A DNA stretch of 64,000 nt. Origin: Chryseobacterium sp. 3008163 (GTDB taxonomy: Bacteria; Bacteroidota; Bacteroidia; Flavobacteriales; Weeksellaceae). This document shows, in pieces, positions 1 to 64,000 of the stretch (positions within the stretch are counted from its first letter, which is position 1; the number at the start of each line of letters is the position of its first letter). The notes beneath the pieces were generated by a model that was given only the letters and a program-made list of their open reading frames with translations, searched no databases and was not told the origin of the DNA. The stretch lies in the NCBI RefSeq assembly GCF_003669035.1, contig NZ_CP033070.1:1178001-1242000 (forward strand), in the 5' to 3' direction. The position numbers and the translations under genes are program-made.

Positions 1-526
1 ACATTATGCTTCCTGATGGCAATGGGCTGAAAATTTTAGAAAAACTAAAGCTTCAAAACAAGCAGGACGGCGTCATTATCGTTTCTGCCAAAAATGCACT
101 TGATGACAAGATCCGAGGATTGCAAATGGGGGCTGATGATTACCTTACCAAACCATTTCATCTTTCAGAATTAATGGCGAGAGTTTTCTCAGTGATCCGT
201 AGAAAACAGTTTAATAATTCAAATATTATTGTTCAAAATGAATTGCAATTAGATCTTTTAGCAAAAAGCGTTACCATCAATCAAAAAATAATCAGCTTGA
301 CAAAAAAGAATTTGATTTACTTATTTATTTCATCGGAAATAAAAATAGAGTAATCTCCAAAAGTACTTTGGCAGAGCATCTTTCCGGCGATTTTGCAGAT
401 ATGTTGGATAATCATGACTTCGTTTACGCGCACGTTAAAAACCTAAAAAAGAAATTATATGATGCAGGTTGTGAACATTACTTAAAAACCGTTTACGGAA
501 CAGGCTATAAATGGGTTTTTATTTAA
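1..526 (+). pseudogene. Response regulator, OmpR/PhoB type (5' cut off by window, frameshifted)
   Basis: DNA-binding response regulator of a two-component system, partner of the histidine kinase that follows. The window opens at the phospho-acceptor region (IMLPDGNG). Then come the switch residues (IIVSAK) and the conserved Lys-Pro (DDYLTKPF). A winged-helix effector domain follows, but the frame breaks at the A6 run at 302-307: the first frame stops at 353, while the next frame reads on from KKEFDLL to GTGYKWVFI and stops at 524-526. One extra A would restore the whole protein, so a sequencing error is as likely as a true pseudogene. The N-terminus lies before the window. Family assignment is secure; the signal sensed is unknown. 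Confidence 0.85.
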
Positions 527-621
527 ACATACCTATTATTTTCATACTTTTATGTATCATTAAATTTCAAAGATGATTTTATAATAAAACATCATTTACA
601 AATCATAATCCAAGATTTATT

Positions 622-1908
622 GTGAAGCCATTACTTAGCAAAACCACAAAGCCATTCATCATTTATGTACTTGTTATTTTGGCAATAAGCATTCCCGTGT
701 ATTATCTGATCATAGATACCATCTGGAAAAATGAATTGGATGAACACAACAAAACCATCGCTGAAAAAACAGCTTATGAATTTAATCATCTGAAACTTTC
801 TGATGAAGAATTGGCTGAAAGCATCAGCCTTTGGAAAAAAATTCAGCCGGAAACAAATATTGAAGAAATCTCTTCTAATAATTTAAAAAAAGACCAATAT
901 TTTACGGTAGAAAAAACTGAAATTTTCTCACCAGAACCAGAAATGGAACGTTATAGATGTCTGAAAAAAGTAGTTTACATCAATAACAAACCTTTTCTAT
1001 TTACTGTACAGACCAACATTGAAGAATCTCGTGAAACGATTGCGGCAATTGCTGCCATCACTACTTTTTTCTTTGTTATGATTGTTCTGGGTTTACTTTT
1101 TTTCAATCGAAAACTTTCTGTAACGATCTGGAAGCCGTTTAGAAATACGTTAGATGGGCTTAAAAAATTTAATCTTAATCATCAAAGTAAAATAGAATTT
1201 GAAAAAACCGATGTTACAGAATTCGAAGAACTTCATCTGTCTTTAAGTAAATTGATTGAGCATAATATTTCTGTCTACAAAACTCAAAAAGAATTTACGG
1301 AAAATGCCTCGCATGAACTGCAGACACCGCTGGCAATTCTTAAAAACAAATTAGACATCTTACTTCAGAACAAAGACCTGACTGAAAATCAGTATAAAAT
1401 TACCGAGGAGATGAACCGAGCCCTGACAAGAAGTTCAAGAATCAATAAAAACCTTCTATTGTTGGCTAAAATAGAGAACAGCCAATTTAACGCAACTGAA
1501 GAAATTGAGCTGGACACACTTGTAAAACAAAGTTTAGAATTACTAGAAGAACATTTTCAACAAAAAAATATTTCTGTAAGCACAAACATTTCATCAAGCA
1601 TCAAATTAGTTGGAAACAGCAGTCTGACCGAGGTTCTAATTAACAATTTACTCATCAATGCCATTCGGCATACACCTAACAACGGTATAATTTCAGTGAA
1701 ATTAACCAATTCTTTCTTCGAAGTAACCAATTCCGGAACTGAGAAACTGAATTCTGAATTGTTGTTCAAAAGATTTTCAAGACAGTCTGCCGAAAACAAT
1801 GGAAGCGGTCTGGGATTAGCAATCATCAAAGAAATTTGCAAATTTCAAAATTGGGAGATTGATTATTCATTTGAAAATAGTTCGCATATTTTTTCTGTAA
1901 AACTTTAA
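622..1908 (+). CDS. Sensor histidine kinase
   Basis: Membrane histidine kinase, 428 aa from a GTG start (no ATG fits upstream in frame). A transmembrane helix lies at about residues 12-32 and a second at about 140-160. They bracket a short periplasmic sensor region of about 105 residues. The H-box is FTENASHELQTPLAIL with the phospho-accepting His. The ATP-binding domain shows an N-box (NNLLINAIRHTPN) and a G-box (GSGLGLAI). It sits about 95 bp behind the response regulator and is followed by an envelope sulfatase, so the pair probably senses an envelope condition (inference). No ligand-binding fold is recognisable. Confidence 0.9.
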   Translation: MKPLLSKTTKPFIIYVLVILAISIPVYYLIIDTIWKNELDEHNKTIAEKTAYEFNHLKLSDEELAESISLWKKIQPETNIEEISSNNLKKDQYFTVEKTEIFSPEPEMERYRCLKKVVYINNKPFLFTVQTNIEESRETIAAIAAITTFFFVMIVLGLLFFNRKLSVTIWKPFRNTLDGLKKFNLNHQSKIEFEKTDVTEFEELHLSLSKLIEHNISVYKTQKEFTENASHELQTPLAILKNKLDILLQNKDLTENQYKITEEMNRALTRSSRINKNLLLLAKIENSQFNATEEIELDTLVKQSLELLEEHFQQKNISVSTNISSSIKLVGNSSLTEVLINNLLINAIRHTPNNGIISVKLTNSFFEVTNSGTEKLNSELLFKRFSRQSAENNGSGLGLAIIKEICKFQNWEIDYSFENSSHIFSVKL

Positions 1909-1962
1909 AATTCAAAATTTCTTCTAAATTGATTCATTGCTTTGTTTTTTAAAGCAAGCATC

Positions 1963-3944
1963 ATGACTTCAAAAATAAATTCAAAGCCTTTCAAAAAAAT
2001 TTTTAGTGGTAGATTTTCTGCGTTATTCAGTGTTTTAAGTTTATACCTCGTACTATCATTTATTATAAGACTGGGATTGCTTATTTGGTCAATAAAAGAT
2101 GTCGATTTAAATTTGCTATACATTGTACGAGCATTCATTACAGGATTTTTATATGATCTTTGTGTCGGTTCGCTTTTCTTGTCTTTGTATACCATTTATC
2201 TTTTGCTTTTCCCGAAAAAATGGGTAGGATCCTTATTTGATAAAGGTTTTACTTATTTTTATTTAAGTTTAATTTTTATCATCATTTATTTCAGCTTATT
2301 AGCAGAAATTCCTTTTTGGGATGAGTTTGAGGTAAGATTTAATTTTATTGCTGTTGATTATTTAATCTACACATATGAAGTTATTGAGAACATTAATCAA
2401 TCTTATCCTTTGCCGTTAGTTATAGTTTTACTCATTGGGCTTATCGCAATTACATTTTTCATTTTCAGTAGATTAAATGTTTTCAAAAAGACATTTTCAA
2501 ATAAAATTACTTTTTCAAATCGTCTCTTTTACGCTATTCCTGTTTTGGTTATATCGTTCGTATTAGGATTAATAATGAAAAATAAGCAGGCAGATTTTAG
2601 TAATAATTTAATTATTAATGAGTTAGGTAAAAACGGAACTTTTTCTTTTATATCTGCTTACCAATCAAACGAGTTAGATTACGAAACATTTTACCCTAAA
2701 CTGCCTGAGAAAAAAGCATATTCTATACTGAAAGGCAATCTTCTGCAGGAAAATCAGAAATATACCCGTGTAAATTATGATGATCTTTCAAGATTCACAA
2801 AAGGAGAAACCGAGCAGAAACCTAACATTATTGTCATTGCGATTGAAAGTTTCAGTGCTGATTTCCTTACTGAATTTGGGAATAAAGAAAATCTCACACC
2901 CAATTATGATCAATTATCAAAAGAAAGTATATTTTTTACCAATCTATATGCAACAGGCACGAGAACGGTAAGAGGCATGGAAGCATTAACACTTTCGGTA
3001 CCTCCAACTCCCGGAAACAGCATTGTGAGAAGACCAAACAATCAGAATTTATTTTCAGTTTCCACGATTGTAAAAGCAAAAAACTATCAACCCTACTTTA
3101 TTTACGGTGGTGATGGTTACTTTGATAACATGAATAATTTTTTTGGAGGTCAGGGATTTGATATCGTAGACAGAAACAGAGGAAATCCTCTATCTGATGA
3201 AATTAAAACGAATCGATTCCAGATCAAAGATAGTGAAGTCAGTTTTGAAAATGCATGGGGAATCTGTGATGAAGACCTTTATAAACAATCTATAAAATAC
3301 GCCGATAAAAGTGCCCAAGAAAAAAACATTTTTTTCAGTTTGTAATGACCACTTCCAATCATAAACCTTACACATTCCCGAACGGAAAAATTAATCTTCC
3401 ACAAGGCGACAGAAACGGCGCCGTAAAATATACCGATTATGCCTTAGGAAAGTTTATCTCAGATGCAAAAAAGAAACCTTGGTTTAAAAATACTGTATTT
3501 TTAATAGTTGCCGATCATTGTGCAAGCAGCGCCGGAAAATGGGAAATTAATATTGCCAAACATCATATTCCAGCAATTATTTACAATCTTCATCAGCAAC
3601 CCGAAAAAATAAATCGTCTGACTTCACAAATAGACTTAATGCCTACTCTATTCGGATATTTGGGATGGAATTACAACACAAGTTTTTACGGTAAAGATAT
3701 TAATCAAACCAAAATTGGCGATGAGCGTGCTTTTATAGGAAACTATAGAACTTTAGGATTACTAAGAAATAATTTATTCACCCAAATTGATGACAGAAAA
3801 CGTGTTAAACAATTTACAGTTTCAGGAACTGATCAAGCATTATCTGAAGTCAATTTTAAGAATGAAGATCTAATTTCTGAGACCATTTCTTATTATCAAA
3901 CCGCAAGCGAAAGATTTAAGAACGGAAAGATGAAGGCAAAATAG
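1963..3944 (+). pseudogene. LTA synthase family sulfatase (phosphoglycerol/phosphoethanolamine transferase-like), frameshifted
   Basis: Inner-membrane alkaline-phosphatase-superfamily enzyme of the LtaS/MdoB type, which moves phosphoglycerol or a similar head group onto an envelope glycan or lipid. The N-terminal half has about five membrane helices. The extracellular sulfatase domain begins near PNIIVIAIESFSADF; the catalytic Thr lies in ATGTRTVRG, with metal ligands further on (FIYGGDGYFDN, VADHC). The frame is broken near 3329-3341: the first part stops at 3345, and the second resumes as FVMTTSNHKPYTFP. One extra T, most easily in the T7 run 3329-3335, restores a protein of about 660 aa, normal for the family. 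The ATG at 1963 is preferred over the TTG at 1942. It lies 54 bp behind the histidine kinase. Confidence 0.85.
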
Positions 3945-4210
3945 TTTTCTTTCGATCTAAAAATTGATTCTAAATTGAACTGTATTTTTGTGTTGTAAAT
4001 TTCACATAATAGCACAGAATTCACCGATGAAAAATTATTTCAAAGATAAATAAAAGTCTCAATTTTCAGAGCCAGCTTCAAAATTCTAATGTCGTTTATA
4101 TCAGTAATCACATAGAAACTGCAATATTGCTTTTTCACTTTTACATATTTTTAACAATTCTTATCAGTCAAAATTAAGTATCTTCGCTTATTAAAATTTT
4201 TGATTTGAAA

Positions 4211-5386
4211 ATGAAAAATATTATCTCCGGATTATTTATTTTTATCACCATATTTGGTTTTGCTCAGGACGAAATTCAGTTTCAGGATCTTCCTTTTAAA
4301 GATCTTGTAGCAAAAGCTAAGGAGGAAAATAAACTTGTCTTTATCGACGCATATGCTGCTTGGTGTGGCCCTTGTAAGATGATGGAAAAGAATGTTTTCA
4401 ACAAAAAATCTGTAGGCGATTTTTATAATAAAAACTTCGTCAATGCAAGAATTGACATGGAAAAAGGTGAAGGAAGAGAGGTTGCTCAAAAATTTGGCGT
4501 TCGCTCCTATCCTACTTATTTATTTTTAAACGGTGACGGCGAATTGGTTTCACAAAACTATGGGTACATGGAAGAAGGCATTTTCTTAGCAATGGCTCAG
4601 GATATCAATTCTCCAAACAATAAAAAAGGTTCGCTGAAAGAACGTTTTGCAAAAGGTGAAAAAGACAAAGATTTTCTCATCAACATTATGAAGTTGAATT
4701 CGAGTGCTGACTACGAATTTGCAAAACAAGCTTCTGAAAGATACTTCTCCAACAGAAAAAAAACAGACGAGTTTACCAAAGACGATGTTGGTCTTCTTTT
4801 ATATTTCTTAAAATCAACAGAAGATCTCAACTACAAAACATTTGTTTCTCAAAAAGCAGACATCATCAAATTTTTACCTGAAGAAAACTATAAAGAATTT
4901 AATAATCAATTGGTTTTAGCCAAAGTAGTACAAGAATCGATTGACGAAAAAGCAAAGAAAATCAATGACGATTATTTTTTAAAAACTGCTGAACCCTTAG
5001 TTGGGAAAGAGGCAGCAATTTTAAAATTAAATCAAACAAAATTAGCATATTATGAACAAAATGCCAATTTCTTGGAATACGAAAAAGCAGCGTTAGAATA
5101 TTATAAAAACGCAGATTCTTTTGAACCAAACGAACTTTTAAAGGCAGCCTGGATTTTCTCAGACAATATCAAAACACAATCTTCGTTAAAGAAAGCAGCA
5201 GAATGGGCTGAGAAATCGGTCATGCGTGGTGAAACTCCAGAAAACACCTATATTTTAGCAAAAATATATTACAATTTAGGAAGCAAAGACTTAGCAAAAA
5301 ACTTCGCTGAATTATCAAAAAACATGGCTTTGCAATCTGGAAAAGACGCCAATTTAGCGACAGAGTTATTAAGTAAAATCAAATAA
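4211..5386 (+). CDS. Secreted thioredoxin-family protein
   Basis: Exported thioredoxin-fold protein of about 391 aa. A signal peptide (to about residue 18, FGFAQ) is followed by a thioredoxin domain at about 20-135 with the redox-active motif WCGPCKMM and the cis-Pro region RSYPTYLF. The remaining 250 residues are helical and charged, resembling the TPR-like tails of similar Bacteroidota proteins. The likely role is disulfide handling in the periplasm; substrates are unknown. A TTG two codons earlier (4205) is an alternative start. It is followed after 9 bp by a small barrel gene, suggesting co-transcription. Confidence 0.85.
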   Translation: MKNIISGLFIFITIFGFAQDEIQFQDLPFKDLVAKAKEENKLVFIDAYAAWCGPCKMMEKNVFNKKSVGDFYNKNFVNARIDMEKGEGREVAQKFGVRSYPTYLFLNGDGELVSQNYGYMEEGIFLAMAQDINSPNNKKGSLKERFAKGEKDKDFLINIMKLNSSADYEFAKQASERYFSNRKKTDEFTKDDVGLLLYFLKSTEDLNYKTFVSQKADIIKFLPEENYKEFNNQLVLAKVVQESIDEKAKKINDDYFLKTAEPLVGKEAAILKLNQTKLAYYEQNANFLEYEKAALEYYKNADSFEPNELLKAAWIFSDNIKTQSSLKKAAEWAEKSVMRGETPENTYILAKIYYNLGSKDLAKNFAELSKNMALQSGKDANLATELLSKIK

Positions 5387-5395
5387 AAAGACAAT

Positions 5396-6022
5396 TTGAA
5401 ATACAAAATTTTTATAGCAGCCATAGCCTTAGTCTCAGCAAACCGAATGACTGCTCAGGAGCAAATCTCAGAGAACGAAAATAGTTTACGTTTAAAAGCA
5501 AATGCTTTATTTATCCCGATTGGGGTCATCAACGCCGGTCTTGAATATCAGCTCAACTCAAAATATACTTTACAAGGTGATGTTCTTATCTCTCCCTGGA
5601 AATCATTTGCAGGGCATGAGTTACAATACTATTCAGCTTCTGTAGAGGGAAGGTATTATTTTAAAGAAGCGTTTAATGGCTGGTATGTAGGAGCAAATAT
5701 TGGAGCATCATCATTCGTTCTGCAAAAATGGAATTATTGGGGTGAAGGTGATTACATAAACGATAATAATGAAGTTTTTACAAAGTCAAATTTATATCAA
5801 AAAGGATATTCTATTTTATTTGGAATTACAGCTGGTTACCAATTCAGGTTATCAGACAGATTAAACATGGATATTTATGGAACTGTTGGGACTTCTCAGG
5901 ATTTTTACAAAGGATATGATCGCGAAACAGGAAGACGGTATGATGTTGCCGAAGGATATAACCATAGTGGTGAAATCATCCCTTACAGAGGAGGTGTAAT
6001 GATATCTTATAAATTAAAGTAA
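5396..6022 (+). CDS. DUF3575-like outer-membrane beta-barrel protein
   Basis: Putative small outer-membrane barrel, 208 aa, starting at TTG. The signal peptide ends near ANRMTAQ. The mature part alternates aromatic and polar residues in beta-strand fashion (ASVEGRYYF, WYVGANIG, ITAGYQFRL) and ends in YRGGVMISYKLK, a barrel-like C-terminus. The NALFIPIGVINAGLEYQL opening matches DUF3575 proteins. Function is unknown. It is tightly linked to the thioredoxin gene upstream and to a small membrane protein 1 bp downstream. Confidence 0.7.
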   Translation: MKYKIFIAAIALVSANRMTAQEQISENENSLRLKANALFIPIGVINAGLEYQLNSKYTLQGDVLISPWKSFAGHELQYYSASVEGRYYFKEAFNGWYVGANIGASSFVLQKWNYWGEGDYINDNNEVFTKSNLYQKGYSILFGITAGYQFRLSDRLNMDIYGTVGTSQDFYKGYDRETGRRYDVAEGYNHSGEIIPYRGGVMISYKLK

Positions 6023-6023
6023 C

Positions 6024-6230
6024 ATGAAATTATTCGGAAGAAACCACATCATCATATCGGTAATTACTTTTGCAATCCTATTTTTGATGAATTATTTGGG
6101 AAATCAGGAAGCAGATAAATTACAGCGTGCGCTCATGACAGCTTTTGCAGGAGTTATTGGACTCTCAATAGGACTTTTTATTTTAAATAAAGGAAAAGAC
6201 GATAAAAGTCCACCACAGAATTTTGATTAA
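6024..6230 (+). CDS. Small two-helix membrane protein
   Basis: A 68-aa protein with two hydrophobic helices (about residues 8-24 and 37-55) joined by a charged loop (GNQEADKLQRAL) and ending in a polar tail. I do not recognise the family. Its ATG lies 1 bp after the stop of the preceding gene, so it is the last gene of the thioredoxin/barrel transcription unit. A strong hairpin follows at once. Confidence 0.6.
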   Translation: MKLFGRNHIIISVITFAILFLMNYLGNQEADKLQRALMTAFAGVIGLSIGLFILNKGKDDKSPPQNFD

Positions 6231-6240
6231 GAAAAACATA

Positions 6241-6280
6241 AAAAAATGTCAACTGTAAGTTTAGCAGTTGACATTTTTTT
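6241..6280. terminator. Bidirectional rho-independent terminator
   Basis: Inverted repeat with arms AAAAAATGTCAACTG and CAGTTGACATTTTTT around a 9-nt loop, with A/T tracts on both sides. It serves the plus-strand operon ending at 6230 and the converging minus-strand gene ending at 6280. Confidence 0.85.
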
Positions 6281-7476
6281 TATTCTTCATAAATCAGATA
6301 TTTACTTCTGATTTTTGAGAATTTTTCAAGATCAGCTTTCCATGAAGCTTTGATTTCAGATTCAGATTTTCCGGCAATGATTTGTTTTCTTAATTCATCG
6401 CTTCCTGCCAATGTATCGAAAAACAGATTCTTCAAAAAGAAATCTTGTTGAGGATTTTTATAATTTTGATATGCTTTGAGCAGCCATTCTAAATTCAGAC
6501 TTCTCAAATCCTGAGAATAATTTGAAAGATTTTCTCCGTAACACAATTTCCCGTTTAAAAATGGATCTTTTGCTCCGAAATTCGGTTTTGGAGTAAATTG
6601 ATAAGGTAAATTTTTCGTCCATGGCGAACCATAGATTTGAAAAGGACTACCTGTTCCCCTCCCCACAGAAACCTGAGTTCCTTCAAAGAAACATAAACTC
6701 GGATAGAGATTAATCGACTTCTCATTGGGTAAATTAGGAGAAGGTTTATCTAAAATTGCATAACGCTGTTTTTTATGATACTTCTGCATCGGGATTAATG
6801 TATACTTCGCTTTTACTCCATTCTTCAGCCATTTTTCTCCGTTCACCATTTTTCCGTATTCACCAATTGTTAAACCGTAAACGACAGGAACTTCATGCAT
6901 TCCGACAAAACTTTCCCATTTCTTTTTTAAAACCGGTCCGTCAATATATCCGTCATGAGGATTTGGTCTGTCTAAAACTAAAATTTCGACATTATTTTCT
7001 GCACCGGCTTCCATTAAATAGGTTAAAGTTGAGATGTAAGTATAAAATCGAACTCCAACGTCCTGAATATCAAACAAAACAATATCTAAACCTTTTAGTT
7101 GCTCTGGTTTTGGCTTTTTATTAGCTCCGTAAAGTGAAATAATAGGAATTCCAGTTTTTACATCTATTCCATTCTTTACTTTTTCCCCTGCATCTGCATC
7201 ACCTCTGAAACCATGCTCTGGAGCAAAAATTGTTTTAATTTTAATTCCGTTTTTAACCAGATAATCTACAACATGAGTTTTGTCTTTCATCAAACCGGTT
7301 TGGTTGGTCACAATTCCGATGGTTTTGTCTTTCAATAAGGGCAAATAAAGTTCCGGTCGGTCTGCACCGGTTTTGAAACATTCCTGATCTTGAGACTGAG
7401 AATAATATGGGTTGATTACTCCTAAAAAAATTAGGCAAATAAGAACTAAAGTTTTAATTTTGAAATCTAAATTCAT
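6280..7476 (-). CDS. DUF1343 protein, NamZ-type exo-beta-N-acetylmuramidase (GH171)
   Basis: Secreted hydrolase of 398 aa, related to NamZ of Tannerella forsythia, which releases N-acetylmuramic acid from the end of peptidoglycan fragments. A signal peptide covers residues 1-26 (LVLICLIFLGVINPYYS). Conserved blocks are IGIVTNQTGL, FAPEHGFRGDADAG, GLDIVLFDIQDVGVRFYTY, LDRPNPHDG and EGTQVSVGRGTGSPFQ. The frame stays open to 7698, but the ATG at 7474-7476 directly precedes the signal peptide and is the real start. The substrate is inferred from the family. It faces an ABC permease whose start lies only 4 bp away. Confidence 0.88.
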   Translation of the reverse strand: MNLDFKIKTLVLICLIFLGVINPYYSQSQDQECFKTGADRPELYLPLLKDKTIGIVTNQTGLMKDKTHVVDYLVKNGIKIKTIFAPEHGFRGDADAGEKVKNGIDVKTGIPIISLYGANKKPKPEQLKGLDIVLFDIQDVGVRFYTYISTLTYLMEAGAENNVEILVLDRPNPHDGYIDGPVLKKKWESFVGMHEVPVVYGLTIGEYGKMVNGEKWLKNGVKAKYTLIPMQKYHKKQRYAILDKPSPNLPNEKSINLYPSLCFFEGTQVSVGRGTGSPFQIYGSPWTKNLPYQFTPKPNFGAKDPFLNGKLCYGENLSNYSQDLRSLNLEWLLKAYQNYKNPQQDFFLKNLFFDTLAGSDELRKQIIAGKSESEIKASWKADLEKFSKIRSKYLIYEE

Positions 7477-7480
7477 AAGC

Positions 7481-8710
7481 TTGAAATTTCCTTTATATTT
7501 CTCTAGAAAAATAGCGTTTTCCAAAGATAACAAAAATAACCTATCGCGGGTGATCATCTTCATCGGCAGACTTTCTGTTGCTTTGGGAATCATTGTTTCT
7601 TTGATTACCGTTTCCACAGGTTTTGGCTCAAAAAAAGCCATTAAAGAGAGATTGGCAGATTTCAGCGGACATATTACTGTAAAATCAACCCGTTCCAACT
7701 CATCTTACAATACTTCAATTCTTGACAAGCAAGGTTTAAATATTGCTAAACTGAAAGAAATCCCGGATGTTGAAAGCGTACAAAAATACGCCATGGTAAC
7801 GGGAATTATGCGTAACGAACATAGTTTTGCAGGAATTATCTTTAAAGGCGTAGGAAAAGATTTTGACAGCTTAAGATTTAAAAAATTCCTGATTGCAGGT
7901 AAAACTCCAAAGATTACAGAAGAAGGCTACAACAACGGTGTTACTATTTCGGAAAAGATAGCCAATGATCTTCATTTGAAACTCAACGACAGCATTGTAA
8001 CGGTCTTTGCAAAAGAAGATCAAAAGCAGATTTACAGAAAGTTTCAGGTAGTTGGAATTTACAAAACTGACATCAAAATGATTGACGATCAGTTTGTGAT
8101 TGGCGATGTGAATCATGTGAGAAAAATTCAGGATATGACACCTGAAGATATTGGCGGAATTGATATTTTCTTTAAAAATGTAAATGACATCGATAAAGAT
8201 TCAATAGAGATTGACAAAGTAATTGGCTATAAAAACTATGCAGAAAAGGCAACTGATAAATTTCCTCAAATCAATGATTGGATAGGTCTTTTTGACACCA
8301 ACATCGGGATCATTATTACCATTATGCTAACGGTTGTGATTATTAATATCATTATGGTTCTGCTTATTTTGATTATTGAGAGAACGAATTCTATTGGTTT
8401 GCTTAAAACATTAGGGGCTACTAATGGGCAAATAAGAGCTACTTTTATCAATTATACATTAATTATCATGGTTCCGGGGTTGCTTTTCGGAAATGCTATT
8501 GGTCTTGGACTTCTATTAATTCAAAAGTTTTTTGGAATTATTAAATTAGATCCGAAAGACTACTATGTCAGCGTTGTTCCTGTAGATTTAAATCCTCTTA
8601 TTATTCTTTCGATCTCTGCCGGTATATTATTTATTTCTGGATTAGCATTGATTATCCCAAGCTATCTGATCAGTAAAATTTCTCCAGTAAAGTCTATTAA
8701 ATACAGCTAA
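7481..8710 (+). CDS. ABC transporter permease, FtsX/LolC-LolE type
   Basis: Inner-membrane permease of about 409 aa with the MacB-core/FtsX layout. One membrane helix lies near the N-terminus (ALGIIVSLITVSTG). A large periplasmic domain follows (to about residue 260). Three C-terminal helices come last (GIIITIMLTVVIINIIMVLLIL, LIIMVPGLLFGNAIGLGLLL, LIILSISAGILFISG). Such proteins help release lipoproteins or other cargo at the inner membrane with an ATPase, which is not in this window. The TTG at 7481 (reading LKFPLYFSRKIAFS) is the likeliest start; an ATG at 7412 would overlap the opposite gene. Confidence 0.85.
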   Translation: MKFPLYFSRKIAFSKDNKNNLSRVIIFIGRLSVALGIIVSLITVSTGFGSKKAIKERLADFSGHITVKSTRSNSSYNTSILDKQGLNIAKLKEIPDVESVQKYAMVTGIMRNEHSFAGIIFKGVGKDFDSLRFKKFLIAGKTPKITEEGYNNGVTISEKIANDLHLKLNDSIVTVFAKEDQKQIYRKFQVVGIYKTDIKMIDDQFVIGDVNHVRKIQDMTPEDIGGIDIFFKNVNDIDKDSIEIDKVIGYKNYAEKATDKFPQINDWIGLFDTNIGIIITIMLTVVIINIIMVLLILIIERTNSIGLLKTLGATNGQIRATFINYTLIIMVPGLLFGNAIGLGLLLIQKFFGIIKLDPKDYYVSVVPVDLNPLIILSISAGILFISGLALIIPSYLISKISPVKSIKYS

Positions 8711-8840
8711 AGATGAATTTTCAATTGCCAATTGTGAATTTTACAAGCAGAATGTAAATCTGACATTTATTTTGATTAAATGTTTTTAATGAATTTATAA
8801 ATTGCTTCACATCCTGTATCATTACAAATATTTGTAACGC

Positions 8841-8901
8841 AGAATTCCCCTTCCAGCGGAGGGGTGGCGAAAATTCTAAAAGAATTTTTGACGGGGTGGT
8901 T
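8841..8901. repeat. Intergenic GC-rich double hairpin element
   Basis: Two nested palindromes, CCCCTTCC-agc-GGAGGGG followed by AAAATTCT-aaa-AGAATTTT, then GACGGGGTGG. The GC content stands out from the AT-rich surroundings. I know similar GGAGGGGTGGC...GACGGGGTGG elements from intergenic DNA of Flavobacteriia. It is noncoding; function unknown. Confidence 0.6.
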
Positions 8902-8964
8902 TAAAACATGAGTACACAAAGCTCTGCTACTTAGACCAGATTCAACTCCTGAAGACTCACTACC

Positions 8965-9021
8965 ATAGCCCTGATTGCAGCGACATCCTTTTGTGGAGCA
9001 AAGCGGAACAAAAGATACAGC
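8965..9021. repeat. Dispersed flavobacterial intergenic element (degenerate copy)
   Basis: Starts TAGCCCTGATTGCAGCGACATC and has arms CTTTTGT and ACAAAAG around a GC-rich loop. It resembles the TAGCCC...AGCGG...ACAGC elements scattered through flavobacterial genomes, and two relatives occur here (14594-14714, 27074-27171). The rest of the gap 8711-9159 holds the 8841 element and the promoter of the next gene; I see nothing else. Confidence 0.5.
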
Positions 9022-9130
9022 ACTTCGACTTCGCTCAGTATAAACTACAAGCAGGAATTAGCTTCTAAAAGCTAATTCAACCTTGTAATTCATTTAATAC
9101 CTTCTCTTCTCTTAACTCATTTGAAAGCCG

Positions 9131-9138
9131 TATATTTG
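9131..9138 (+). promoter_or_regulatory. Promoter -7 element (TATATTTG)
   Basis: Exact match to the Bacteroidota TAnnTTTG box, 21 bp before the ATG at 9160. A -33 box is not clear. Its position supports 9160 rather than 9121 as the start of the cysteine synthase. Confidence 0.5.
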
Positions 9139-9159
9139 CCCCGCAGAAAAAAAACAAGT

Positions 9160-10143
9160 ATGAAATACGCAGAAAATATTCTCGAAACCATAGGAAATAC
9201 ACCTCTTGTGAAAATTAACAAGGTGCTTGGAGAAGATTTCCCAGCATTGGTATTGGCAAAAGTAGAAACCTTCAACCCAGGAAATTCGGTTAAAGACAGA
9301 ATGGCTCTGAAAATGATTGAAGATGCCGAAAAAGACGGAAGATTAAAACCAGGCGGAACCATTATTGAAGGAACTTCAGGAAACACAGGGATGGGATTGG
9401 CCTTGGCTGCCATCATCAAAGGCTACAAATGTATTTTTGTGACCAATGCAAAACAATCTAAGGAAAAATGCGATATACTTCGTGCTGTTGGTGCTGAAGT
9501 GATCGTTTGTCCGACTGACGTAAAACCAACAGATCCTCGTTCTTATTACTCAGTTTCTAAGAGATTGGCTAAAGAAACAGAAAACGGATGGTACGTAAAT
9601 CAATATGATAACTTATCAAACAGAGCAGCTCATTACGAGTCTACTGCTCCCGAAATCTGGGAACAAACCGACGGAAAACTGACTCATTTTTTAGTGGGAG
9701 CCGGAACAGGTGGAACAATTACAGGTTGTGGAATGTTCTTTAAAGAAAAAAATAAAGACATTAAAATACTTGGGGTTGATACTTACGGTTCAATCTTAAA
9801 GGAAATTCACGAAACGGGTGAAATTAAATTAGAAAACGCTTACACCTACATCACAGAAGGTATTGGTGAAGATATTCTTCCAGAAAATTACGATATGTCT
9901 GTCATCGATCATTTTGAGAAAGTTACCGATAAAGACGGCGCAATCTACGCAAGAAAATTGGCAAAAGAAGAAGGAATTTTCTGTGGATATTCTGCGGGAA
10001 GTGCAATGGCAGCTTTGGTTCAGATGAAAGATCAGTTTACGAAAGACGACGTGATTGTTGTGTTACTTCATGATCACGGCTCAAGATATGTAGGGAAAAT
10101 CTACAACGACGAGTGGATGAAAGAAATGGGTTGGTTAGATTAA
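9160..10143 (+). CDS. PLP-dependent cysteine synthase / cystathionine beta-synthase family protein
   Basis: Fold-type II pyridoxal-phosphate enzyme, 327 aa. It makes cysteine from O-acetylserine and sulfide, or cystathionine from serine and homocysteine. Visible motifs: the opening IGNTPLVK, the PLP lysine in NPGNSVKDR (K45), EGTSGNTGMGLA for substrate binding, the phosphate loop GAGTGGTITG, and GYSAGSAMAAL. The C-terminal CBS domains of eukaryotic CBS are absent. The window also carries a cystathionine gamma-synthase-type gene (62037-63176), so transsulfuration is plausible. Sequence alone does not decide which reaction is used. Confidence 0.88.
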   Translation: MKYAENILETIGNTPLVKINKVLGEDFPALVLAKVETFNPGNSVKDRMALKMIEDAEKDGRLKPGGTIIEGTSGNTGMGLALAAIIKGYKCIFVTNAKQSKEKCDILRAVGAEVIVCPTDVKPTDPRSYYSVSKRLAKETENGWYVNQYDNLSNRAAHYESTAPEIWEQTDGKLTHFLVGAGTGGTITGCGMFFKEKNKDIKILGVDTYGSILKEIHETGEIKLENAYTYITEGIGEDILPENYDMSVIDHFEKVTDKDGAIYARKLAKEEGIFCGYSAGSAMAALVQMKDQFTKDDVIVVLLHDHGSRYVGKIYNDEWMKEMGWLD

Positions 10144-10165
10144 TCAGCTTTTCATTACAAATTTT

Positions 10166-10195
10166 AAACTCAGAGTTTCAGCTCTGAGTTTTTTT
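10166..10195 (+). terminator. Rho-independent terminator
   Basis: Arms AAACTCAGAG and CTCTGAGTTT around a 6-nt loop, followed by T6, 22 bp after the cysteine synthase stop. It overlaps the last codons of the converging gene at 10194. Confidence 0.85.
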
Positions 10196-10730
10196 ATTCT
10201 AAAACATTTTTCTGCACAGCCTCTTTCAACAATTCAAAATCTGCTTCCTGCATTGATTTTTTTGGAAACATATAATTGAACTTCCCTTCCAAGCCTATAA
10301 ATTTATCGCTGATTTCAGCAGCTGTAAATTCTGTCCAAAGGCTGGTTTCTTTATTGTCATTAAGGTTTACTTTAAAAACTTTGGCATTAAACTGAATCTG
10401 ATAAATCTCAGTATTCTCAAGGGTTTTCAGATATTTCACGACTTCTTTTTTCCACTTTGAAACCTTGTTGATGGCTAAAGATAAGTAGACCGCACAAAGC
10501 AGAAAAAGAAAACTTACAAAGTATAAAATCCCGAATTTCTCTTTGCTTAAATCATCTTTAAAGTAAAACAATATCAACAAAATCACTGCAACTACAACTG
10601 TTGTGATGAGTTTTCCTTTTACTGTAGGCGACAAAAACAAACTTCCCTGATTTCCGTTGAGATAAATATCTTCAAAATCTTTTTTATTGATCTTTAAGTT
10701 GATGATTTTGTCGTCGTTGATTCTAGCCAT
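10194..10730 (-). CDS. YcxB-like membrane protein
   Basis: 178-aa protein with two membrane helices (VVVAVILLILFYF and LYFVSFLFLLCAVYL, about residues 44-95) between a basic N-terminal segment and a C-terminal domain of beta strands. The order, two central helices and a C-terminal domain with WTEFTAAEISDKFIGL, recalls YcxB-family proteins. No function is known. It is transcribed alone, just downstream of cbpM and cbpA on the same strand. Confidence 0.55.
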   Translation of the reverse strand: MARINDDKIINLKINKKDFEDIYLNGNQGSLFLSPTVKGKLITTVVVAVILLILFYFKDDLSKEKFGILYFVSFLFLLCAVYLSLAINKVSKWKKEVVKYLKTLENTEIYQIQFNAKVFKVNLNDNKETSLWTEFTAAEISDKFIGLEGKFNYMFPKKSMQEADFELLKEAVQKNVLE

Positions 10731-10760
10731 ATAATGCGTGTTTTAGTTTACAAAACTAAA

Positions 10761-11063
10761 TTAAATATCCTCATATCTCTCACTAATTGCTGAAAGTTTA
10801 TTCATCAATTCGCGATTTTTTCTCTTTAAATCTTCCATTTTACTGAGCATATCATGAATTACCTCCAAACCAGGCAGGTTAATTTCAAGGTCATAATGCC
10901 AATTGGTAAACTTTTCAAAAACATGAAGATCTTCATAAATCAGATACCGAATGTTATCTTCAGTTTCTACTCTCAGCAAGCCATAATCAACCAATTCATC
11001 AAAAAAAGTAATTTCAACATTGTATATTTTTACGAGTTCTTCCCGTGATATTCTTTCGCTCAT
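10761..11063 (-). CDS. cbpM: Chaperone modulator CbpM
   Basis: 100-aa MerR-like helix-turn-helix protein that in other bacteria binds the J-domain of CbpA and inhibits its co-chaperone and DNA-binding activity. The N-terminal part (ISREELVKIYNVEITFFDELVDYGLL) is the recognition domain; the C-terminal half is a coiled coil (MLSKMEDLKRKNRELMNKL). Its start is 2 bp after the cbpA stop, the classical cbpA-cbpM arrangement, so the two are co-transcribed. Confidence 0.88.
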   Translation of the reverse strand: MSERISREELVKIYNVEITFFDELVDYGLLRVETEDNIRYLIYEDLHVFEKFTNWHYDLEINLPGLEVIHDMLSKMEDLKRKNRELMNKLSAISERYEDI

Positions 11064-11065
11064 GA

Positions 11066-11983
11066 TTAAGAATTTTTAAGTTGTTCAAAAAGTTCTTTTT
11101 GTTTTTCCGTAAGATTTGTGGGTAATTTCACATCATAGGTCACAAACAAATCACCAAATTCACCGTCTTTTTTATAGACCGGAAAACCTTTTCCTTTCAA
11201 TCTTACCGTTGTTCCGCTTTGAGTTTCTGGTTTTACTTTGAGATTCACGCTACCCTCTAAAGTTTCCACTTTCACATCTCCGCCTAAAACTGCGGTGTAC
11301 AAATCAATGCTGATCTTAGATTTTAAATCATCTCCTACCCTTTCGAAATTAGGATCAGCAGCGATGTTAAATGTAATATATAAATCTCCTGTCGGCCCGC
11401 CATTGTAACCCAGATTTCCGTGACCTTTCAGTTTGATTTTTTGACCATCAGAAACTCCCGCAGGAATTGTAATTCTTACCTTTTTCCCATTAATATCGAA
11501 AGTCTGCTGATGAGTCTTTGCAGCATCTTTTAAGTTTAAATTCAGTTCTGTCTGCACATCCTGACCTTTGAATTTTCCTGACGCACTTCCGCGCGAATTT
11601 CTGCCGAATCCGCCTCCTTCACCACCAAACATACTTTGGAAAAAGTCTGAAAAATCTTCACCTTCACCAAAATCAGCACCGGAGAAACCACCTCCGTAGT
11701 TTCCACCCTGACTTTGAGACTGCCTTTGCTGTTGCTGTGCCTGTTCGTACTGTTCGCCATGCTTCCAATTCTCACCGTACTTATCGTATTTTGCACGGTT
11801 TTCGGGATTGCTTAGGACTTCATTAGCTTCATTCAGCTCTTTGAATTTTCGCTCAGCTTCTTTGTCGTTGGGGTTAAGGTCTGGATGCAGTTTTCTTGCC
11901 AGCTTGCGGTACGCTTTTTTGATATCGTCCTGCGTTGCGCTTTTGTCTACGCCTAAAATTTTGTAATAATCTATATAAGCCAT
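11066..11983 (-). CDS. cbpA: Curved-DNA-binding co-chaperone CbpA (DnaJ family)
   Basis: 305-aa DnaJ-type co-chaperone that stimulates an Hsp70 ATPase. Residues 1-65 form the J-domain with the HPD tripeptide ([11 protein letters not shown]). A Gly/Gln/Ser-rich linker follows (about 75-135, [11 protein letters not shown]), then two C-terminal substrate-binding domains ([30 protein letters not shown]). There is no Cys-rich zinc domain, so this is CbpA rather than DnaJ. The gene precedes cbpM by 2 bp. Confidence 0.92.
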
Positions 11984-12077
11984 AGAAACGAATGTTTACT
12001 CAAATTTAGAACAATTAAGGCAAAGAAACATCTTAGAAATTGTTAAAAATAAATCTATCTTTACTAAAAATCATGGC

Positions 12078-13277
12078 ATGAAAGAGGTTCTCAAAAATTA
12101 CTCAGGAATTCTGTTTTTACTTCTCGGGATCACCATTGGAAGTATTATTGGTATTGTTGCCCCACAAATCGTTGAGTACATAAAACCTCTGGGAGATATT
12201 TTTCTGAATCTTCTTTTCGTAAGTGTGGTGCCGTTGGTATTTTTTGCAGTGGCCAATTCTATTGCTTCACTGGAACAGGAATCTAAGTTTGGCAAAATCA
12301 TTATGGTCATGTCATTTACTTTTCTTTTTTTCATTTTAACAGCTGCTGTGTTTACAATCGGAGCGGTATATTTATTTCCGGTCTCATCTATTTCGGGCAG
12401 TTCAGAAATCATTGCTGAAGCGACCAAAGAAGAAAACTGGGGCGACAAAATTGTCAGTTTCTTCACCGTAGGAGAATTTACCGAGCTCTTTTCACGGAAA
12501 AACATGCTTGCATTGTTGATTTTCGCCTTCATGACAGGATTTGCTACAAGAAAATCGGGAGAAAACGGGAAACCATTCAGATTGTTTATTGCTTCGGGAT
12601 ATGAAGTAATGAAGGAATTGCTTTTAATGATTATGAAAATTGCACCGATTGGTCTGGGAGCATACTTTGCATATCAGGTAGCGACCTTAGGACCTCAGCT
12701 TTTCGGATTTTATGCTAAACCTTTAGGGCTGTATTACATCGCAGGAATTATCTACTTCTTTGTATTTTTCACTCTCTATGCATTTATGGCAAACAGACAG
12801 ACCGGAATCAAAAGTTTCTGGAAAAACGCTATTCTTCCGACATTAACAGCATTGAGTACCTGCAGCAGTTTTGCAACAATGCCTACTAATTTATTAGCAG
12901 CATCAAAGATTGGAATTCCTAGTTCGATTGCAAATCTTGTGATTCCGATTGGAACGACGCTTCATAAAAACGGTTCGTCGATGTCTTCTATTATTAAAAT
13001 TTACGTAGCATTTCAGATTATTGGCAGAGATTTTTTTGAACCATCAAACCTTCTTTTAGCTTTGGGAATTACTGTGTTCGTAAGTATTGTTGCAGGTGGA
13101 ATTCCGAATGGTGGTTATATTGGTGAAATGCTGATGATTTCTGTGTATCAGTTGCCGCAGGAAGCAATTCCTGCCGTGATTATTATCGGAACTTTGGTTG
13201 ATCCTTTGGCGACGGTTTTAAATGCTGTGGGTGATATTGTGGCGGCAATGTTTGTGAATCGGTTTGTGAAAGTTTGA
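12078..13277 (+). CDS. Dicarboxylate/amino acid:cation symporter (DAACS family)
   Basis: 399-aa inner-membrane symporter of the SDF/GltP family, taking up C4-dicarboxylates or acidic amino acids with Na+ or H+. About eight helices are visible. Family signatures: the serine-rich hairpin STCSSFATMPTN, followed by VIPIGTTLHKNGSSM, and a final VDPLATVLNAVGD, where other members carry the substrate and ion-binding D and N. Substrate is not resolved. It is transcribed divergently from cbpA. Confidence 0.9.
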   Translation: MKEVLKNYSGILFLLLGITIGSIIGIVAPQIVEYIKPLGDIFLNLLFVSVVPLVFFAVANSIASLEQESKFGKIIMVMSFTFLFFILTAAVFTIGAVYLFPVSSISGSSEIIAEATKEENWGDKIVSFFTVGEFTELFSRKNMLALLIFAFMTGFATRKSGENGKPFRLFIASGYEVMKELLLMIMKIAPIGLGAYFAYQVATLGPQLFGFYAKPLGLYYIAGIIYFFVFFTLYAFMANRQTGIKSFWKNAILPTLTALSTCSSFATMPTNLLAASKIGIPSSIANLVIPIGTTLHKNGSSMSSIIKIYVAFQIIGRDFFEPSNLLLALGITVFVSIVAGGIPNGGYIGEMLMISVYQLPQEAIPAVIIIGTLVDPLATVLNAVGDIVAAMFVNRFVKV

Positions 13278-13290
13278 TGATTATTTTATT

Positions 13291-13821
13291 ATGGATTCAT
13301 TTTTTAAAAACATAGGACTGTATGATCATTTGAATTTCAATATTGAGATGGGTAAATCTGAATTTGTTGAAAGTTTTAAAAAAATCACCTACGAAACAAA
13401 TACAAGTTTCATATCTTTAATTCCTGATCACGGAATCCCTACAAGATTTGAATACAGAGGATTAATCAATCCGGACAACTTCATTATAAAAAGAAGAAAA
13501 CATTTATTTGACATTAATATTTATCGTTCTATTATAAAAGGAAATATTGTAGAAGAAAAGAATAAAACAGTCATTAAAATAGAATTCACTCCCTTCATTT
13601 ATCCTTTTATAGCTTCTATCATAGGAATTCTTCTTTTCCTTTTTATCGCATCACAAGAAATTCAAAACAACGAAAATTATTTCTTAATTGTCATTCCAAT
13701 ATTGATAACAATCATTCAGTATTTTATTTTAAAAAGAAATATTAAGAGAGATAAATATGACTTTGAAAGAGAATTGAATTTTATTGCTTCAAAAAACAAT
13801 CAGTTTAAAAGCTGCAAGTGA
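13291..13821 (+). CDS. Hypothetical membrane protein
   Basis: 176-aa protein that I do not recognise. It has a soluble N-terminal part of about 105 residues with alternating strands, then two membrane helices (PFIASIIGILLFLFIA and YFLIVIPILITIIQYFIL) and a basic tail (LKRNIKRDKYDFEREL). It starts 13 bp after the symporter stop, so the two may share a transcript. The coding sequence is more AT-rich than the symporter. Confidence 0.55.
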   Translation: MDSFFKNIGLYDHLNFNIEMGKSEFVESFKKITYETNTSFISLIPDHGIPTRFEYRGLINPDNFIIKRRKHLFDINIYRSIIKGNIVEEKNKTVIKIEFTPFIYPFIASIIGILLFLFIASQEIQNNENYFLIVIPILITIIQYFILKRNIKRDKYDFERELNFIASKNNQFKSCK

Positions 13822-13823
13822 AA

Positions 13824-14210
13824 TCATTCACTTCGTTTTATAGGTTCCAAGTTTTGCAATTCTTCTGGTGTAAATAATCTGTAGTGTACTTTAAATGTTT
13901 TCCCCAATGGTGTTTCCAACGAAAATCCACCTGGTCCGAAGCCTTCCAGAACATCTAAGGTGAAATGTGAATATTGCCAATATTCAAATAAATCTCGGTC
14001 TATCCAGAATTCATGTTCGTTGATGGTTCCGATCATGGCATCATTCATTCTCGGAAAGTAGCCGCCTTTTTCGAAACATTGGGGTTGTGTACCTTCACAG
14101 CATCCTCCCGCCTGGTAAAACATGAGTTCGCCATGCTTTTTTTCGAGTTCCCAAATAAGCTCGAGGGCTTTTTCTGTAACTGAGAGTCTTGATATTTTCT
14201 TTGTTTCCAT
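13824..14210 (-). CDS. DUF779 domain-containing protein
   Basis: 128-aa protein of the DUF779 family, which is regularly encoded beside NAD-dependent aldehyde dehydrogenases; its biochemical role is unknown. Typical features are MFYQAGGCCEGTQPQCF with clustered cysteines and the FTLDVLEGFGPGGFSLE block. The frame is open to 14273, but the ATG at 14208-14210 begins the conserved part and the upstream residues are not family-like. It lies downstream of the aldehyde dehydrogenase on the same strand, separated by about 500 bp that includes a terminator and a repeat element. Confidence 0.82.
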   Translation of the reverse strand: METKKISRLSVTEKALELIWELEKKHGELMFYQAGGCCEGTQPQCFEKGGYFPRMNDAMIGTINEHEFWIDRDLFEYWQYSHFTLDVLEGFGPGGFSLETPLGKTFKVHYRLFTPEELQNLEPIKRSE

Positions 14211-14517
14211 AATGATTTTTTTATTGTTCTTTTGCCTTGAAGCAAAAGAACCAATCCCGAAGTTTCGGGACAAGACTTGGACTCTTTCGCTGAAAATTAA
14301 TTCAATTCACTAAAAATTCTAAACTTGCGCGATATCTTATTTTATTCTTCGGTTGAAAAGTCGTGTCGCGCTTCGAACAGAAGAATTTTTTAGACGTTCA
14401 TCGAAATAATTTTCTTAACGCTTAAGACTCCTAAGTTATTTTAAAGTCTTTCAAACAACATTTGGTTTTTTAAACTTTGATTAAGTCGAGCTTAGCCTGT
14501 GTCTGTTGTGTAAAGTT
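14211..14517. other. Noncoding gap, no feature seen
   Basis: AT-rich DNA upstream of the DUF779 gene. No conserved reading frame or RNA is apparent. It should contain the DUF779 promoter, but I cannot place a convincing TAnnTTTG box. Confidence 0.4.
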
Positions 14518-14556
14518 AAAAAAAGCCTGACAAAACAAGCATTGTCAGGCTTTACA
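14518..14556 (-). terminator. Rho-independent terminator
   Basis: Perfect 12-bp arms AAAGCCTGACAA and TTGTCAGGCTTT around an 8-nt loop, with a T-run on the minus strand. It is placed to end transcription from the aldehyde dehydrogenase before the DUF779 gene. Confidence 0.8.
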
Positions 14557-14593
14557 TAAACCAAATATAGAGATGTGTTTTTTACACAACTTT

Positions 14594-14714
14594 TGCGTGA
14601 GGGATAGGAAGGGCGGCGAGGAACTCGCCGGTGCGAAGCACCGAAACGAAGTGCAGCCCTGGATAGCCCGACCGTTTTTCCCCGTGACAAACGGGGAAAA
14701 CGGGCACGCCCTAA
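14594..14714. repeat. Dispersed flavobacterial GC-rich element (full-length copy)
   Basis: About 120 bp of strikingly GC-rich DNA, beginning GCGTGAGGGATAGGAAGGGC, containing GGATAGCCCGACCG, an inner hairpin TTTTCCCCGT...ACGGGGAAAA, and ending CGGGCACGCCC. GGGCG near the start and CGCCC at the end bracket the element. The sequence type is familiar from intergenic DNA in Flavobacterium and Chryseobacterium. It is noncoding and lies between the aldehyde dehydrogenase and its terminator. Confidence 0.65.
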
Positions 14715-14725
14715 ATATTTAATAA

Positions 14726-16255
14726 TTAAAAGAAACCTAATTTGTTTTTGCTGTACGAGATCAACATATTTTTGGTCTGACGGTAATGATCCAACATCAT
14801 TTTGTGGTTTTCTCTACCAATCCCAGACTGCTTGTACCCACCAAATGGCGCTCCTGCAGGATATGAGTGGTATTGGTTCACCCAAACTCTACCCGCCTGA
14901 ATCTGACGTGGCACGTTATACAATTGATGCGCATCTCTCGTCCAAACTCCCGCTCCAAGTCCGTAAATAGTATCGTTGGCAATCTTGATTCCTTCTTCTT
15001 CATCTTTGAACGTTGTGAACGCTAAAACAGGTCCGAAAATCTCTTCCTGAAAGATTCTCATTCTGTTGTTTCCTTTGAAAATCGTCGGCTGGATGTAATA
15101 TCCTTCTTCAAGATTTTCACCTACATGATTCACATCACCACCTACTAAAATTTCAGCACCTTCTTCTTTCCCTAATTTGATGTAAGAAAGAATTTTGTCT
15201 TTCTGAATCTTAGAAGCCTGAGCTCCCATCATCACGGTTTTATCTAAAGGATTTCCTACTTTAATGGCTTTTACTCTTTCGATTACTTTGGCAATGAATG
15301 CATCGGCAATATCTTCCTGAACTAGTAATCTTGACGGACAAGTACAAATTTCACCCTGATTTAAAGCAAATAAAACCGCTCCTTCAATAGCTTTATCTAA
15401 AAATTCATCATCAGCATCCATCACTGAACTGAAGAAAACGTTTGGAGATTTCCCACCCAATTCTAAAGTTACCGGAATGATATTTTCTGTTGCGTACTGC
15501 ATCACCAAACGACCTGTAGCCGTAGAACCTGTGAACGCAGCTTTGTTTACTTTTGGATTCGTCACCAAAGCTCTTCCTAATTCTGCTCCAAAGCCGTTGA
15601 CGATATTGATCACTCCTGCCGGAAGTAAATCTTTAATTAAATCGACCAATATAAGAATTGAAATTGGCGTGCTTTCTGCCGGTTTTAAGACCACACAGTT
15701 TCCTGCGGCCAATGCCGGAGCCAATTTCCAGACAGCCATTAAGATTGGGAAGTTCCATGGAATGATTTGTGCGATGACACCAAGCGGTTCGTGAACGATT
15801 AATGAAACGGTATCTTTATCTAATTCATTATGTGAACCTTCATCTGCTCTGATTACTGAAGCAAAATACCTGAAATGATCAACTGCCAAAGGTAAATCTG
15901 CTGCCAAAGTTTCTCTCACCGCTTTACCATTATCGATGGTTTCTACGATGGCAAGATATTCTAAATTCTGCTCGATTCTGTCAGCAATTTTATTTAAAAT
16001 AACACTCCTTTCTGTAGATGAAGTATCTTTCCAGGTTTGGAATGCTTTATCGGCTGCATTTACAGCCAGTTCTAAATCTTCTTTTGAAGAATGTGCTGCC
16101 TGTGTGAAAACTTTTCCGTCAACGGGAGAAATCACATCGAAATATTTACCATTTACGGGTGCTGTAAATTCACCATTGATAAAGTTATCATATTGTTTTT
16201 TGAATTCAGGCCACTGTAATACCGTGTCTGATTTTTGTTCTGTTGCTGTGCTCAT
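14726..16255 (-). CDS. NAD-dependent aldehyde dehydrogenase (ExaC/AldA-like)
   Basis: Cytosolic aldehyde dehydrogenase of 509 aa that oxidises acetaldehyde or similar aldehydes to acids. Seen: Rossmann contacts [12 protein letters not shown] and [13 protein letters not shown], the nucleotide-binding FTGSTATGR, the general base in [10 protein letters not shown], and the nucleophile Cys304 in [11 protein letters not shown]. The double-Cys CTC motif and the neighbouring DUF779 gene fit the acetaldehyde-dehydrogenase branch. An AraC-type gene is transcribed divergently 180 bp away and probably controls it (inference from context). Confidence 0.9.
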
Positions 16256-16397
16256 ATTCGTATTGTTTTGATTTTATCTTCAACCAAATTACACCGACTT
16301 CAACCAAACCAATAGCAAAATCCTACAAAAAAACTTCACAATAGTGTAGAAGGCAGACTTTATCATTTCATTAACATGTTTTTAATCATATAATTTC

Positions 16398-16405
16398 TAT
16401 ATTTG
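16398..16405 (+). promoter_or_regulatory. Promoter -7 element (TATATTTG)
   Basis: Exact TAnnTTTG match 30 bp before the ATG of the AraC-type regulator, in the divergent region shared with the aldehyde dehydrogenase. No clear -33 box. Confidence 0.45.
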
Positions 16406-16435
16406 ATAGAAGTCGCCACTTAAATAAATTTAGAA

Positions 16436-17356
16436 ATGAACAATCATAAGTTTTTATTGAATACTCCTGAATTAAAGAAGGAAGATCAGCTTTTAAACTT
16501 AGTTGAAAATCAGACTAAATTTAATCTCAACAACTGCGAATTTAGCATTTATGAAACTCACAAGGCTGCTTTTGATGTAAAACTGCATTTTGATACGATT
16601 GCTTTCACAGCAATGCTCCAAGGAAGAAAATATATGAAGCTGGAGAACAAAACCAATTATTTCGATTATTTCCCCGGAGAAAGTGTTTTGGTTGCGCCCG
16701 GCGAAACGATGGTAATAGATTTCCCAGATGCTGATGAAACGCCCTCACAATGTATTTCTTTAAGTTTAAATCCTGAATTTATCGAAAACTCTCTGAATCA
16801 TCTGAACTATAATTTCGCTAAAGTAGATGAAACCTCATCATGGAATCTACAGCTTGACGAATATTTTCTATTTAACAATAAATCACTGGCTTCAGCCACC
16901 AATAACATTATGAGAATCGCCATGGATGACAATTCTCAAAAAGACATCATGGCTGATTTCGCTTTAAAAGAACTCTTAATAAGACTCATGCAAACACAGG
17001 CAAGAAGTATGGTTGAGAAAAATTTGGCTAAAAATAAATCTAGAATCGGTTTTGTGGTAGATTATATCAAAACAAATATTCACCAGAAACTCTCTATCGA
17101 CAGTATTGCGAAATTGGCGTATGTAAGCAAGTCTAATTTCTTTAAAATGTTTAAAGATGAGCTGGGAACTTCCCCAAATGATTTTATTCTTCAGGAACGC
17201 ATCAGTAAAGCCAAGGAGCTTTTAGCTTTAAATAACAGCATTAAAGAAACAGCTTATCAGACGGGGTTTTCTGATACGAATTACTTTACGAGAGTTTTTA
17301 AGCAATTGGTTGGGGTAACACCGAAGACTTATCAGAATAAGATTATTACTTACTAA
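16436..17356 (+). CDS. AraC-family transcriptional regulator
   Basis: 306-aa activator-type regulator. The N-terminal 190 residues form a cupin-like sensing domain of the AraC_N type (DYFPGESVLVAPGETMVIDFP). The C-terminal 100 residues contain two helix-turn-helix motifs: one around SIDSIAKLAYVSKSNFFKMFKDELG, the other in IKETAYQTGFSDTNYFTRVFK followed by GVTPKTY. It is divergent from the aldehyde dehydrogenase and is its likely regulator. Confidence 0.9.
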   Translation: MNNHKFLLNTPELKKEDQLLNLVENQTKFNLNNCEFSIYETHKAAFDVKLHFDTIAFTAMLQGRKYMKLENKTNYFDYFPGESVLVAPGETMVIDFPDADETPSQCISLSLNPEFIENSLNHLNYNFAKVDETSSWNLQLDEYFLFNNKSLASATNNIMRIAMDDNSQKDIMADFALKELLIRLMQTQARSMVEKNLAKNKSRIGFVVDYIKTNIHQKLSIDSIAKLAYVSKSNFFKMFKDELGTSPNDFILQERISKAKELLALNNSIKETAYQTGFSDTNYFTRVFKQLVGVTPKTYQNKIITY

Positions 17357-17413
17357 TTAATTTTAAACAATGGTTCCACCAAAAAAATAATTGAGTTTTT
17401 GTTCGGAATTAAA

Positions 17414-17503
17414 ATGACTAAAAAAGGAAATTTGATTTTGAATTTGTCTATTTTATTTTTTGTTGTTATGATGTTCTTACTCGTTTTAAATAAAGATAAA
17501 TAG
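17414..17503 (+). CDS. Possible 29-aa single-helix membrane peptide
   Basis: Short frame ATG-TAG coding for a peptide with a basic start (MTKKGN), one hydrophobic helix of about 18 residues (LILNLSILFFVVMMFLLV) and a charged end (LNKDK). It sits between the AraC-type gene and a terminator. The layout is that of a real small membrane protein, but there is no strong ribosome-binding site and AT-rich DNA can produce such frames by chance. Confidence 0.35.
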   Translation: MTKKGNLILNLSILFFVVMMFLLVLNKDK

Positions 17504-17516
17504 ATTTAAATTTTAA

Positions 17517-17546
17517 GAAAAGAAGCATCCCAAATGAGATGCTCTT
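17517..17546. terminator. Bidirectional terminator
   Basis: Hairpin AAAAGA(A)GCATC / GATGCTCTTTT with one bulged A, between the AraC-side transcription unit and the converging HMG-CoA synthase. Confidence 0.7.
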
Positions 17547-17553
17547 TTAGTTT

Positions 17554-18882
17554 TTATCCTTTATAACCATAATATCTCGCTCCCAATAAAACAGGATTTT
17601 CAAGTTCTACGGATTGCAGACCAAATCCATTATAATCAGGATTTACAGAATGTTCAAGCTGTTTTCTGTGGAGCTTTTCATACGTATCAAAGTCAATGGC
17701 TAAACGTTCATTCAAATTTTCAAATAAATTCCATTTTTCAACGACACTTTTCCAGTTTTCAGAAACTTTTCCGGCAAAAATTTTTGATTTTGATCCGCTT
17801 CCATAGCCTAAAAACCCGATTTCCTGTCCAGTTAATTCTTCATTTTCATTAAAAGAAGTCTGTAAACCTGAAAGTAAAGCCATAAAAATCGAGGCGGTGT
17901 ACATATTTCCTATTTCTGAAGATGCGCGCTGCGTTTTTTCGATTTTTTCACTGATAAATTTCAAATATTCTTCAGATTTTGCAACCACTTTCTGTTCGTC
18001 AGGATTTGAATAGGATAGTCCGTTTTCTAAGCTGTAAATTTCAGTAAAAACTCTTTTCCCGTGGAATGCGTATGGAAGATGGAAGATTAAATATTTCCAG
18101 TTTTCGTAAGGCTTTTCTTTTCTTGAAACTACTTTATAATGTTCATACGCTTCTCTGATTCTATCCTGATAACACTGATTCGAATACTGTCCGTCAAAAA
18201 CCGGTTCATCGGTGAAAATTTCAATTTTATCTGGGAAATTTTCAGGAGCGTTTGTCAAATCTTCTTTTTTGAAATGTCTTCTTGGTTTGAAAAAATCAAA
18301 AACACTTTCGGTAGCGATTCCCCAATTGTTTTCTATTTCAATTAAATCAGGTTTTGCAGAGATCAACAAAGAAACCGCTCCTCCACCCTGCGTATATTCT
18401 CCGGAAGAAGCCAACTCGTATTTTGCATAATCGCTTGCGATAACGATTGCTTTTTTATCAGGATTTACCCTTACAAAATCTAATGAATTGTGAAGTGCAT
18501 CTACTGCTCCGATACAAGCAAAAGTCATATCAACCACATCACAGTTTTTGAAACATCTTTCACCAAACTCAGCCTCTAAAACTTTTTCTATCATCTGCAT
18601 TGCATAGGAAGCAGTAGGTTTTGCGGCATCGATTGCGCTTTCTGTTCCTAAATAAATTCTTGTAATATCTTTTGGATTAATCTGATAATCCTTAATTAAT
18701 TTTAATAATGCTTCAGCAGCAAATGTAGCAGCATCTTCATGCACATCGGGAAATCCCATTTTATGTAATCCTAAACCTTTTTCCAATTTCGCAGAATCTA
18801 TCCCTCTTTTTTCTGCTAAGTCTTTAATTTCCAAATATAAAGATGGCACATAATAACTCGCTGCCTCAATTCCAAAACCCAT
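17554..18882 (-). CDS. Hydroxymethylglutaryl-CoA synthase family protein
   Basis: 442-aa thiolase-fold enzyme condensing acetoacetyl-CoA with acetyl-CoA to HMG-CoA, the first committed step of the mevalonate isoprenoid pathway used by Flavobacteriia. The active-site Cys is C123 in DMTFACIGAVDAL. Other conserved blocks are the TESAIDAAKP loop, AIVIASDYAKYE, YTQGGGAVSLL and the C-terminal FLGYGSGSKSKIF. Length fits bacterial HMG-CoA synthases. It is transcribed alone. Confidence 0.88.
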   Translation of the reverse strand: MGFGIEAASYYVPSLYLEIKDLAEKRGIDSAKLEKGLGLHKMGFPDVHEDAATFAAEALLKLIKDYQINPKDITRIYLGTESAIDAAKPTASYAMQMIEKVLEAEFGERCFKNCDVVDMTFACIGAVDALHNSLDFVRVNPDKKAIVIASDYAKYELASSGEYTQGGGAVSLLISAKPDLIEIENNWGIATESVFDFFKPRRHFKKEDLTNAPENFPDKIEIFTDEPVFDGQYSNQCYQDRIREAYEHYKVVSRKEKPYENWKYLIFHLPYAFHGKRVFTEIYSLENGLSYSNPDEQKVVAKSEEYLKFISEKIEKTQRASSEIGNMYTASIFMALLSGLQTSFNENEELTGQEIGFLGYGSGSKSKIFAGKVSENWKSVVEKWNLFENLNERLAIDFDTYEKLHRKQLEHSVNPDYNGFGLQSVELENPVLLGARYYGYKG

Positions 18883-19169
18883 ACTCGTTTAATTTTAACA
18901 CGAATTTATAAAAGATAGTGCAAAAAAAGCTTCATTATCGTATAAATTTTTGCGAAAATTATTAATTTAATTACTTATTGTTTTTGTGAAAATTATTTTA
19001 ACGCAAAGCTCGCTAAGCTTTTTTTTACCACTAACTGTTTTTAAGTTCACAAAACGAAGTTTCGCCGATTCAAATAATCAATTTATAAATTGAGGCAAAG
19101 GCGTCCCATTTAGCAGAGAACACAAGGTCTTTCAATTCTTAAAATCAGTAATTATAGACAAGTTTTAAA
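18883..19169. other. Noncoding gap, no gene seen
   Basis: Upstream region of the HMG-CoA synthase and downstream region of the M1 peptidase. It contains a stretch of the kind AACGCAAAGCTCGCTAAGC that recurs in intergenic DNA of this group. No frame or RNA is recognisable. Confidence 0.4.
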
Positions 19170-19201
19170 TAAAAAAGCACCTCCAATAAGGAGATGCTTA
19201 G
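19170..19201 (-). terminator. Terminator of the M1 peptidase gene
   Basis: Arms AAGCACCTCC and GGAGATGCTT (one mismatch) around AATAA, with a run of T on the minus strand, 20 bp past the peptidase stop. Confidence 0.7.
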
Positions 19202-19220
19202 AAAAATATATATTGATTTA

Positions 19221-21731
19221 CTATTTGAAATTTTCAATTGCTTTATTAATGGCGTCAATCTGTGGATTGATGCTTGAAGCTTTTTGAGGATTTTGTTTCA
19301 GAAGTTCCATTTTCTTCGTCAAACCATCTTTTAACATTTGAGAAATCATCATTTTTACCTGAGGATTTTCTCCCATTTGTCCTTTTGCCTGACCTAAAAT
19401 TTTGGTAATGCTTTCTGTAGCTTTTAAATTATCGGAAGTCATGATCCAATTGTATCCTTCTTCCGCAGATTTCCCCAATTCAGGATTCTGGAATTTAATG
19501 AAAGGATAAAAAGCAACCAGTGAAGCAATATTTGACATTTGAGAAGTCACTTTATTTTTAACAATAACCGGAAGCATTTTACTTAATAAATCTTCTGAAG
19601 CTCCGTTCAAATCGATTTTATCAGCCAAAGTATTTGCCTTAGAAGGATCAACATCTAAAGCTGCTGCAACAGAATTCCCTTTTACAGAATTTGAAACGGC
19701 ATTTACCCCTTTCTCGAAAATCGGAAGGTATTTTTTATCTTTTGTCTTTGCCAAAGCTGCAATTGCGGCTCCCTGAACTAAAGTTTTAGGATCATTTGAA
19801 GCTAATTTTTCAACATCTGCTCCCAAAGTTTTAAGCTGTTCTGCGTTTGATAAGTCCATTAATTCCAAAGCTTTTTGTCTCACTCTGAAATAAGGATCTT
19901 TTAACGCCGCAGACAATAATTTTGTCGCTGCAGGGCTTTTTCCTACCTGATCTTTGATAGCCGTTAAAGCATTGTATCTGCTTTTAAATTCTTTCGAACC
20001 TGTAAACTGCATCAGATTCTGCTCGGGTGTTTTAGTTTCAGTAACGTCTGCAACCAATATTCCGTCTGCATTAATGTTGACCAAATCAGGATTTTTTGAG
20101 ACATCAAAGCTGAATGTATTTTTTGCAGCTGCATTCACCCAAACCTGTTGTCTTTTTGGTTTTCCGTTATCGTAAACATCGATGGTCAAAGGAAACTCGA
20201 AAGGCAATTCCTGAGACTGATTGACAACTACAGTCACTTGTTTTTTTACCGGCTCAAAAGTGTAAGAGTAATTCAATTTTGGATGCCCGCTTCCAAAATA
20301 CCATTGATTAAAGAACCAGTTTAAATCTTTACCCGAAACTTTTTCGAAAGATAATCTCAGTTGGTGAGCTTCGGCATTCTTGTATTCATAGGTTTTTAGG
20401 TAATCATTCATTCCGGCAAAAAAAGCTTCATCTCCTAAATAATTTCTCAGCATATGAAGAATTCCGCCACCTTTCTGATACGTTACCAAATCGAAAACGT
20501 CTTCTCGAGAAGCATAATCAAATCTTACCAAATCTTTTTTGAAATCTGAAGGATTATGAATATAATGATTCACATCTTCCATCTGATGGTAATCTGCCTG
20601 ATCTTTTCCGTATTTGTACTCGTTCCAAAGATATTCTGAGTAGTTGGCAAAAGATTCGTTAACCGTCAAATTACTCCAGCTCTCAGCAGTTACCAAATCT
20701 CCGAACCAATGGTGAAACAATTCGTGAGCTATGGTATCTTCCCATTTATTCTCATCAATTAACTGTCCCGGTTTTTGTAAAATATCACTTCCGTGAAGTG
20801 TTGCAGTTGTATTTTCCATGGCGCCGCTCACATAATCTCTACCTGAAATCTGCGCATATTTTGACCAAGGATAATCATACCCTAATTTTTTAGAGAAAAA
20901 CTCAATCATTTCAGGAGTATTTCCGTAAATCTGTTTTGCGTAAGGTTCGTATTCTTTTTCGATGTAATAGTCAACCGCAATATTTTTCCACTTGTCTTTT
21001 ACCACGGCATATTCACCGACTCCCATGAAGAAAAGGTACGTTGAGTGTCTTTTATCCATCACCCAATGATCAGTTCTTAAGCCATTTGATTCTTTCTGAG
21101 AATCTTTAAGAAGACCGTTTGACAACGTTACATATTTATCAGGAACCGTCATGTAGATTTCCTGAGTTGTTTTTTGAATTGATTTATCAATTGTCGGAAA
21201 CCAAGCTGAAGAAGATTCAGTTTCTCCTTGAGTCCAGATTTGAGTGGGTTTATCAGGATCCTGACCTTGAGCGTTGATAAAATAAAGACCTTTTGCATCG
21301 CTGATTGCCATGCTTCCTTCTTGCTTCACTTCGTTCGGACGAGCTGTGTATTTGATGTAAACAGTATAATCCTGATTTTTCTGATAGGTTTTGTCTAAAG
21401 TAATCTTTAAAACATCATTTTTATAATCAAATTTTAAAGGAGATTTCTTGCCATTGTTATCCAAAGCAACTTCATGAATCAACATTCCTTTTGCATCCAG
21501 AATCAACTCGTTGGTCGCATAAAAGTAAGGAGAAGCTGTCAGCCACTCTTCCCCATTCATCTGCTCTTTCTGATAATCGAAGTTGACTTTAAGCTTGGTA
21601 TGCTTAAGTTCCGTTACTTTCGCAGATGTTGCTCTGTAGACTTTTTCTCTGCCTGAAGTTTCGGTTTGTGCAGATACATTTCCGGAAAACAAAGCTCCCA
21701 ATATTGCAATAGATAAAATGATTTTCTTCAT
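19221..21731 (-). CDS. M1 family metallo-aminopeptidase
   Basis: Exported zinc aminopeptidase of 836 aa. A signal peptide ends near residue 21 (GNVSAQ). The exopeptidase motif GAMEN (303-307) binds the substrate amino terminus; the zinc site HELFHH (H336, E337, H340) is followed by the second Glu in NESFANYSEY. The C-terminal third is an alpha-helical repeat region of HEAT type. It probably trims peptides in the periplasm for nutrition. The stop of the 76-aa antitoxin-like gene lies 10 bp upstream, so the two may be co-transcribed. Confidence 0.92.
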   Translation of the reverse strand: MKKIILSIAILGALFSGNVSAQTETSGREKVYRATSAKVTELKHTKLKVNFDYQKEQMNGEEWLTASPYFYATNELILDAKGMLIHEVALDNNGKKSPLKFDYKNDVLKITLDKTYQKNQDYTVYIKYTARPNEVKQEGSMAISDAKGLYFINAQGQDPDKPTQIWTQGETESSSAWFPTIDKSIQKTTQEIYMTVPDKYVTLSNGLLKDSQKESNGLRTDHWVMDKRHSTYLFFMGVGEYAVVKDKWKNIAVDYYIEKEYEPYAKQIYGNTPEMIEFFSKKLGYDYPWSKYAQISGRDYVSGAMENTTATLHGSDILQKPGQLIDENKWEDTIAHELFHHWFGDLVTAESWSNLTVNESFANYSEYLWNEYKYGKDQADYHQMEDVNHYIHNPSDFKKDLVRFDYASREDVFDLVTYQKGGGILHMLRNYLGDEAFFAGMNDYLKTYEYKNAEAHQLRLSFEKVSGKDLNWFFNQWYFGSGHPKLNYSYTFEPVKKQVTVVVNQSQELPFEFPLTIDVYDNGKPKRQQVWVNAAAKNTFSFDVSKNPDLVNINADGILVADVTETKTPEQNLMQFTGSKEFKSRYNALTAIKDQVGKSPAATKLLSAALKDPYFRVRQKALELMDLSNAEQLKTLGADVEKLASNDPKTLVQGAAIAALAKTKDKKYLPIFEKGVNAVSNSVKGNSVAAALDVDPSKANTLADKIDLNGASEDLLSKMLPVIVKNKVTSQMSNIASLVAFYPFIKFQNPELGKSAEEGYNWIMTSDNLKATESITKILGQAKGQMGENPQVKMMISQMLKDGLTKKMELLKQNPQKASSINPQIDAINKAIENFK

Positions 21732-21741
21732 TTCTTTCCTT

Positions 21742-21972
21742 TTATTTTTTTGTATTATTTTTTGTAATGATTTCGAAAATATCGTTGACTAACGTTTCGT
21801 AATCTCCTTTTTTAAGCTGTTCTTTAGTCTTGGCAAAAGCTTTTTTCAGTTCGCTTTCAGGATTATCTTCATCAATGATCTCAATTGAAGCTACTCCTTT
21901 TATCTGCAGCAGAATTTGTTTTAAATTCTCGGCATCAACATTTTGCTCTAAGGTCAATTTAATTGATTTCAT
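21742..21972 (-). CDS. Orphan antitoxin-like protein
   Basis: 76-aa charged protein. Its first half (IKLTLEQNVDAENLKQILLQIKGVASIEI) lines up with the antitoxin-like protein at 22352-22591 (IKISLDEYADVPFIKKLLSQIKGIKSFEV), and both end in an acidic helical tail, so they are paralogues. No toxin gene follows it; the next gene is the M1 peptidase. It may be a solitary antitoxin left after toxin loss, or it may cross-neutralise the neighbouring toxin (inference). The family has no name I can give with certainty. Confidence 0.55.
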   Translation of the reverse strand: MKSIKLTLEQNVDAENLKQILLQIKGVASIEIIDEDNPESELKKAFAKTKEQLKKGDYETLVNDIFEIITKNNTKK

Positions 21973-22006
21973 AGTAAATAAGTAGTATTTTATGATGAAT
22001 AGTTAC

Positions 22007-22040
22007 AAAAAAAGTGAAGTTTTTTGGCTTCACTTTTTAT
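22007..22040. terminator. Bidirectional terminator
   Basis: Arms AAAAAGTGAAG and CTTCACTTTTT around a short loop, directly after the stop of the toxin gene on the minus strand. It separates the toxin-antitoxin pair from the orphan antitoxin-like gene. Confidence 0.8.
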
Positions 22041-22047
22041 ATTTTCT

Positions 22048-22352
22048 TTATTTTAAAAATAGCTTATGGATGTTTTCAGGATTACCTTTTGAAGGAAGAA
22101 ATAATAAAATTTCTACACAATCTTTTTTCACTTCAAAATATACCTTAACTTGCTTCTTTCCCAATAATGCAAATCTTAATTGACTATCTGAGTCTATCGT
22201 CTGATATGAAATTAATTGATCATTAAATGACTCAACCAATTTTTCTAAGTCTTTATTAAATATCTTCAGTTCCTTTTGAGTCCAATTTTATTTAAAAAAT
22301 CAATAATATTTTTAAGACTTTCAATCGCAGTATTTGAAAATATAACTTTCAT
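22048..22352 (-). pseudogene. RelE/ParE-family toxin (frameshifted)
   Basis: Toxin of a type II toxin-antitoxin pair, about 100 aa when repaired. The first frame reads MKVIFSNTAIESLKNIIDFL and stops at once; the next frame continues WTQKELKIFNKDLEKLVESF and ends LLFLPSKGNPENIHKLFLK, typical of ParE/RelE folds (RFALLGKKQVKVYFEV strand). One extra base in the T4 run at 22286-22289 rejoins them. The ATG overlaps the antitoxin stop by one base (TAATG), indicating translational coupling. It is either dead or a sequencing error; the cellular target is unknown. Confidence 0.75.
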
Positions 22353-22591
22353 TACTTTTTAAAAATGGAATCTATCAATTCTTCCGAATATTCTTTACAT
22401 TCTCCATTTTTGATTTCATTACGACTTTTTTCAATCAATTTTCTAAATTCATCAGAATTTTCAATCTCTTTCCAAGAATCAATTTTGTCATTCTCAGAAA
22501 CCTCAAAACTCTTAATACCTTTTATTTGTGATAATAGTTTTTTGATGAAAGGAACATCTGCGTATTCGTCTAAACTGATTTTAATTTCCAT
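22352..22591 (-). CDS. Antitoxin of a RelE/ParE-type toxin-antitoxin pair
   Basis: 79-aa acidic, helical protein directly upstream of, and one base overlapping, the RelE/ParE-type toxin gene. The N-terminal half forms a small strand-helix-strand (EIKISLDEYADVPFIKKLLSQIKGIKSFEV); the C-terminal tail is a charged helix (EFRKLIEKSRNEIKNGE) suited to wrapping a toxin. The role is assigned from position and size. A paralogue lies at 21742-21972. Confidence 0.65.
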   Translation of the reverse strand: MEIKISLDEYADVPFIKKLLSQIKGIKSFEVSENDKIDSWKEIENSDEFRKLIEKSRNEIKNGECKEYSEELIDSIFKK

Positions 22592-22636
22592 AATTCCTGA
22601 TTTTAAATCAAAGTTAATGAAATTATTACTAAAATA

Positions 22637-23431
22637 TTAAATCGCCACAGGCGCTTTAATTCCTGGATGTGGATCGTAGTTTTCTAAGGTAAAATCTTCA
22701 AAATTAAAATCGAAAATATCTTTAATCTCAGGATTTAGTTTCATGGTAGGAAGCGCTTTCGGATCTCTTGAAAGCTGTCTTTCGACCTGCTCAAAATGAT
22801 TATTGTAAATATGAACATCACCAAAACTATGAACATAATCTCCCACTTCAAGATCACAAACCTGCGCAACCATCATTAATAAAAGCGCATAGCTAGCAAT
22901 ATTGAACGGTACGCCTAAAAATACATCTGCACTTCTCTGGTACAGCTGTAAAGATAATTTTCCGTCAGCTACGTAAAACTGAAAGAGTGCATGACAAGGC
23001 GCTAAAGCCATATTTGGAATTTCTGCAACGTTCCAAGCAGAAACAATTAATCTTCTGGAATCCGGATTTTTTTTAATCTGGTCAATCACTTCCGAAATCT
23101 GATCAACCACTTTATTATCCGCTCCGTTCCAGCTTCTCCATTGAGCACCATAAACAGGACCTAAATCTCCGTTTTCATCTGCCCATTCGTCCCAAATGCT
23201 AACGCCGTTGTCATTCAGATATTTTACGTTGGTATCACCTTTTAAAAACCAAAGCAATTCGTAAATAATTGATTTCAAATGCACCTTTTTGGTTGTTACC
23301 ATCGGAAAACCTTTAGACAAATCATATCTCAACTGATACCCAAAAACACTTCTTGTTCCCGTTCCGGTACGGTCGGTTTTGTCGGTTCCGTTTTCTTTGA
23401 TATGTTTTAGAAGGTCTAAATAATTTTGCAT
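22637..23431 (-). CDS. thyA: Thymidylate synthase
   Basis: Converts dUMP to dTMP using methylene-tetrahydrofolate. From the ATG at 23429-23431 the protein is 264 aa, the same length as E. coli ThyA, and the nucleophile falls at C146 ([12 protein letters not shown]). Other landmarks: [54 protein letters not shown] and DVHIYNNH. The frame is open to 23494, but the extension is not family-like. Confidence 0.95.
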
Positions 23432-23483
23432 TCCACAGTTTTTTGAGAGTTCAAATTTAAAGATTCTTATCCAAAAAAGGATT

Positions 23484-23514
23484 AAAAAAAGCATCCATTT
23501 TCATGAATGCTTCG
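23484..23514 (-). terminator. Terminator of the SDR gene
   Basis: On the minus strand: AAGCATTCATGAAAATGGATGCTTTTTTT, an imperfect hairpin ending in T7, 25 bp past the SDR stop. Confidence 0.7.
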
Positions 23515-23538
23515 TATCGTATATTTAATTAAAATCTA

Positions 23539-24288
23539 TTAAACGGCTGTGTAATCTCCATCGACAAGGTAGTAACCGCCTGTCATAAAAGATGATTTTT
23601 CAGAGCTTAGAAACAGCACCAACTCTGCAACTTCTTCTGATGTTCCAAGCCTTCCCATAGGATGTTTTGCTATCAATGCATCTTTATGCTCTTTGTCTAG
23701 CTGATTCAATAATGGTGTATCGATATATCCCGGACCAACTGCATTGCAACGAATATTTTTCTTTCCATACTCAGCGCCAATATTTTTAGTTAAGCCAACC
23801 ACTGCATGTTTGGTTGAAGTATATGCTGAAGAAAGTGGTGCTGCAACCGTTCCGTGTATCGAAGCGATATTGACGATTACTCCGCCACCGTTTTTCTCCA
23901 TTTGAGTAAGTTCATATTTACAACCGTAAAAAACACCATCTAGGTTGATATCGATTACTTTTTTCCAACCTTCAAGACTGTAATCTCCTGTTTGATTGGC
24001 TTCACCGCCAATTCCGGCATTGTTACAAGCGATATCTAATCTTCCATAGATTTCAACTGTTGATTTCACAAGAGCTTCTACCTCTTCTGCTTTCGAAGTA
24101 TCAGCTTTCACAAAAGATGCTTCACCGCCTTCAGATTTTATTTTTTCTACCGCCTGATTTCCGTGCTCTTCATTGATATCAGAAACGATAACTTTAGCAC
24201 CTTCTTTTGCGTAAGACTGAGCAATTGCCAATCCGATTCCTGAACCCGCTCCTGTTACCAGAGCTACTTTATTATCTAAAATTCCCAT
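23539..24288 (-). CDS. SDR family oxidoreductase
   Basis: 249-aa classical short-chain dehydrogenase/reductase. NAD(P)-binding TGAGSGIG at about 13-20, with an Asp at the end of strand 2 (VSDIN) favouring NAD. NNAG, the catalytic Ser in NIASIHG, and YTSTK with the catalytic Tyr-Lys are all present. The closing MTGGYYLVDGDYTAV resembles glucose dehydrogenase-like and acetoin reductase-like SDRs. Substrate is unknown; it is transcribed alone. Confidence 0.9.
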   Translation of the reverse strand: MGILDNKVALVTGAGSGIGLAIAQSYAKEGAKVIVSDINEEHGNQAVEKIKSEGGEASFVKADTSKAEEVEALVKSTVEIYGRLDIACNNAGIGGEANQTGDYSLEGWKKVIDINLDGVFYGCKYELTQMEKNGGGVIVNIASIHGTVAAPLSSAYTSTKHAVVGLTKNIGAEYGKKNIRCNAVGPGYIDTPLLNQLDKEHKDALIAKHPMGRLGTSEEVAELVLFLSSEKSSFMTGGYYLVDGDYTAV

Positions 24289-24388
24289 ATTGATAAAATT
24301 TTTGTTTGTATTTAATCTATACTAAATTTACGATAATCAATTTAAGATTCAATATGAAGCAATGGTAAATTTTTCTTAAATTTTCGGG

Positions 24389-25039
24389 TCACCAAACTAA
24401 ATTAACGGAAACATCTTTTGAATTTCCTTTAATCGATTTTAGTTTTCCGAATTTTTCTTTATTAAAGATTTTATCGCTCCAATAATCTAAACTTACAGTT
24501 CCGAACTTGATTAGTTTTTTATGTTTGCTAGAGTCAATGATGTCTTTCTGCCCATAATCAATCGAGATATTTCCTATGGATTTTAATTTTCCTAATCTGC
24601 TGTTATCTATGATATCTTTTTCCCAATAATCTATTTTTAGGTTCCCGATGTTCTTTACTTTACCTAACTTTTCTTTATCAAAATTATCATAGTAATCTAT
24701 TGAAACATTGCATACGTTTTTAATCTTGCCAGATCTTACATCACTTTTATCTAAAATATCCCAATAATCAATTTTTAAACTTCCGATGTTTTTTAGTTTT
24801 CCAAATCTGTATGCATCAAAATTCGCATCATCATAATAATCTACCTCTCCGTCTAAATTGTTTGTTTTAAAACCTGAAATTTCACCATCACTATTTACCT
24901 GTATCGTTACATCATCAATGGTAATATCTACAGACTGTAAGTCGTTGGTTTTAGCTGAAATATTTGCTTTAATTTGTCCAAAAGCGAAGGAATGAATAAT
25001 TAAAAATAAAGCGGGCAGAAAATTTTTAAGAGATGTCAT
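24389..25039 (-). CDS. Exported protein with about six 22-24-residue repeats
   Basis: 216-aa protein that I cannot assign to a named family. A signal peptide (LPALFLIIHSFAFGQ) is followed by a segment mentioning its own theme (VDITIDDVTIQVN). Then from about residue 75 come tandem units with the pattern G-K-[LIV]-K-x-[IV]-x-x-[LV]-x-[IL]-D-Y-[WYG], for example LGKLKSIGNISIDYG and LGKVKNIGNLKIDYW, spaced by acidic DxxD/KxK stretches. The units would give a regular beta structure in the envelope. It lies 3 bp after the Gre-like gene, so they share a transcript. Confidence 0.65.
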   Translation of the reverse strand: MTSLKNFLPALFLIIHSFAFGQIKANISAKTNDLQSVDITIDDVTIQVNSDGEISGFKTNNLDGEVDYYDDANFDAYRFGKLKNIGSLKIDYWDILDKSDVRSGKIKNVCNVSIDYYDNFDKEKLGKVKNIGNLKIDYWEKDIIDNSRLGKLKSIGNISIDYGQKDIIDSSKHKKLIKFGTVSLDYWSDKIFNKEKFGKLKSIKGNSKDVSVNLVW

Positions 25040-25042
25040 ATT

Positions 25043-25483
25043 TTATCCGATTTCTTCAATGACTTGATTGACATTGTTGATGATAAACGTCTCAGCTATT
25101 TTCTTGCCAAACATTGCTTTTGCCAACGGTGATTCACTTGAAATGGTCATTATTTTTTTGCCTTCAAAAACAATTTCTCCTGACGATACCGAAATATAGA
25201 AAAATCCTTTATCTGTCTTTACCAAAGCTCCATTCTGAACTTTTGTACAGACCTCTGTGTTTAATTTTTTCAGGAAATTCTGTTGGTTTAAGGTTTCATT
25301 TAATTGCCTTTGGATATTATTAATTTCCTGCTGCAGCATTTCGCGACCAGTTTCATACTTGTCACCCATCGAACTTTTGGTATCGTTACTTGATGCACGG
25401 GTTTCGGCAATAAGATTTTCGAAGATTTTTATTTTTTCTGAAATTTTATCTTTAAGAATTTGCAGTATATTTTCTTTGTTCAT
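25043..25483 (-). CDS. GreA/GreB-like elongation factor family protein
   Basis: 146-aa protein with the two-part Gre layout. An N-terminal coiled coil runs over about residues 1-75, with an acidic turn (MGDKYETGREML) where GreA carries its catalytic acidic tip. A C-terminal FKBP-like domain follows (LVKTDKGFFYISVSSGEIVFEGKK, ESPLAKAMFGKK), in which SPLAKAMFGK parallels the SPIGRALLGK block of GreA. It may bind RNA polymerase in the secondary channel. It is diverged from housekeeping GreA, so it is probably a paralogue. Confidence 0.72.
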   Translation of the reverse strand: MNKENILQILKDKISEKIKIFENLIAETRASSNDTKSSMGDKYETGREMLQQEINNIQRQLNETLNQQNFLKKLNTEVCTKVQNGALVKTDKGFFYISVSSGEIVFEGKKIMTISSESPLAKAMFGKKIAETFIINNVNQVIEEIG

Positions 25484-25571
25484 TTTGAAAGCAATCTTTG
25501 AGTTTATAAATTAAATAAAAGTGAAGAAAATTAAATTTTTGCTAAAGCCAATTTTAGTATTGTAAGCTGAA

Positions 25572-25589
25572 AGCGGGCTAAAGCCCGCT
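25572..25589. repeat. Perfect 18-bp palindrome
   Basis: AGCGGGCTAAAGCCCGCT, with arms AGCGGGCT and AGCCCGCT and almost no loop, in AT-rich intergenic DNA between the GH13 gene and the Gre-like gene. Similar GCGGGCTTTAGCCCGC hairpins are frequent in this group of genomes. It is not followed by a T-run, so it is not a typical terminator. Confidence 0.6.
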
Positions 25590-25621
25590 CCTATTGATGT
25601 TTTAAAATATTTTACTTTAAG

Positions 25622-26899
25622 TTATACTTTATTTTTCAAAACAGCGAAATCAGAAACTTTAAAATTAAAATCTTTTCCCTCGCTGAAGTCTCGTTTTGTT
25701 TTGTCAAAAACATTATTGAAAGTTCCGTTTAAATTCTCATCCTGAATAGTAAAATTTACCGGATCTTTTGAAAAATTTAAAATAACTAAAACCTCATCTT
25801 GTCCGTTTTTTCTCACATACGCCAAAATTTTATCATTAGCTGTGGTGTTTAGAAGATAAGTTGAAACTGCGGAATCTCCGCCACGCAAAGCAGGATTTGA
25901 TGATTTTAAGTTTAATAACGTTTTATAGAAATCTGCCATCTCATAATTTCCGTTCCAATCGATGACATCTTTCTCGAAGAACTCTAATCTTTTTAAGTTT
26001 GGAAGTTCCTGACCGGAATACAAAAGCGGAATTCCGTTCCAGGTTGCAGAGAATACTGCCATTGGCTTGGTGATATCACCATATTTTTCGAATTCGGTTC
26101 CGTTCCATGAGTTTTCGTCGTGATTGGTCGTAAACCATGCTCTCATGGATGAATCTCCGATTGCAGAATATTGTTTAAGCAAATCTATTAATTCGCTGAG
26201 AGGTTCATTTTTTTGATAATAATCGGCTGACTTATGCATCCATTTCCATGAATAGCTTGCGTCAAAAACTTTTCCGTAATCTGGGTTTTCAATTTCATCA
26301 TATTCTCCGATGAAGAAAAGAGGCTTCAGTTTTTCGACTTCGGGTCTTGCCTCTATCCAAAAATCTAATTCTACCCACGATGCCAGATCACATCGGAAAC
26401 CGTCGATATTGGTTTCTTTTACCCAAAATTTCATGGCATCAATCATCGCTTTTCTCATCTCCTGATTTTTGTAATCGAGTTCGATGATGTCATCCATTCC
26501 TGATGCTTTGTGGAAGCTTCCGTCCGGATCTTTTAAATAAAATTCGGGATGAGTTTTTGTCCAGACATGACCCCAGCCTGTATGATTAGCCACCCAGTCG
26601 ATGATTACTTTAAAGCCTAACCGATGCGCTTCGTTGACCATGTGCTTAAATTCATCCATTGTTCCGAATTCGGGATTGATGGTTGTGTAGTCTGAAGCGG
26701 CATATTGGCTTCCCAAACTTCCCTTTTTATTAAGTTGGGCAATGGGAGTAACGGGCATGAACCAAAGGGTTTTCACGCCCATGTTTTTGAGGCGTGGCAT
26801 TTCTTTTTCAAATGCTTTGAATGTTCCTTTCTGAGTATATTGTCTTAGATTAACTTCGTAAATATTGGTGGTATGTTTCCATTCTGTTGATAAATCCAT
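25622..26899 (-). CDS. GH13 alpha-amylase family protein
   Basis: 425-aa (beta/alpha)8 glycosidase without a signal peptide, so cytosolic. The conserved GH13 regions are visible: DWVANHTG (region I), GFRCDLASW (region II, nucleophile Asp), FFIGEYDE (region III, acid Glu) and FTTNHDENSW (region IV). A C-terminal beta domain (VLVILNFSKDPVNFTI) completes it. It probably acts on maltodextrin or glycogen; the exact specificity is open. It is transcribed alone. Confidence 0.9.
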   Translation of the reverse strand: MDLSTEWKHTTNIYEVNLRQYTQKGTFKAFEKEMPRLKNMGVKTLWFMPVTPIAQLNKKGSLGSQYAASDYTTINPEFGTMDEFKHMVNEAHRLGFKVIIDWVANHTGWGHVWTKTHPEFYLKDPDGSFHKASGMDDIIELDYKNQEMRKAMIDAMKFWVKETNIDGFRCDLASWVELDFWIEARPEVEKLKPLFFIGEYDEIENPDYGKVFDASYSWKWMHKSADYYQKNEPLSELIDLLKQYSAIGDSSMRAWFTTNHDENSWNGTEFEKYGDITKPMAVFSATWNGIPLLYSGQELPNLKRLEFFEKDVIDWNGNYEMADFYKTLLNLKSSNPALRGGDSAVSTYLLNTTANDKILAYVRKNGQDEVLVILNFSKDPVNFTIQDENLNGTFNNVFDKTKRDFSEGKDFNFKVSDFAVLKNKV

Positions 26900-27073
26900 A
26901 TTTTCTGATGTTTTTGAGTGGTGTAGAATAAAATTCTATCCCATAAATAGTGCGGTTAAGCAGCACTTCTTTTTTGATTAATTAAACAAAAATAGGAATT
27001 TGCAGATTTAAAAGTGAATTGTAATCTGTGAATTTTACTTTATATTCTTTTATCAGCGAAATCTGTAAAACCT
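26900..27073. other. Intergenic DNA, no gene seen
   Basis: AT-rich upstream region of the GH13 gene. Together with the repeat element (27074-27171) and a terminator (27224-27250) it fills the gap up to 27256. No reading frame here looks coding. Confidence 0.4.
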
Positions 27074-27171
27074 ACCTCTTCCCTAGCCCCGGTAGAAACG
27101 GTTACCCCACAGCAAGCGATGGCAATAGCTTTGGAGCGAGGAGTATGAGTGGATGACGGGAAATAGCTCCT
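27074..27171. repeat. Dispersed flavobacterial intergenic element
   Basis: Begins CCCTAGCCCCGGTAGAAACGG and ends GATGACGGGAAATAGCTCC. The TAGCCCCGGTAGAAACGG...GGGAAATAGCTCC skeleton is a recurrent noncoding element in Flavobacteriia. It is GC-rich against its surroundings and related in design to 8965-9021 and 14594-14714. Confidence 0.6.
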
Positions 27172-27223
27172 GAATGTGTTGGAGGGTTTGATTGTTTGGA
27201 TGTGTAATATTTATTTAATAAAA

Positions 27224-27250
27224 AACCCTGAAAATAAATTTTCAGGGCTG
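27224..27250 (-). terminator. Terminator of the pRiA4b ORF-3-like gene
   Basis: Perfect arms CCCTGAAAAT and ATTTTCAGGG with a 2-nt centre, and a T6 tract on the minus strand, just past the gene ending at 27257. Confidence 0.85.
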
Positions 27251-27256
27251 TATTTT

Positions 27257-27859
27257 TTAGATTCTATCGTCGTCGCTGTCATCTTCATCATCGAAGACAT
27301 CATCGTTGTAGTCGTCATCTTCGTCATCATCGAAGCTGTCATCATCTTCGTCTGCGAAACTGTTGCCTGCCCCGAAGTCATCTTCAAAACCAAAATCATC
27401 ATCCATCAAAGGCATTGCTGATTTTTTGTTTTTTGAGCCAGCACCTCCACTTTTGCTTGGAGCTTTTAATGGAGCATTTCCGAATCTGTAAACGGTAATT
27501 GGGTAATTCACCCCTTTTGTTTCTTCGTTCACTTCTACCAATTCGCAGAAAAACTCCCACAGGTCAAGCAAACCGTACTGAAACTGTGCTTTGTCGCCAG
27601 CATTTTCAAATGCTTCATCGATGTAAACGTCTGACATAATCTCGCCATCCCCTTCATCACTCATATCTTCCAGAGGAACACTCTTCACAATGGTACCATC
27701 TTCTTCGAGGAGATTAAAAGTAGAAAGCTCATCACCACTAAGGTTGAAAGCACTTTTGATTCCTAAATGAAGATTCCAGAGTGTTTGTTTTCCTTTAATC
27801 TCAACATCACGGAAAATATCTTCTTTTGTATCTAATATTACACGGATTTTGTAAACCAT
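27257..27859 (-). CDS. pRiA4b ORF-3-like protein with long acidic tail
   Basis: 200-aa protein of the plasmid pRiA4b ORF-3 (IS1096 TnpR-like) family. The folded N-terminal part starts YKIRVILDTKEDIFRDVEI and continues with SAFNLSGDELSTFNLL and FQYGLLDLWEFFCELVE. The last 55 residues or so are almost all Asp, Glu and Phe (DDDFGFEDDFG, then DDDEDDDYNDD). Despite the family name there is no transposon here. Function is unknown; the acidic tail suggests binding to a basic partner (inference). Confidence 0.75.
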   Translation of the reverse strand: MVYKIRVILDTKEDIFRDVEIKGKQTLWNLHLGIKSAFNLSGDELSTFNLLEEDGTIVKSVPLEDMSDEGDGEIMSDVYIDEAFENAGDKAQFQYGLLDLWEFFCELVEVNEETKGVNYPITVYRFGNAPLKAPSKSGGAGSKNKKSAMPLMDDDFGFEDDFGAGNSFADEDDDSFDDDEDDDYNDDVFDDEDDSDDDRI

Positions 27860-27912
27860 ACTACTATTCCAATTTCTATTTTTACCTTATTTCTATTGAT
27901 CAAATTCTGTTG

Positions 27913-27920
27913 CAAATATA
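27913..27920 (-). promoter_or_regulatory. Promoter -7 element (TATATTTG on minus strand)
   Basis: Exact TAnnTTTG match 54 bp before the start of the pRiA4b ORF-3-like gene. Confidence 0.45.
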
Positions 27921-27992
27921 TAATAAATGAGATTTTAGAAAAGAATATTTAATAAATTTTTAGAATTTTTTTTTGCTTACATTTTACCCGGC

Positions 27993-29024
27993 TTATTTGC
28001 TTTTTTCGAGCATAAAACTGAATTTGGTGCCTTCAAGATACACACTTTCTACCGTAATGTTTTCGTTATGAGCTTCTAATATATGTTTCACGATGGCCAA
28101 GCCTAAACCTGAACCACCCTGTCTTCGGCTTCTGCTGGTTTCTACACGGTAAAAACGCTCGAAGATTCTTGGGAGAAGTTCTTCTTTAATTCCCATTCCG
28201 TTGTCGATCACTTCGATGAGTACTTTGTTTCTGAGAACACTTGTTTTCACTACTACCTTCGCTTCCTGTCTGTTGGCGTAATGTATTGCGTTTGAAATGA
28301 GATTGATAAAAACCTGCGATATCTTTTGTTTGTCGGCTTCTACAAATATCTGACTGTGTAAAGTCTGTAATTGTAAAACTGTATTATTTTTCTCAGCTTC
28401 CAAATCAAGAAGATCAAAGATTTCTTTAACCAAGATATTAACATCAAATTTTGAAACGGTAACATCTATTTCTCCTGCTTCCAGCCTGTTAATCATATCC
28501 AAATCATTGACGATTGCAATCAATCTTTCGACGGAAATACCGATTCTTTCAAGATATTTGTCTCTGATGTTTAGATTTTCTACACCGCCTTCACTCAAGG
28601 TTTCTACGTATCCCTGAATTGAAAAAAGTGGAGTTTTAAGCTCATGAGATACGTTTCCGATGTATTCTTTACGGTAGCTTTCCATCTTTTTCATCACTTC
28701 CATCTCGGTGACTTTTTGCTGGTTGAAGTCGGAGAATCTTTCACCCAATTCTTTTAAGGTGATATTTTCCTGATTGTCGTAAACAATCTCTTCCGGCAAA
28801 ATTTTGGAGATATTTCTTACCTGCTTTTTGGCATAGTAACTGAAAAGTAATTCGAGAACTACGTAATTGACGACAAACATGACCAAGACAGAGATGATAA
28901 AACCTATTTTAAAAAATGAGTTGTGGTCATATTTTTCGTTGAGGGCATCAAAAATGACGACCAAAACCAACATCACCAATGTCAATAGACATGATGAGAT
29001 GAAACTAAGTCTGTAAAATTTCAA
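27993..29024 (-). CDS. PhoR-like sensor histidine kinase
   Basis: 343-aa membrane kinase. Two helices at the N-terminus (LLTLVMLVLVVIF and FIISVLVMFVVNYVVLELL) enclose almost no periplasmic loop. The H-box is YIGNVSHELKTPLFSIQGY, the N-box NLISNAIHYA, the G-boxes DNGMGIKEE and GGSGLGLAIVKHI. Architecture and length match PhoR-type kinases. The partner response regulator lies 46 bp upstream in the same operon, and a TonB receptor operon faces it. A phosphate signal is possible but not shown by the sequence. Confidence 0.88.
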   Translation of the reverse strand: MKFYRLSFISSCLLTLVMLVLVVIFDALNEKYDHNSFFKIGFIISVLVMFVVNYVVLELLFSYYAKKQVRNISKILPEEIVYDNQENITLKELGERFSDFNQQKVTEMEVMKKMESYRKEYIGNVSHELKTPLFSIQGYVETLSEGGVENLNIRDKYLERIGISVERLIAIVNDLDMINRLEAGEIDVTVSKFDVNILVKEIFDLLDLEAEKNNTVLQLQTLHSQIFVEADKQKISQVFINLISNAIHYANRQEAKVVVKTSVLRNKVLIEVIDNGMGIKEELLPRIFERFYRVETSRSRRQGGSGLGLAIVKHILEAHNENITVESVYLEGTKFSFMLEKSK

Positions 29025-29070
29025 TTTTACAAATATTTAAGGGGTTATAAGTAAAGATAGGATTTTTGAA

Positions 29071-29754
29071 TTAAACAATCAATTTATATCCAATTCCTTT
29101 TAAAGTCTGAATGGTATTGATTCCTAATTTTTCTCTTAGTCTTCTGATGTGTACGTCGATGGTTCTTTCGCCCACAATCACATCATTTCCCCAAACTCTT
29201 TCTAAAATCTCTTCTCTTTTGAATACTTTCTCAGTGTTTGAAGCTAAAAGATATAAAAGATCAAATTCTTTCTTTGGAAGTAAAAACTGCTGTCCGCTTT
29301 TTGAAACTCTAAAGTTATCTTTATCTATTATCAAATCTCCAACTTCAATGAGTTTTGCATTATCAGAAACCAGAGAAGTCAACTGTAACAAAGCGTTTAC
29401 TTTTGAAATCAGAATTTTCGGTTTGATTAACTTTACGATATAATCATTAGCTCCTGCCTGAAAACCTGCCAACTGAGAAAACTCTTCACTTCTTGCAGAA
29501 AGGAAAACGATCAAACTTTTTTGAAGTTCTTTTATTTTACGTAATTCCTGACACGTTTCGATACCGTCTTTTTCTGGCATCATGACATCTAATAAGATAA
29601 GATCCGGGATAATTTCTTTGGCTTTTTCTATACCTTCGTTTCCGTTTGTAGCGGTAGTAACATCGTAGCCTTCTTTTTCTAAATTGTATGAAAGAATTTC
29701 GAGAATATCCAGTTCATCATCAATTAATAGAATCTTTTTTTGGTTCATTTTCAA
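29071..29754 (-). CDS. PhoB/OmpR-type response regulator
   Basis: 227-aa regulator. Receiver domain at 1-120: acidic pair in LLIDDELD, phospho-acceptor Asp in LILLDVMMPEKDG, switch residue in VFLSARS. The conserved Lys is followed by Leu (DYIVKLIKPK) where most receivers have Lys-Pro, a small departure. The winged-helix domain follows, with LPKKEFDLLYLLASN, RTIDVHIRRLREKLG and TLKGIGYKL. It is the first gene of the pair with the histidine kinase and is divergent from the TonB receptor operon. Confidence 0.9.
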   Translation of the reverse strand: MKMNQKKILLIDDELDILEILSYNLEKEGYDVTTATNGNEGIEKAKEIIPDLILLDVMMPEKDGIETCQELRKIKELQKSLIVFLSARSEEFSQLAGFQAGANDYIVKLIKPKILISKVNALLQLTSLVSDNAKLIEVGDLIIDKDNFRVSKSGQQFLLPKKEFDLLYLLASNTEKVFKREEILERVWGNDVIVGERTIDVHIRRLREKLGINTIQTLKGIGYKLIV

Positions 29755-29765
29755 TTTTTACATTT

Positions 29766-29773
29766 CAAAGTTA
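29766..29773 (-). promoter_or_regulatory. Promoter -7 element (TAACTTTG on minus strand)
   Basis: TAnnTTTG match 12 bp upstream of the response regulator start. This would give a very short leader. Confidence 0.4.
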
Positions 29774-29881
29774 ACAAAATTTAAGCAACATGATTGATAA
29801 TTCGTTTTCATTCACATAAACTTAATATTAAAGGGTATTTCGTAATGTTTAGTTAAGAAATATTTAAAATTAACTAAACCA

Positions 29882-29909
29882 TTTGCAACCCAATTGTTTT
29901 ATTCCTTTG
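29882..29909 (+). promoter_or_regulatory. Bacteroidota-type promoter of the TonB receptor operon
   Basis: TTTG at 29882-29885 and TTCCTTTG (one mismatch to TAnnTTTG) at 29902-29909, spaced 16 bp. A purine-rich AAAGGAAG precedes the ATG at 29946, which supports that start. Confidence 0.5.
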
Positions 29910-29945
29910 CACCGAAAGAATCTACAAACTAAAGGAAGTAAAATA

Positions 29946-32590
29946 ATGAAAATTTATAAACTCAGCATTGCAGTCTTATTTTTATCTGGATCTGTATTCT
30001 ATGCTCAAGAGAAAGTGCAAGATACGGTAAAGAAAGAAAAGGCAATTGAAGGAGTAGTAATTCAAGGAAGTACTAATAAGAAGACTGAAACGGCAGTCTT
30101 AGGTGAACAAAAACGAGCTATCATTCAAAAACAGGCGATAAGCGCTGAAGAAATCTCAAGAAAAGGCATCTCTAACGTTGAGCAGGGACTTACAAAAGTA
30201 ACTGGTATTACAACAGTAGAAGGAAGAGGTCTTTTCGTAAGAGGTCTTGAAGAAAGATACAACTATCTTTTAATCAACGGATTAGGATCACCTTCAAACA
30301 ATCCTTTCCAAAAAATCATTGCTTTAAAGCAGTTTCCAACTGATGTTGTTGGTAAGCTAAATATTTATAAAACGTTTAACTCAAATCTTTACGGAGATTT
30401 TGCCGGTGCAACTTTCGATATAGAAACAATGACTATCGACAAATCTTTTTCTAAAATTGAATTTGGAGTTGGAGTAAACACCTTAAGTACATTCAGAGAT
30501 AATTTTAAAGTATCTGAAGGAGCTGACGGGATGGAGGGTTATTTGGGATTAAATTCAAAAAATAGAAAATTACCTACTGAAGTCAGAAATTCTAGACCAA
30601 ATAACTACAGATTTACTGCTGATCAATCATTAAATTCATTTAAAGATACTTGGAATGTAGATAATGTAAAATCTATGCCTAACACAAGCATCGGTTTTAC
30701 CACTGCTCAAAAAGTAAAAATGAGCGAATCTGGAAACTTAGGGATTATCTTTTCACTAAATCAGGCTACCAAATTTGAGTATAAAGAGGGAACCAACAGC
30801 CAATTCAGATCACAAGGACAAAATTCATTTATTGACAACATGAATTTCCTTAATCGTAAACAATATAATTACGAAACAGAATCTTCTGCTTTGTTAGCAT
30901 TAGGATATAAAAACAAAGGAACGAATATTAACTTAAATGCTATCTATTTACAAAATACAAATAATATCATTGAAGATAATTTTGGATACAAGGATAATCA
31001 AGTACAGAATGAAAATTCAGGTTTCTTTAGAACTAATCAATTAGATATTTCGAGATTTTTAGATTTACAATTAACTGCTTCTCAGAAAATCAACGATAGA
31101 AATCAAATAAAAGCAGGAGCTAGTTATGTTGTAAATAACTACAGTCAGCCAGACAGAAAAATTATAGAAGGTAACCGTACTGATCCAAATACGGGAGCAA
31201 TTCTTTCTGAAGGTAACATCCAAATGCGTTATGGAGGAAACAACCTTATCCGTCAGTATTTAGATGTTGACTCTAGGTTCTATGGTTCGGCATTCGCAGA
31301 ATATCAATTATCTCTAGGTGAGAAAGGAGAAAGAAAAGATTTTCCTATCCAAATTGCAGTTGGTTATAATGGATTCTCCGATTTTAGAAAAACCTCTTAT
31401 CGATTTTTATTTGGAAGAACGGCAAGTAGTTCACTATCTCCATTTGTTGTAAATGTTGATACACCACAAAACACATTTGATGCTTCAATAAGAAATGGAG
31501 ATCTATTCTATCAGGAAGGCTCGGATATCTCACAATTCTACTCAAGTTTCTATCAAATCATTAATGGAGGTTATGCTAACATTAATTTGAAACCAAATGA
31601 TACCTGGGATATTTTACTAGGAGCCAGATATGAAAATGACATGACGCTTATCCGTTATTCTGACCAAAGTGCCAATACAAAAGTAAATTTGGAGAAAAAT
31701 TTAGATTTCTTTCTTCCATCTTTAGCGGTGAAAAAAGCAGTTAATGATAGAAATAATTTAAGATTTTCATTCAGTAAAACTGTTACACGTCCTATTCTTA
31801 TAGAGACATTGCCTATTACGTATATAAATCCTGATAACGTAAATATTGTTGGTAATCCTGATATTAAAAATAGTGAAAACTACAATTTAGATTTAAAATG
31901 GGAATATTTCCCATCTGCAAAAGAGATGTTTGCAGTCAACTTATTTGCAAAAAGAATAGATAATGCAATCGAACGTTCTTTGGTAGCTTCAGGAAATGCG
32001 ACAGGTTCAACAATTACCTTTTTTAACGCCAAGAGAGCAGATTTGTTTGGTATTGAGTTGGAAGGAATTTTAAGCTTAAAAAGAATCTCCGAATCACTTA
32101 GCAGATTCACCTTAGGAGCAAACGCTACAATCATGCATTCTAATGTTGAAAGAAGTCAGGAGCAACTTAACATGGAAGAACCTACATGGTTTAAATCTAC
32201 TGGTGAAGTATTGCGTAAAAGAGGTCTTCAAGGTGCTTCTCCTTACACAATTAATGCAGATTTGAGATATGAATTAAAAAGTCGTAACAACTTAGCACAC
32301 ACATTATCTCTTGTATACAATGTCTCAGGAAGTAAAATATTTGCTACAGGAGGTACAGGTACTGACAATTATTATGAAAAGCCATTTAGCCAATTCGATT
32401 TTGTTTATCAGGGGCAACTGTCAAAAATTGGAACTTAAAATTTGCTGTACAGAATATATTAGATAGCAAATACAAAATATTACTTGGCGACAAAAACTAT
32501 ATCCCATTAAATGTACAAAATGGAGACACTACACTCGTTGATTACTATAAAGGAATCACCTTCAATTTTACAGTAGGATATACATTCTAA
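29946..32590 (+). pseudogene. TonB-dependent outer-membrane receptor (frameshifted near C-terminus)
   Basis: Outer-membrane importer of about 880 aa when repaired. A signal peptide (FLSGSVFYAQ) and a plug domain (EEISRKGISNVEQGLTKVTG, VRGLEERYNYLLINGLGS) precede a 22-strand-type barrel. The frame stops at 32438, but the next frame continues NWNLKFAVQNILDSKYKI and ends FNFTVGYTF, the normal aromatic barrel terminus, stopping at 32588-32590. One more A in the A5 run 32423-32427 restores it. There is no CarboxypepD-like N-terminal domain. Two lipoprotein genes follow and a PhoBR-like pair is divergent. Substrate unknown. Confidence 0.88.
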
Positions 32591-32618
32591 AATTTAAAAA
32601 TAAAAAATAAGTATAAAA

Positions 32619-33838
32619 ATGAAAAAAAGAGTTTTATCTTTATTATCGTTAACAGCAGTGTTAACATTGGCCCTAAATTCATGTACTATTGACGTAAATG
32701 ATGGCTTAGGAGAAGGTACCACAATTACAACTCCAGGAACGACTGAAAATGTACTAAGCGGAAGCGGAACATTATCAGGAACTATCGCAAAAGACCTTTT
32801 GATCAAAAAGGAAATTATACTTTAGATGGAATTGTTAAGATTACAAATAACGCCACAATTACAATTGAAGCGGGAGCTACTTTCAACGTTGTAACAACTA
32901 AAACAAGTGGTTTAGTAATCCTTCAGGATGGAAGCATTAACGCTGTTGGTACAGCCAACGAGCCTATTGTATTTACTACATCTACTAAAACTGCTGGTGA
33001 TTGGGGTGGCATTACTTTATATGGAAGTGCTCCTATAAAAGCTGTAAATGGAAATACTCAAGCACTTTCCGAAGATGGAAATAACGTTTATTATGGCGGT
33101 AATGATGCTAATGATAATTCTGGAACCATGAAATTTGTACGTGTAGAATATGCAGGTAAAAAAATTGGTGATGGTACTTCAGAAACAAACTCTATGACAT
33201 TCTACGCTGTAGGAGCAGGAACTGTTTTAGAAAATTTAGTTGCATACAAAGGAACTGATGACGGATATGAATTCTTCGGAGGAACTGTAAGTGCTAAAAA
33301 CATTGTTTCTTATGGTAATTATGATGACTCATTCGACTGGCAAGATGCTTGGAGCGGACAGAACAATACCAATTGGTATGCATTCCAAACAGGTACAGGA
33401 AATTTCGGAATGGAGATTGAAGCATCTGGAAATGCAGATAATGTTGCTCCAAAGGTTTCAAACATAACTTTAATCAGAAATACCAACACTAATCCTGAAT
33501 CAGCAAATTCACCAGAGATTTCTGCAATCCAATTTAAGAAGCACGGAACAGGTATTTTCTCTAATGTTTATATTAGCGGATACAAAAACATCGGAACTCA
33601 AAAGAGTTATGCAGTTCTTATCCAAGATGCTGCGACTGAAACTAGCCAGGTAAACACAGGAAAAATTGCTGTAACACCTCTTACTTATTTGAACTCTGAT
33701 AACCCATTAGTTTGGGGTTATGCTTATACTCCTAATGGAGCTAAAGTTTTCACCAATACAGCTACTGTAACTAAAGTTTCTTTACCAGCAGGAGCTTGGG
33801 CAACTGTAGACGGAGTTAATCTTCTTTCTGCTTTATAA
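32619..33838 (+). pseudogene. Surface lipoprotein paired with TonB receptor (frameshifted)
   Basis: Lipoprotein of about 406 aa when repaired. The signal peptide ends in a lipobox (LALNSC). The frame stops at 32825, while the next frame reads NYTLDGIVKITNNATITIEAGATF and continues to 33838. One extra A in the A5 run 32805-32809 joins them. The body has short repeated strands ([45 protein letters not shown]) that suggest a parallel beta-helix. It is a paralogue of 34881-36041. Its position 28 bp behind the receptor suggests a substrate-binding partner. Confidence 0.8.
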
Positions 33839-33839
33839 G

Positions 33840-33872
33840 ATTAAGTAATTAGTTTCTTCATATCAAATTGAA
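33840..33872 (+). repeat. 33-bp direct repeat, copy 1
   Basis: ATTAAGTAATTAGTTTCTTC and the following 13 bases, directly after the stop of the first lipoprotein. It matches 34688-34720 at 32 of 33 positions. The two copies bracket the DUF6896-type cassette. Confidence 0.8.
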
Positions 33873-33903
33873 TCCCTCAGGAAAATTACCTGAGGGATTT
33901 TCT
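33871..33903 (+). terminator. Terminator of the TonB receptor operon
   Basis: Arms AATCCCTCAGG and CCTGAGGGATT around AAAATTA, followed by TTT. It begins at the end of repeat copy 1. The following 170 bp up to 34075 hold nothing I can identify. Confidence 0.8.
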
Positions 33904-34075
33904 ATTCTTCAAAGGTATTGTGAAAGGTTCTTTTCTAAATTTACCTGTAGACTTGCTATTTGCGTAAAACATTTGAACATATTGTTTTTAGTGAAGATTA
34001 CATCACTTTTTCACAAAAGTAAAGTATATATAATTAAAAAATCAATAACTAAATCAGATTTTAAGGTATGACTGA

Positions 34076-34476
34076 TTAGATAATATACTCATATACTTTC
34101 CAAATTGTACCTCCCCAAGTCATCCAAGATAACTTTCCTTGTTCTATTAAGTGATATAATTCTATTTCTAAATAATTATCTGATAAATTCTCATTTTTAT
34201 ATTTAGGATGAGTCATAATGAATTGTTTAAACTTCCATAAAGAAAAAGAAATATTATTTACAGAATAATCATAATCACATGTAATACCATCTTTTTCTAC
34301 ACAGCAGCCTGCCCCATGAAATCTATATGTGTACCTATCTAGCTCTCCTTCTCTCTGGAAATAGACCCCTATCCCTGATAAAATTCTATCACTTTTTTTA
34401 TATCATACTTTTCTCTAATAGCCTTTTCAAAATTTTTAATAAAAATGAGATAATCATTTAATATTTGTTCTACCAT
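34076..34476 (-). pseudogene. DUF6896-like protein (frameshifted)
   Basis: About 133 aa when repaired. The first frame runs MVEQILNDYLIFIKNFEKA...KKVIEF and stops at 34369; the next frame continues SGIGVYFQREGELDRYTYRF and ends TIWKVYEYII at 34076. One extra base in the A4 run 34380-34383 joins them. The FHGAGCCVEKDGI and ISFSLWKFKQFIMTHPKY blocks resemble DUF6896 proteins, some of which sit in toxin-immunity loci. The cassette is very AT-rich and flanked by direct repeats, so it looks acquired. Function unknown. Confidence 0.6.
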
Positions 34477-34489
34477 AAAATCTATATTG

Positions 34490-34639
34490 TTAATCAAATA
34501 AACCCTGTTCAATTTGTTTGACCTTTTCGGAATGTTTCTCCATTGCTTTTGTTCTTGATAAATCTTGAATATCAAGAGGTGATTCTCCAAAATAGCCGCT
34601 TTTATGCCATAATATCCATTTAATATATACTTTTTTATA
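34490..34639 (-). other. Remnant coding frame upstream of the DUF6896-like gene
   Basis: Open frame without a start at its upstream end, reading VYIKWILWHKSGYFGESP and ending SEKVKQIEQGLFD with a stop 14 bp before the next ATG. The amphipathic, charged end looks like the C-terminus of a real protein whose N-terminal part is missing. I do not recognise the family. It may be the truncated partner (for example an effector) of the DUF6896-like protein. Confidence 0.35.
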
Positions 34640-34687
34640 TTATTTTGCAAATTTCATTCAAATATTTTCAAGTTTCTTTTTAGCCGA

Positions 34688-34720
34688 ATTAAGTAATTAG
34701 TTTCTTTATATCAAATTGAA
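34688..34720 (+). repeat. 33-bp direct repeat, copy 2
   Basis: Same sequence as 33840-33872 with one C-to-T change. It lies just beyond the DUF6896-type cassette and is again followed by a terminator-like hairpin. Confidence 0.8.
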
Positions 34721-34766
34721 AACCGTGCCGGGAATTAACTTTTCGGGCGCGGTTATTTTTTATAAA
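34719..34766 (+). terminator. Terminator-like hairpin after repeat copy 2
   Basis: Arms AACCGTGCC and GGGCGCGGTT (with wobble) followed by ATTTTTT. There is no intact plus-strand gene directly before it, so it is probably a relic of the same 3' region that gave repeat copy 1. Confidence 0.5.
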
Positions 34767-34880
34767 GATTTAAATTCATTGCAGTTTGAATTGGGAAACT
34801 AAGCAGAAAAATGGTAATTTGGTATTCTCATTCAAAATAGATAGACAAAAAAACCGTTGAAGGAGAATAACCTGAGAATT

Positions 34881-36041
34881 ATGAAGAAAAATTACTTTAG
34901 ATTAATCATTGCTGCATTCATTATTGGCTCGTCATCCATCATTTATTCATGTAGTGAGGATGAAGAAACAATTACCGAAATAGTAACGACGGGAATTGCT
35001 CAGGATCCTGATAATTTTAAAGGTGAAGTGACCAGCGGACAGGTGGTAACGCTTGATCCACTGAAATCTTATCAACTCACAGGTACAGTTATTATTAAAA
35101 ATGGCGGAACGCTTGTCATTCCTGCCGGGATAAAAATTACTGCAACAGCAGGTCATTTATCTTATATTTTGGTTGAACAAGGTGGGAAAATTTACGTCAA
35201 CGGAACAGCAGGATCTCCGGTTGTATTCACATCAGAAACCACCGAAACAGGAAACTGGGGCGGAATCGTCATTTGCGGAAAAGCTCCCATTAACACAGGA
35301 AGTTCAGGTTCTTCTGAAATTGCAAATTCCATCTATGGTGGAACTGAGGCGACCGATAATTCCGGATCTTTAACTTTTGTACGAATTGAATATGCGGGGG
35401 CTGAATTTTCTGCTGGCAAAAAATTCAACGGACTTTCACTTTTTGGAATTGGGAATACAACAAAGGTTGAAAGTGTAGCACTTTTAAATACTGCTGATGA
35501 CGGTATAGAAATTTATGGTGGAACTGTCAATGTTTCCAACATCGTTTCTGTTGGCAACACCAATCACGCATTCAGCTATAAAGACGGATGGGTGGGCAAT
35601 GCCTCAAATATTTACACCAAAAGAAAAACAGACGGCACAGGCAATACGGGAATTACAGGCATTAATAATGCCAGCAACGATAACGCTTCACCAAGATCAA
35701 ACCCCACCATCAAAAACGTCACGTTCATCGGTGCCAATTCCGGTGAATCTGATGGAATCAAATTAAAACAAGGAACGTATGCGGTCTTAGATAATATCGT
35801 TTTTTCTAATTGGTCGAAAGGCGTTACCATAGAAAGCGATTCTACCGTTGCACGTTTTAACGGAAAAAAGAGAATCACAAATCTCTTATTTGAAAATACA
35901 ACGACAGAAGTCTCATTAAAATCTTCTGCAGGCTCACCCGTTACGATTATTGATACAACTTACACAAAGAAACCTGATGCAACCGGAGCAGGAAACGGTA
36001 TTTTAGTACCATCTTGGGCTACAGGCTGGTCTGGATTGTAA
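34881..36041 (+). CDS. Surface lipoprotein, paralogue of the TonB-receptor-linked lipoprotein
   Basis: 386-aa lipoprotein starting at the ATG at 34881. The lipobox is IIYSCSED. Repeating short strands (GGTLVIPAGIKITATAG, GNWGGIVICGKAPIN, LTFVRIEYAG, DDGIEIYGGTVNVSNIVSVGN) match those of the 32619 gene block for block and suggest a parallel beta-helix. It differs in the loops and ends in LVPSWATGWSGL. It probably belongs to the same uptake system, although the inserted cassette now separates it from the operon. Ligand unknown. Confidence 0.75.
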   Translation: MKKNYFRLIIAAFIIGSSSIIYSCSEDEETITEIVTTGIAQDPDNFKGEVTSGQVVTLDPLKSYQLTGTVIIKNGGTLVIPAGIKITATAGHLSYILVEQGGKIYVNGTAGSPVVFTSETTETGNWGGIVICGKAPINTGSSGSSEIANSIYGGTEATDNSGSLTFVRIEYAGAEFSAGKKFNGLSLFGIGNTTKVESVALLNTADDGIEIYGGTVNVSNIVSVGNTNHAFSYKDGWVGNASNIYTKRKTDGTGNTGITGINNASNDNASPRSNPTIKNVTFIGANSGESDGIKLKQGTYAVLDNIVFSNWSKGVTIESDSTVARFNGKKRITNLLFENTTTEVSLKSSAGSPVTIIDTTYTKKPDATGAGNGILVPSWATGWSGL

Positions 36042-36067
36042 TAATTTAAATAAATTTTAGCTTAATA

Positions 36068-36103
36068 AAAAATTCCTCAGAAAATCTCTGAGGAATTTTT
36101 AGT
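36068..36103. terminator. Bidirectional terminator
   Basis: Perfect arms AAATTCCTCAG and CTGAGGAATTT around AAAATCT, with A and T tracts on either side, between the converging lipoprotein and mreB genes. Confidence 0.85.
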
Positions 36104-36135
36104 TGATCATCAAAGACCAATATTTTTAGATCAGA

Positions 36136-37161
36136 TTATTTCATCAAGAATCTGAATTTATTAATGTTTTTAAGTGCAATACCCGTCCCACGAACGACAG
36201 CTCTCAAAGGGTCTTCTGCTACAAATACCGGCAATCCTGTTTTTCTGTGAATTCTGTCTGCCAATCCATGAAGAAGTGCACCGCCACCTGCAAGAAAAAT
36301 TCCAGTTTTATAAATATCCGTAGCCAATTCTGGTGGAGTAATTGAAAGTGTTTCCATAATAGCATCTTCAATTCTCATAATAGATTTGTCTAAGGCTTTG
36401 AAAATCTCTTGATAATTGACCATAATTTCTTTCGGTTTCCCAGTAAGAAGATCTTTTCCGCGAACTGAAATTTCCTCTAAAGGAAAATCTAATTCTTCTA
36501 AGGCAGAACCAATCTCAATTTTTATTCTTTCTGCCGTTCTTTCGCCAATATCCAAATTATGTTGCGATCTTATGAAATAAGTTATATCGTTTGTAAAAAC
36601 GTCACCTGCTAATTTTATTGATTTGTCGACCACGATTCCGCCCAAGGCAATCACAGCTATTTCGGTGGTACCACCTCCAATATCAACAATCATGTTACCT
36701 TCAGCACTTTCCACATCGATACCCGCTCCTATTGCTGCTGCCATTGGCTCATAAATCAATATTACTTCTTTGGCATTTACTTTCTGAGCAGAATCTCTTA
36801 CCGCCCTTCTTTCAACCTCTGTAATACCTGAAGGAATACAGATCACGATTCTCAGTGCCGGACGTATAAATTTACCTTTGATCTCAGAAATTTTCTTGAT
36901 AAATTCTTTAATCATGTGTTCAGAAGCATGAAAATCTGCGATAACACCATCTTTTAACGGTCTTATTACTTTTATATTTTCATGCGTCTTACCTTGCATC
37001 AGTTTTGCCTGCTCTCCCACTGCGATTGCCTTCCCCGTCAAACGATCAATTGCAACGATTGAAGGTTCATCTATGACGATTTTATTATTATGAATTATTA
37101 AAGTATTAGCCGTCCCAAGATCAATTGCAATCTCTTCCGTAAACATATCAACTAGCCCCAT
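36136..37161 (-). CDS. mreB: Rod shape-determining protein MreB (solitary copy)
   Basis: 341-aa bacterial actin that organises wall synthesis. Actin-fold motifs: phosphate 1 IAIDLGTANTLI, connect 1 YEPMAAAIGAG, phosphate 2 DIGGGTTEIAVIALG, adenosine motif FLAGGGALLHGLADRI. Length and motifs are normal for MreB. No mreC, mreD, pbp2 or rodA gene is adjacent: downstream is a converging lipoprotein gene and upstream a divergent ClC gene. It may therefore be an extra copy beside an mreBC locus elsewhere (inference). Confidence 0.9.
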   Translation of the reverse strand: MGLVDMFTEEIAIDLGTANTLIIHNNKIVIDEPSIVAIDRLTGKAIAVGEQAKLMQGKTHENIKVIRPLKDGVIADFHASEHMIKEFIKKISEIKGKFIRPALRIVICIPSGITEVERRAVRDSAQKVNAKEVILIYEPMAAAIGAGIDVESAEGNMIVDIGGGTTEIAVIALGGIVVDKSIKLAGDVFTNDITYFIRSQHNLDIGERTAERIKIEIGSALEELDFPLEEISVRGKDLLTGKPKEIMVNYQEIFKALDKSIMRIEDAIMETLSITPPELATDIYKTGIFLAGGGALLHGLADRIHRKTGLPVFVAEDPLRAVVRGTGIALKNINKFRFLMK

Positions 37162-37324
37162 CTTACATCAATTTTATAGTGGCTAAATGTACGGCTATTA
37201 GTTTTATATACTTGCCTAAATTAATTGCGAAAGGAGTTAAACATACGTTAAAATGTTCTTGATATTTAAGATTCCAAATAAAAAAAGCGTTGGGTAATGT
37301 TTCACATAAACCTTAAGAATTATT

Positions 37325-37332
37325 TACCTTTG
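37325..37332 (+). promoter_or_regulatory. Promoter -7 element (TACCTTTG)
   Basis: Exact TAnnTTTG match 41 bp before the ClC channel start. The -33 box is not obvious. Confidence 0.45.
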
Positions 37333-37373
37333 CAACAGATCATCAACTACTAATTTCATTTTTCAGACAGATT

Positions 37374-39212
37374 TTGAATTTCCAAAACAAAAAAAAATAC
37401 GTAAGCTTTCTAAAGTTTAAAAGAGATTTTCAGCAGTATGGTCTCAAAAAAGCACGCAGTTATGAGATTATTCTGCATTGGCTGAAAAACCGTTTGAGCA
37501 GAAATCAATTTTTGGTACTATCAGGAATTCTTGTAGGATGTACTGCCGGTTTGGCTGGGGTGATCTTAAAGACTATTGTCCATAACATTCATCATTTTAT
37601 TACTCATGATGTCCATTTTGAATATCAGATTATCTTCTACATCATATTTCCTTTTTTAGGAATTGTCTTAACAGCGGCCATTGTCATTGCCATATTCAAG
37701 GGGCAAGACAGAAAAGGAATTGGTGCTATTTTATACGAAATTGCTCAAAATTCGAGCATCGTTTCTAATGTTAAGATGTATTCTCAAATCATTCAGAGTG
37801 CTGTCACTGTCGGGCTGGGCGGTTCCGCCGGAATTGAAAGTCCGATTGCTGTTACAGGTGCTGCTATCGGCTCTAACTATGCACGTACTTACCGATTAAG
37901 TTACAAAGAACGCACTTTACTTTTGGCGGCTGGCGCTACTGCCGGTATTGCTTCGGCTTTCAATGCACCTATTGCTGGGATCATGTTTGCCTTTGAGATT
38001 TTGCTTACAGGCGTAGTTTTCACAGATTTTATTCCTTTGGTTGTTGCTGCGGTCTGCGGAAGTTTATTATCCAGAATTTTACTTCAGGAAGATATTTTAT
38101 TCAGATTTTATACAAGAGAACCTTTTAACTATCTGAATGTCCCATATTATCTCATCCTTGGAATTATTACCGGATTATATGCCAGATATTTCGTGGTGGT
38201 GTCGCAAAAAGTTGAACATTTCATCAATGGTTTAAATCTAAGCAGACTGAGAAAAGCAATGTTCGGTGGTGCTGTACTTTCTTTATTGTGTGTATTATTT
38301 CCGCCTCTTTTTGGTGAAGGTTACGATATTGTAAAAGATTTCACCAACGGAAATGTAAACTCAGTGATTCACAACAGCTTTTTCAGATATTTTGAAATCA
38401 AACAATGGACGATCATTCTATTTCTGATTTTGGTTTGTCTTCTCAAAGCTTTCGCCACTTCATTTACTATTTTTAGTGGTGGAAATGGTGGAAATTTTGC
38501 GCCTTCATTATTTGCCGGCGGGTCTGTAGGATTTCTGTTTGCGGTAATATGTCAAAATCTAGGTTTCTCAGATGTTCCTGTCACCAATCTTATTCTGGTC
38601 GGAATGGCTGGTGCCATGAGTGGAGTTCTATACGCTCCTTTAACGGCGATTTTCCTGATTGCAGAATCTAGTTTTGGGTATGATCTGTTTATTCCGCTGA
38701 TGATTGTTGCTGTAATTTCTTATTTAATTGCTAAATGGTTTGCACCTATCTCTCCAGAGTTAAAAACATTAGCCGACCAGGGAAAAATATTCACCCATCA
38801 GCACGACAGCAATCTTTTATCCTCATTACAAACAAAAGATTTTATAGATTTTGATTCTCAGACCATCAATGAAAATGCATCATTGCAGGATTTATACGAC
38901 CTCATCAGCAACGGAAGAAAAAACAATTTTGCCGTAATTGATGATGACCGTCAGCTCAAAGGAACTCTGACACTAGATGACGTTCGTCCTTATTTGTTTA
39001 ACGAAAACGAAAAACTGAATCTCTCAAAACTAGTAAAAGTACCTGCAGCAGTGGTAATGCTAAGCGATAAACCTGTGAAGATTATTCAAACTTTTGATGA
39101 CACCTCCACATGGAATCTTCCCGTGGTCGACGAAGAAAATAAGTTTATCGGATTTATTTCCAAATCAGCTATATTAACGAGTTACCGACAATTGCTGAAA
39201 GATTATTCTTAA
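37374..39212 (+). CDS. ClC-family chloride channel/antiporter with CBS pair
   Basis: 612-aa membrane protein from a TTG start. About ten helices form the ClC fold. The anion-path signatures are GGSAGIESPIAVTGA (with the gating Glu) and GGNGGNFAPSLFAGG. The cytosolic C-terminus (about 480-610) carries two CBS domains, the first around NNFAVIDDDRQLKGTLTLDDVR and the second around TWNLPVVDEENKFIGFIS, which may bind adenine nucleotides. Whether it is a channel or a Cl-/H+ exchanger cannot be told from this sequence. Confidence 0.9.
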   Translation: MNFQNKKKYVSFLKFKRDFQQYGLKKARSYEIILHWLKNRLSRNQFLVLSGILVGCTAGLAGVILKTIVHNIHHFITHDVHFEYQIIFYIIFPFLGIVLTAAIVIAIFKGQDRKGIGAILYEIAQNSSIVSNVKMYSQIIQSAVTVGLGGSAGIESPIAVTGAAIGSNYARTYRLSYKERTLLLAAGATAGIASAFNAPIAGIMFAFEILLTGVVFTDFIPLVVAAVCGSLLSRILLQEDILFRFYTREPFNYLNVPYYLILGIITGLYARYFVVVSQKVEHFINGLNLSRLRKAMFGGAVLSLLCVLFPPLFGEGYDIVKDFTNGNVNSVIHNSFFRYFEIKQWTIILFLILVCLLKAFATSFTIFSGGNGGNFAPSLFAGGSVGFLFAVICQNLGFSDVPVTNLILVGMAGAMSGVLYAPLTAIFLIAESSFGYDLFIPLMIVAVISYLIAKWFAPISPELKTLADQGKIFTHQHDSNLLSSLQTKDFIDFDSQTINENASLQDLYDLISNGRKNNFAVIDDDRQLKGTLTLDDVRPYLFNENEKLNLSKLVKVPAAVVMLSDKPVKIIQTFDDTSTWNLPVVDEENKFIGFISKSAILTSYRQLLKDYS

Positions 39213-39349
39213 GTATTTGGCTATTTTTTGATGTAGATAATAAGCTAATTTCTATCCTAAAAAATAATATGAATGTATGACTAATTTACACATATAAAAA
39301 AGAGATGAAGCATTACACCTCATCCCTCAAGAATTTATATTAATTAATT

Positions 39350-40633
39350 TTAAGAATATTCAAACTTCCTTACCGCTTCCAAAGTCATATCAATTTCTTT
39401 GTCTTTTATCGCATCGCTGATGAAATAAGTTTCGTAACCACTTGGCGGAAGATAAATTCCGTTGGTCAGCATCTGATGAAAGAAATTATTGAATAGTGAA
39501 TGATTCGCTTGTTGCGCCTCATCAAAATTTGAAACTCTGTTGATATGGAAAAACACCGACATCATCGAACCTTTTCTGTTGATTTTATGAGCGATTCCTT
39601 TTTCATTTAAAATTTTTCCGATTTCAAAATCTAAAGTTTCTGTAGTTTTATTCAGATTATTAAAGAAGTTTTCATCGCTTTTGATGAGTTGCAAAGTTTT
39701 CAGACCCGCTCTCATTGCTAAAGGATTTCCGCTCAATGTTCCGGCCTGATAAACGCCACCTTTTGGCGCCAAATGATCCATAATTTCGTTTCTTCCGGCA
39801 AAAGCACCAACCGGCAAACCGCCTCCGATTACTTTTCCATAGGTTACCAAATCCGCTTTTACGTTATATAATTCCTGTGCACCGCCAAAAGCCAGTCTGA
39901 AACCAGTCATCACTTCGTCAAAAATCAATAAAGCGCCATTTTCGTCACAGATTTTTCTTAAGTTTTGAAGGAAATTATTTTCAGGTAAAACGCAACCCAT
40001 ATTTCCGGCAACCGGCTCGATAATTACTGCAGCAATTTCACCCTGATTATGTCTGAACAAATCCTGAACCTGCTCAAAATCATTGTATCTTGCCAGCAAA
40101 GTATCTTTCGCAGTTCCGGCCGTTACACCCGGAGAATTCGGATTTCCAAAAGTTGCCGCACCACTTCCCGCTTTAATCAAAAACGAATCTGAGTGACCGT
40201 GATAACAGCCTTCAAATTTTACAATCTTATCTCTTCCTGTAAATCCTCTCGCCAATCTTACCGCGCTCATACAAGCTTCTGTACCTGACGAGACCATTCT
40301 GATCTGGTCGATATTCGGAACATTTTCTGTGATGAATTTGGCAATTTCAGTTTCCAGCTCTGTAGGTGCACCGAAAGAAAAACCTTTCTCTGCCTGAATC
40401 TTTAATTCTTCTAAAACCTCAGGATGCGTATGACCTAAAATTGCAGGTCCCCAAGAATTGATGTAATCGACATACGTATTATCATCAGCGTCTGTAAGAT
40501 ATGCACCTTTTGCAGATTTCATGAAAACAGGCACTCCGCCTACAGATTTGAATGCACGAACCGGAGAATTTACTCCACCCGGAATATATTTGTATGCTTC
40601 ATCAAATAAAGCTGAACTTCTTTGGTATTTCAT
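39350..40633 (-). CDS. hemL: Glutamate-1-semialdehyde 2,1-aminomutase
   Basis: 427-aa PLP enzyme making 5-aminolevulinate from glutamate-1-semialdehyde in the C5 haem pathway. It opens with the diagnostic [13 protein letters not shown]. Also seen are [45 protein letters not shown], the PLP Asp in [10 protein letters not shown] and the Schiff-base Lys in [15 protein letters not shown]. Full length. It is transcribed alone. Confidence 0.95.
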
Positions 40634-40719
40634 TATAGTAAGTTGATAGGTATTAGTCTAAAGCAAATTGTTATCAGTATTAAAACCAACAACCATCAAC
40701 TGAAAACCAACAACTAATT

Positions 40720-41775
40720 TTAGTTTCTAGGTTTTTTGTCAATCAGATAGATCAGCTGTCCTGCAGCTGGTTTTTGGCCTTCATCCATTCTGTTTTTGGC
40801 GTATAACTTATTGAGTTTTACTCCGAATTTTTGTGCGATATCATGCATATCTTCACCAAATTCAGCTTTGTAAGTAGCAGTGTTTCCTTCAGAATTTTTT
40901 GATTCAAGAAATACAATATCGTCTTTTCTAAGGATATCAGATTCCAGATCATTCCATTTTGTCAATTTGCTGTCGCTGATTCTGAATTTATTGGCGATAA
41001 ACTGCACGTTTGTATCTTCAGGAATCACCACATATTTCAAACCACCATTCGGATGGCTTTTAATTAAGATAGAATTAAGTATTTCTGCTTTGGTTTTGAT
41101 GCGCTCTACTCTTTTTTGCTGTTGTGCATATGAAGTTGCTTTGTATGGAACTTTCACAGTAACCGGTTCAGCTTTTTTAACTTTTTTCGCGGGTTCAAGA
41201 CGAGCCATAAAACTTCTGTCATCCTTAAGATCGGGATATTTTTTCAGAATGGCATAGAGAACTTCTGTGGAATTTACTTCATCAAATTCATACAATTTAT
41301 ATCTTTCGATTTTTCCAATCAGAATTGATGCATATCTCGGATTTGTTGCATAACCTGCTTTTTTCAAACCATGCGCCCATGCTTTGTAATCTTTCATATC
41401 CAAATCAAAAAGCTTGGTGTAATATTTTCTAGTCGTCAGGAATATTGAGTGATCTTCATACGACTGTTTCGGATCTTCATACACACGGAAACACTCATTG
41501 GGAGCGTCATCGGTGTGCTTCATGGTTTTCCCGGTCCAGTCTTCCTTACATTTTATTCCGAAATGATTTTTTCCTTCCTGAGCCAAACGGCTTTGTCCGC
41601 CACCCGTCTCCAAAAGTCCTTGTGCAAGCGTAATTGAAGCAGGAATTTTGTACTTTTCCATTTCTTCAACTGCATACTGTGCAAATTTCTGGATGTATTG
41701 GTCTTCAGTAGCCCAGGTCTGAGCTGAGAATTTTGATAAAACTAAAAGGCTAATTAGTAAGAAAAGTCTTTTCAT
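40720..41775 (-). CDS. Glucosaminidase-domain peptidoglycan hydrolase with LysM-like repeats
   Basis: 351-aa exported wall hydrolase. Signal peptide to about residue 18 (LLVLSKFSAQ). The GH73-type glucosaminidase domain (about 22-170) has the catalytic Glu in ITLAQGLLETGGGQS, followed by NHFGIKCKEDW and FRVYEDPKQSYEDHS. A basic linker (KKVKKAEPVTVKV) leads to two LysM-like modules at about 245-290 and 300-346 that would bind glycan. It cleaves N-acetylglucosaminyl bonds by family analogy. Confidence 0.88.
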   Translation of the reverse strand: MKRLFLLISLLVLSKFSAQTWATEDQYIQKFAQYAVEEMEKYKIPASITLAQGLLETGGGQSRLAQEGKNHFGIKCKEDWTGKTMKHTDDAPNECFRVYEDPKQSYEDHSIFLTTRKYYTKLFDLDMKDYKAWAHGLKKAGYATNPRYASILIGKIERYKLYEFDEVNSTEVLYAILKKYPDLKDDRSFMARLEPAKKVKKAEPVTVKVPYKATSYAQQQKRVERIKTKAEILNSILIKSHPNGGLKYVVIPEDTNVQFIANKFRISDSKLTKWNDLESDILRKDDIVFLESKNSEGNTATYKAEFGEDMHDIAQKFGVKLNKLYAKNRMDEGQKPAAGQLIYLIDKKPRN

Positions 41776-41865
41776 GTTTCTATTTTTTTTGAATTATTAA
41801 ATGAACACTCATCAAGTTATTTTGGAAATTTAAATCTTCACATAAGTGTTTCATGTTTTTCAACT

Positions 41866-42768
41866 TTATAGGATTAAATTTCTATTTTGTTTTTCCAAAA
41901 GCATATTGGCTCCTTCTATTCCCTGCAAACCACCAGTATGAAAACATAGTATTCTGCTTCCTGCAGGAAAATAATTATCATCAATCATTTCAAAAACTTT
42001 CTGCATCATTTTTCCTGTGTAAACAGGTTCTAACGGAACATTATACTTAGCTTTAAAATCATTGATAAAAAGTATATTTTCATCATTTATCTTACCGTAA
42101 CCACCAAGAGCAGCATCGGTTAGATGATAATTTCTTTTTGAGGTTAATTCTGAAATTCTGTTTTCCAAAGAAGCATCTTCAACGACCTTAAAACCTATAA
42201 CTTTCTGATTTTCTTCGCAAAACTCCGAAATCCCAGCAATCGTGCCTCCGGTTCCAACTGCGGTGCAAAGATAATCAAAATCTTTTGTATCGTTATTCAG
42301 CATCATTTTGATTCCCTGAACAGCGTTTTCATTCGTTCCGCCTTCAGGAATAATCAAAGCTTCAGGAAATTCCTGTTGCAGAAACTCAGTCAGTTTTTCT
42401 TTGTGTCGGTATTCTTCACGGGTGACGAATTTTAGATTCATCCCGTTTCTTTTAGCAGCAACTAAAGTCGGATTATCTTTCCATTTTTTCTCTAATTCTT
42501 CACCTCTGATAATACCTAAAGTCTGAATTCCAAATAAATTTCCAACTGCCGAAACCGCTGAAATATGATTGGAATAAGCACCACCAAAGGTAATAATTAA
42601 AGGTTTTTCAGGCCGACTTTCGAGATAATGATTAAGATTATAAAAAATCTTCCAGTATTTGTTTCCTGAGATTTGAGGATGAATGAGATCTTCTCTTTTG
42701 ATAAAGAGTTTCACATTTTTCTCAATCGGAATTTCAACAATCGGAATATGAATTTCTGGAATTTTCAT
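41866..42768 (-). CDS. ACC deaminase / D-cysteine desulfhydrase family PLP protein
   Basis: 300-aa fold-type II PLP enzyme. The family covers 1-aminocyclopropane-1-carboxylate deaminase and D-cysteine desulfhydrase. The PLP Lys lies in PQISGNKYWKI, followed by TFGGAYSNHISAVS, the phosphate loop AVGTGGTIAG, and the C-terminal RILCFHTGGLQGIEG. The exact substrate cannot be assigned; most bacterial homologues of this length are desulfhydrase-like. Confidence 0.85.
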   Translation of the reverse strand: MKIPEIHIPIVEIPIEKNVKLFIKREDLIHPQISGNKYWKIFYNLNHYLESRPEKPLIITFGGAYSNHISAVSAVGNLFGIQTLGIIRGEELEKKWKDNPTLVAAKRNGMNLKFVTREEYRHKEKLTEFLQQEFPEALIIPEGGTNENAVQGIKMMLNNDTKDFDYLCTAVGTGGTIAGISEFCEENQKVIGFKVVEDASLENRISELTSKRNYHLTDAALGGYGKINDENILFINDFKAKYNVPLEPVYTGKMMQKVFEMIDDNYFPAGSRILCFHTGGLQGIEGANMLLEKQNRNLIL

Positions 42769-42847
42769 TACTGCAAATTTCCTGAATTTATTTTAAACCA
42801 TTTAATTTTTATTAGAAAGAAACAGAAAATCCTAAATCTAATTTATT

Positions 42848-43171
42848 TCAAATATTTCCAAAAAGCCCACAACTTTCTTTTTTCAAATAATTAAAATCAT
42901 ACTCCATTGCATAAGCCTCTCTTTCAAAAGAGATAGCACGATAAGCCTGATGACCATTTTTTAGTTTAAATAAATGATAATAATACTCTGCAACATACGC
43001 AATATAAAAGAAGACAATCAATAATTCCAATTGCTGTTTCAGATGAATTTTTTCGTGGTTGATGAGCACTCTATTCTTCTTATCTTCAGGTTTTTTGATG
43101 AAAATAAAAGGATAAAGCGTAATGCCGTTTATTTTTGTATTTTTGAGGAGCTTTTGGCACACAATTATCAT
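42848..43171 (-). CDS. Small membrane-associated protein with HExxH motif
   Basis: 107-aa protein. A basic N-terminal part (ITLYPFIFIKKPEDKKN) leads to a zincin-like NHEKIHLKQQLELL motif, one membrane helix (LLIVFFYIAYVAEYYY), and RAISFEREAYAMEYDFNYL, where a Glu could complete a metal site. Homologues of the same length are common in Flavobacteriia as hypothetical proteins. Peptidase activity is only suggested by the motif. It faces the DUF5522-like gene. Confidence 0.6.
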   Translation of the reverse strand: MIIVCQKLLKNTKINGITLYPFIFIKKPEDKKNRVLINHEKIHLKQQLELLIVFFYIAYVAEYYYHLFKLKNGHQAYRAISFEREAYAMEYDFNYLKKESCGLFGNI

Positions 43172-43202
43172 AATAACAAATATAAAAGTTTTGATTTAAC
43201 TT

Positions 43203-43380
43203 ATGGCGCATTTTGACATCAAAGAACATGAAGACTTTTACTACAACGAGCAAGGCTACAAGGTTTTCACAGAAAAATTCCATCTGAAACGTGGATATTG
43301 CTGTAAAAGCGGCTGCAGACACTGCCCGTACGGATACGATAAAAAGACAGACACATTTATAAAAATCATTAAAAAAATAA
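43203..43380 (+). CDS. DUF5522-like Cys-rich small protein (stop lost or indel)
   Basis: Small protein of about 58 aa with the tight cluster FHLKRGYCCKSGCRHCPYGYD, a cysteine and histidine set fitted for metal or Fe-S binding, typical of DUF5522. In the given sequence the frame reads straight on into the downstream lipoprotein. Removing one A from the A7 run 43371-43377 would give a stop at 43378-43380, where such proteins normally end. The apparent fusion is therefore suspect. Function unknown. Confidence 0.65.
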
Positions 43381-43385
43381 ATAAA

Positions 43386-43913
43386 ATGAAGAAATATATT
43401 TTTATTTTGCTGGCAGCGACTTTAGGTTTATCTTCTTGCAGTCCTTTTAAAGTACGTTCAGATTATGCAGAAACTGCAAATTTCACTTCTTACAAAACTT
43501 ACAAAATAAGAATTGATGATTTGAAATTGAATGATATCGATAAAGACAGAGTTTTGAACGAACTGTCTAAGCAATTGCAAACAAAAGGCCTTCAATCAGG
43601 TGAAAATCCTGATTTGATTGTCAACGTAAAAGCAAATCACAAGAAAATCACTGATATCAATACAACCAATCCCGGCGGAATGTGGGGATGGGGCGGTGGC
43701 TTCGGATGGGGAATCGGCATGAACAGAACCTGGACGAGCAACTATAACGAAGGAGCAATCATCGTAGATTTAATTGATTCTAAAACCAACAAGTTAGTTT
43801 GGCAGGGAATCGGAAGCGGTATTTCTGTTGACAGACCGCAGGCGAAACAAAAACAAATCCCTCAGATTGTTGCTGAAATAATGGCAAACTATCCTCCGGG
43901 AATGAAAAAATAA
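43386..43913 (+). CDS. DUF4136 lipoprotein
   Basis: 175-aa lipoprotein starting at the ATG at 43386, with a clear signal and lipobox (FILLAATLGLSSCSPF) that must be N-terminal to work, which argues against the apparent fusion to the gene before it. The body has DUF4136 blocks: TASFKTYKI-like NFTSYKTYKI, ENPDLIVNVKANHKK, a Gly/Trp-rich loop (GGMWGWGGGFGWGIG) and EGAIIVDLIDSKTNKLVWQGIGSG. It is anchored in the envelope; role unknown. Confidence 0.82.
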   Translation: MKKYIFILLAATLGLSSCSPFKVRSDYAETANFTSYKTYKIRIDDLKLNDIDKDRVLNELSKQLQTKGLQSGENPDLIVNVKANHKKITDINTTNPGGMWGWGGGFGWGIGMNRTWTSNYNEGAIIVDLIDSKTNKLVWQGIGSGISVDRPQAKQKQIPQIVAEIMANYPPGMKK

Positions 43914-43933
43914 GAATTTAATAATTCTAAAAG

Positions 43934-43970
43934 AAAAAGGTCAGTACAAAATTTTGTATTGACCTTTTTA
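43934..43970. terminator. Terminator
   Basis: Long near-perfect inverted repeat AAAAGGTCAgTACAAAA / TTTTGTAtTGACCTTTT followed by TTA, 20 bp after the DUF4136 stop. Confidence 0.8.
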
Positions 43971-44102
43971 TGTTAACAACCTGATTGAGTTGTGATTTAA
44001 TTTTACTGAAATTTAACATTCAGATTCAAAAGAATTTGATAATTTGCTTTCGAGAAAAATGTAATTTTACATTGACCAAATTATCACATACAAAAATAAG
44101 AT

Positions 44103-45896
44103 ATGAAAAAACATCTTTTATTCCTTGTATTAGCGCAATTCGCTAATGCTCAAGCACCTTCAGGCTATTATTCGTCAGCAAACGGACTCACTGGAGCACC
44201 TTTGAAAACCGCTTTAAGCTCAATCATTACCAGCGGACATCAGGATAAAGGCTACAGCGGACTTTGGACTGCATACAAAACTACCGACATCGACAAAAAC
44301 TATGAAAATGACGGCTCTATTTTAGACATTTATTCTGAAAGACCAACCTCGTCTGATCCGTACAACTACACACCTGGCGGTAACCAATGTGGAACATATT
44401 CTACTGAAGGGAATTGTTACAACCGCGAACACATCGTTCCGCAAAGCTTATTTAATGAAGCTTCACCAATGAAAAACGACGTGCACTTCATCAGAGCAAC
44501 CGACGGAAAGGTAAACGGAATGCGATCAAATTATCCTTTCGGGAAAGTGGGAAGCACAACTTTCACTTCTCAAAATGGTTCAAAATTAGGAAGCTCGTCG
44601 TCTTCAGGATTTTCGGGAACGGTTTTTGAGCCGATTGATGAGTTTAAAGGAGATGTTGCCAGAATGGTTTTCTATTTTGTGACAAGATATCAAAATCAAT
44701 TATCAGGATTTTCTTCAGGAAATATGCTGGGAGGCTCGGCATTTCCTGGCTTGCAGACTTGGGAGCTGAACGTCTTGCTGGCCTGGCATAATCAGGATCC
44801 GGTTTCTCAGGCTGAAATCAACAGAAATAATGCTTCATACACTTTTCAGGGAAACAGAAATCCGTTTATTGACAACCCAAATTATGTGAATCAGATTTGG
44901 GGATCTCAAACTCCAACGCAGGATACACAAGCTCCTACTGTTGCTACTAATCTTAGCGTTTCGGGGAAAACCTCAAACAGTGTTTCTCTAGCTTGGTCTG
45001 CCGCAACTGATAATGTCGCAGTGACTTCTTATGATGTCTATATGAACGGAAGTTTGAAAACTAATGTAAACACTACCTCAACGACGGTTACAGGATTAAA
45101 TCCTTCGACAATTTATAATTTCTACATTAAAGCGAAAGATGCTGCAGGAAATGCTTCTGCAAACAGTTCAACCGTTTCGGCGACCACAAACGCAGGAACA
45201 ACCAATCCGAACCCTACCAATTGCGTGAACGAAACTTTTGAAACCATCCCGACATCCAGCGCATCATCTTACACTACAAAAACATGGACAAACAGCGGAA
45301 TTACGTGGACAGCTACAGATTCAAGAAGTGACCAAACTATTTCAAATAAAGCAATTACAGTGAGAAACGGTTCGTTGAAATCAAGCACATTTAGTAATGG
45401 TATTAATTCTTTAACTGTTACAACGCAATTAAAATTCAGTGGGAGTAACGGAAATTTCAATGTGCTCGTAAATGGCGTAAATGTAGGAACGATTCCTTAC
45501 AGTACAACTGCGACAACAACTACGATTAACAACATTAATGTCTCAGGAAATGTAGTGGTAAGTCTAGTTAATAATTCATCAAGCAACAGAGTAGCCATAG
45601 ACAATCTAAGCTGGACTTGTTCTTCAGGATTTGCAAGACAAAGTGTGATGAATACAGAAAATACGCAGCCCAATGAACTGCAAGTTTATCCCAACCCGAT
45701 TTCAAATCAGGAGATTTTTGTAAAAGGTGAAACTGAAAATATTCAAAAAGCTGAAATTTACAATCTTCAAGGGAAAGTAATGCAAACCGAAAATCTGCCT
45801 TTCAAAAACGGGAAATCTATCAGAACACGAAATCTTCAGCAAGGAATCTATATTTTAAAATTAGATGAATTGAGCTTGAAGTTTATTGTGAAATAA
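44103..45896 (+). CDS. Secreted endonuclease I family protein with FN3 and T9SS sorting domain
   Basis: 597-aa secreted nuclease. Signal peptide to about 16 (AQFANAQ). The endonuclease I domain (20-270) has the His-metal motif NREHIVPQS (108-116) and FIRATDGKVNGMRSNYPFG. A fibronectin type III domain occupies about 278-365 and is followed by a beta-rich domain to about 520. The C-terminal 75 residues form a type A T9SS sorting domain (LQVYPNPIS, GIYILKLDELSLKFIVK). It probably degrades extracellular DNA for nutrients or biofilm dispersal. Confidence 0.92.
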   Translation: MKKHLLFLVLAQFANAQAPSGYYSSANGLTGAPLKTALSSIITSGHQDKGYSGLWTAYKTTDIDKNYENDGSILDIYSERPTSSDPYNYTPGGNQCGTYSTEGNCYNREHIVPQSLFNEASPMKNDVHFIRATDGKVNGMRSNYPFGKVGSTTFTSQNGSKLGSSSSSGFSGTVFEPIDEFKGDVARMVFYFVTRYQNQLSGFSSGNMLGGSAFPGLQTWELNVLLAWHNQDPVSQAEINRNNASYTFQGNRNPFIDNPNYVNQIWGSQTPTQDTQAPTVATNLSVSGKTSNSVSLAWSAATDNVAVTSYDVYMNGSLKTNVNTTSTTVTGLNPSTIYNFYIKAKDAAGNASANSSTVSATTNAGTTNPNPTNCVNETFETIPTSSASSYTTKTWTNSGITWTATDSRSDQTISNKAITVRNGSLKSSTFSNGINSLTVTTQLKFSGSNGNFNVLVNGVNVGTIPYSTTATTTTINNINVSGNVVVSLVNNSSSNRVAIDNLSWTCSSGFARQSVMNTENTQPNELQVYPNPISNQEIFVKGETENIQKAEIYNLQGKVMQTENLPFKNGKSIRTRNLQQGIYILKLDELSLKFIVK

Positions 45897-45912
45897 GATT
45901 ATTTTAATTTTA

Positions 45913-45947
45913 AAAAAAAGACTTCTCTGTTACAGGGAAGTCTTTTA
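45913..45947. terminator. Bidirectional terminator
   Basis: Arms AAAAGACTTC and GAAGTCTTTT around a loop with inner CTGT/ACAG pairing, between the converging nuclease and transglycosylase genes. Next to it is a short AGTAT tandem (45955-45967). Confidence 0.75.
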
Positions 45948-45971
45948 GTTTTAGTATAGTATAGTATAAAA

Positions 45972-46835
45972 TTATTTTGAAGTATTGTTTCCCTCTTTTA
46001 TTGAGCGGGACAAAATTTTATTTTTCTTTAATAAAAAATCAGGCATTAAATCTGTTGGAAGGTGTAAAATACTTTCTCCAGTGGTCTGAAGTTCTTCTTC
46101 AATTTCAGGATTCCAATTGAGAATGTCATTTAAACTAATTTTTAATTCTTCCGCAATAATTTTTAAGCTGAATCCTGCATTAATTTCGGTTTCAGATAAC
46201 GATGATTCTTCTTTCAAGCCGGATCTTGCATCAAATACTTTCTGCATTCTTGAAGAATTGTAATTGGTCAAAACACTGTTGAGTTCTCCTGTTGCATAGC
46301 AAGCATTCAGATATTTTTTAACATGGTTAATGGTTTCAGCCGGCAAATATTTAGAGAAAACATGGTATTGACTTGAGTTAGCAGACTGCATGGCTTTAGC
46401 TATATTTCCTTCTCCACAATTGTACGCTGCAATAACAGTTACCCAATTGCCGTACTTTTTATAAAGATTTCCAAGAGAAACTACCGCTACTTTTGTGCTT
46501 CTGTAAATGTCATTGCGACGATCTGCCGTAAGTCCGTATTGATTTGCGTGAGCGGTCATAAACTGCCAAACCCCGACTGCACCAGCGTGCGAAGTAATAT
46601 TTCTGTCAAAATGAGATTCAATTAAAGGTAAATTTCTCAAATGTTTTGGAAGTCCCTTTTTAGCTAAAGAATTTTCTATAAACTGAACAATGTCTTTATT
46701 CGAATTGATGATATTTTTGTATTTTCTTACGCTATTTTCAGAAGTGTCACTAGCCGACAAATACTGAGCAGATGCCATTTCAAAAGAAACAAAAAAGACT
46801 GCTGCAAATACTATTTTATTGAAATAAATTTTCAT
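45972..46835 (-). CDS. Lytic transglycosylase (SLT domain) with LysM-like tail
   Basis: 287-aa exported muramidase-like enzyme. Signal peptide to about 23 (SFEMASAQ). The SLT domain has the catalytic Glu in LPLIESHFD, then AGAVGVWQFM and the substrate loop IAAYNCGEGNI, as in MltD-type transglycosylases. A LysM-like module (about 220-265, LKIIAEELKISLNDILNWNPEI) would hold it to glycan. It lies 74 bp downstream of the ClpV-like gene on the same strand; if that gene is TssH, this enzyme could open the wall for a secretion apparatus (inference). Confidence 0.88.
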   Translation of the reverse strand: MKIYFNKIVFAAVFFVSFEMASAQYLSASDTSENSVRKYKNIINSNKDIVQFIENSLAKKGLPKHLRNLPLIESHFDRNITSHAGAVGVWQFMTAHANQYGLTADRRNDIYRSTKVAVVSLGNLYKKYGNWVTVIAAYNCGEGNIAKAMQSANSSQYHVFSKYLPAETINHVKKYLNACYATGELNSVLTNYNSSRMQKVFDARSGLKEESSLSETEINAGFSLKIIAEELKISLNDILNWNPEIEEELQTTGESILHLPTDLMPDFLLKKNKILSRSIKEGNNTSK

Positions 46836-46909
46836 TCTTACTATCTTAATTTTAAAAATCAGAATGCGTCAATAAGTTTAAGCATCCTGACTTTTTTCAA
46901 TTGAATAAA

Positions 46910-49405
46910 TTATTCGACTTTCCAATCAATTTTTTCATCGGTTTGGTTCCAATCAACGGTAAGGATTTGCCCGGATTTCACTTCTTCCCGTACAATCATT
47001 TTTGAGATTGGTCTTGCCAACTGAGCTCTGATCACTCCAGAAATCTGTCTTGCTCCGTATTTGCTGCTGAATCCGCCTAATGCTAAATTCTTCACAGCTT
47101 CATCGGTGATAGAAAGCGTCATTCCTAATCTGTGAAGCGATTTGTGAAGCGATTTTAACTGAATATTAAAAATTCTTTCTGCAATAGATTCTGTAATTGG
47201 CGCAAAAGGAATAATTTCTGTAATTCTCGCTAAAAATTCTGGTCTGAATCTCCCTGAATTTGACATAATCTGCATCAAAGAAGACGATTCCGGAACTTTT
47301 CCTTCCTCGAATTGTTTTACAATTTCTTCGCTTCCGATATTTGAAGTAAATAAAATTAAAGCGTTACTGAAATCTCCTTCTTTTCCTAATTTGTCATGTA
47401 CTTTTCCTTCATCCATGATTTGTAAAAAGACGTCGAAAACAGAATGATGTGCTTTTTCAATTTCATCAAATAAAACTACGGTATAAGGCTGCTGACGGAT
47501 TTTATTGACCAACATACCACCTTCTTCATAACCAACATATCCGGGAGGTGCACCATATAATAATGCTGCTGAGTGCTCTTCTTTAAATTCTGACATATCA
47601 AAACGAACCATCGCTTTTTCATCATTGAAAAGCAGTTCTGCCATAGATTTTGCCAACTCAGTTTTCCCCGTTCCAGTTGGTCCCAAAAGGAAAAATGATC
47701 CGATTGGTTGTCCGGGTTTGTTTAACCCACTTCGGTTTTCAACGATAGCATCAGAAAGTACTTTCAATGCATGATCCTGACCAACAACTCTGCTTAGTAA
47801 AAGAGATTCCATATTCAGAAGCTTCTCTTTTTCCTGAGCCTGAAGTTTCCCAATCGGAATATTCGTTTTTGCTGCCATTACAGCTGCCAACTCAAGTTTG
47901 CCGACTTTTTCTCTTTTTGTAGAAGCGTGTTCTATCAATTCTGTAAAAGTATCTGCAATGACTTTCTGAAGATGCTCGATCGGCATTGAGTTATCAATTT
48001 GCGGCTGTTCTCTCAAAGATCCCCACAAAATCGGACTTATTTTATCTCTCAGTAAATTGTAATTCCAGATTAATTCGTCGGCTTTATCTTTTTCATCCAA
48101 AAATTCTTCTGTCAGAATATTTTCATAATTTTCTTTCCAGTCTTGGAGTTCTTTTTCTGAAAGTTCATCCAACATTTTGATAGCAGCCATTGTTCGGTCA
48201 AGCAGGTCAATTGCAGCATCCGGCAATTTTTTACCTTTTGCATATCTTTTTGCCAGACGTACACATTCGGGAAGTGCAGATTTATCAACTTCGATACCGT
48301 GGTGCTTTTTATAACCATCCAGAAGAACATCAATCATTTTCACACAAGTTTGTTCATCCGGTTCATTAACTGTAAGAACTTCGAAACGTCTGTTAAAAGC
48401 CTGTTCCGGCTCAATTATTTTCCTATATTCTTCTTGAGTTGTCGCACCGATAACAGTAATTTCACCTCTTGCCAATTCAGGTTTAAGAATATTTCCAATA
48501 TTTCCGATGCTGCCTTTTGGATCTAAAAGTGAGTGAATTTCATCAATAAAAAGAATGGCTTTTTCAATCTTCTTGCACTCGTTGATTACTTTTTTCAGGC
48601 GGTCTTCAATTTCACCTTTGTAAGAAGTTCCTGCCAATAATGCTCCCGTGTCTAATTCTAGCAAAGTAGCATTTTTAAGCATTTCTGGAACATTCCCTTT
48701 GATGATTTCTGTCGCGAAACCCTCTACCAAAGCGGTTTTACCAACACCAGGCTCTCCAATAATGATAACGTTAGGCTTTGTTCTTCTACAAAGAATTTCG
48801 ACCAGCATTCTCAGTTCTTTATCACGGCCGATAATATTTTCTAAAGTTCCTTGTCTTGCCTGTGCAGTTCTGTCTATACAATAACTTTTAATCGAGGGGA
48901 AAGAATTGTCTGAATAGTCATTTCCATTAGAAAAAAGTGAAGAAATTTCACTGTTTTCAGATGAAGCGTAAGGCGTATCTTTTCTGTACAAATTGAATAT
49001 TTCGTGCTCCCTAAGAGGCAAAGATTTAAGTTGTTGTAATGTGAAAGCAACCTGCGGTTTTACAATTGCAGTCAGAATACAAATCGGAGTGATCTCATCT
49101 AAGCCTAATTTTAACCTGATATCATCGGCCTCTTCAAGAATCTGGTCTACAAATTCGCCCTCACCTACCTCAGCAGGAAGATGTGTGGTTTTTGGATAAT
49201 CTTCGATTCGGACGTCTGCCCATTCGTAGAAATATCCGGGATCTTTATCGATGTTTTTTAAGAATTCATTAAGTCCGATATCTTTATGCATTAAAGCCTG
49301 AAGAATGTGTGGACCGCCGTATGTCGCATTGTAATTCTCTCTTGCAATGGACTGGGCAATGTGAAAAAGTTGTTTTACTGTTTCGTTGGTAACTAATACT
49401 CCCAT
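46910..49405 (-). CDS. ClpA/ClpB/ClpV-type AAA+ ATPase (candidate TssH)
   Basis: 831-aa Hsp100 unfoldase. N-terminal double-repeat domain 1-150; AAA module 1 with Walker A GEPGVGKTALVEG and Walker B LFIDEIHSL; a middle helical region of about 110 residues; AAA module 2 with Walker A GPTGTGKTELAKS and Walker B VVLFDEIEKAH, and the C-terminal D2-small domain. No zinc domain (not ClpC/X) and no obvious ClpP-binding loop. It is more diverged than housekeeping ClpB and is close to TssH/ClpV of Bacteroidota type VI secretion by general layout. No other tss gene is in the window, so this remains a suggestion. Confidence 0.75.
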   Translation of the reverse strand: MGVLVTNETVKQLFHIAQSIARENYNATYGGPHILQALMHKDIGLNEFLKNIDKDPGYFYEWADVRIEDYPKTTHLPAEVGEGEFVDQILEEADDIRLKLGLDEITPICILTAIVKPQVAFTLQQLKSLPLREHEIFNLYRKDTPYASSENSEISSLFSNGNDYSDNSFPSIKSYCIDRTAQARQGTLENIIGRDKELRMLVEILCRRTKPNVIIIGEPGVGKTALVEGFATEIIKGNVPEMLKNATLLELDTGALLAGTSYKGEIEDRLKKVINECKKIEKAILFIDEIHSLLDPKGSIGNIGNILKPELARGEITVIGATTQEEYRKIIEPEQAFNRRFEVLTVNEPDEQTCVKMIDVLLDGYKKHHGIEVDKSALPECVRLAKRYAKGKKLPDAAIDLLDRTMAAIKMLDELSEKELQDWKENYENILTEEFLDEKDKADELIWNYNLLRDKISPILWGSLREQPQIDNSMPIEHLQKVIADTFTELIEHASTKREKVGKLELAAVMAAKTNIPIGKLQAQEKEKLLNMESLLLSRVVGQDHALKVLSDAIVENRSGLNKPGQPIGSFFLLGPTGTGKTELAKSMAELLFNDEKAMVRFDMSEFKEEHSAALLYGAPPGYVGYEEGGMLVNKIRQQPYTVVLFDEIEKAHHSVFDVFLQIMDEGKVHDKLGKEGDFSNALILFTSNIGSEEIVKQFEEGKVPESSSLMQIMSNSGRFRPEFLARITEIIPFAPITESIAERIFNIQLKSLHKSLHRLGMTLSITDEAVKNLALGGFSSKYGARQISGVIRAQLARPISKMIVREEVKSGQILTVDWNQTDEKIDWKVE

Positions 49406-49623
49406 TTATTTTTCAATATTAATATTTGTGGTGACATTTTATTTTGGTGTAACTAAAATAAGTTTTTTTGTCAATCACTAAAATTAATAATGGTTTATTT
49501 GAGAGTGTGAGTGTTTTTGGAATCGAATAATAATTTTACATCTAATTGTTTTGAATTTTAAAACTCTTTCTAATAAGATTTACTCATATGCTTTAATAGA
49601 TTTTTCCGAAAATATTCAAGCAT

Positions 49624-49652
49624 AAAAAAACCGCATTGCTGCGGTTTCTTTT
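49624..49652 (-). terminator. Terminator
   Basis: Perfect arms AAACCGCA and TGCGGTTT around TTGC, T7 on the minus strand, past the CCC-motif gene. The gap 49406-49623 upstream of it shows nothing else. Confidence 0.8.
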
Positions 49653-49673
49653 AGTGTAATTTATACAAGGTGA

Positions 49674-49994
49674 TTATCTACCCATATTTCTTAGTTGATC
49701 ATATTGTTGCATGTAACCGTCTACTCCTACAGTTGCAAGAATGAAAATAGTATAAATAAGCTGAATTGCTCCTAAGGCAAGCCCAATAATGCATAAAATT
49801 CTTCCTGTATTCAAATTGCTAAAATCTGAATATTCTGATGGATTTTGATCATACAAAAGCTTATCACTTTTATATTTGTTTAATCCGATAAGTCCGCAGA
49901 TAATACCTACTAAACCTGTACAACAACAAGTTCCAACGATTGATACGATTCCCAAGATTAGCACCGTTTGTGCGTTTGGCAGCTTTTGATTCAT
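49674..49994 (-). CDS. CCC-motif membrane protein
   Basis: 106-aa protein with two membrane helices. The first contains the Cys triplet that names the family (IVSIVGTCCCTGLVGIICGL); the second is LCIIGLALGAIQLIYTIFIL. A soluble loop (YDQNPSEYSDFSNLNTGR) joins them. Its function is unknown. A DUF2752 gene lies upstream on the same strand, a pairing I know from other Flavobacteriia. Confidence 0.78.
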   Translation of the reverse strand: MNQKLPNAQTVLILGIVSIVGTCCCTGLVGIICGLIGLNKYKSDKLLYDQNPSEYSDFSNLNTGRILCIIGLALGAIQLIYTIFILATVGVDGYMQQYDQLRNMGR

Positions 49995-50090
49995 AATTTG
50001 ATTTTTTAATGTTTAATATTTTGATTTAAAAATAATGTTTATAAAAGTAAGAAAATACCATGATTAGTGAGTTAATAATTGCTAAAAATA

Positions 50091-50306
50091 TTAAAATCTG
50101 ACCATAATTTCTTTTTTATCAATAAAATTGAGGGCTACAAAACCAAAAAACAAGAGTAAAGTATATACTGCAGGAAACATGTGGAATGCTTCGGTAAACT
50201 TACCATTAAAAACTAATACAATTGCCCTTTGGGTACCACATCCGAAGCATTCTATCCCTAAGAATTTTTTGCTTGGGCAAGGCAACATATAATCTTCAAT
50301 CTTCAT
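50091..50306 (-). CDS. DUF2752 membrane protein
   Basis: 71-aa DUF2752 protein. The family block CPSKKFLGIECFGCGTQRAI is followed by a hydrophobic helix (AVYTLLLFFGFVALNFI). The clustered Cys residues and GCGTQRA are diagnostic. Function unknown; probably linked to the CCC-motif protein downstream. Confidence 0.78.
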   Translation of the reverse strand: MKIEDYMLPCPSKKFLGIECFGCGTQRAIVLVFNGKFTEAFHMFPAVYTLLLFFGFVALNFIDKKEIMVRF

Positions 50307-50337
50307 AATTTATTTTGTGATTTTGATGAGGCTAAAA

Positions 50338-51390
50338 TTAAGAAGAAATTTTCGCTCTGAGGTACTGATGCGGAAAAAAACTTTCTTCATTCATTTCAAA
50401 AGAACCTTGAACCGCAATATATGGGTTTCTGAGAATCTCTCTTGCCACAAAAATAAGATCAGCTTCGCCTTTTTGCAAAATTTCTTCAGCCTGAGAAGTT
50501 GAAGTAATCAAACCAACAGCTCCTGTTTTCACTTCTGCTTCATTTTTAACCTGAGAAGAAAATGGAACTTGGTAACCGTCAAAAACAGAAATTTTCGCAC
50601 CATGAATATTTCCTCCGCTTGAAACGTCTACTAAATCTACAGCATGATTCTTTAACATTTTAGCTAATTCTACACTGTCATTGATATCCCAACCGTTTTC
50701 AGCATATTCAGTTCCTGAAATTCTTACGAATAGCGCAACGTTTTGATTCAATTCTTCGTTGACTGCATCAATTATTTCTAGTAAAAATCTGCTTCTGTTT
50801 TCAAAACTTCCGCCATATTCATCAGTTCGTATGTTTGAAAGCGGTGATAAAAACTGATGAACTAAATATCCATGGGCACCATGAATTTCAATAACATCAA
50901 AACCTGCATGTACTGCTCTTTTTGCTGCATCTTTAAAATTCTGAACTAAATCTTTTATCTCTTCCACTGACAATTCTTGTGGAATTCTCTCCGTCGGATG
51001 ATACGGAATCGGGCTTGGAGCAATGGTTTCCCAGCCTACTTCCAAAGAAATTTGTTTACTTTCCCAAGTTGAACCTTTTCTGCCTGCGTGAGCAATCTGA
51101 ATTCCAATTTTTGAATCTGAGTTTTTGTGCACAAATTCTACGATTTTCTGAAGTTTTCCAGCCTGCTCATCGTTCCAGATTCCCATGCAGTTATTGGTAA
51201 TGCGACCACGAGGTTCTACGCCGGTAGCTTCCACCATGATTAAACCTGTTCCGCCCTGAGCACGACTTCCGTAATGCACGTAATGAAAATCATTAGCCAA
51301 TCCGTTTTCACAAGAATACATGCACATTGGTGACATCACCCAACGGTTTTTCAGTTCTACATTTCTAAATTTTATCGGAGTATATAACAT
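50338..51390 (-). CDS. namA: NADH:flavin oxidoreductase, YqjM/NamA type
   Basis: 350-aa FMN-dependent old yellow enzyme of the YqjM class, reducing C=C bonds of enals and enones with NADPH. It opens PIKFRNVELKNRWVMSPMCMYS with the class-typical Cys and Tyr near the flavin. QIAHAGRKGS carries the catalytic His pair; HGAHGYLVHQFLSPLSN and RTDEYGGSFENRSRFLLEI are conserved barrel segments. The stop is followed by the DUF2752 gene 32 bp away, read in the same direction. Confidence 0.9.
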   Translation of the reverse strand: MLYTPIKFRNVELKNRWVMSPMCMYSCENGLANDFHYVHYGSRAQGGTGLIMVEATGVEPRGRITNNCMGIWNDEQAGKLQKIVEFVHKNSDSKIGIQIAHAGRKGSTWESKQISLEVGWETIAPSPIPYHPTERIPQELSVEEIKDLVQNFKDAAKRAVHAGFDVIEIHGAHGYLVHQFLSPLSNIRTDEYGGSFENRSRFLLEIIDAVNEELNQNVALFVRISGTEYAENGWDINDSVELAKMLKNHAVDLVDVSSGGNIHGAKISVFDGYQVPFSSQVKNEAEVKTGAVGLITSTSQAEEILQKGEADLIFVAREILRNPYIAVQGSFEMNEESFFPHQYLRAKISS

Positions 51391-51498
51391 TGGATTTAAT
51401 TTTTTAAAAGTTTAAAATTACAAATTTAGTATCGTAACAAAGATATTGCCAGCTTCCCTAAAAAGGATTACATTTATCGCCCTTTTTACGGCGACAAA

Positions 51499-51981
51499 AT
51501 GAAAAAAGATATACAAATAGGTTACGAACATTTCACAAGCATCAACGAACTGACTGAAACAGAAAAACTGCTTTTTGCAAAAGCAAAACAGGCACGTGAA
51601 AATGGCTATGCACCTTACTCCAACTTTTTGGTAGGATGCTCGGTTTTGCTGGAAAACGGAGAAATATACACGGGAAACAATCAGGAAAACGCAGCGTTCC
51701 CATCGGGACTTTGTGCGGAAAGAACCGCTCTATTTTGGATCGGCGCTAATTTTCCGAATGAAATCATTAAGAAAATATTTATTATTGGCGGACCGAGAGA
51801 ATTTTCAGAAAAAACACCACCTATCCCACCTTGTGGAGCGTGCAGACAAAGTTTAATGGAATATGAAACGAAGCAGAATGAAAATATTGATGTTTATTTT
51901 TCAAATTTAAATGAAGAAGTTTTTAAAGTAAATTCCATAAAAGATTTGCTACCGTTTTATTTTGACTCGACATTTTTGTAG
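51499..51981 (+). CDS. cdd: Cytidine deaminase
   Basis: 160-aa zinc deaminase of the tetrameric type, converting cytidine and deoxycytidine to uridine forms. ARENGYAPYSNFLVG opens the core; the zinc and proton-shuttle residues are in GLCAERTALF (Cys and Glu) and PPCGACRQSL (two Cys). Length fits the small CDA class. It precedes the B12 riboswitch operon but is separated from it by about 190 bp and a promoter. Confidence 0.92.
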   Translation: MKKDIQIGYEHFTSINELTETEKLLFAKAKQARENGYAPYSNFLVGCSVLLENGEIYTGNNQENAAFPSGLCAERTALFWIGANFPNEIIKKIFIIGGPREFSEKTPPIPPCGACRQSLMEYETKQNENIDVYFSNLNEEVFKVNSIKDLLPFYFDSTFL

Positions 51982-52167
51982 ATTGAGGATAAGGTTAAGG
52001 CTGAGACTTAGGTTAAAAAAATAAGTGCAAGCCCCACAGATTACGCAAATTTGCACATATAAAAATTATTCTCAAAATTTAATTTCAAATCATTGTGCGA
52101 GAAAATTCTCTCAATTGATGTTTTATAGAATTTTTAAAAAACCATCGTAAAAATTAACAATTTCTCA

Positions 52168-52198
52168 TTGCCTCTTATGAATTAAAAACTTAAATTTG
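52168..52198 (+). promoter_or_regulatory. Promoter of the cobalamin operon
   Basis: TTG at 52168-52170 and TAAATTTG at 52191-52198, spaced 20 bp, a good Bacteroidota promoter. Transcription would start just before the riboswitch. The 180 bp between the cdd stop and here show nothing but AT-rich DNA with a stretch reading CAGATTACGCAAATTTGCAC. Confidence 0.6.
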
Positions 52199-52203
52199 CA
52201 CTG

Positions 52204-52307
52204 ATTTAAAAAAGGGAATTCGGTGAAAATCCGAAGCAGACCCGCTACTGTAAGTGATGTTTGATTATATTAAGAAAACATACACAAGTCAGACACCTTT
52301 TTAAATT
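52204..52307 (+). promoter_or_regulatory. Cobalamin riboswitch
   Basis: The conserved core is clear: GGTGAAAATCCGAAGC, then ACCCGCTACTGTAAGTGA, then AAGTCAGACACC. The outer stem P1 is formed by ATTTAAAAAAGG at the start and CCTTTTTAAAT at the end. It switches off the downstream genes when B12 is plentiful. The B12-box region (AGTCAGACACC) is in its short Bacteroidota-like form. Confidence 0.92.
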
Positions 52308-52354
52308 TATTACATAGATGAAGCTTTCGTGGAGTGAGGCGTAGTCGGTTTAAA

Positions 52355-52428
52355 AACCTATTTGTATCAAACAATAATAGGTTAATTCCTTCTATTCATT
52401 ACATTCACAAAGCCATCATTAAGGCTTT
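52355..52428 (+). promoter_or_regulatory. Leader hairpins between riboswitch and start codon (possible expression platform)
   Basis: Two inverted repeats lie in the 130-nt leader: AACCTATT (52355-52362) with AATAGGTT (52376-52383), and AAAGCC (52409-52414) with GGCTTT (52423-52428). The second ends 11 nt before the ATG and could mask the ribosome entry site, so control may be translational. No T-run follows, which argues against a terminator. Confidence 0.45.
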
Positions 52429-52439
52429 ATTAGAATTGA

Positions 52440-54464
52440 ATGAATAAATATTTTTACTCTGCTTCGCTGCTGTTTTTGTTGGCTACACCTGTTTCTCTTT
52501 TTTCGCAAGAAAAAGAAAGTGACAGCATTCGTACTGAAACAATAAGGGCTCTTATCCTCAATATGAAGCGTCAGGAAACCGGTGTTATTTCTTCACAAAA
52601 ACTTTCCGGTGCCGAGCTTGAAAAACTGAACAGTACTTCTGTAGCAGATGCTGTGAGGTATTTTTCCGGAGTCCAGCTGAAAGATTATGGCGGAATTGGT
52701 GGTATGAAAACCGTAAATATCCGGGCGATGGGAACGCAACACGTTGGTGTTTTCTATGACGGAATTGCCCTTGGAAATGCACAAAACGGAACGGTAGATT
52801 TAGGCAGATTTTCTTTAGATAATTTAGAATCAATCTCATTGTACAACGGTCAAAAGAGCGAAATTTTTCAGTCCGCGAAAGACTTTGGTTCTTCAGGATC
52901 TATTTATTTGAAAAGCAGAACTCCGGTTTTTAAAGATTCTAAAAAAACCAATGTGAATCTTCACTTCCGCTCGGGATCTTTTGGAATAATTAACCCATCA
53001 GTATTGCTTGAACAAAAACTTAATGACAATATAAGCGTTGCCTTAAGCACAGAATATCTTACTGCAAATGGCGAATATAAATTTCATCAGAGAGTTGCTT
53101 TACCCGATGGAAGCCTCGGTTGGGAACGCCAAGGTACAAGAACGAATGGTGATGTGGAAGCTCTAAGAGCTGAAGCAGGAGTTTTCGGTAAAATCAATAA
53201 CGGAACTTGGAAACTGAAAACCTATTATTACGATTCTGAAAGAGGAGTTCCTGGCGCCGTGACAAAATACAATGATATTTTCTCGAGCCGACAATGGGAT
53301 AAAAATTTCTTTGTACAGGGAAGTTTTGAAAAAGAAATTTCTCCTAAATATAAATTTCTCATTAGTTCAAAATTTGCTGATGACTACACTCATTATTACA
53401 ATGATAACCCAGGCGGAACGCCACTTTTCATCGATAATACATACAAACAGCAGGAGGTTTATATATCAACCGCACACCAATATTCTCCTTATAAATTTTG
53501 GAAAATCAATTTATCTGTAGATTATCAATTTAATACTTTGGATGCCAATTTAAGACAGTTTGCCTATCCCGAAAGAAATACAGAGCTTGTGGCACTGGCA
53601 ACTCAGCTTGATTTTAAAAAATTTAAAATACAAGGAAGCATTTTAGGAACTTTTGTGCAGGAAAAAATAGAAAACACCCTATTTTCAACACCTCAAAACC
53701 GTTCTGAATTTACGCCTACGGTATTCGCTTCTTATCAGCCGTTTTCCGCAGAATTTAAAGTTCACGGTTTTTATAAAAGGATTTTCAGGATGCCTACCTT
53801 CAATGATTTGTATTACACGGAAGTCGGAAGTTCGCAACTGAAACCTGAATTTACCAATCAGTACGATCTAGGATTTACATTTAACAAAGATTTTAATACT
53901 GGCGTTTTAAAAAACATCAACCTGATTGCTGATGCTTATTACAATCGTGTTCAGAACAAAATTATAGCTTATCCAAAAGGGCAACTATTCCGTTGGACGA
54001 TGGAGAATTTGGGTGAAGTGGAAATAAAAGGCGTAGATCTTTCGGCACAGGCAATCTGGTTGCTTTCAGAAAATTTATTATTGAGCAACCGTTTTACTTA
54101 TACTTTTACAGAAGCTTTAAATATTACCAAAACCAATATTACTTCTTACTACAGGCATCAGATTCCGTATACTGCAAAGAATAATGCAAGTGCCCTGCTC
54201 GGGCTTACCTACAAAGACTGGCAACTGAATTACAGTTTCGTCTACGTTGGCGAAAGGTACAATATGTCTGAAAATATTCCTGTAAACTATGAACAGCCTT
54301 GGTACACGAGCGATATTTCGGGAACGAAAGAATTTAAAATGAATGACTGGAAATTCAGATTAGGCTTGGAAGTGAATAATCTTTTGGATCAGAATTACAG
54401 CGTTATCAAAAATTACCCAATGCCGGGACGAAATTACAGAGTCAGCCTGAGAGTAACCTTTTAA
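52440..54464 (+). CDS. BtuB-like TonB-dependent receptor
   Basis: 674-aa outer-membrane receptor, first gene of a riboswitch-controlled operon, so very likely a corrinoid importer. Signal peptide to about 23 (TPVSLFSQ). The plug domain has SAVADAVRYFSGVQLKDYGG-like TSVADAVRYFSGVQLKDYG, MKTVNIRAMGTQHVGVFYDGI and SLDNLESISLYNGQ. The barrel ends NYRVSLRVTF with the terminal Phe. The short plug without an N-terminal carboxypeptidase-like domain fits BtuB. Two surface proteins following it resemble BtuG. Confidence 0.88.
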   Translation: MNKYFYSASLLFLLATPVSLFSQEKESDSIRTETIRALILNMKRQETGVISSQKLSGAELEKLNSTSVADAVRYFSGVQLKDYGGIGGMKTVNIRAMGTQHVGVFYDGIALGNAQNGTVDLGRFSLDNLESISLYNGQKSEIFQSAKDFGSSGSIYLKSRTPVFKDSKKTNVNLHFRSGSFGIINPSVLLEQKLNDNISVALSTEYLTANGEYKFHQRVALPDGSLGWERQGTRTNGDVEALRAEAGVFGKINNGTWKLKTYYYDSERGVPGAVTKYNDIFSSRQWDKNFFVQGSFEKEISPKYKFLISSKFADDYTHYYNDNPGGTPLFIDNTYKQQEVYISTAHQYSPYKFWKINLSVDYQFNTLDANLRQFAYPERNTELVALATQLDFKKFKIQGSILGTFVQEKIENTLFSTPQNRSEFTPTVFASYQPFSAEFKVHGFYKRIFRMPTFNDLYYTEVGSSQLKPEFTNQYDLGFTFNKDFNTGVLKNINLIADAYYNRVQNKIIAYPKGQLFRWTMENLGEVEIKGVDLSAQAIWLLSENLLLSNRFTYTFTEALNITKTNITSYYRHQIPYTAKNNASALLGLTYKDWQLNYSFVYVGERYNMSENIPVNYEQPWYTSDISGTKEFKMNDWKFRLGLEVNNLLDQNYSVIKNYPMPGRNYRVSLRVTF

Positions 54465-54476
54465 TGAGATTTAGAC

Positions 54477-55601
54477 ATGAAAAAAATATATTTATTCTTA
54501 GTTTTCTTTTTGATTCTTACAGCTCAGTCTTGTAGAGAAGATTATGATTACATTAATTATGGTGCAGTCTATACGGGAGTTCAGGAGCCGGAAGACATCA
54601 ACATCAAAGGTCTTTATGTACTTAATGAGGGCAATATGGGAAGCAACAAAGCTTCTATAGATTTTTTTGATTATTCTACCGGAGTTTTTACCGAAAATTA
54701 TTACAATGCTCAAAATCCTACAGTAGTTAACAGTCTGGGAGATGTAGGAAACGATATTAAAACGTATAAAGATAAATTGTACGCTGTCATCAATCTTTCA
54801 AATTATATTGAAGTGATGGATGCCAAAACAGCAAAACATATTGGAGAAATCCAGATTCAAAACTGCAGGTACATTAATTTTCATAAAGATTACGCTTACA
54901 TTACGTCTTACGGTGGTGCCGTTGGAGCATCACAGCCCGGATATGTGGTAAAAGTAGACGTCAATACCCTGCAAATTGTCGGTAAGCTCTATGTTGGAAA
55001 ACAACCCGACGAACTAGAAGTTGTAGGAGATAAATTATATGTTACGAATTCTGGTGCATACAGTGGTCCTGATTATGACAATACTGTTTCTGTCATTGAT
55101 CTGAATACTTTTACCGAGATTAAAAAAATACCTGTTGCCATCAATTTAAGTAAAATTAAAAAAGATGACACGGGAAAGCTTTGGATAACCTCGCGTGGAA
55201 ACTTCGGTAACATTCCTCCAAAAACGTATGTTTTAAATCCTCAGACTGATCAGGTTATCAAAGAATTTAATATTCCTGTAAGTAATTTTTCAATTGTTGA
55301 AAACAGACTGTACTATATCAGTTATGAATGGACTTCTGGAGGCGCAACCAGCAGTTACGGAATCATTAATACTGACACGCTAGAAAAAACAAGCAATAAT
55401 TTTATAACAGACGGAACAGACACCAAAATTGTCATTCCATACGGCATTGCTGCAAACCCTGTCAATGGTGACATTTTTATTTCAGACGCTAAAGATTACA
55501 CTTCTTCCGGCGAGCTTTTCTGCTACAACAAATTCGGAAAATTAAAATGGAAAGTCAAGACGGGAGACATTCCGGGACATTTAACTTTTTTATATAAATA
55601 A
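54477..55601 (+). CDS. BtuG-like beta-propeller lipoprotein (DUF5074/YncE-like)
   Basis: 374-aa lipoprotein with lipobox LTAQSCRED. The body has the YncE-type blades: IKGLYVLNEGNMGSNKA, NYIEVMDAKTAKHIGEI, VVKVDVNTLQIVGKLYVGKQPDELEVVGDKLYVTNSG, NTVSVIDLNTFTEIKKIPV. In Bacteroides, BtuG is a propeller of this type that captures B12 at the surface and docks on BtuB; position 12 bp behind a BtuB-like gene under a cobalamin riboswitch supports the same job here. Function is inferred. Confidence 0.82.
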   Translation: MKKIYLFLVFFLILTAQSCREDYDYINYGAVYTGVQEPEDINIKGLYVLNEGNMGSNKASIDFFDYSTGVFTENYYNAQNPTVVNSLGDVGNDIKTYKDKLYAVINLSNYIEVMDAKTAKHIGEIQIQNCRYINFHKDYAYITSYGGAVGASQPGYVVKVDVNTLQIVGKLYVGKQPDELEVVGDKLYVTNSGAYSGPDYDNTVSVIDLNTFTEIKKIPVAINLSKIKKDDTGKLWITSRGNFGNIPPKTYVLNPQTDQVIKEFNIPVSNFSIVENRLYYISYEWTSGGATSSYGIINTDTLEKTSNNFITDGTDTKIVIPYGIAANPVNGDIFISDAKDYTSSGELFCYNKFGKLKWKVKTGDIPGHLTFLYK

Positions 55602-55624
55602 TTCAATTAAAATAATTCAAAAAA

Positions 55625-56911
55625 ATGAAACATTTTTACTCTAATTTTTTAAAGCTAAGTTTTGCATTGGCAGGCTTTGTATTGACATCTGCACAGTATT
55701 CTAATGGGTATATTGTATCCAATGAAGGGAACTTTGGTTCTCCAACAGCGGAAATTTCTTACATTGATGCCAACAATAATATCACAAATAATATTTACCA
55801 TCTTGCCAACAATAATGAAGCTTTGGGAGACGTTTTGCAATCTATGTATTTTAATGGAGATAAATCTTATTTAGTATTAAATGCGTCCAACAAAGTAGTA
55901 GTAACAAACAGAGCAAGTTTTGTAAAATCAGGAGAAATTACCAATCTTGAATTTCCAAGATATACAACAGTTGCCAACGGAAAAATTTTCACTACCAATT
56001 GGGGTGATTATAACGCTGTTTCACAATATGTTTCAGTACATGATGCAGCCACTTTAGCCTTTATTACAAATATTCCTTTAAGTGAAAATCCAGAGGAGAT
56101 TATTACCGTGAACGGAAAAGTATATGTGAATAAATCTTCTTACAGAGCAGGAAATAGTATTGATGTAATTAATCCTACTACCAATACAATTATCAGCACC
56201 ATTACTTTAAGTGCTGGATTGCAGTCTATCACGGTAGTTGGAAATGATATTTTTGCATTATGTACAGGAGCTACAGGATCTACAGTATATAAAATCAATA
56301 CGACCACAGATACAGTATCAGCAAATATTGCAAATTCTACAATTGTACCACCATCACAATATGATGCTTTGAAATTTTCATCAGAAGGAAACACTCTGTA
56401 CATTGCAGGAGCAACTAGTGTTTATTCATTAAATACAAATTTAGCAACATTCAGTAGTACTCCTCTTTTTACGACAACAGCAAGTGGCAACGGCGGTGAC
56501 TTCTATGGTTTTGCTGCTATTGATGGAAAAATTTTCCAAGGTAACTCATATTTTGTGAATCCTACATCTACTGTAAATGTTTATAATCAAACAGGAACTA
56601 TTTTAAATACCTTTACAACAACTGTTGGAGCTAATAATTTCTATAAAAACGTATTCACTCCTGCAAGTCTTTCAACAGCAGAAACAAAACTAAACAACAC
56701 CATTTCAATCTATCCAAATCCTGTATCAGACATCCTTTATATCAAAAATGCGAATGGTTCACAATATAAAATCATTGATCTTTCAGGAAGAATTGTAAAA
56801 TCTGGCGTTTACCAAAACGGAATTACAGTTTCAGACTTGAACAAAGGAAATTATATTATTCAGATTTCAGGTAAGAATGTTCAGCAAACTGAGAAATTCA
56901 TCATCAAGTAA
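55625..56911 (+). CDS. BtuG-like beta-propeller with T9SS sorting domain
   Basis: 428-aa exported protein and evident paralogue of the preceding lipoprotein: NGYIVSNEGNFGSPTAEISYID matches GLYVLNEGNMGSNKASIDFFD, and NSIDVINPTTNTIISTITL repeats the blade motif. Instead of a lipobox it has an ordinary signal peptide (LTSAQYSNG) and a C-terminal type A sorting domain (ISIYPNPVSDILYI, GNYIIQISG, TEKFIIK). It would therefore leave through the type IX system and be surface-attached or released. Probably a second corrinoid-binding protein. Confidence 0.82.
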   Translation: MKHFYSNFLKLSFALAGFVLTSAQYSNGYIVSNEGNFGSPTAEISYIDANNNITNNIYHLANNNEALGDVLQSMYFNGDKSYLVLNASNKVVVTNRASFVKSGEITNLEFPRYTTVANGKIFTTNWGDYNAVSQYVSVHDAATLAFITNIPLSENPEEIITVNGKVYVNKSSYRAGNSIDVINPTTNTIISTITLSAGLQSITVVGNDIFALCTGATGSTVYKINTTTDTVSANIANSTIVPPSQYDALKFSSEGNTLYIAGATSVYSLNTNLATFSSTPLFTTTASGNGGDFYGFAAIDGKIFQGNSYFVNPTSTVNVYNQTGTILNTFTTTVGANNFYKNVFTPASLSTAETKLNNTISIYPNPVSDILYIKNANGSQYKIIDLSGRIVKSGVYQNGITVSDLNKGNYIIQISGKNVQQTEKFIIK

Positions 56912-56934
56912 TTTGATATAAAATTTAAATAAAA

Positions 56935-57942
56935 ATGAAAAATATATTCATCGCTGCTGCATTTCTTTCTGCTAACTTTCTAATGGCTCAAAGTTATGCT
57001 CCACAAGCCGGCGTTGCGGGTTCTACTGCAATTCCTGCCAACAGTAATCTTTTTAAATCTTGGGCAACAGGTGCTACTGTTCTACGTGGTTACCAGCAAA
57101 TCAACACCGCAGTATCTGCAGTTGCTAATGCTGGTGTTGATGCTAATGCAATTGGGCCTTCTAACGGATCTATTGTAAGTCTGGGAGACGGAGGTAATGC
57201 TATACTTACTTTTGCAAAACCAATCACCAACGGAAGCGGTTTTGACTTTGCCGTATTTGAAAACGGATTTATGTCTGGCCAGTCTGGCAGAGCATTTTTA
57301 GAATTGGCTTTTGTAGAAGTGAGTTCAGATGGTGTTAATTTCTTCCGTTTCCCTTCTCATAATCAATATCCTGCAAATTTCGTTCAGAATACTACGGATA
57401 TGGGAGGTCCAGGTTTTGCAACAATGGATGCCACATATCTTAATAATTTTGCAGGAAAATACACCTCTGGCTTCGGAACTCCTTTCGACATCAGCGATCT
57501 TCCGGATAACCCGCTTTTAGATAAAACAAAGATTACTCATGTCAAAATAATTGATGTTATAGGCACAAACATTGACACCTACAGAACATACGACAGCTTC
57601 GGAAATGTTGCGATAGACCCTTTCCCAACTCCTGGTGGTTCTTCAGGATTTGATCTGGATGCTGTGGGTGTGATTAATGAATTTATTGTATTATCAACTG
57701 CAGAAAATCAGAAGGCAGAAACCAAAATTAGTCTTTACCCGAATCCTGCTAAAGATTTCATTAAAATCAATACAGACAAAGATGTTGAAGTAAAAATCTA
57801 CAGTGCAAACGGAGCTCTTGTAAAACAAGGGAAAACCGTTAATAAGACATTGAATGTTTCAGATTTATTGAATGGAAATTACATCATTCAAATTGATAAC
57901 AATTCCAATAAACAAAATCTTAAGTTGATTATCTCAAAATAA
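56935..57942 (+). CDS. T9SS-sorted cell-surface protein of the cobalamin operon
   Basis: 335-aa exported protein. Signal peptide to about 18 (ANFLMAQ). The central domain, about 20-255, is rich in strands (GDGGNAILTFAKPITNGSGFDFAVFENGF, FLELAFVEVSSDGVNFFRFP, THVKIIDVIGTN, GGSSGFDLDAVGVIN) and ends in a likely metal or ligand site. The last 75 residues are a type A sorting domain (ISLYPNPAKDFIKI, GNYIIQID). The domain is familiar from surface proteins encoded beside B12 loci in Bacteroidetes, but its ligand is not established. It is the last gene of the operon. Confidence 0.75.
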   Translation: MKNIFIAAAFLSANFLMAQSYAPQAGVAGSTAIPANSNLFKSWATGATVLRGYQQINTAVSAVANAGVDANAIGPSNGSIVSLGDGGNAILTFAKPITNGSGFDFAVFENGFMSGQSGRAFLELAFVEVSSDGVNFFRFPSHNQYPANFVQNTTDMGGPGFATMDATYLNNFAGKYTSGFGTPFDISDLPDNPLLDKTKITHVKIIDVIGTNIDTYRTYDSFGNVAIDPFPTPGGSSGFDLDAVGVINEFIVLSTAENQKAETKISLYPNPAKDFIKINTDKDVEVKIYSANGALVKQGKTVNKTLNVSDLLNGNYIIQIDNNSNKQNLKLIISK

Positions 57943-57960
57943 GATGAGTTTAAAATAGTA

Positions 57961-57998
57961 AGAACCTCTTTCAAGATTATTTGAAAGAGGTTTTTTAT
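57961..57998 (+). terminator. Terminator of the cobalamin operon
   Basis: Perfect arms AACCTCTTTCAA and TTGAAAGAGGTT around a 6-nt loop, then T4 and AT-rich DNA. Confidence 0.85.
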
Positions 57999-58024
57999 TT
58001 TTAAATTAAATCTTTTTTACTTTT

Positions 58025-59449
58025 CTAAGAAAGGATTTTCAGTCCAAGCTTTTCGGCTTCTACAATAACAAAATCCCTAGCTTCTTCACTGTCATTGGCA
58101 ATTTCACCCTCCAAAATTGCTTCTTTCACTTTTTCCTTTAAAATCCCAATTTCTCTGCCAGGTTTCAGGTTAAACATTGCCATAATTTCTTCCCCGGAAA
58201 TCGGTGGCTGGAAGTTTCTTACCTGATCTTTCTCTTCAACCTCTTTTATTTTAACAGCAACGTATTGGAAGTTCTTTTTAAACTTATCTTGTTTTTTAGA
58301 ATTTTTGGTCGTGATATCTGCCTTACAAAGCGTGAACAAATCTTCCATATCTTCTCCAGCATCGAACAGAAGCCTTCTCAATGCAGAATCAGAAGCATCA
58401 TCTGTAATCAAAGCAATCGGACGCGATGAAAGTTTCACCATTTTCTGAACATATTTCATGTCAGCATTCAATGGTAATTTTAGTTTTTGAAACAATATTT
58501 TTACCATTTTTGAGCCTAAAAATTCGTGACCGTGAAAAGTCCAGCCCGTTCCTTCAACAAATTTTTTCGTCGGTGCTTTTCCGATGTCGTGAAGTAAGGC
58601 TGCCCAACGAAGCCACAGATTATCGGTATTTTTAGAAATATTGTCTACCACTTCTAACGTGTGGTAAAAATTATCTTTATGTGTTTGTCCTTCTACTTCT
58701 TCTACTCCTTTTAAGTCAATTAATTCAGGAATAATTAATTTCATTAAACCTGTTTCTTCCATTAATTTTAGACCAATTGAAGGCTTTTTTGAAACCATGA
58801 TTTTGTTAAATTCAACCATGATTCTTTCCATAGAAACAATTTTGATTCTTTCCGCTTCTTGTCTGATGGCGTTTAAAGAGTTCTCTTCGATCGTAAAATT
58901 TAAAGTTGAAGCAAAACGAACTGCTCTCATCATTCTCAACGGATCATCTGAGTAGGTTTGTGCAGGTTCTAAAGGTGTTCTTAGAATTTCTTTTTGTAAA
59001 TCACCAATTCCGTCAAAAGGATCAATCAGTTCCCCGAAATTATCTTTGTTTAAAGAAATCGCCATCGCATTGATGGTAAAATCTCTTCTTTTCTGGTCAT
59101 CTTCAATCGTTCCGCCTTCCACTTCAGGTTTGCGGCTGTCTTCGGTATAACTTTCTTTTCTTGCACCTACAAATTCCAGTTCGAGATCTTTGTATCTGAT
59201 CATAGCTGTTCCGTACGTTTTAAAAACGGAAACTTTCATTTTAGGATCAATTTCCTTTCCCACATTTTGAGCCAGCTCAATTCCGCTTTGTTCGGTCACA
59301 AAATCAATATCGGTAGACGCTTTTCTTTTCATTAAAAGATCACGCACAAAACCGCCAACGATGTACACCGACTGGTTATTTGCCGCAGCGACTTCAGAAA
59401 TGAGTTTGAAAAGTTTTAAATTTTGATTTTGATTGAGGTTGATGAACAT
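58025..59449 (-). CDS. CCA tRNA nucleotidyltransferase with HD domain
   Basis: 474-aa class II tRNA nucleotidyltransferase, adding or repairing the 3'-CCA end. The head domain has VYIVGGFVRDLLMKRK with the metal aspartates in STDIDFVTE, the RRDFTINAMAI motif and DDPLRMMRAVRFAS for nucleotide selection. A C-terminal HD phosphohydrolase follows (LRWAALLHDIGKAP). The HD domain can give 2',3'-cyclic phosphodiesterase and phosphatase activity in homologues. Confidence 0.9.
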   Translation of the reverse strand: MFINLNQNQNLKLFKLISEVAAANNQSVYIVGGFVRDLLMKRKASTDIDFVTEQSGIELAQNVGKEIDPKMKVSVFKTYGTAMIRYKDLELEFVGARKESYTEDSRKPEVEGGTIEDDQKRRDFTINAMAISLNKDNFGELIDPFDGIGDLQKEILRTPLEPAQTYSDDPLRMMRAVRFASTLNFTIEENSLNAIRQEAERIKIVSMERIMVEFNKIMVSKKPSIGLKLMEETGLMKLIIPELIDLKGVEEVEGQTHKDNFYHTLEVVDNISKNTDNLWLRWAALLHDIGKAPTKKFVEGTGWTFHGHEFLGSKMVKILFQKLKLPLNADMKYVQKMVKLSSRPIALITDDASDSALRRLLFDAGEDMEDLFTLCKADITTKNSKKQDKFKKNFQYVAVKIKEVEEKDQVRNFQPPISGEEIMAMFNLKPGREIGILKEKVKEAILEGEIANDSEEARDFVIVEAEKLGLKILS

Positions 59450-59738
59450 TTTTTTGATGCTGGATGTTGGGTGATAATTAATTTTGCAAAGATAAATATT
59501 TAGATTAAAAGTATTTTTTTAAACCACAAAAGTCACAAAAGATTTTTAACACATGAGTCACATGAGTTTTAGTTAAAATGCGTTTAAAGAGAAGAACACA
59601 TAAGTTTGAAGGCTTCGTCAAGCTCAGCCTGACACCATTGATTAATAAAATCTCTCTTACAATCTCGTTCTCTGAATTTGTCGAAGGATTTTGTAAGAAT
59701 TTTAACTGTGAAAATCTGTGAGATCTGCGGGACAAAAA
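59450..59738. other. Noncoding gap with group-typical low-complexity DNA
   Basis: Contains AAAAGTCACAAAAGATTTTTAACACATGAGTCACATGAG and a GCTTCGTCAAGCTCAGCCTGAC segment of the type scattered through Chryseobacterium intergenic DNA. No coding frame or RNA is convincing. Confidence 0.4.
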
Positions 59739-60287
59739 CTATTCTCTTAAAACTTTTATTCTGTTATCACTCCATATTTTAATCACTGAAGATCCTAAAT
59801 ATTGTGACACTTTTTCTCTATTTTCTTCAACTGCATAATCTACCAGATCAATGATTTCCTTCGAAATATCAGAAAATTTCAACGGACTTTTATCGCCACT
59901 GAAATTGGCTGAAGTGGACACCAAAGGTTTATTCAATTTTGTAATCAGTTTTTTGCAGTAAAGATCTTTTACAAGGCGAATTCCGATGCTTCCATCTTCT
60001 GCAAGCAATTCTTTTGGCAAACCTTTTGGATTCTGATACACCAATGTTACCGGTTTTTCACTCAAATCCATGATTTCCCAAGCCATTTCCGGAACGTCTA
60101 CCAAATCCTGCAATCTCTTTTCATTTTCTACCAAAATAATCATGGATTTGTTTTTCTCACGCTTTTTGATTTCGAAAATTTTATTGATGGCGTCTATGTT
60201 TGTTGCATCACAACCAATTCCCCAGATGGTGTCTGTTGGGTAAAGAATCGTACCACCGGATTTTAATATTTGTATAATATTTTCCAT
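59739..60287 (-). CDS. L-threonylcarbamoyladenylate synthase (Sua5/YciO/YrdC family)
   Basis: 182-aa enzyme making threonylcarbamoyl-AMP for the t6A37 tRNA modification. The YrdC fold opens GGTILYPTDTIWGIGCDATN; KKREKNKSMIILV and PVTLVY follow, then GSIGIRLV and NKPLVSTSANFSG. No Sua5 C-terminal domain, so it is of the TsaC length class. Its start lies 3 bp after the end of the repaired membrane-protein frame upstream. Confidence 0.88.
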   Translation of the reverse strand: MENIIQILKSGGTILYPTDTIWGIGCDATNIDAINKIFEIKKREKNKSMIILVENEKRLQDLVDVPEMAWEIMDLSEKPVTLVYQNPKGLPKELLAEDGSIGIRLVKDLYCKKLITKLNKPLVSTSANFSGDKSPLKFSDISKEIIDLVDYAVEENREKVSQYLGSSVIKIWSDNRIKVLRE

Positions 60288-60290
60288 AAA

Positions 60291-60907
60291 TTATTTTAAA
60301 TTTTCTTCATATTCTGCTTTACTTTTAGCTATGTAAGGATTTCTTGAAGAAAAAACTATAGCTTCATAATCGCCTCTGTTTTTAAAACTATCTTTCAAAT
60401 AAATTACTTTTCTAATCTTTTTTTATCAAAATCAAAAACCACACATGCTCTCTTAGAACCTTTATAATAAGAAATTTCTTCAATTATTGCTTGTTTTTCA
60501 ATTCTATAATGTGCCAAATCATTTTTTTCTACAAAATGTACCATTTGGTAAAACAAAAAAATAAAAAAGATGAGTATTGGAAATGCAAACGATGAAAATG
60601 TAGTTTTAAATTTCTTAGCTATCTGCAATCCTTTTTTTTCATATAAAAAACCACTCAACACTAATGTAAATGGAGAAATAAAGCCAACTTCTTTAAGATT
60701 TTTAAATACAATTTTCCCACTTACCATAGTACTTAAGTAACCTATTCCAATCCAACAAATCATCACAGAAAACACAATAATAAAAAATTCTTCTGTTCCA
60801 TTATCAATTCGCCACCAGAAAAAATAAGCGTTGAAAAATGAAATCCCAATAAACAGAATTGCAAACAACAAATACTGTATTGATATTTTAACATTAGTAC
60901 TCATCAA
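60291..60907 (-). pseudogene. Hypothetical membrane protein (frameshifted)
   Basis: About 205 aa when repaired. The first frame has four hydrophobic stretches (YLLFAILFIGISFFNAYFFW, FFIIVFSVMICWIGIGYL, GFISPFTLVLSGFLY, FASFAFPILIFFIFLFYQM) and stops at 60404 after FDFDKKRLEK. The other frame continues RKVIYLKDSFKNRGDYEAIVFSSRN to a stop at 60291. One extra base in the T7 run 60418-60424 joins them. I do not recognise the family. It lies 3 bp before the threonylcarbamoyl-AMP synthase gene. Confidence 0.6.
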
Positions 60908-60949
60908 AACTATATTTTTTAAAAAAATATGATTAATATTCTTTTTACC

Positions 60950-61453
60950 TTACAATTCCGGCAAATATCTCTCTTCCACCACATTCAAGTGATGAATATT
61001 ATGACCAACAATCAATTTACAAATTGTTTCAACTGAAATCTGGTTTCCGTTAGCAATTCCGATGTTATTTAAAACTGAAGGACTCAATGTTTCCAGCAAA
61101 ATTTGAGAAGAATTTCTTACTAATTGATATTCTTCCAACAAAGATTCTAAACTTCTCCCGTTCGCAAAAGAATTGGCAACGTAACTTTCTTCATCAAAAC
61201 CGGGCAATTCAGATTTTTCACCTCTTGCAAAAGCTAAAATTCTATATTGAAAAACTCTTTCGGTGTCTGATAAATGAAGCAAAACTTCTTTTAAAGTCCA
61301 TTTTCCTTCTGCATAAGCAAATTTCGATTGTTCTTCGGTCAGATAGGAATATAAGGAAACGGTTTTCTCACCAACTAATTTCAATTCTTCCAGCCAGTTT
61401 TCAGATGGAATTAAATCTAAATATCTTTGAATGTATTTTTCGAAATCTGTCAT
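60950..61453 (-). CDS. DinB-like protein
   Basis: 167-aa four-helix-bundle protein of the DinB/YfiT type. Probable metal ligands are the His in KEVLLHLSDTER and two in LIVGHNIHHLNVVEERY near the end. The N-terminal helix includes the common ENWLEELKLVGEKTVSLYSYL stretch. Members are metal-dependent thiol transferases or of unknown use. It is transcribed upstream of the broken membrane-protein gene and may share its transcript. Confidence 0.82.
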   Translation of the reverse strand: MTDFEKYIQRYLDLIPSENWLEELKLVGEKTVSLYSYLTEEQSKFAYAEGKWTLKEVLLHLSDTERVFQYRILAFARGEKSELPGFDEESYVANSFANGRSLESLLEEYQLVRNSSQILLETLSPSVLNNIGIANGNQISVETICKLIVGHNIHHLNVVEERYLPEL

Positions 61454-61529
61454 GTTAATATGAGTAATAAGTAATTGGTAATGTGTAATATTTTAATGTA
61501 ACAATTAAAAAAATTGGTAAATTGTTACA

Positions 61530-61976
61530 TTATCTATTCGTCCATTCGTAGAAATTCACCTCATCGTAAATCTCGAATCCGCAAGATGGATATAATTCAT
61601 TTCCGACGTCGTTTGATTTTCCGGTTTCCAGAAGAATTCCAGCTGCATTTGTAGATTTTGCCAATTCTTTGGCTTCTTCGATTAATTCTTTTGAAAAACC
61701 TTTTCCACGATAATTTCCATTGACAAATAAATCATTTAATAACCAATAGCGCTTCATTTTTGTGGAAGAAAAAAGTGGATATAGTTGTACAAATCCAGTC
61801 AGATTCCCTTCACTTTCAGCAACAAAAATTTCAGAATCAGCTTTTTCTATTCTTTCTTTTAAAAAACTTTCCGCTGCAGGAATATCAGATTCTTTATTAT
61901 AAAAAATCCTGTATTGATCAAACAATTCGGCTAATTGAAACAAATCCTGAATCGTAGCTTTTCTTGTACTATTCAT
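61530..61976 (-). CDS. GNAT-family N-acetyltransferase
   Basis: 148-aa acetyl-CoA-dependent acetyltransferase from the ATG at 61974-61976. The acetyl-CoA loop is NYRGKGFSKELIEEA; the preceding strand is WLLNDLFVN, and GILLETGKSNDVGNELYPSCGF completes the fold. The frame is open to 62003, but that start would lie inside the terminator hairpin of the upstream gene, so 61976 is chosen. Substrate unknown. Confidence 0.85.
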   Translation of the reverse strand: MNSTRKATIQDLFQLAELFDQYRIFYNKESDIPAAESFLKERIEKADSEIFVAESEGNLTGFVQLYPLFSSTKMKRYWLLNDLFVNGNYRGKGFSKELIEEAKELAKSTNAAGILLETGKSNDVGNELYPSCGFEIYDEVNFYEWTNR

Positions 61977-61997
61977 GTTTAAAATTCGATTAAAAAT

Positions 61998-62024
61998 AAA
62001 CATCCGTTAAAAAACGGATGCTTA
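61998..62024 (-). terminator. Terminator of the cystathionine gamma-synthase gene
   Basis: Arms CATCCGTT and AACGGATG around a 4-nt loop, with T-rich DNA following on the minus strand. Confidence 0.75.
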
Positions 62025-62036
62025 TAATTTATTATT

Positions 62037-63176
62037 TTAAGAGAATGCTTTCTCCAAATCTGCAATCAGATCCTCCGCATCTTCAATTCCGACACTTAGA
62101 CGAACTAAATCATCTGTAATTCCCAATTCTGCACGTTTTTCAGCAGGAATGGAAGCGTGGGTCATTAAAGCGGGATGATTAGCCAAAGATTCTACTCCGC
62201 CCAAAGATTCAGCCAAAGTGAACACTCTCACTTTCTCTAAAAACTTAATCGCATCTTCTTTTTTACCCGATTTGAAAGTGAAAGAAACCATTCCTCCGAA
62301 ATCTTTCATTTGAGATTTTGCTAGTTCATATTGCGGGTGAGATTCCAATCCTGGGTAAATTACCTGCGCAACTGCCGGATGAGATTCAAGATATTTTGCA
62401 ACAGCCATTCCGTTTTCTGAATGTCTTTGAACTCTTAATGCCAATGTTTTAATTCCTCTCAACACCAAATAAGAATCGTGAGGGCCTAAAATTCCACCGC
62501 TTGCAAACTGAATGAAATGAAGTTTTTCACCCAACTCAGCATCTTTAGCAATCAAAGCTCCTGCAATCACATCAGAGTGACCACCTAAATATTTCGTTGC
62601 AGAGTGCATTACAATATCAGCTCCCAAATCGATTGGTCTTTGAAGATATGGTGTTGCAAATGTATTGTCAACTGCAACCAAAATATCTTGTCCTTTTGCA
62701 ATTTCTACAACTGCTTTGATATCTACCAATTTCATCAATGGATTGGTTGGAGTTTCCACCCAGATCAATTTAGTTTTATCAGTGATAACATCGGCGATTT
62801 TAGAAACATCATCAAAATTCACGAACGTAAATTTTAACTGATATTTTTCAAAAAGTCTGGTAAACATTCTGTACGTTCCACCATATAAATCATCCACAGC
62901 AACAACTTCGTCGCCTGGATTTAATAATTTTAAAACACAGTCGATAGCAGCTAAACCAGAACCGAAAGCTAAACCTCTCGCTCCGTTTTCAATGCTTGCC
63001 AAAGAGTCTTCCAAAGCCTGTCTTGTAGGGTTTGCCGCTCTTGAATATTCGTATCCCGAATGTACTCCCGGACTTTTTTGTGCGAAAGTTGATGTTAAAA
63101 AAACAGGAACATTCACAGAACCTGTTGCAGATTCGTGATGTTGTCCTCCGTGTATAACTTTTGTATTAAAATTCAT
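62037..63176 (-). CDS. Cystathionine gamma-synthase / Cys-Met metabolism PLP enzyme
   Basis: 379-aa fold-type I PLP enzyme. Seen: TKVIHGGQHHESATGSVNVP, the substrate Tyr and Arg in GYEYSRAANPTR, FGSGLAAI, VDNTFATPYLQRP and the Schiff-base Lys K195 in HSATKYLGGHSDV. LAESLGGVESLANHP is the family signature near the end. It may run cystathionine gamma-synthase, gamma-lyase or a related reaction; sequence alone does not separate these. With the cysteine synthase gene at 9160 it supports transsulfuration. Confidence 0.88.
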   Translation of the reverse strand: MNFNTKVIHGGQHHESATGSVNVPVFLTSTFAQKSPGVHSGYEYSRAANPTRQALEDSLASIENGARGLAFGSGLAAIDCVLKLLNPGDEVVAVDDLYGGTYRMFTRLFEKYQLKFTFVNFDDVSKIADVITDKTKLIWVETPTNPLMKLVDIKAVVEIAKGQDILVAVDNTFATPYLQRPIDLGADIVMHSATKYLGGHSDVIAGALIAKDAELGEKLHFIQFASGGILGPHDSYLVLRGIKTLALRVQRHSENGMAVAKYLESHPAVAQVIYPGLESHPQYELAKSQMKDFGGMVSFTFKSGKKEDAIKFLEKVRVFTLAESLGGVESLANHPALMTHASIPAEKRAELGITDDLVRLSVGIEDAEDLIADLEKAFS

Positions 63177-63306
63177 AATATTTTTGCTTTAGGCTTTAAG
63201 CTTTAGGCAATAGGCTTTATTTTATTGCTTTAAAACTTAAATATTATTAAAAAGATAAGCTGCATGCAAAAAGCTTACCGCTTACTGCTTACAGCCTATG
63301 GTTTAT

Positions 63307-63633
63307 TTACATTTTTATCGCTGATTTCACCGCAAATTCTTCAGCAATCTGCTCAATCCATGCTGCTACATCATCTTCGCCTGTTGCTCTTTGATAGGTG
63401 CTTCCCATAGAGATAAGAATCTGGTGCATAAACATTTTCATTTGATCAACCGGCATTTCTTTTGTCCAAAGATCGATTCTTAGAGCTTCCGATGCTTTTT
63501 CGTCCCAAACGGAAATCATTACTGCTTTTGTTTCCTCTTTCTCTACTCCGCCATCTGCAGCATTCCAAGTGATTAGTTCAGGAATGTGGTTTTCATCCAG
63601 CTCTACATCTATCGTTATTTGAGTCTTTCTCAT
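63307..63633 (-). CDS. gldC: Gliding motility protein GldC
   Basis: 108-aa cytoplasmic protein that supports gliding motility in Flavobacterium and is encoded next to the lipoprotein GldB. It opens TQITIDVELDENHIPE and has ITWNAADGGVEKEETKAVMISVWDEK and WTKEMPVDQMKMFMHQ, typical of GldC. It follows gldB after 23 bp. The organism may glide or only use the T9SS; the sequence cannot tell. The 130 bp before 63307 hold only low-complexity GCTTTA-type repeats. Confidence 0.9.
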   Translation of the reverse strand: MRKTQITIDVELDENHIPELITWNAADGGVEKEETKAVMISVWDEKASEALRIDLWTKEMPVDQMKMFMHQILISMGSTYQRATGEDDVAAWIEQIAEEFAVKSAIKM

Positions 63634-63656
63634 TTTTCTATTTTTTCTAAACTTTA

Positions 63657-64000
63657 TTATTCTTCTAATTTCGGTTTGTAACCTGCTTCATTAAAAATTT
63701 GTGTAGCGTCCATTTTTAGGAAATCTACTAGTTTTGTTTCAGGTTTCTTTTTTAAATATTCTCTGCAAATCTGCCATCCAGTGTAAATTCCGACCATTGG
63801 TGAAGAGTTGTTATCAATTTCTGTGTAAAATTTTGAAAACGGCCCGGGAGCAATGAAACGTTCTGCTAATCGGTGATCATCACCAAAAATCAGGTTATTT
63901 TCAACAAAATAATTATAAATATTGGCTTCATTTGCAGCTGACCAATCATATTGCTCTTTCGTGTAATCCATTTTCAGATAATCCGGAGTTTCGGGTAAAA
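63657..64000 (-). CDS. gldB: Gliding motility lipoprotein GldB (C-terminal part, cut by window)
   Basis: The last 114 residues or so of GldB, an envelope lipoprotein needed for gliding. Conserved are the ENNLIFGDDHRLAERFI region, the APGPFSKFYTEID block and GIYTGWQICREYL. The frame stays open to the window edge (ETPDYLKMDYTKEQYDW), so the start and lipobox are beyond it. gldB-gldC order and spacing are normal. Confidence 0.88.
   Translation of the reverse strand, partial: LPETPDYLKMDYTKEQYDWSAANEANIYNYFVENNLIFGDDHRLAERFIAPGPFSKFYTEIDNNSSPMVGIYTGWQICREYLKKKPETKLVDFLKMDATQIFNEAGYKPKLEE

Follow-up and report, generated by a model that had tools for sequence, protein, structure and literature searches.

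A cobalamin riboswitch leads an operon in Chryseobacterium sp. 3008163 that is likely a two-tier scavenger of vitamin B12. Its products are a BtuB1-like receptor, a BtuG1-like lipoprotein and two proteins with sorting tails of the type IX secretion system (T9SS). The operon lies in the 64,000-nucleotide stretch that we analyzed (the window) as a co-directional unit of 4 genes on the plus strand at 52168-57998, promoter-like site, riboswitch and terminator included, with gaps of 12, 23 and 23 bases between the genes. The gene order, the covarying stem of the riboswitch, the T9SS tails and the families of the receptor and propellers are evident from the sequence itself. Each part named in the original prediction (promoter, riboswitch, BtuB-like receptor, propeller lipoprotein, T9SS propeller, further T9SS protein and terminator) was confirmed, the promoter as a promoter-like site. 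The features are as follows.

52168..52198, plus strand: promoter-like site TTG-N20-TAAATTTG; weak on its own.
52204..52306, plus strand: cobalamin riboswitch aptamer (RF00174; Rfam match 52168-52318); the closing helix covaries.
52317..52348, plus strand: conserved leader segment between the aptamer and the first gene, placed by a 12-row alignment and its position.
52440..54464, plus strand: protein 1, TonB-dependent receptor, BtuB1-like.
54477..55601, plus strand: protein 2, BtuG1-like propeller lipoprotein (Cys19).
55625..56911, plus strand: protein 3, BtuG-like propeller (residues 26-348) with a type A T9SS sorting domain (362-428); DUF5074, Por_Secre_tail.
56935..57942, plus strand: protein 4, predicted BtuH-like domain (residues 20-254; predicted structure, hhalign) with a type A T9SS sorting domain (267-333; Por_Secre_tail).
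57960..57995, plus strand: terminator hairpin, 16 pairs with a T-rich tail.

A cytidine deaminase gene lies upstream of the operon, and the convergent gene downstream resembles, by eye, a tRNA nucleotidyltransferase. At 46910-49405 on the minus strand is a large ClpB/ClpV-like AAA+ ATPase gene, seen as an open reading frame only, which is perhaps the edge of another cluster.

The riboswitch scored 56.3 bits with RF00174, whose gathering score is 31.5, and its stems were conserved and covarying. The first 35 or so bases of the match overlap TTG-N20-TAAATTTG, which we take to be promoter-like from the Bacteroidota consensus; the 5' end of the Rfam match was, therefore, rejected as the aptamer boundary. 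Of 12 aligned rows, the window among them, 11 have the site. By itself the motif is weak: the window's plus strand holds 8 copies, compared to 5.6 expected from 20 single-base shuffles. Because it ends at 52198, transcription would start at about the position where the closing helix begins. Standard pairs filled 96.2% of cells in the closing helix and the next hairpin together (10 sequences, 16 pairs) and 94.4% in the closing helix alone, with one closing-helix pair broken in 3 of the 10 sequences. Ten of the 16 pairs changed on both sides, a value as high as this occurring in 0 of 500 shuffles, and pairing was 61-66% when the partner was slid by one column as a control. The leader (52203-52440) was more stably folded than its own shuffles (z -2.77). 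The operon is predicted to be repressed when B12 is plentiful. The 32-base leader segment 3' of the aptamer was conserved above its surroundings among the relatives aligned. The other cobalamin riboswitch of this genome is outside the window (locus L137, 5280-5460; C1:1113279-1113459; 117.1 bits) and precedes a small hot-dog thioesterase gene (5575-5958; YciA-like, below cut-off), an unusual target.

Protein 1 carries PF00593 and PF07715. Its best solved relative was BtuB1 of B. thetaiotaomicron (8blw_A, E 1.2e-143), and all 10 distinct solved sequences found at E ≤ 1e-5 were B12 receptors by name or complex, in agreement with the claim of a BtuB-like receptor. Against the NCBIfam equivalog TIGR01779 it scored 98.5 of 599.7 bits, below the cut-off, and is thus termed BtuB1-like. 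Protein 2 was likewise what had been predicted: it is a DUF5074 propeller closest to BtuG1 (8ptf, E 2.6e-44), has a putative lipobox by eye (Cys19 after AQS) and is encoded next to the BtuB-like receptor, as is expected of a BtuG. By sequence, proteins 1 and 2 correspond to BtuB1 and BtuG1, whose complex has been solved (PDB 8blw; PMC10404256).

Protein 3 matched DUF5074 and Por_Secre_tail above cut-off. It is a DUF5074 beta-propeller, and the comparison with BtuG that had been proposed for it gave BtuG as its nearest solved relative. By eye, neither a Cys after the signal-like start nor a lipobox was seen; a T9SS tail is present instead. Since the lipid anchor is lacking, we call the protein BtuG-like rather than BtuG. 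Of the 5 named pocket positions of BtuG2, 2 are aromatic in protein 3: Trp194 and Tyr316 correspond to Tyr173 and Tyr294, Tyr335 and Trp272 correspond to Val311 and Asp247, and the loop that would hold the counterpart of Tyr239 is absent. Glu34 and Glu157 are conserved in the propeller family of protein 3. The original prediction called the 2 propellers paralogous. They are homologous (31% identity over 158 residues), but a recent tandem copy was rejected on that low identity and on their separate clades in the trees. As for the second tier that was proposed, the BtuG-family fold of protein 3 and its type A tail above cut-off were borne out, whereas the capture of corrinoids is a step that we infer.

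Protein 4, predicted as a further T9SS-sorted protein, did match Por_Secre_tail above cut-off. Apart from the tail it matched no Pfam family, and the NCBIfam search gave a LIC_13355 lipoprotein model far below cut-off (28 of 120 bits). Its fold is predicted to be that of BtuH, a link that rests on the predicted structure together with hhalign. VIA-align of the predicted structure ranked BtuH2 first; Foldseek alone placed beta-glucuronidases first, with TM-scores near 0.2, and a BtuG1 chain seventh. Local hhalign comparison with BtuH gave E-values of 9.7e-6 and 1.2e-5, limited to 58 columns, and searching the PDB with the plain protein 4 profile brought up T9SS tails and chance matches, not BtuH. 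Counterparts of BtuH2 Asn399 and Phe401 are conserved in protein 4, and an Asn is invariant in all 148 rows of the protein 4 family. The position of Gln333 holds Val in the window protein and Gln in 68 of the 148 rows; the contacts His476, Tyr510, Trp511, Trp577 and Leu578 were not located in protein 4. There is no lipobox by eye and no PKD part, and with the lipobox lacking the protein is called BtuH-like. A divergent DUF4465 was considered and dropped because Pfam gave no DUF4465 match; the lack of DUF4465 structures among the best 50 VIA-align entries excludes nothing.

Proteins 3 and 4 are predicted to be exported through the T9SS. They scored 45.9 and 50.6 bits, respectively, against PF18962 and 45.5 and 44.3 bits against TIGR04183, all above curated cut-offs, and the T9SS component SprA is encoded in the same genome (SprA_N, E 1.8e-153). 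The genome likely uses B12, since it has 3 matches to the B12-binding domain, in open frames of 711, 894 and 1121 residues that resemble, by eye, methylmalonyl-CoA mutase, methionine synthase and a mutase-type fusion. A DUF4465 match is lacking from the genome.

Full-length copies of protein 4 were present in at least 18 of 296 genomes of the same family, 7 candidates per genome being scored and the other listed matches covering the T9SS tail. In the same order, 25 of 296 genomes had the protein at E ≤ 1e-25; together these are 40 different genomes. A cobalamin riboswitch lay on the same strand 1.2-4.6 kb upstream in 36 of the 40 loci, and the remaining 4 genes sit on contigs of 3.5-5.0 kb. 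Both the receptor and a DUF5074 neighbor were present in 34 loci; 5 of the other 6 are contigs under 5 kb, and the sixth (L127) has a receptor and no DUF5074 within 17 kb. By HMM, 35 of the 40 homologues carry a T9SS tail (18 of 18 in the family, 17 of 22 elsewhere); none was detected in L118, L127, L128 and L130, and in L117 a contig end truncates the gene. Of the 18 family genomes with protein 4, 14 also encode a T9SS-tailed BtuG-like protein; its neighbor is a BtuG lipoprotein in 13 of them and a contig-end fragment in the other (L052). Related B12 operons recur across Flavobacteriales. In 8 loci (L113, L116, L119, L120, L121, L124, L129 and L131) a different T9SS-tailed protein stands between the riboswitch and protein 4. 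These cousins carry a repeated 'W-G-G-SDS...SYAWGY' domain that has no Pfam name; a similar stretch, by eye, opens long DUF5074-T9SS proteins (e.g., the N-terminal part of L185 4814-7135). This may be a further B12-related domain.

Other arrangements were found as well. At E ≤ 1e-5, 212 of 296 family genomes contain DUF5074. The 30 proteins at the head of the ranking, which are not randomly drawn, come from open frames of 755-813 residues; an HMM recognized a T9SS tail in each, and a riboswitch lay 5.2-5.4 kb upstream of every one. Ten of 12 loci around long DUF5074 genes encode, in order, a receptor, a BtuG lipoprotein, a BtuH lipoprotein and a T9SS-tailed DUF5074 protein, with exceptions in L188 (broken receptor), L191 (two extra genes) and L192 (tail just below the Pfam cut-off). 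One BtuH lipoprotein from these loci matched 8blw (E 1e-69) and 7biz (E 1.9e-42). L191 also has an AdoCbl-II riboswitch (RF01689, 38.4 bits; 6715-6808) ahead of its DUF5074-T9SS gene and a weak RF00174 match (33.9 bits; 4689-4829) ahead of a metE-like gene. In the other 2 loci, L189 and L195, a lipoprotein takes the place of the T9SS-tailed protein. DUF4465 was found in 13 of 296 order genomes, 9 of which also have protein 4, and the 3 DUF4465 proteins run against Pfam all had a T9SS tail. L196 and L197 are riboswitch-led and encode BtuH and DUF4465 lipoproteins without a T9SS tail; L198 and L199, short contigs with DUF4465, had neither a riboswitch nor B12 genes. With L189, L195, L196 and L197 lacking any T9SS tail, the tail is frequent in B12 operons and not universal.

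In a propeller tree of 90 rows, protein 2 clustered with BtuG1-type rows and protein 3 with flavobacterial lipoproteins that hold the place of the lid in other operons. When long DUF5074 proteins were included (59 rows), the T9SS-tailed rows fell into 3 separate clades, and the starred branches force 4 changes of anchor, gains and losses combined. In a receptor tree of 44 rows, built without the receptors of L184-L195, the window group joined L132 and L133, which are receptors from another family of the class. Taken together, this suggests an operon made of a BtuB1-BtuG1 core, an older lid since redirected to the T9SS, and a BtuH that has a T9SS tail. A transfer of BtuB1-BtuG1 from Bacteroidales is not claimed because other Weeksellaceae have the same types.

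In the two-tier reading, shortage of B12 would allow the riboswitch to permit expression of the operon, and protein 2 would serve as the lid of receptor protein 1. Once exported by the T9SS, proteins 3 and 4 would capture corrinoids on or outside the cell surface, and the tethered BtuG-BtuB pair would take these over. A bolder form, which we hold tentatively and at somewhat less than even chances, is that flavobacteria export "corrinophores": T9SS tails on 3 unrelated B12-binding folds (BtuG, BtuH and BtuJ/DUF4465), encoded in B12-repressed operons, would send out proteins that are released freely and return corrinoids to the lidded importer. If true, these proteins would play for B12 the part that hemophores and siderophores play for their ligands, and would achieve without vesicles the capture that Bacteroides performs with them.

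Alternatively, the T9SS tail could be another form of anchor, with proteins 3 and 4 tied to surface lipopolysaccharide and acting in place, as the BtuH and extra BtuG lipoproteins of Bacteroides do, with no free catcher. Many type A T9SS substrates are anchored, and in close operons (L184-L187, L189, L195-L197) BtuH, DUF4465 or DUF5074 lipoproteins hold the corresponding place, so that lipid anchor and T9SS tail look interchangeable. However, most of the Weeksellaceae operons examined retain BtuG and BtuH lipoproteins yet add a T9SS-tailed protein, and the window operon retains its BtuG lipoprotein beside its T9SS-tailed proteins; the tail, therefore, seems to add a place rather than to swap an anchor. 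We regard this alternative as a real possibility that falls short of probable. Proteins 3 and 4 could also have kept their folds while binding something else or nothing; they might assist in opening the lid formed by BtuG, attach to B12 carriers of hosts or algae, or be adhesins. Several known B12-contact residues are missing or could not be located in these proteins, and BtuK1 bound cobalamin while BtuK2 and BtuL did not (PMC12751083). The near-constant linkage to a cobalamin riboswitch, the invariant Asn of the protein 4 family, and the conserved Glu34 and Glu157 of the propeller family argue the other way and make this explanation unlikely. That the exported BtuG-like protein is a decoy shielding BtuB from phages or bacteriocins is very improbable: toxins use BtuB to enter E. 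coli (PMC3050690), but the same tails occur on BtuH-like and DUF4465 proteins, which are not known as receptor lids, and riboswitch control fits nutrient supply.

BtuG, BtuH, BtuJ and BtuK are described as lipoproteins, some of them on vesicles (PMC8941943, PMC10404256, PMC12751083, PMC13398666). A DUF4465 protein from Fluviicola taffensis binds B12, and in the larger DUF4465 cluster about 40% of members have PF16819 proteins nearby (PMC13398666); the main text of that paper uses none of the words T9SS, type IX and sorting. Flavobacterium psychrophilum is reported to have a cobalamin riboswitch ahead of a receptor, in a passage that names no exported binder (PMC9723704). Among the matches listed from open-license PMC literature (title, start of abstract and passages), none described a T9SS-routed corrinoid binder.

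Organisms compete for B12 in soil, water and hosts. The corrinoid catchers described in Bacteroidota are, in the sources at hand, lipoproteins of gut Bacteroides, partly on vesicles. A T9SS route, if true, would give that secretion system a further role, the capture of a vitamin. It would also hint at what an unnamed flavobacterial protein family and many T9SS-tailed DUF5074 proteins do, and provide models of protein-based corrinoid scavenging from outside the gut.

Heme binders of the HBP35 type are known in Porphyromonas and, like the proteins proposed here, are T9SS-exported binders of a tetrapyrrole-type nutrient; they differ in fold and ligand and are not part of a riboswitch operon. The BtuB1-BtuG1(H) system of Bacteroides thetaiotaomicron (PDB 8blw, PMC10404256) also pairs a receptor with a BtuG propeller in a B12 locus, and proteins 1 and 2 are closest to that pair. 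In contrast, BtuG1 there itself carries the H domain, fused to the lipoprotein, whereas in this operon two separate T9SS-tailed proteins supply the BtuH-like domain and a second propeller. BtuH2 (BT_1956, PDB 7biz, PMC8941943), encoded beside btuB, has the fold predicted to be closest to protein 4; however, it is a predicted lipoprotein with N-terminal PKD domains, and protein 4 has a T9SS tail in the absence of lipobox and PKD. BtuJ (DUF4465) and B12 capture by vesicles (PMC12751083, PMC13398666) likewise involve B12-binding proteins that return B12 from outside the cell, but the BtuJ type are vesicle lipoproteins in B. thetaiotaomicron, whereas the route here would be the T9SS.
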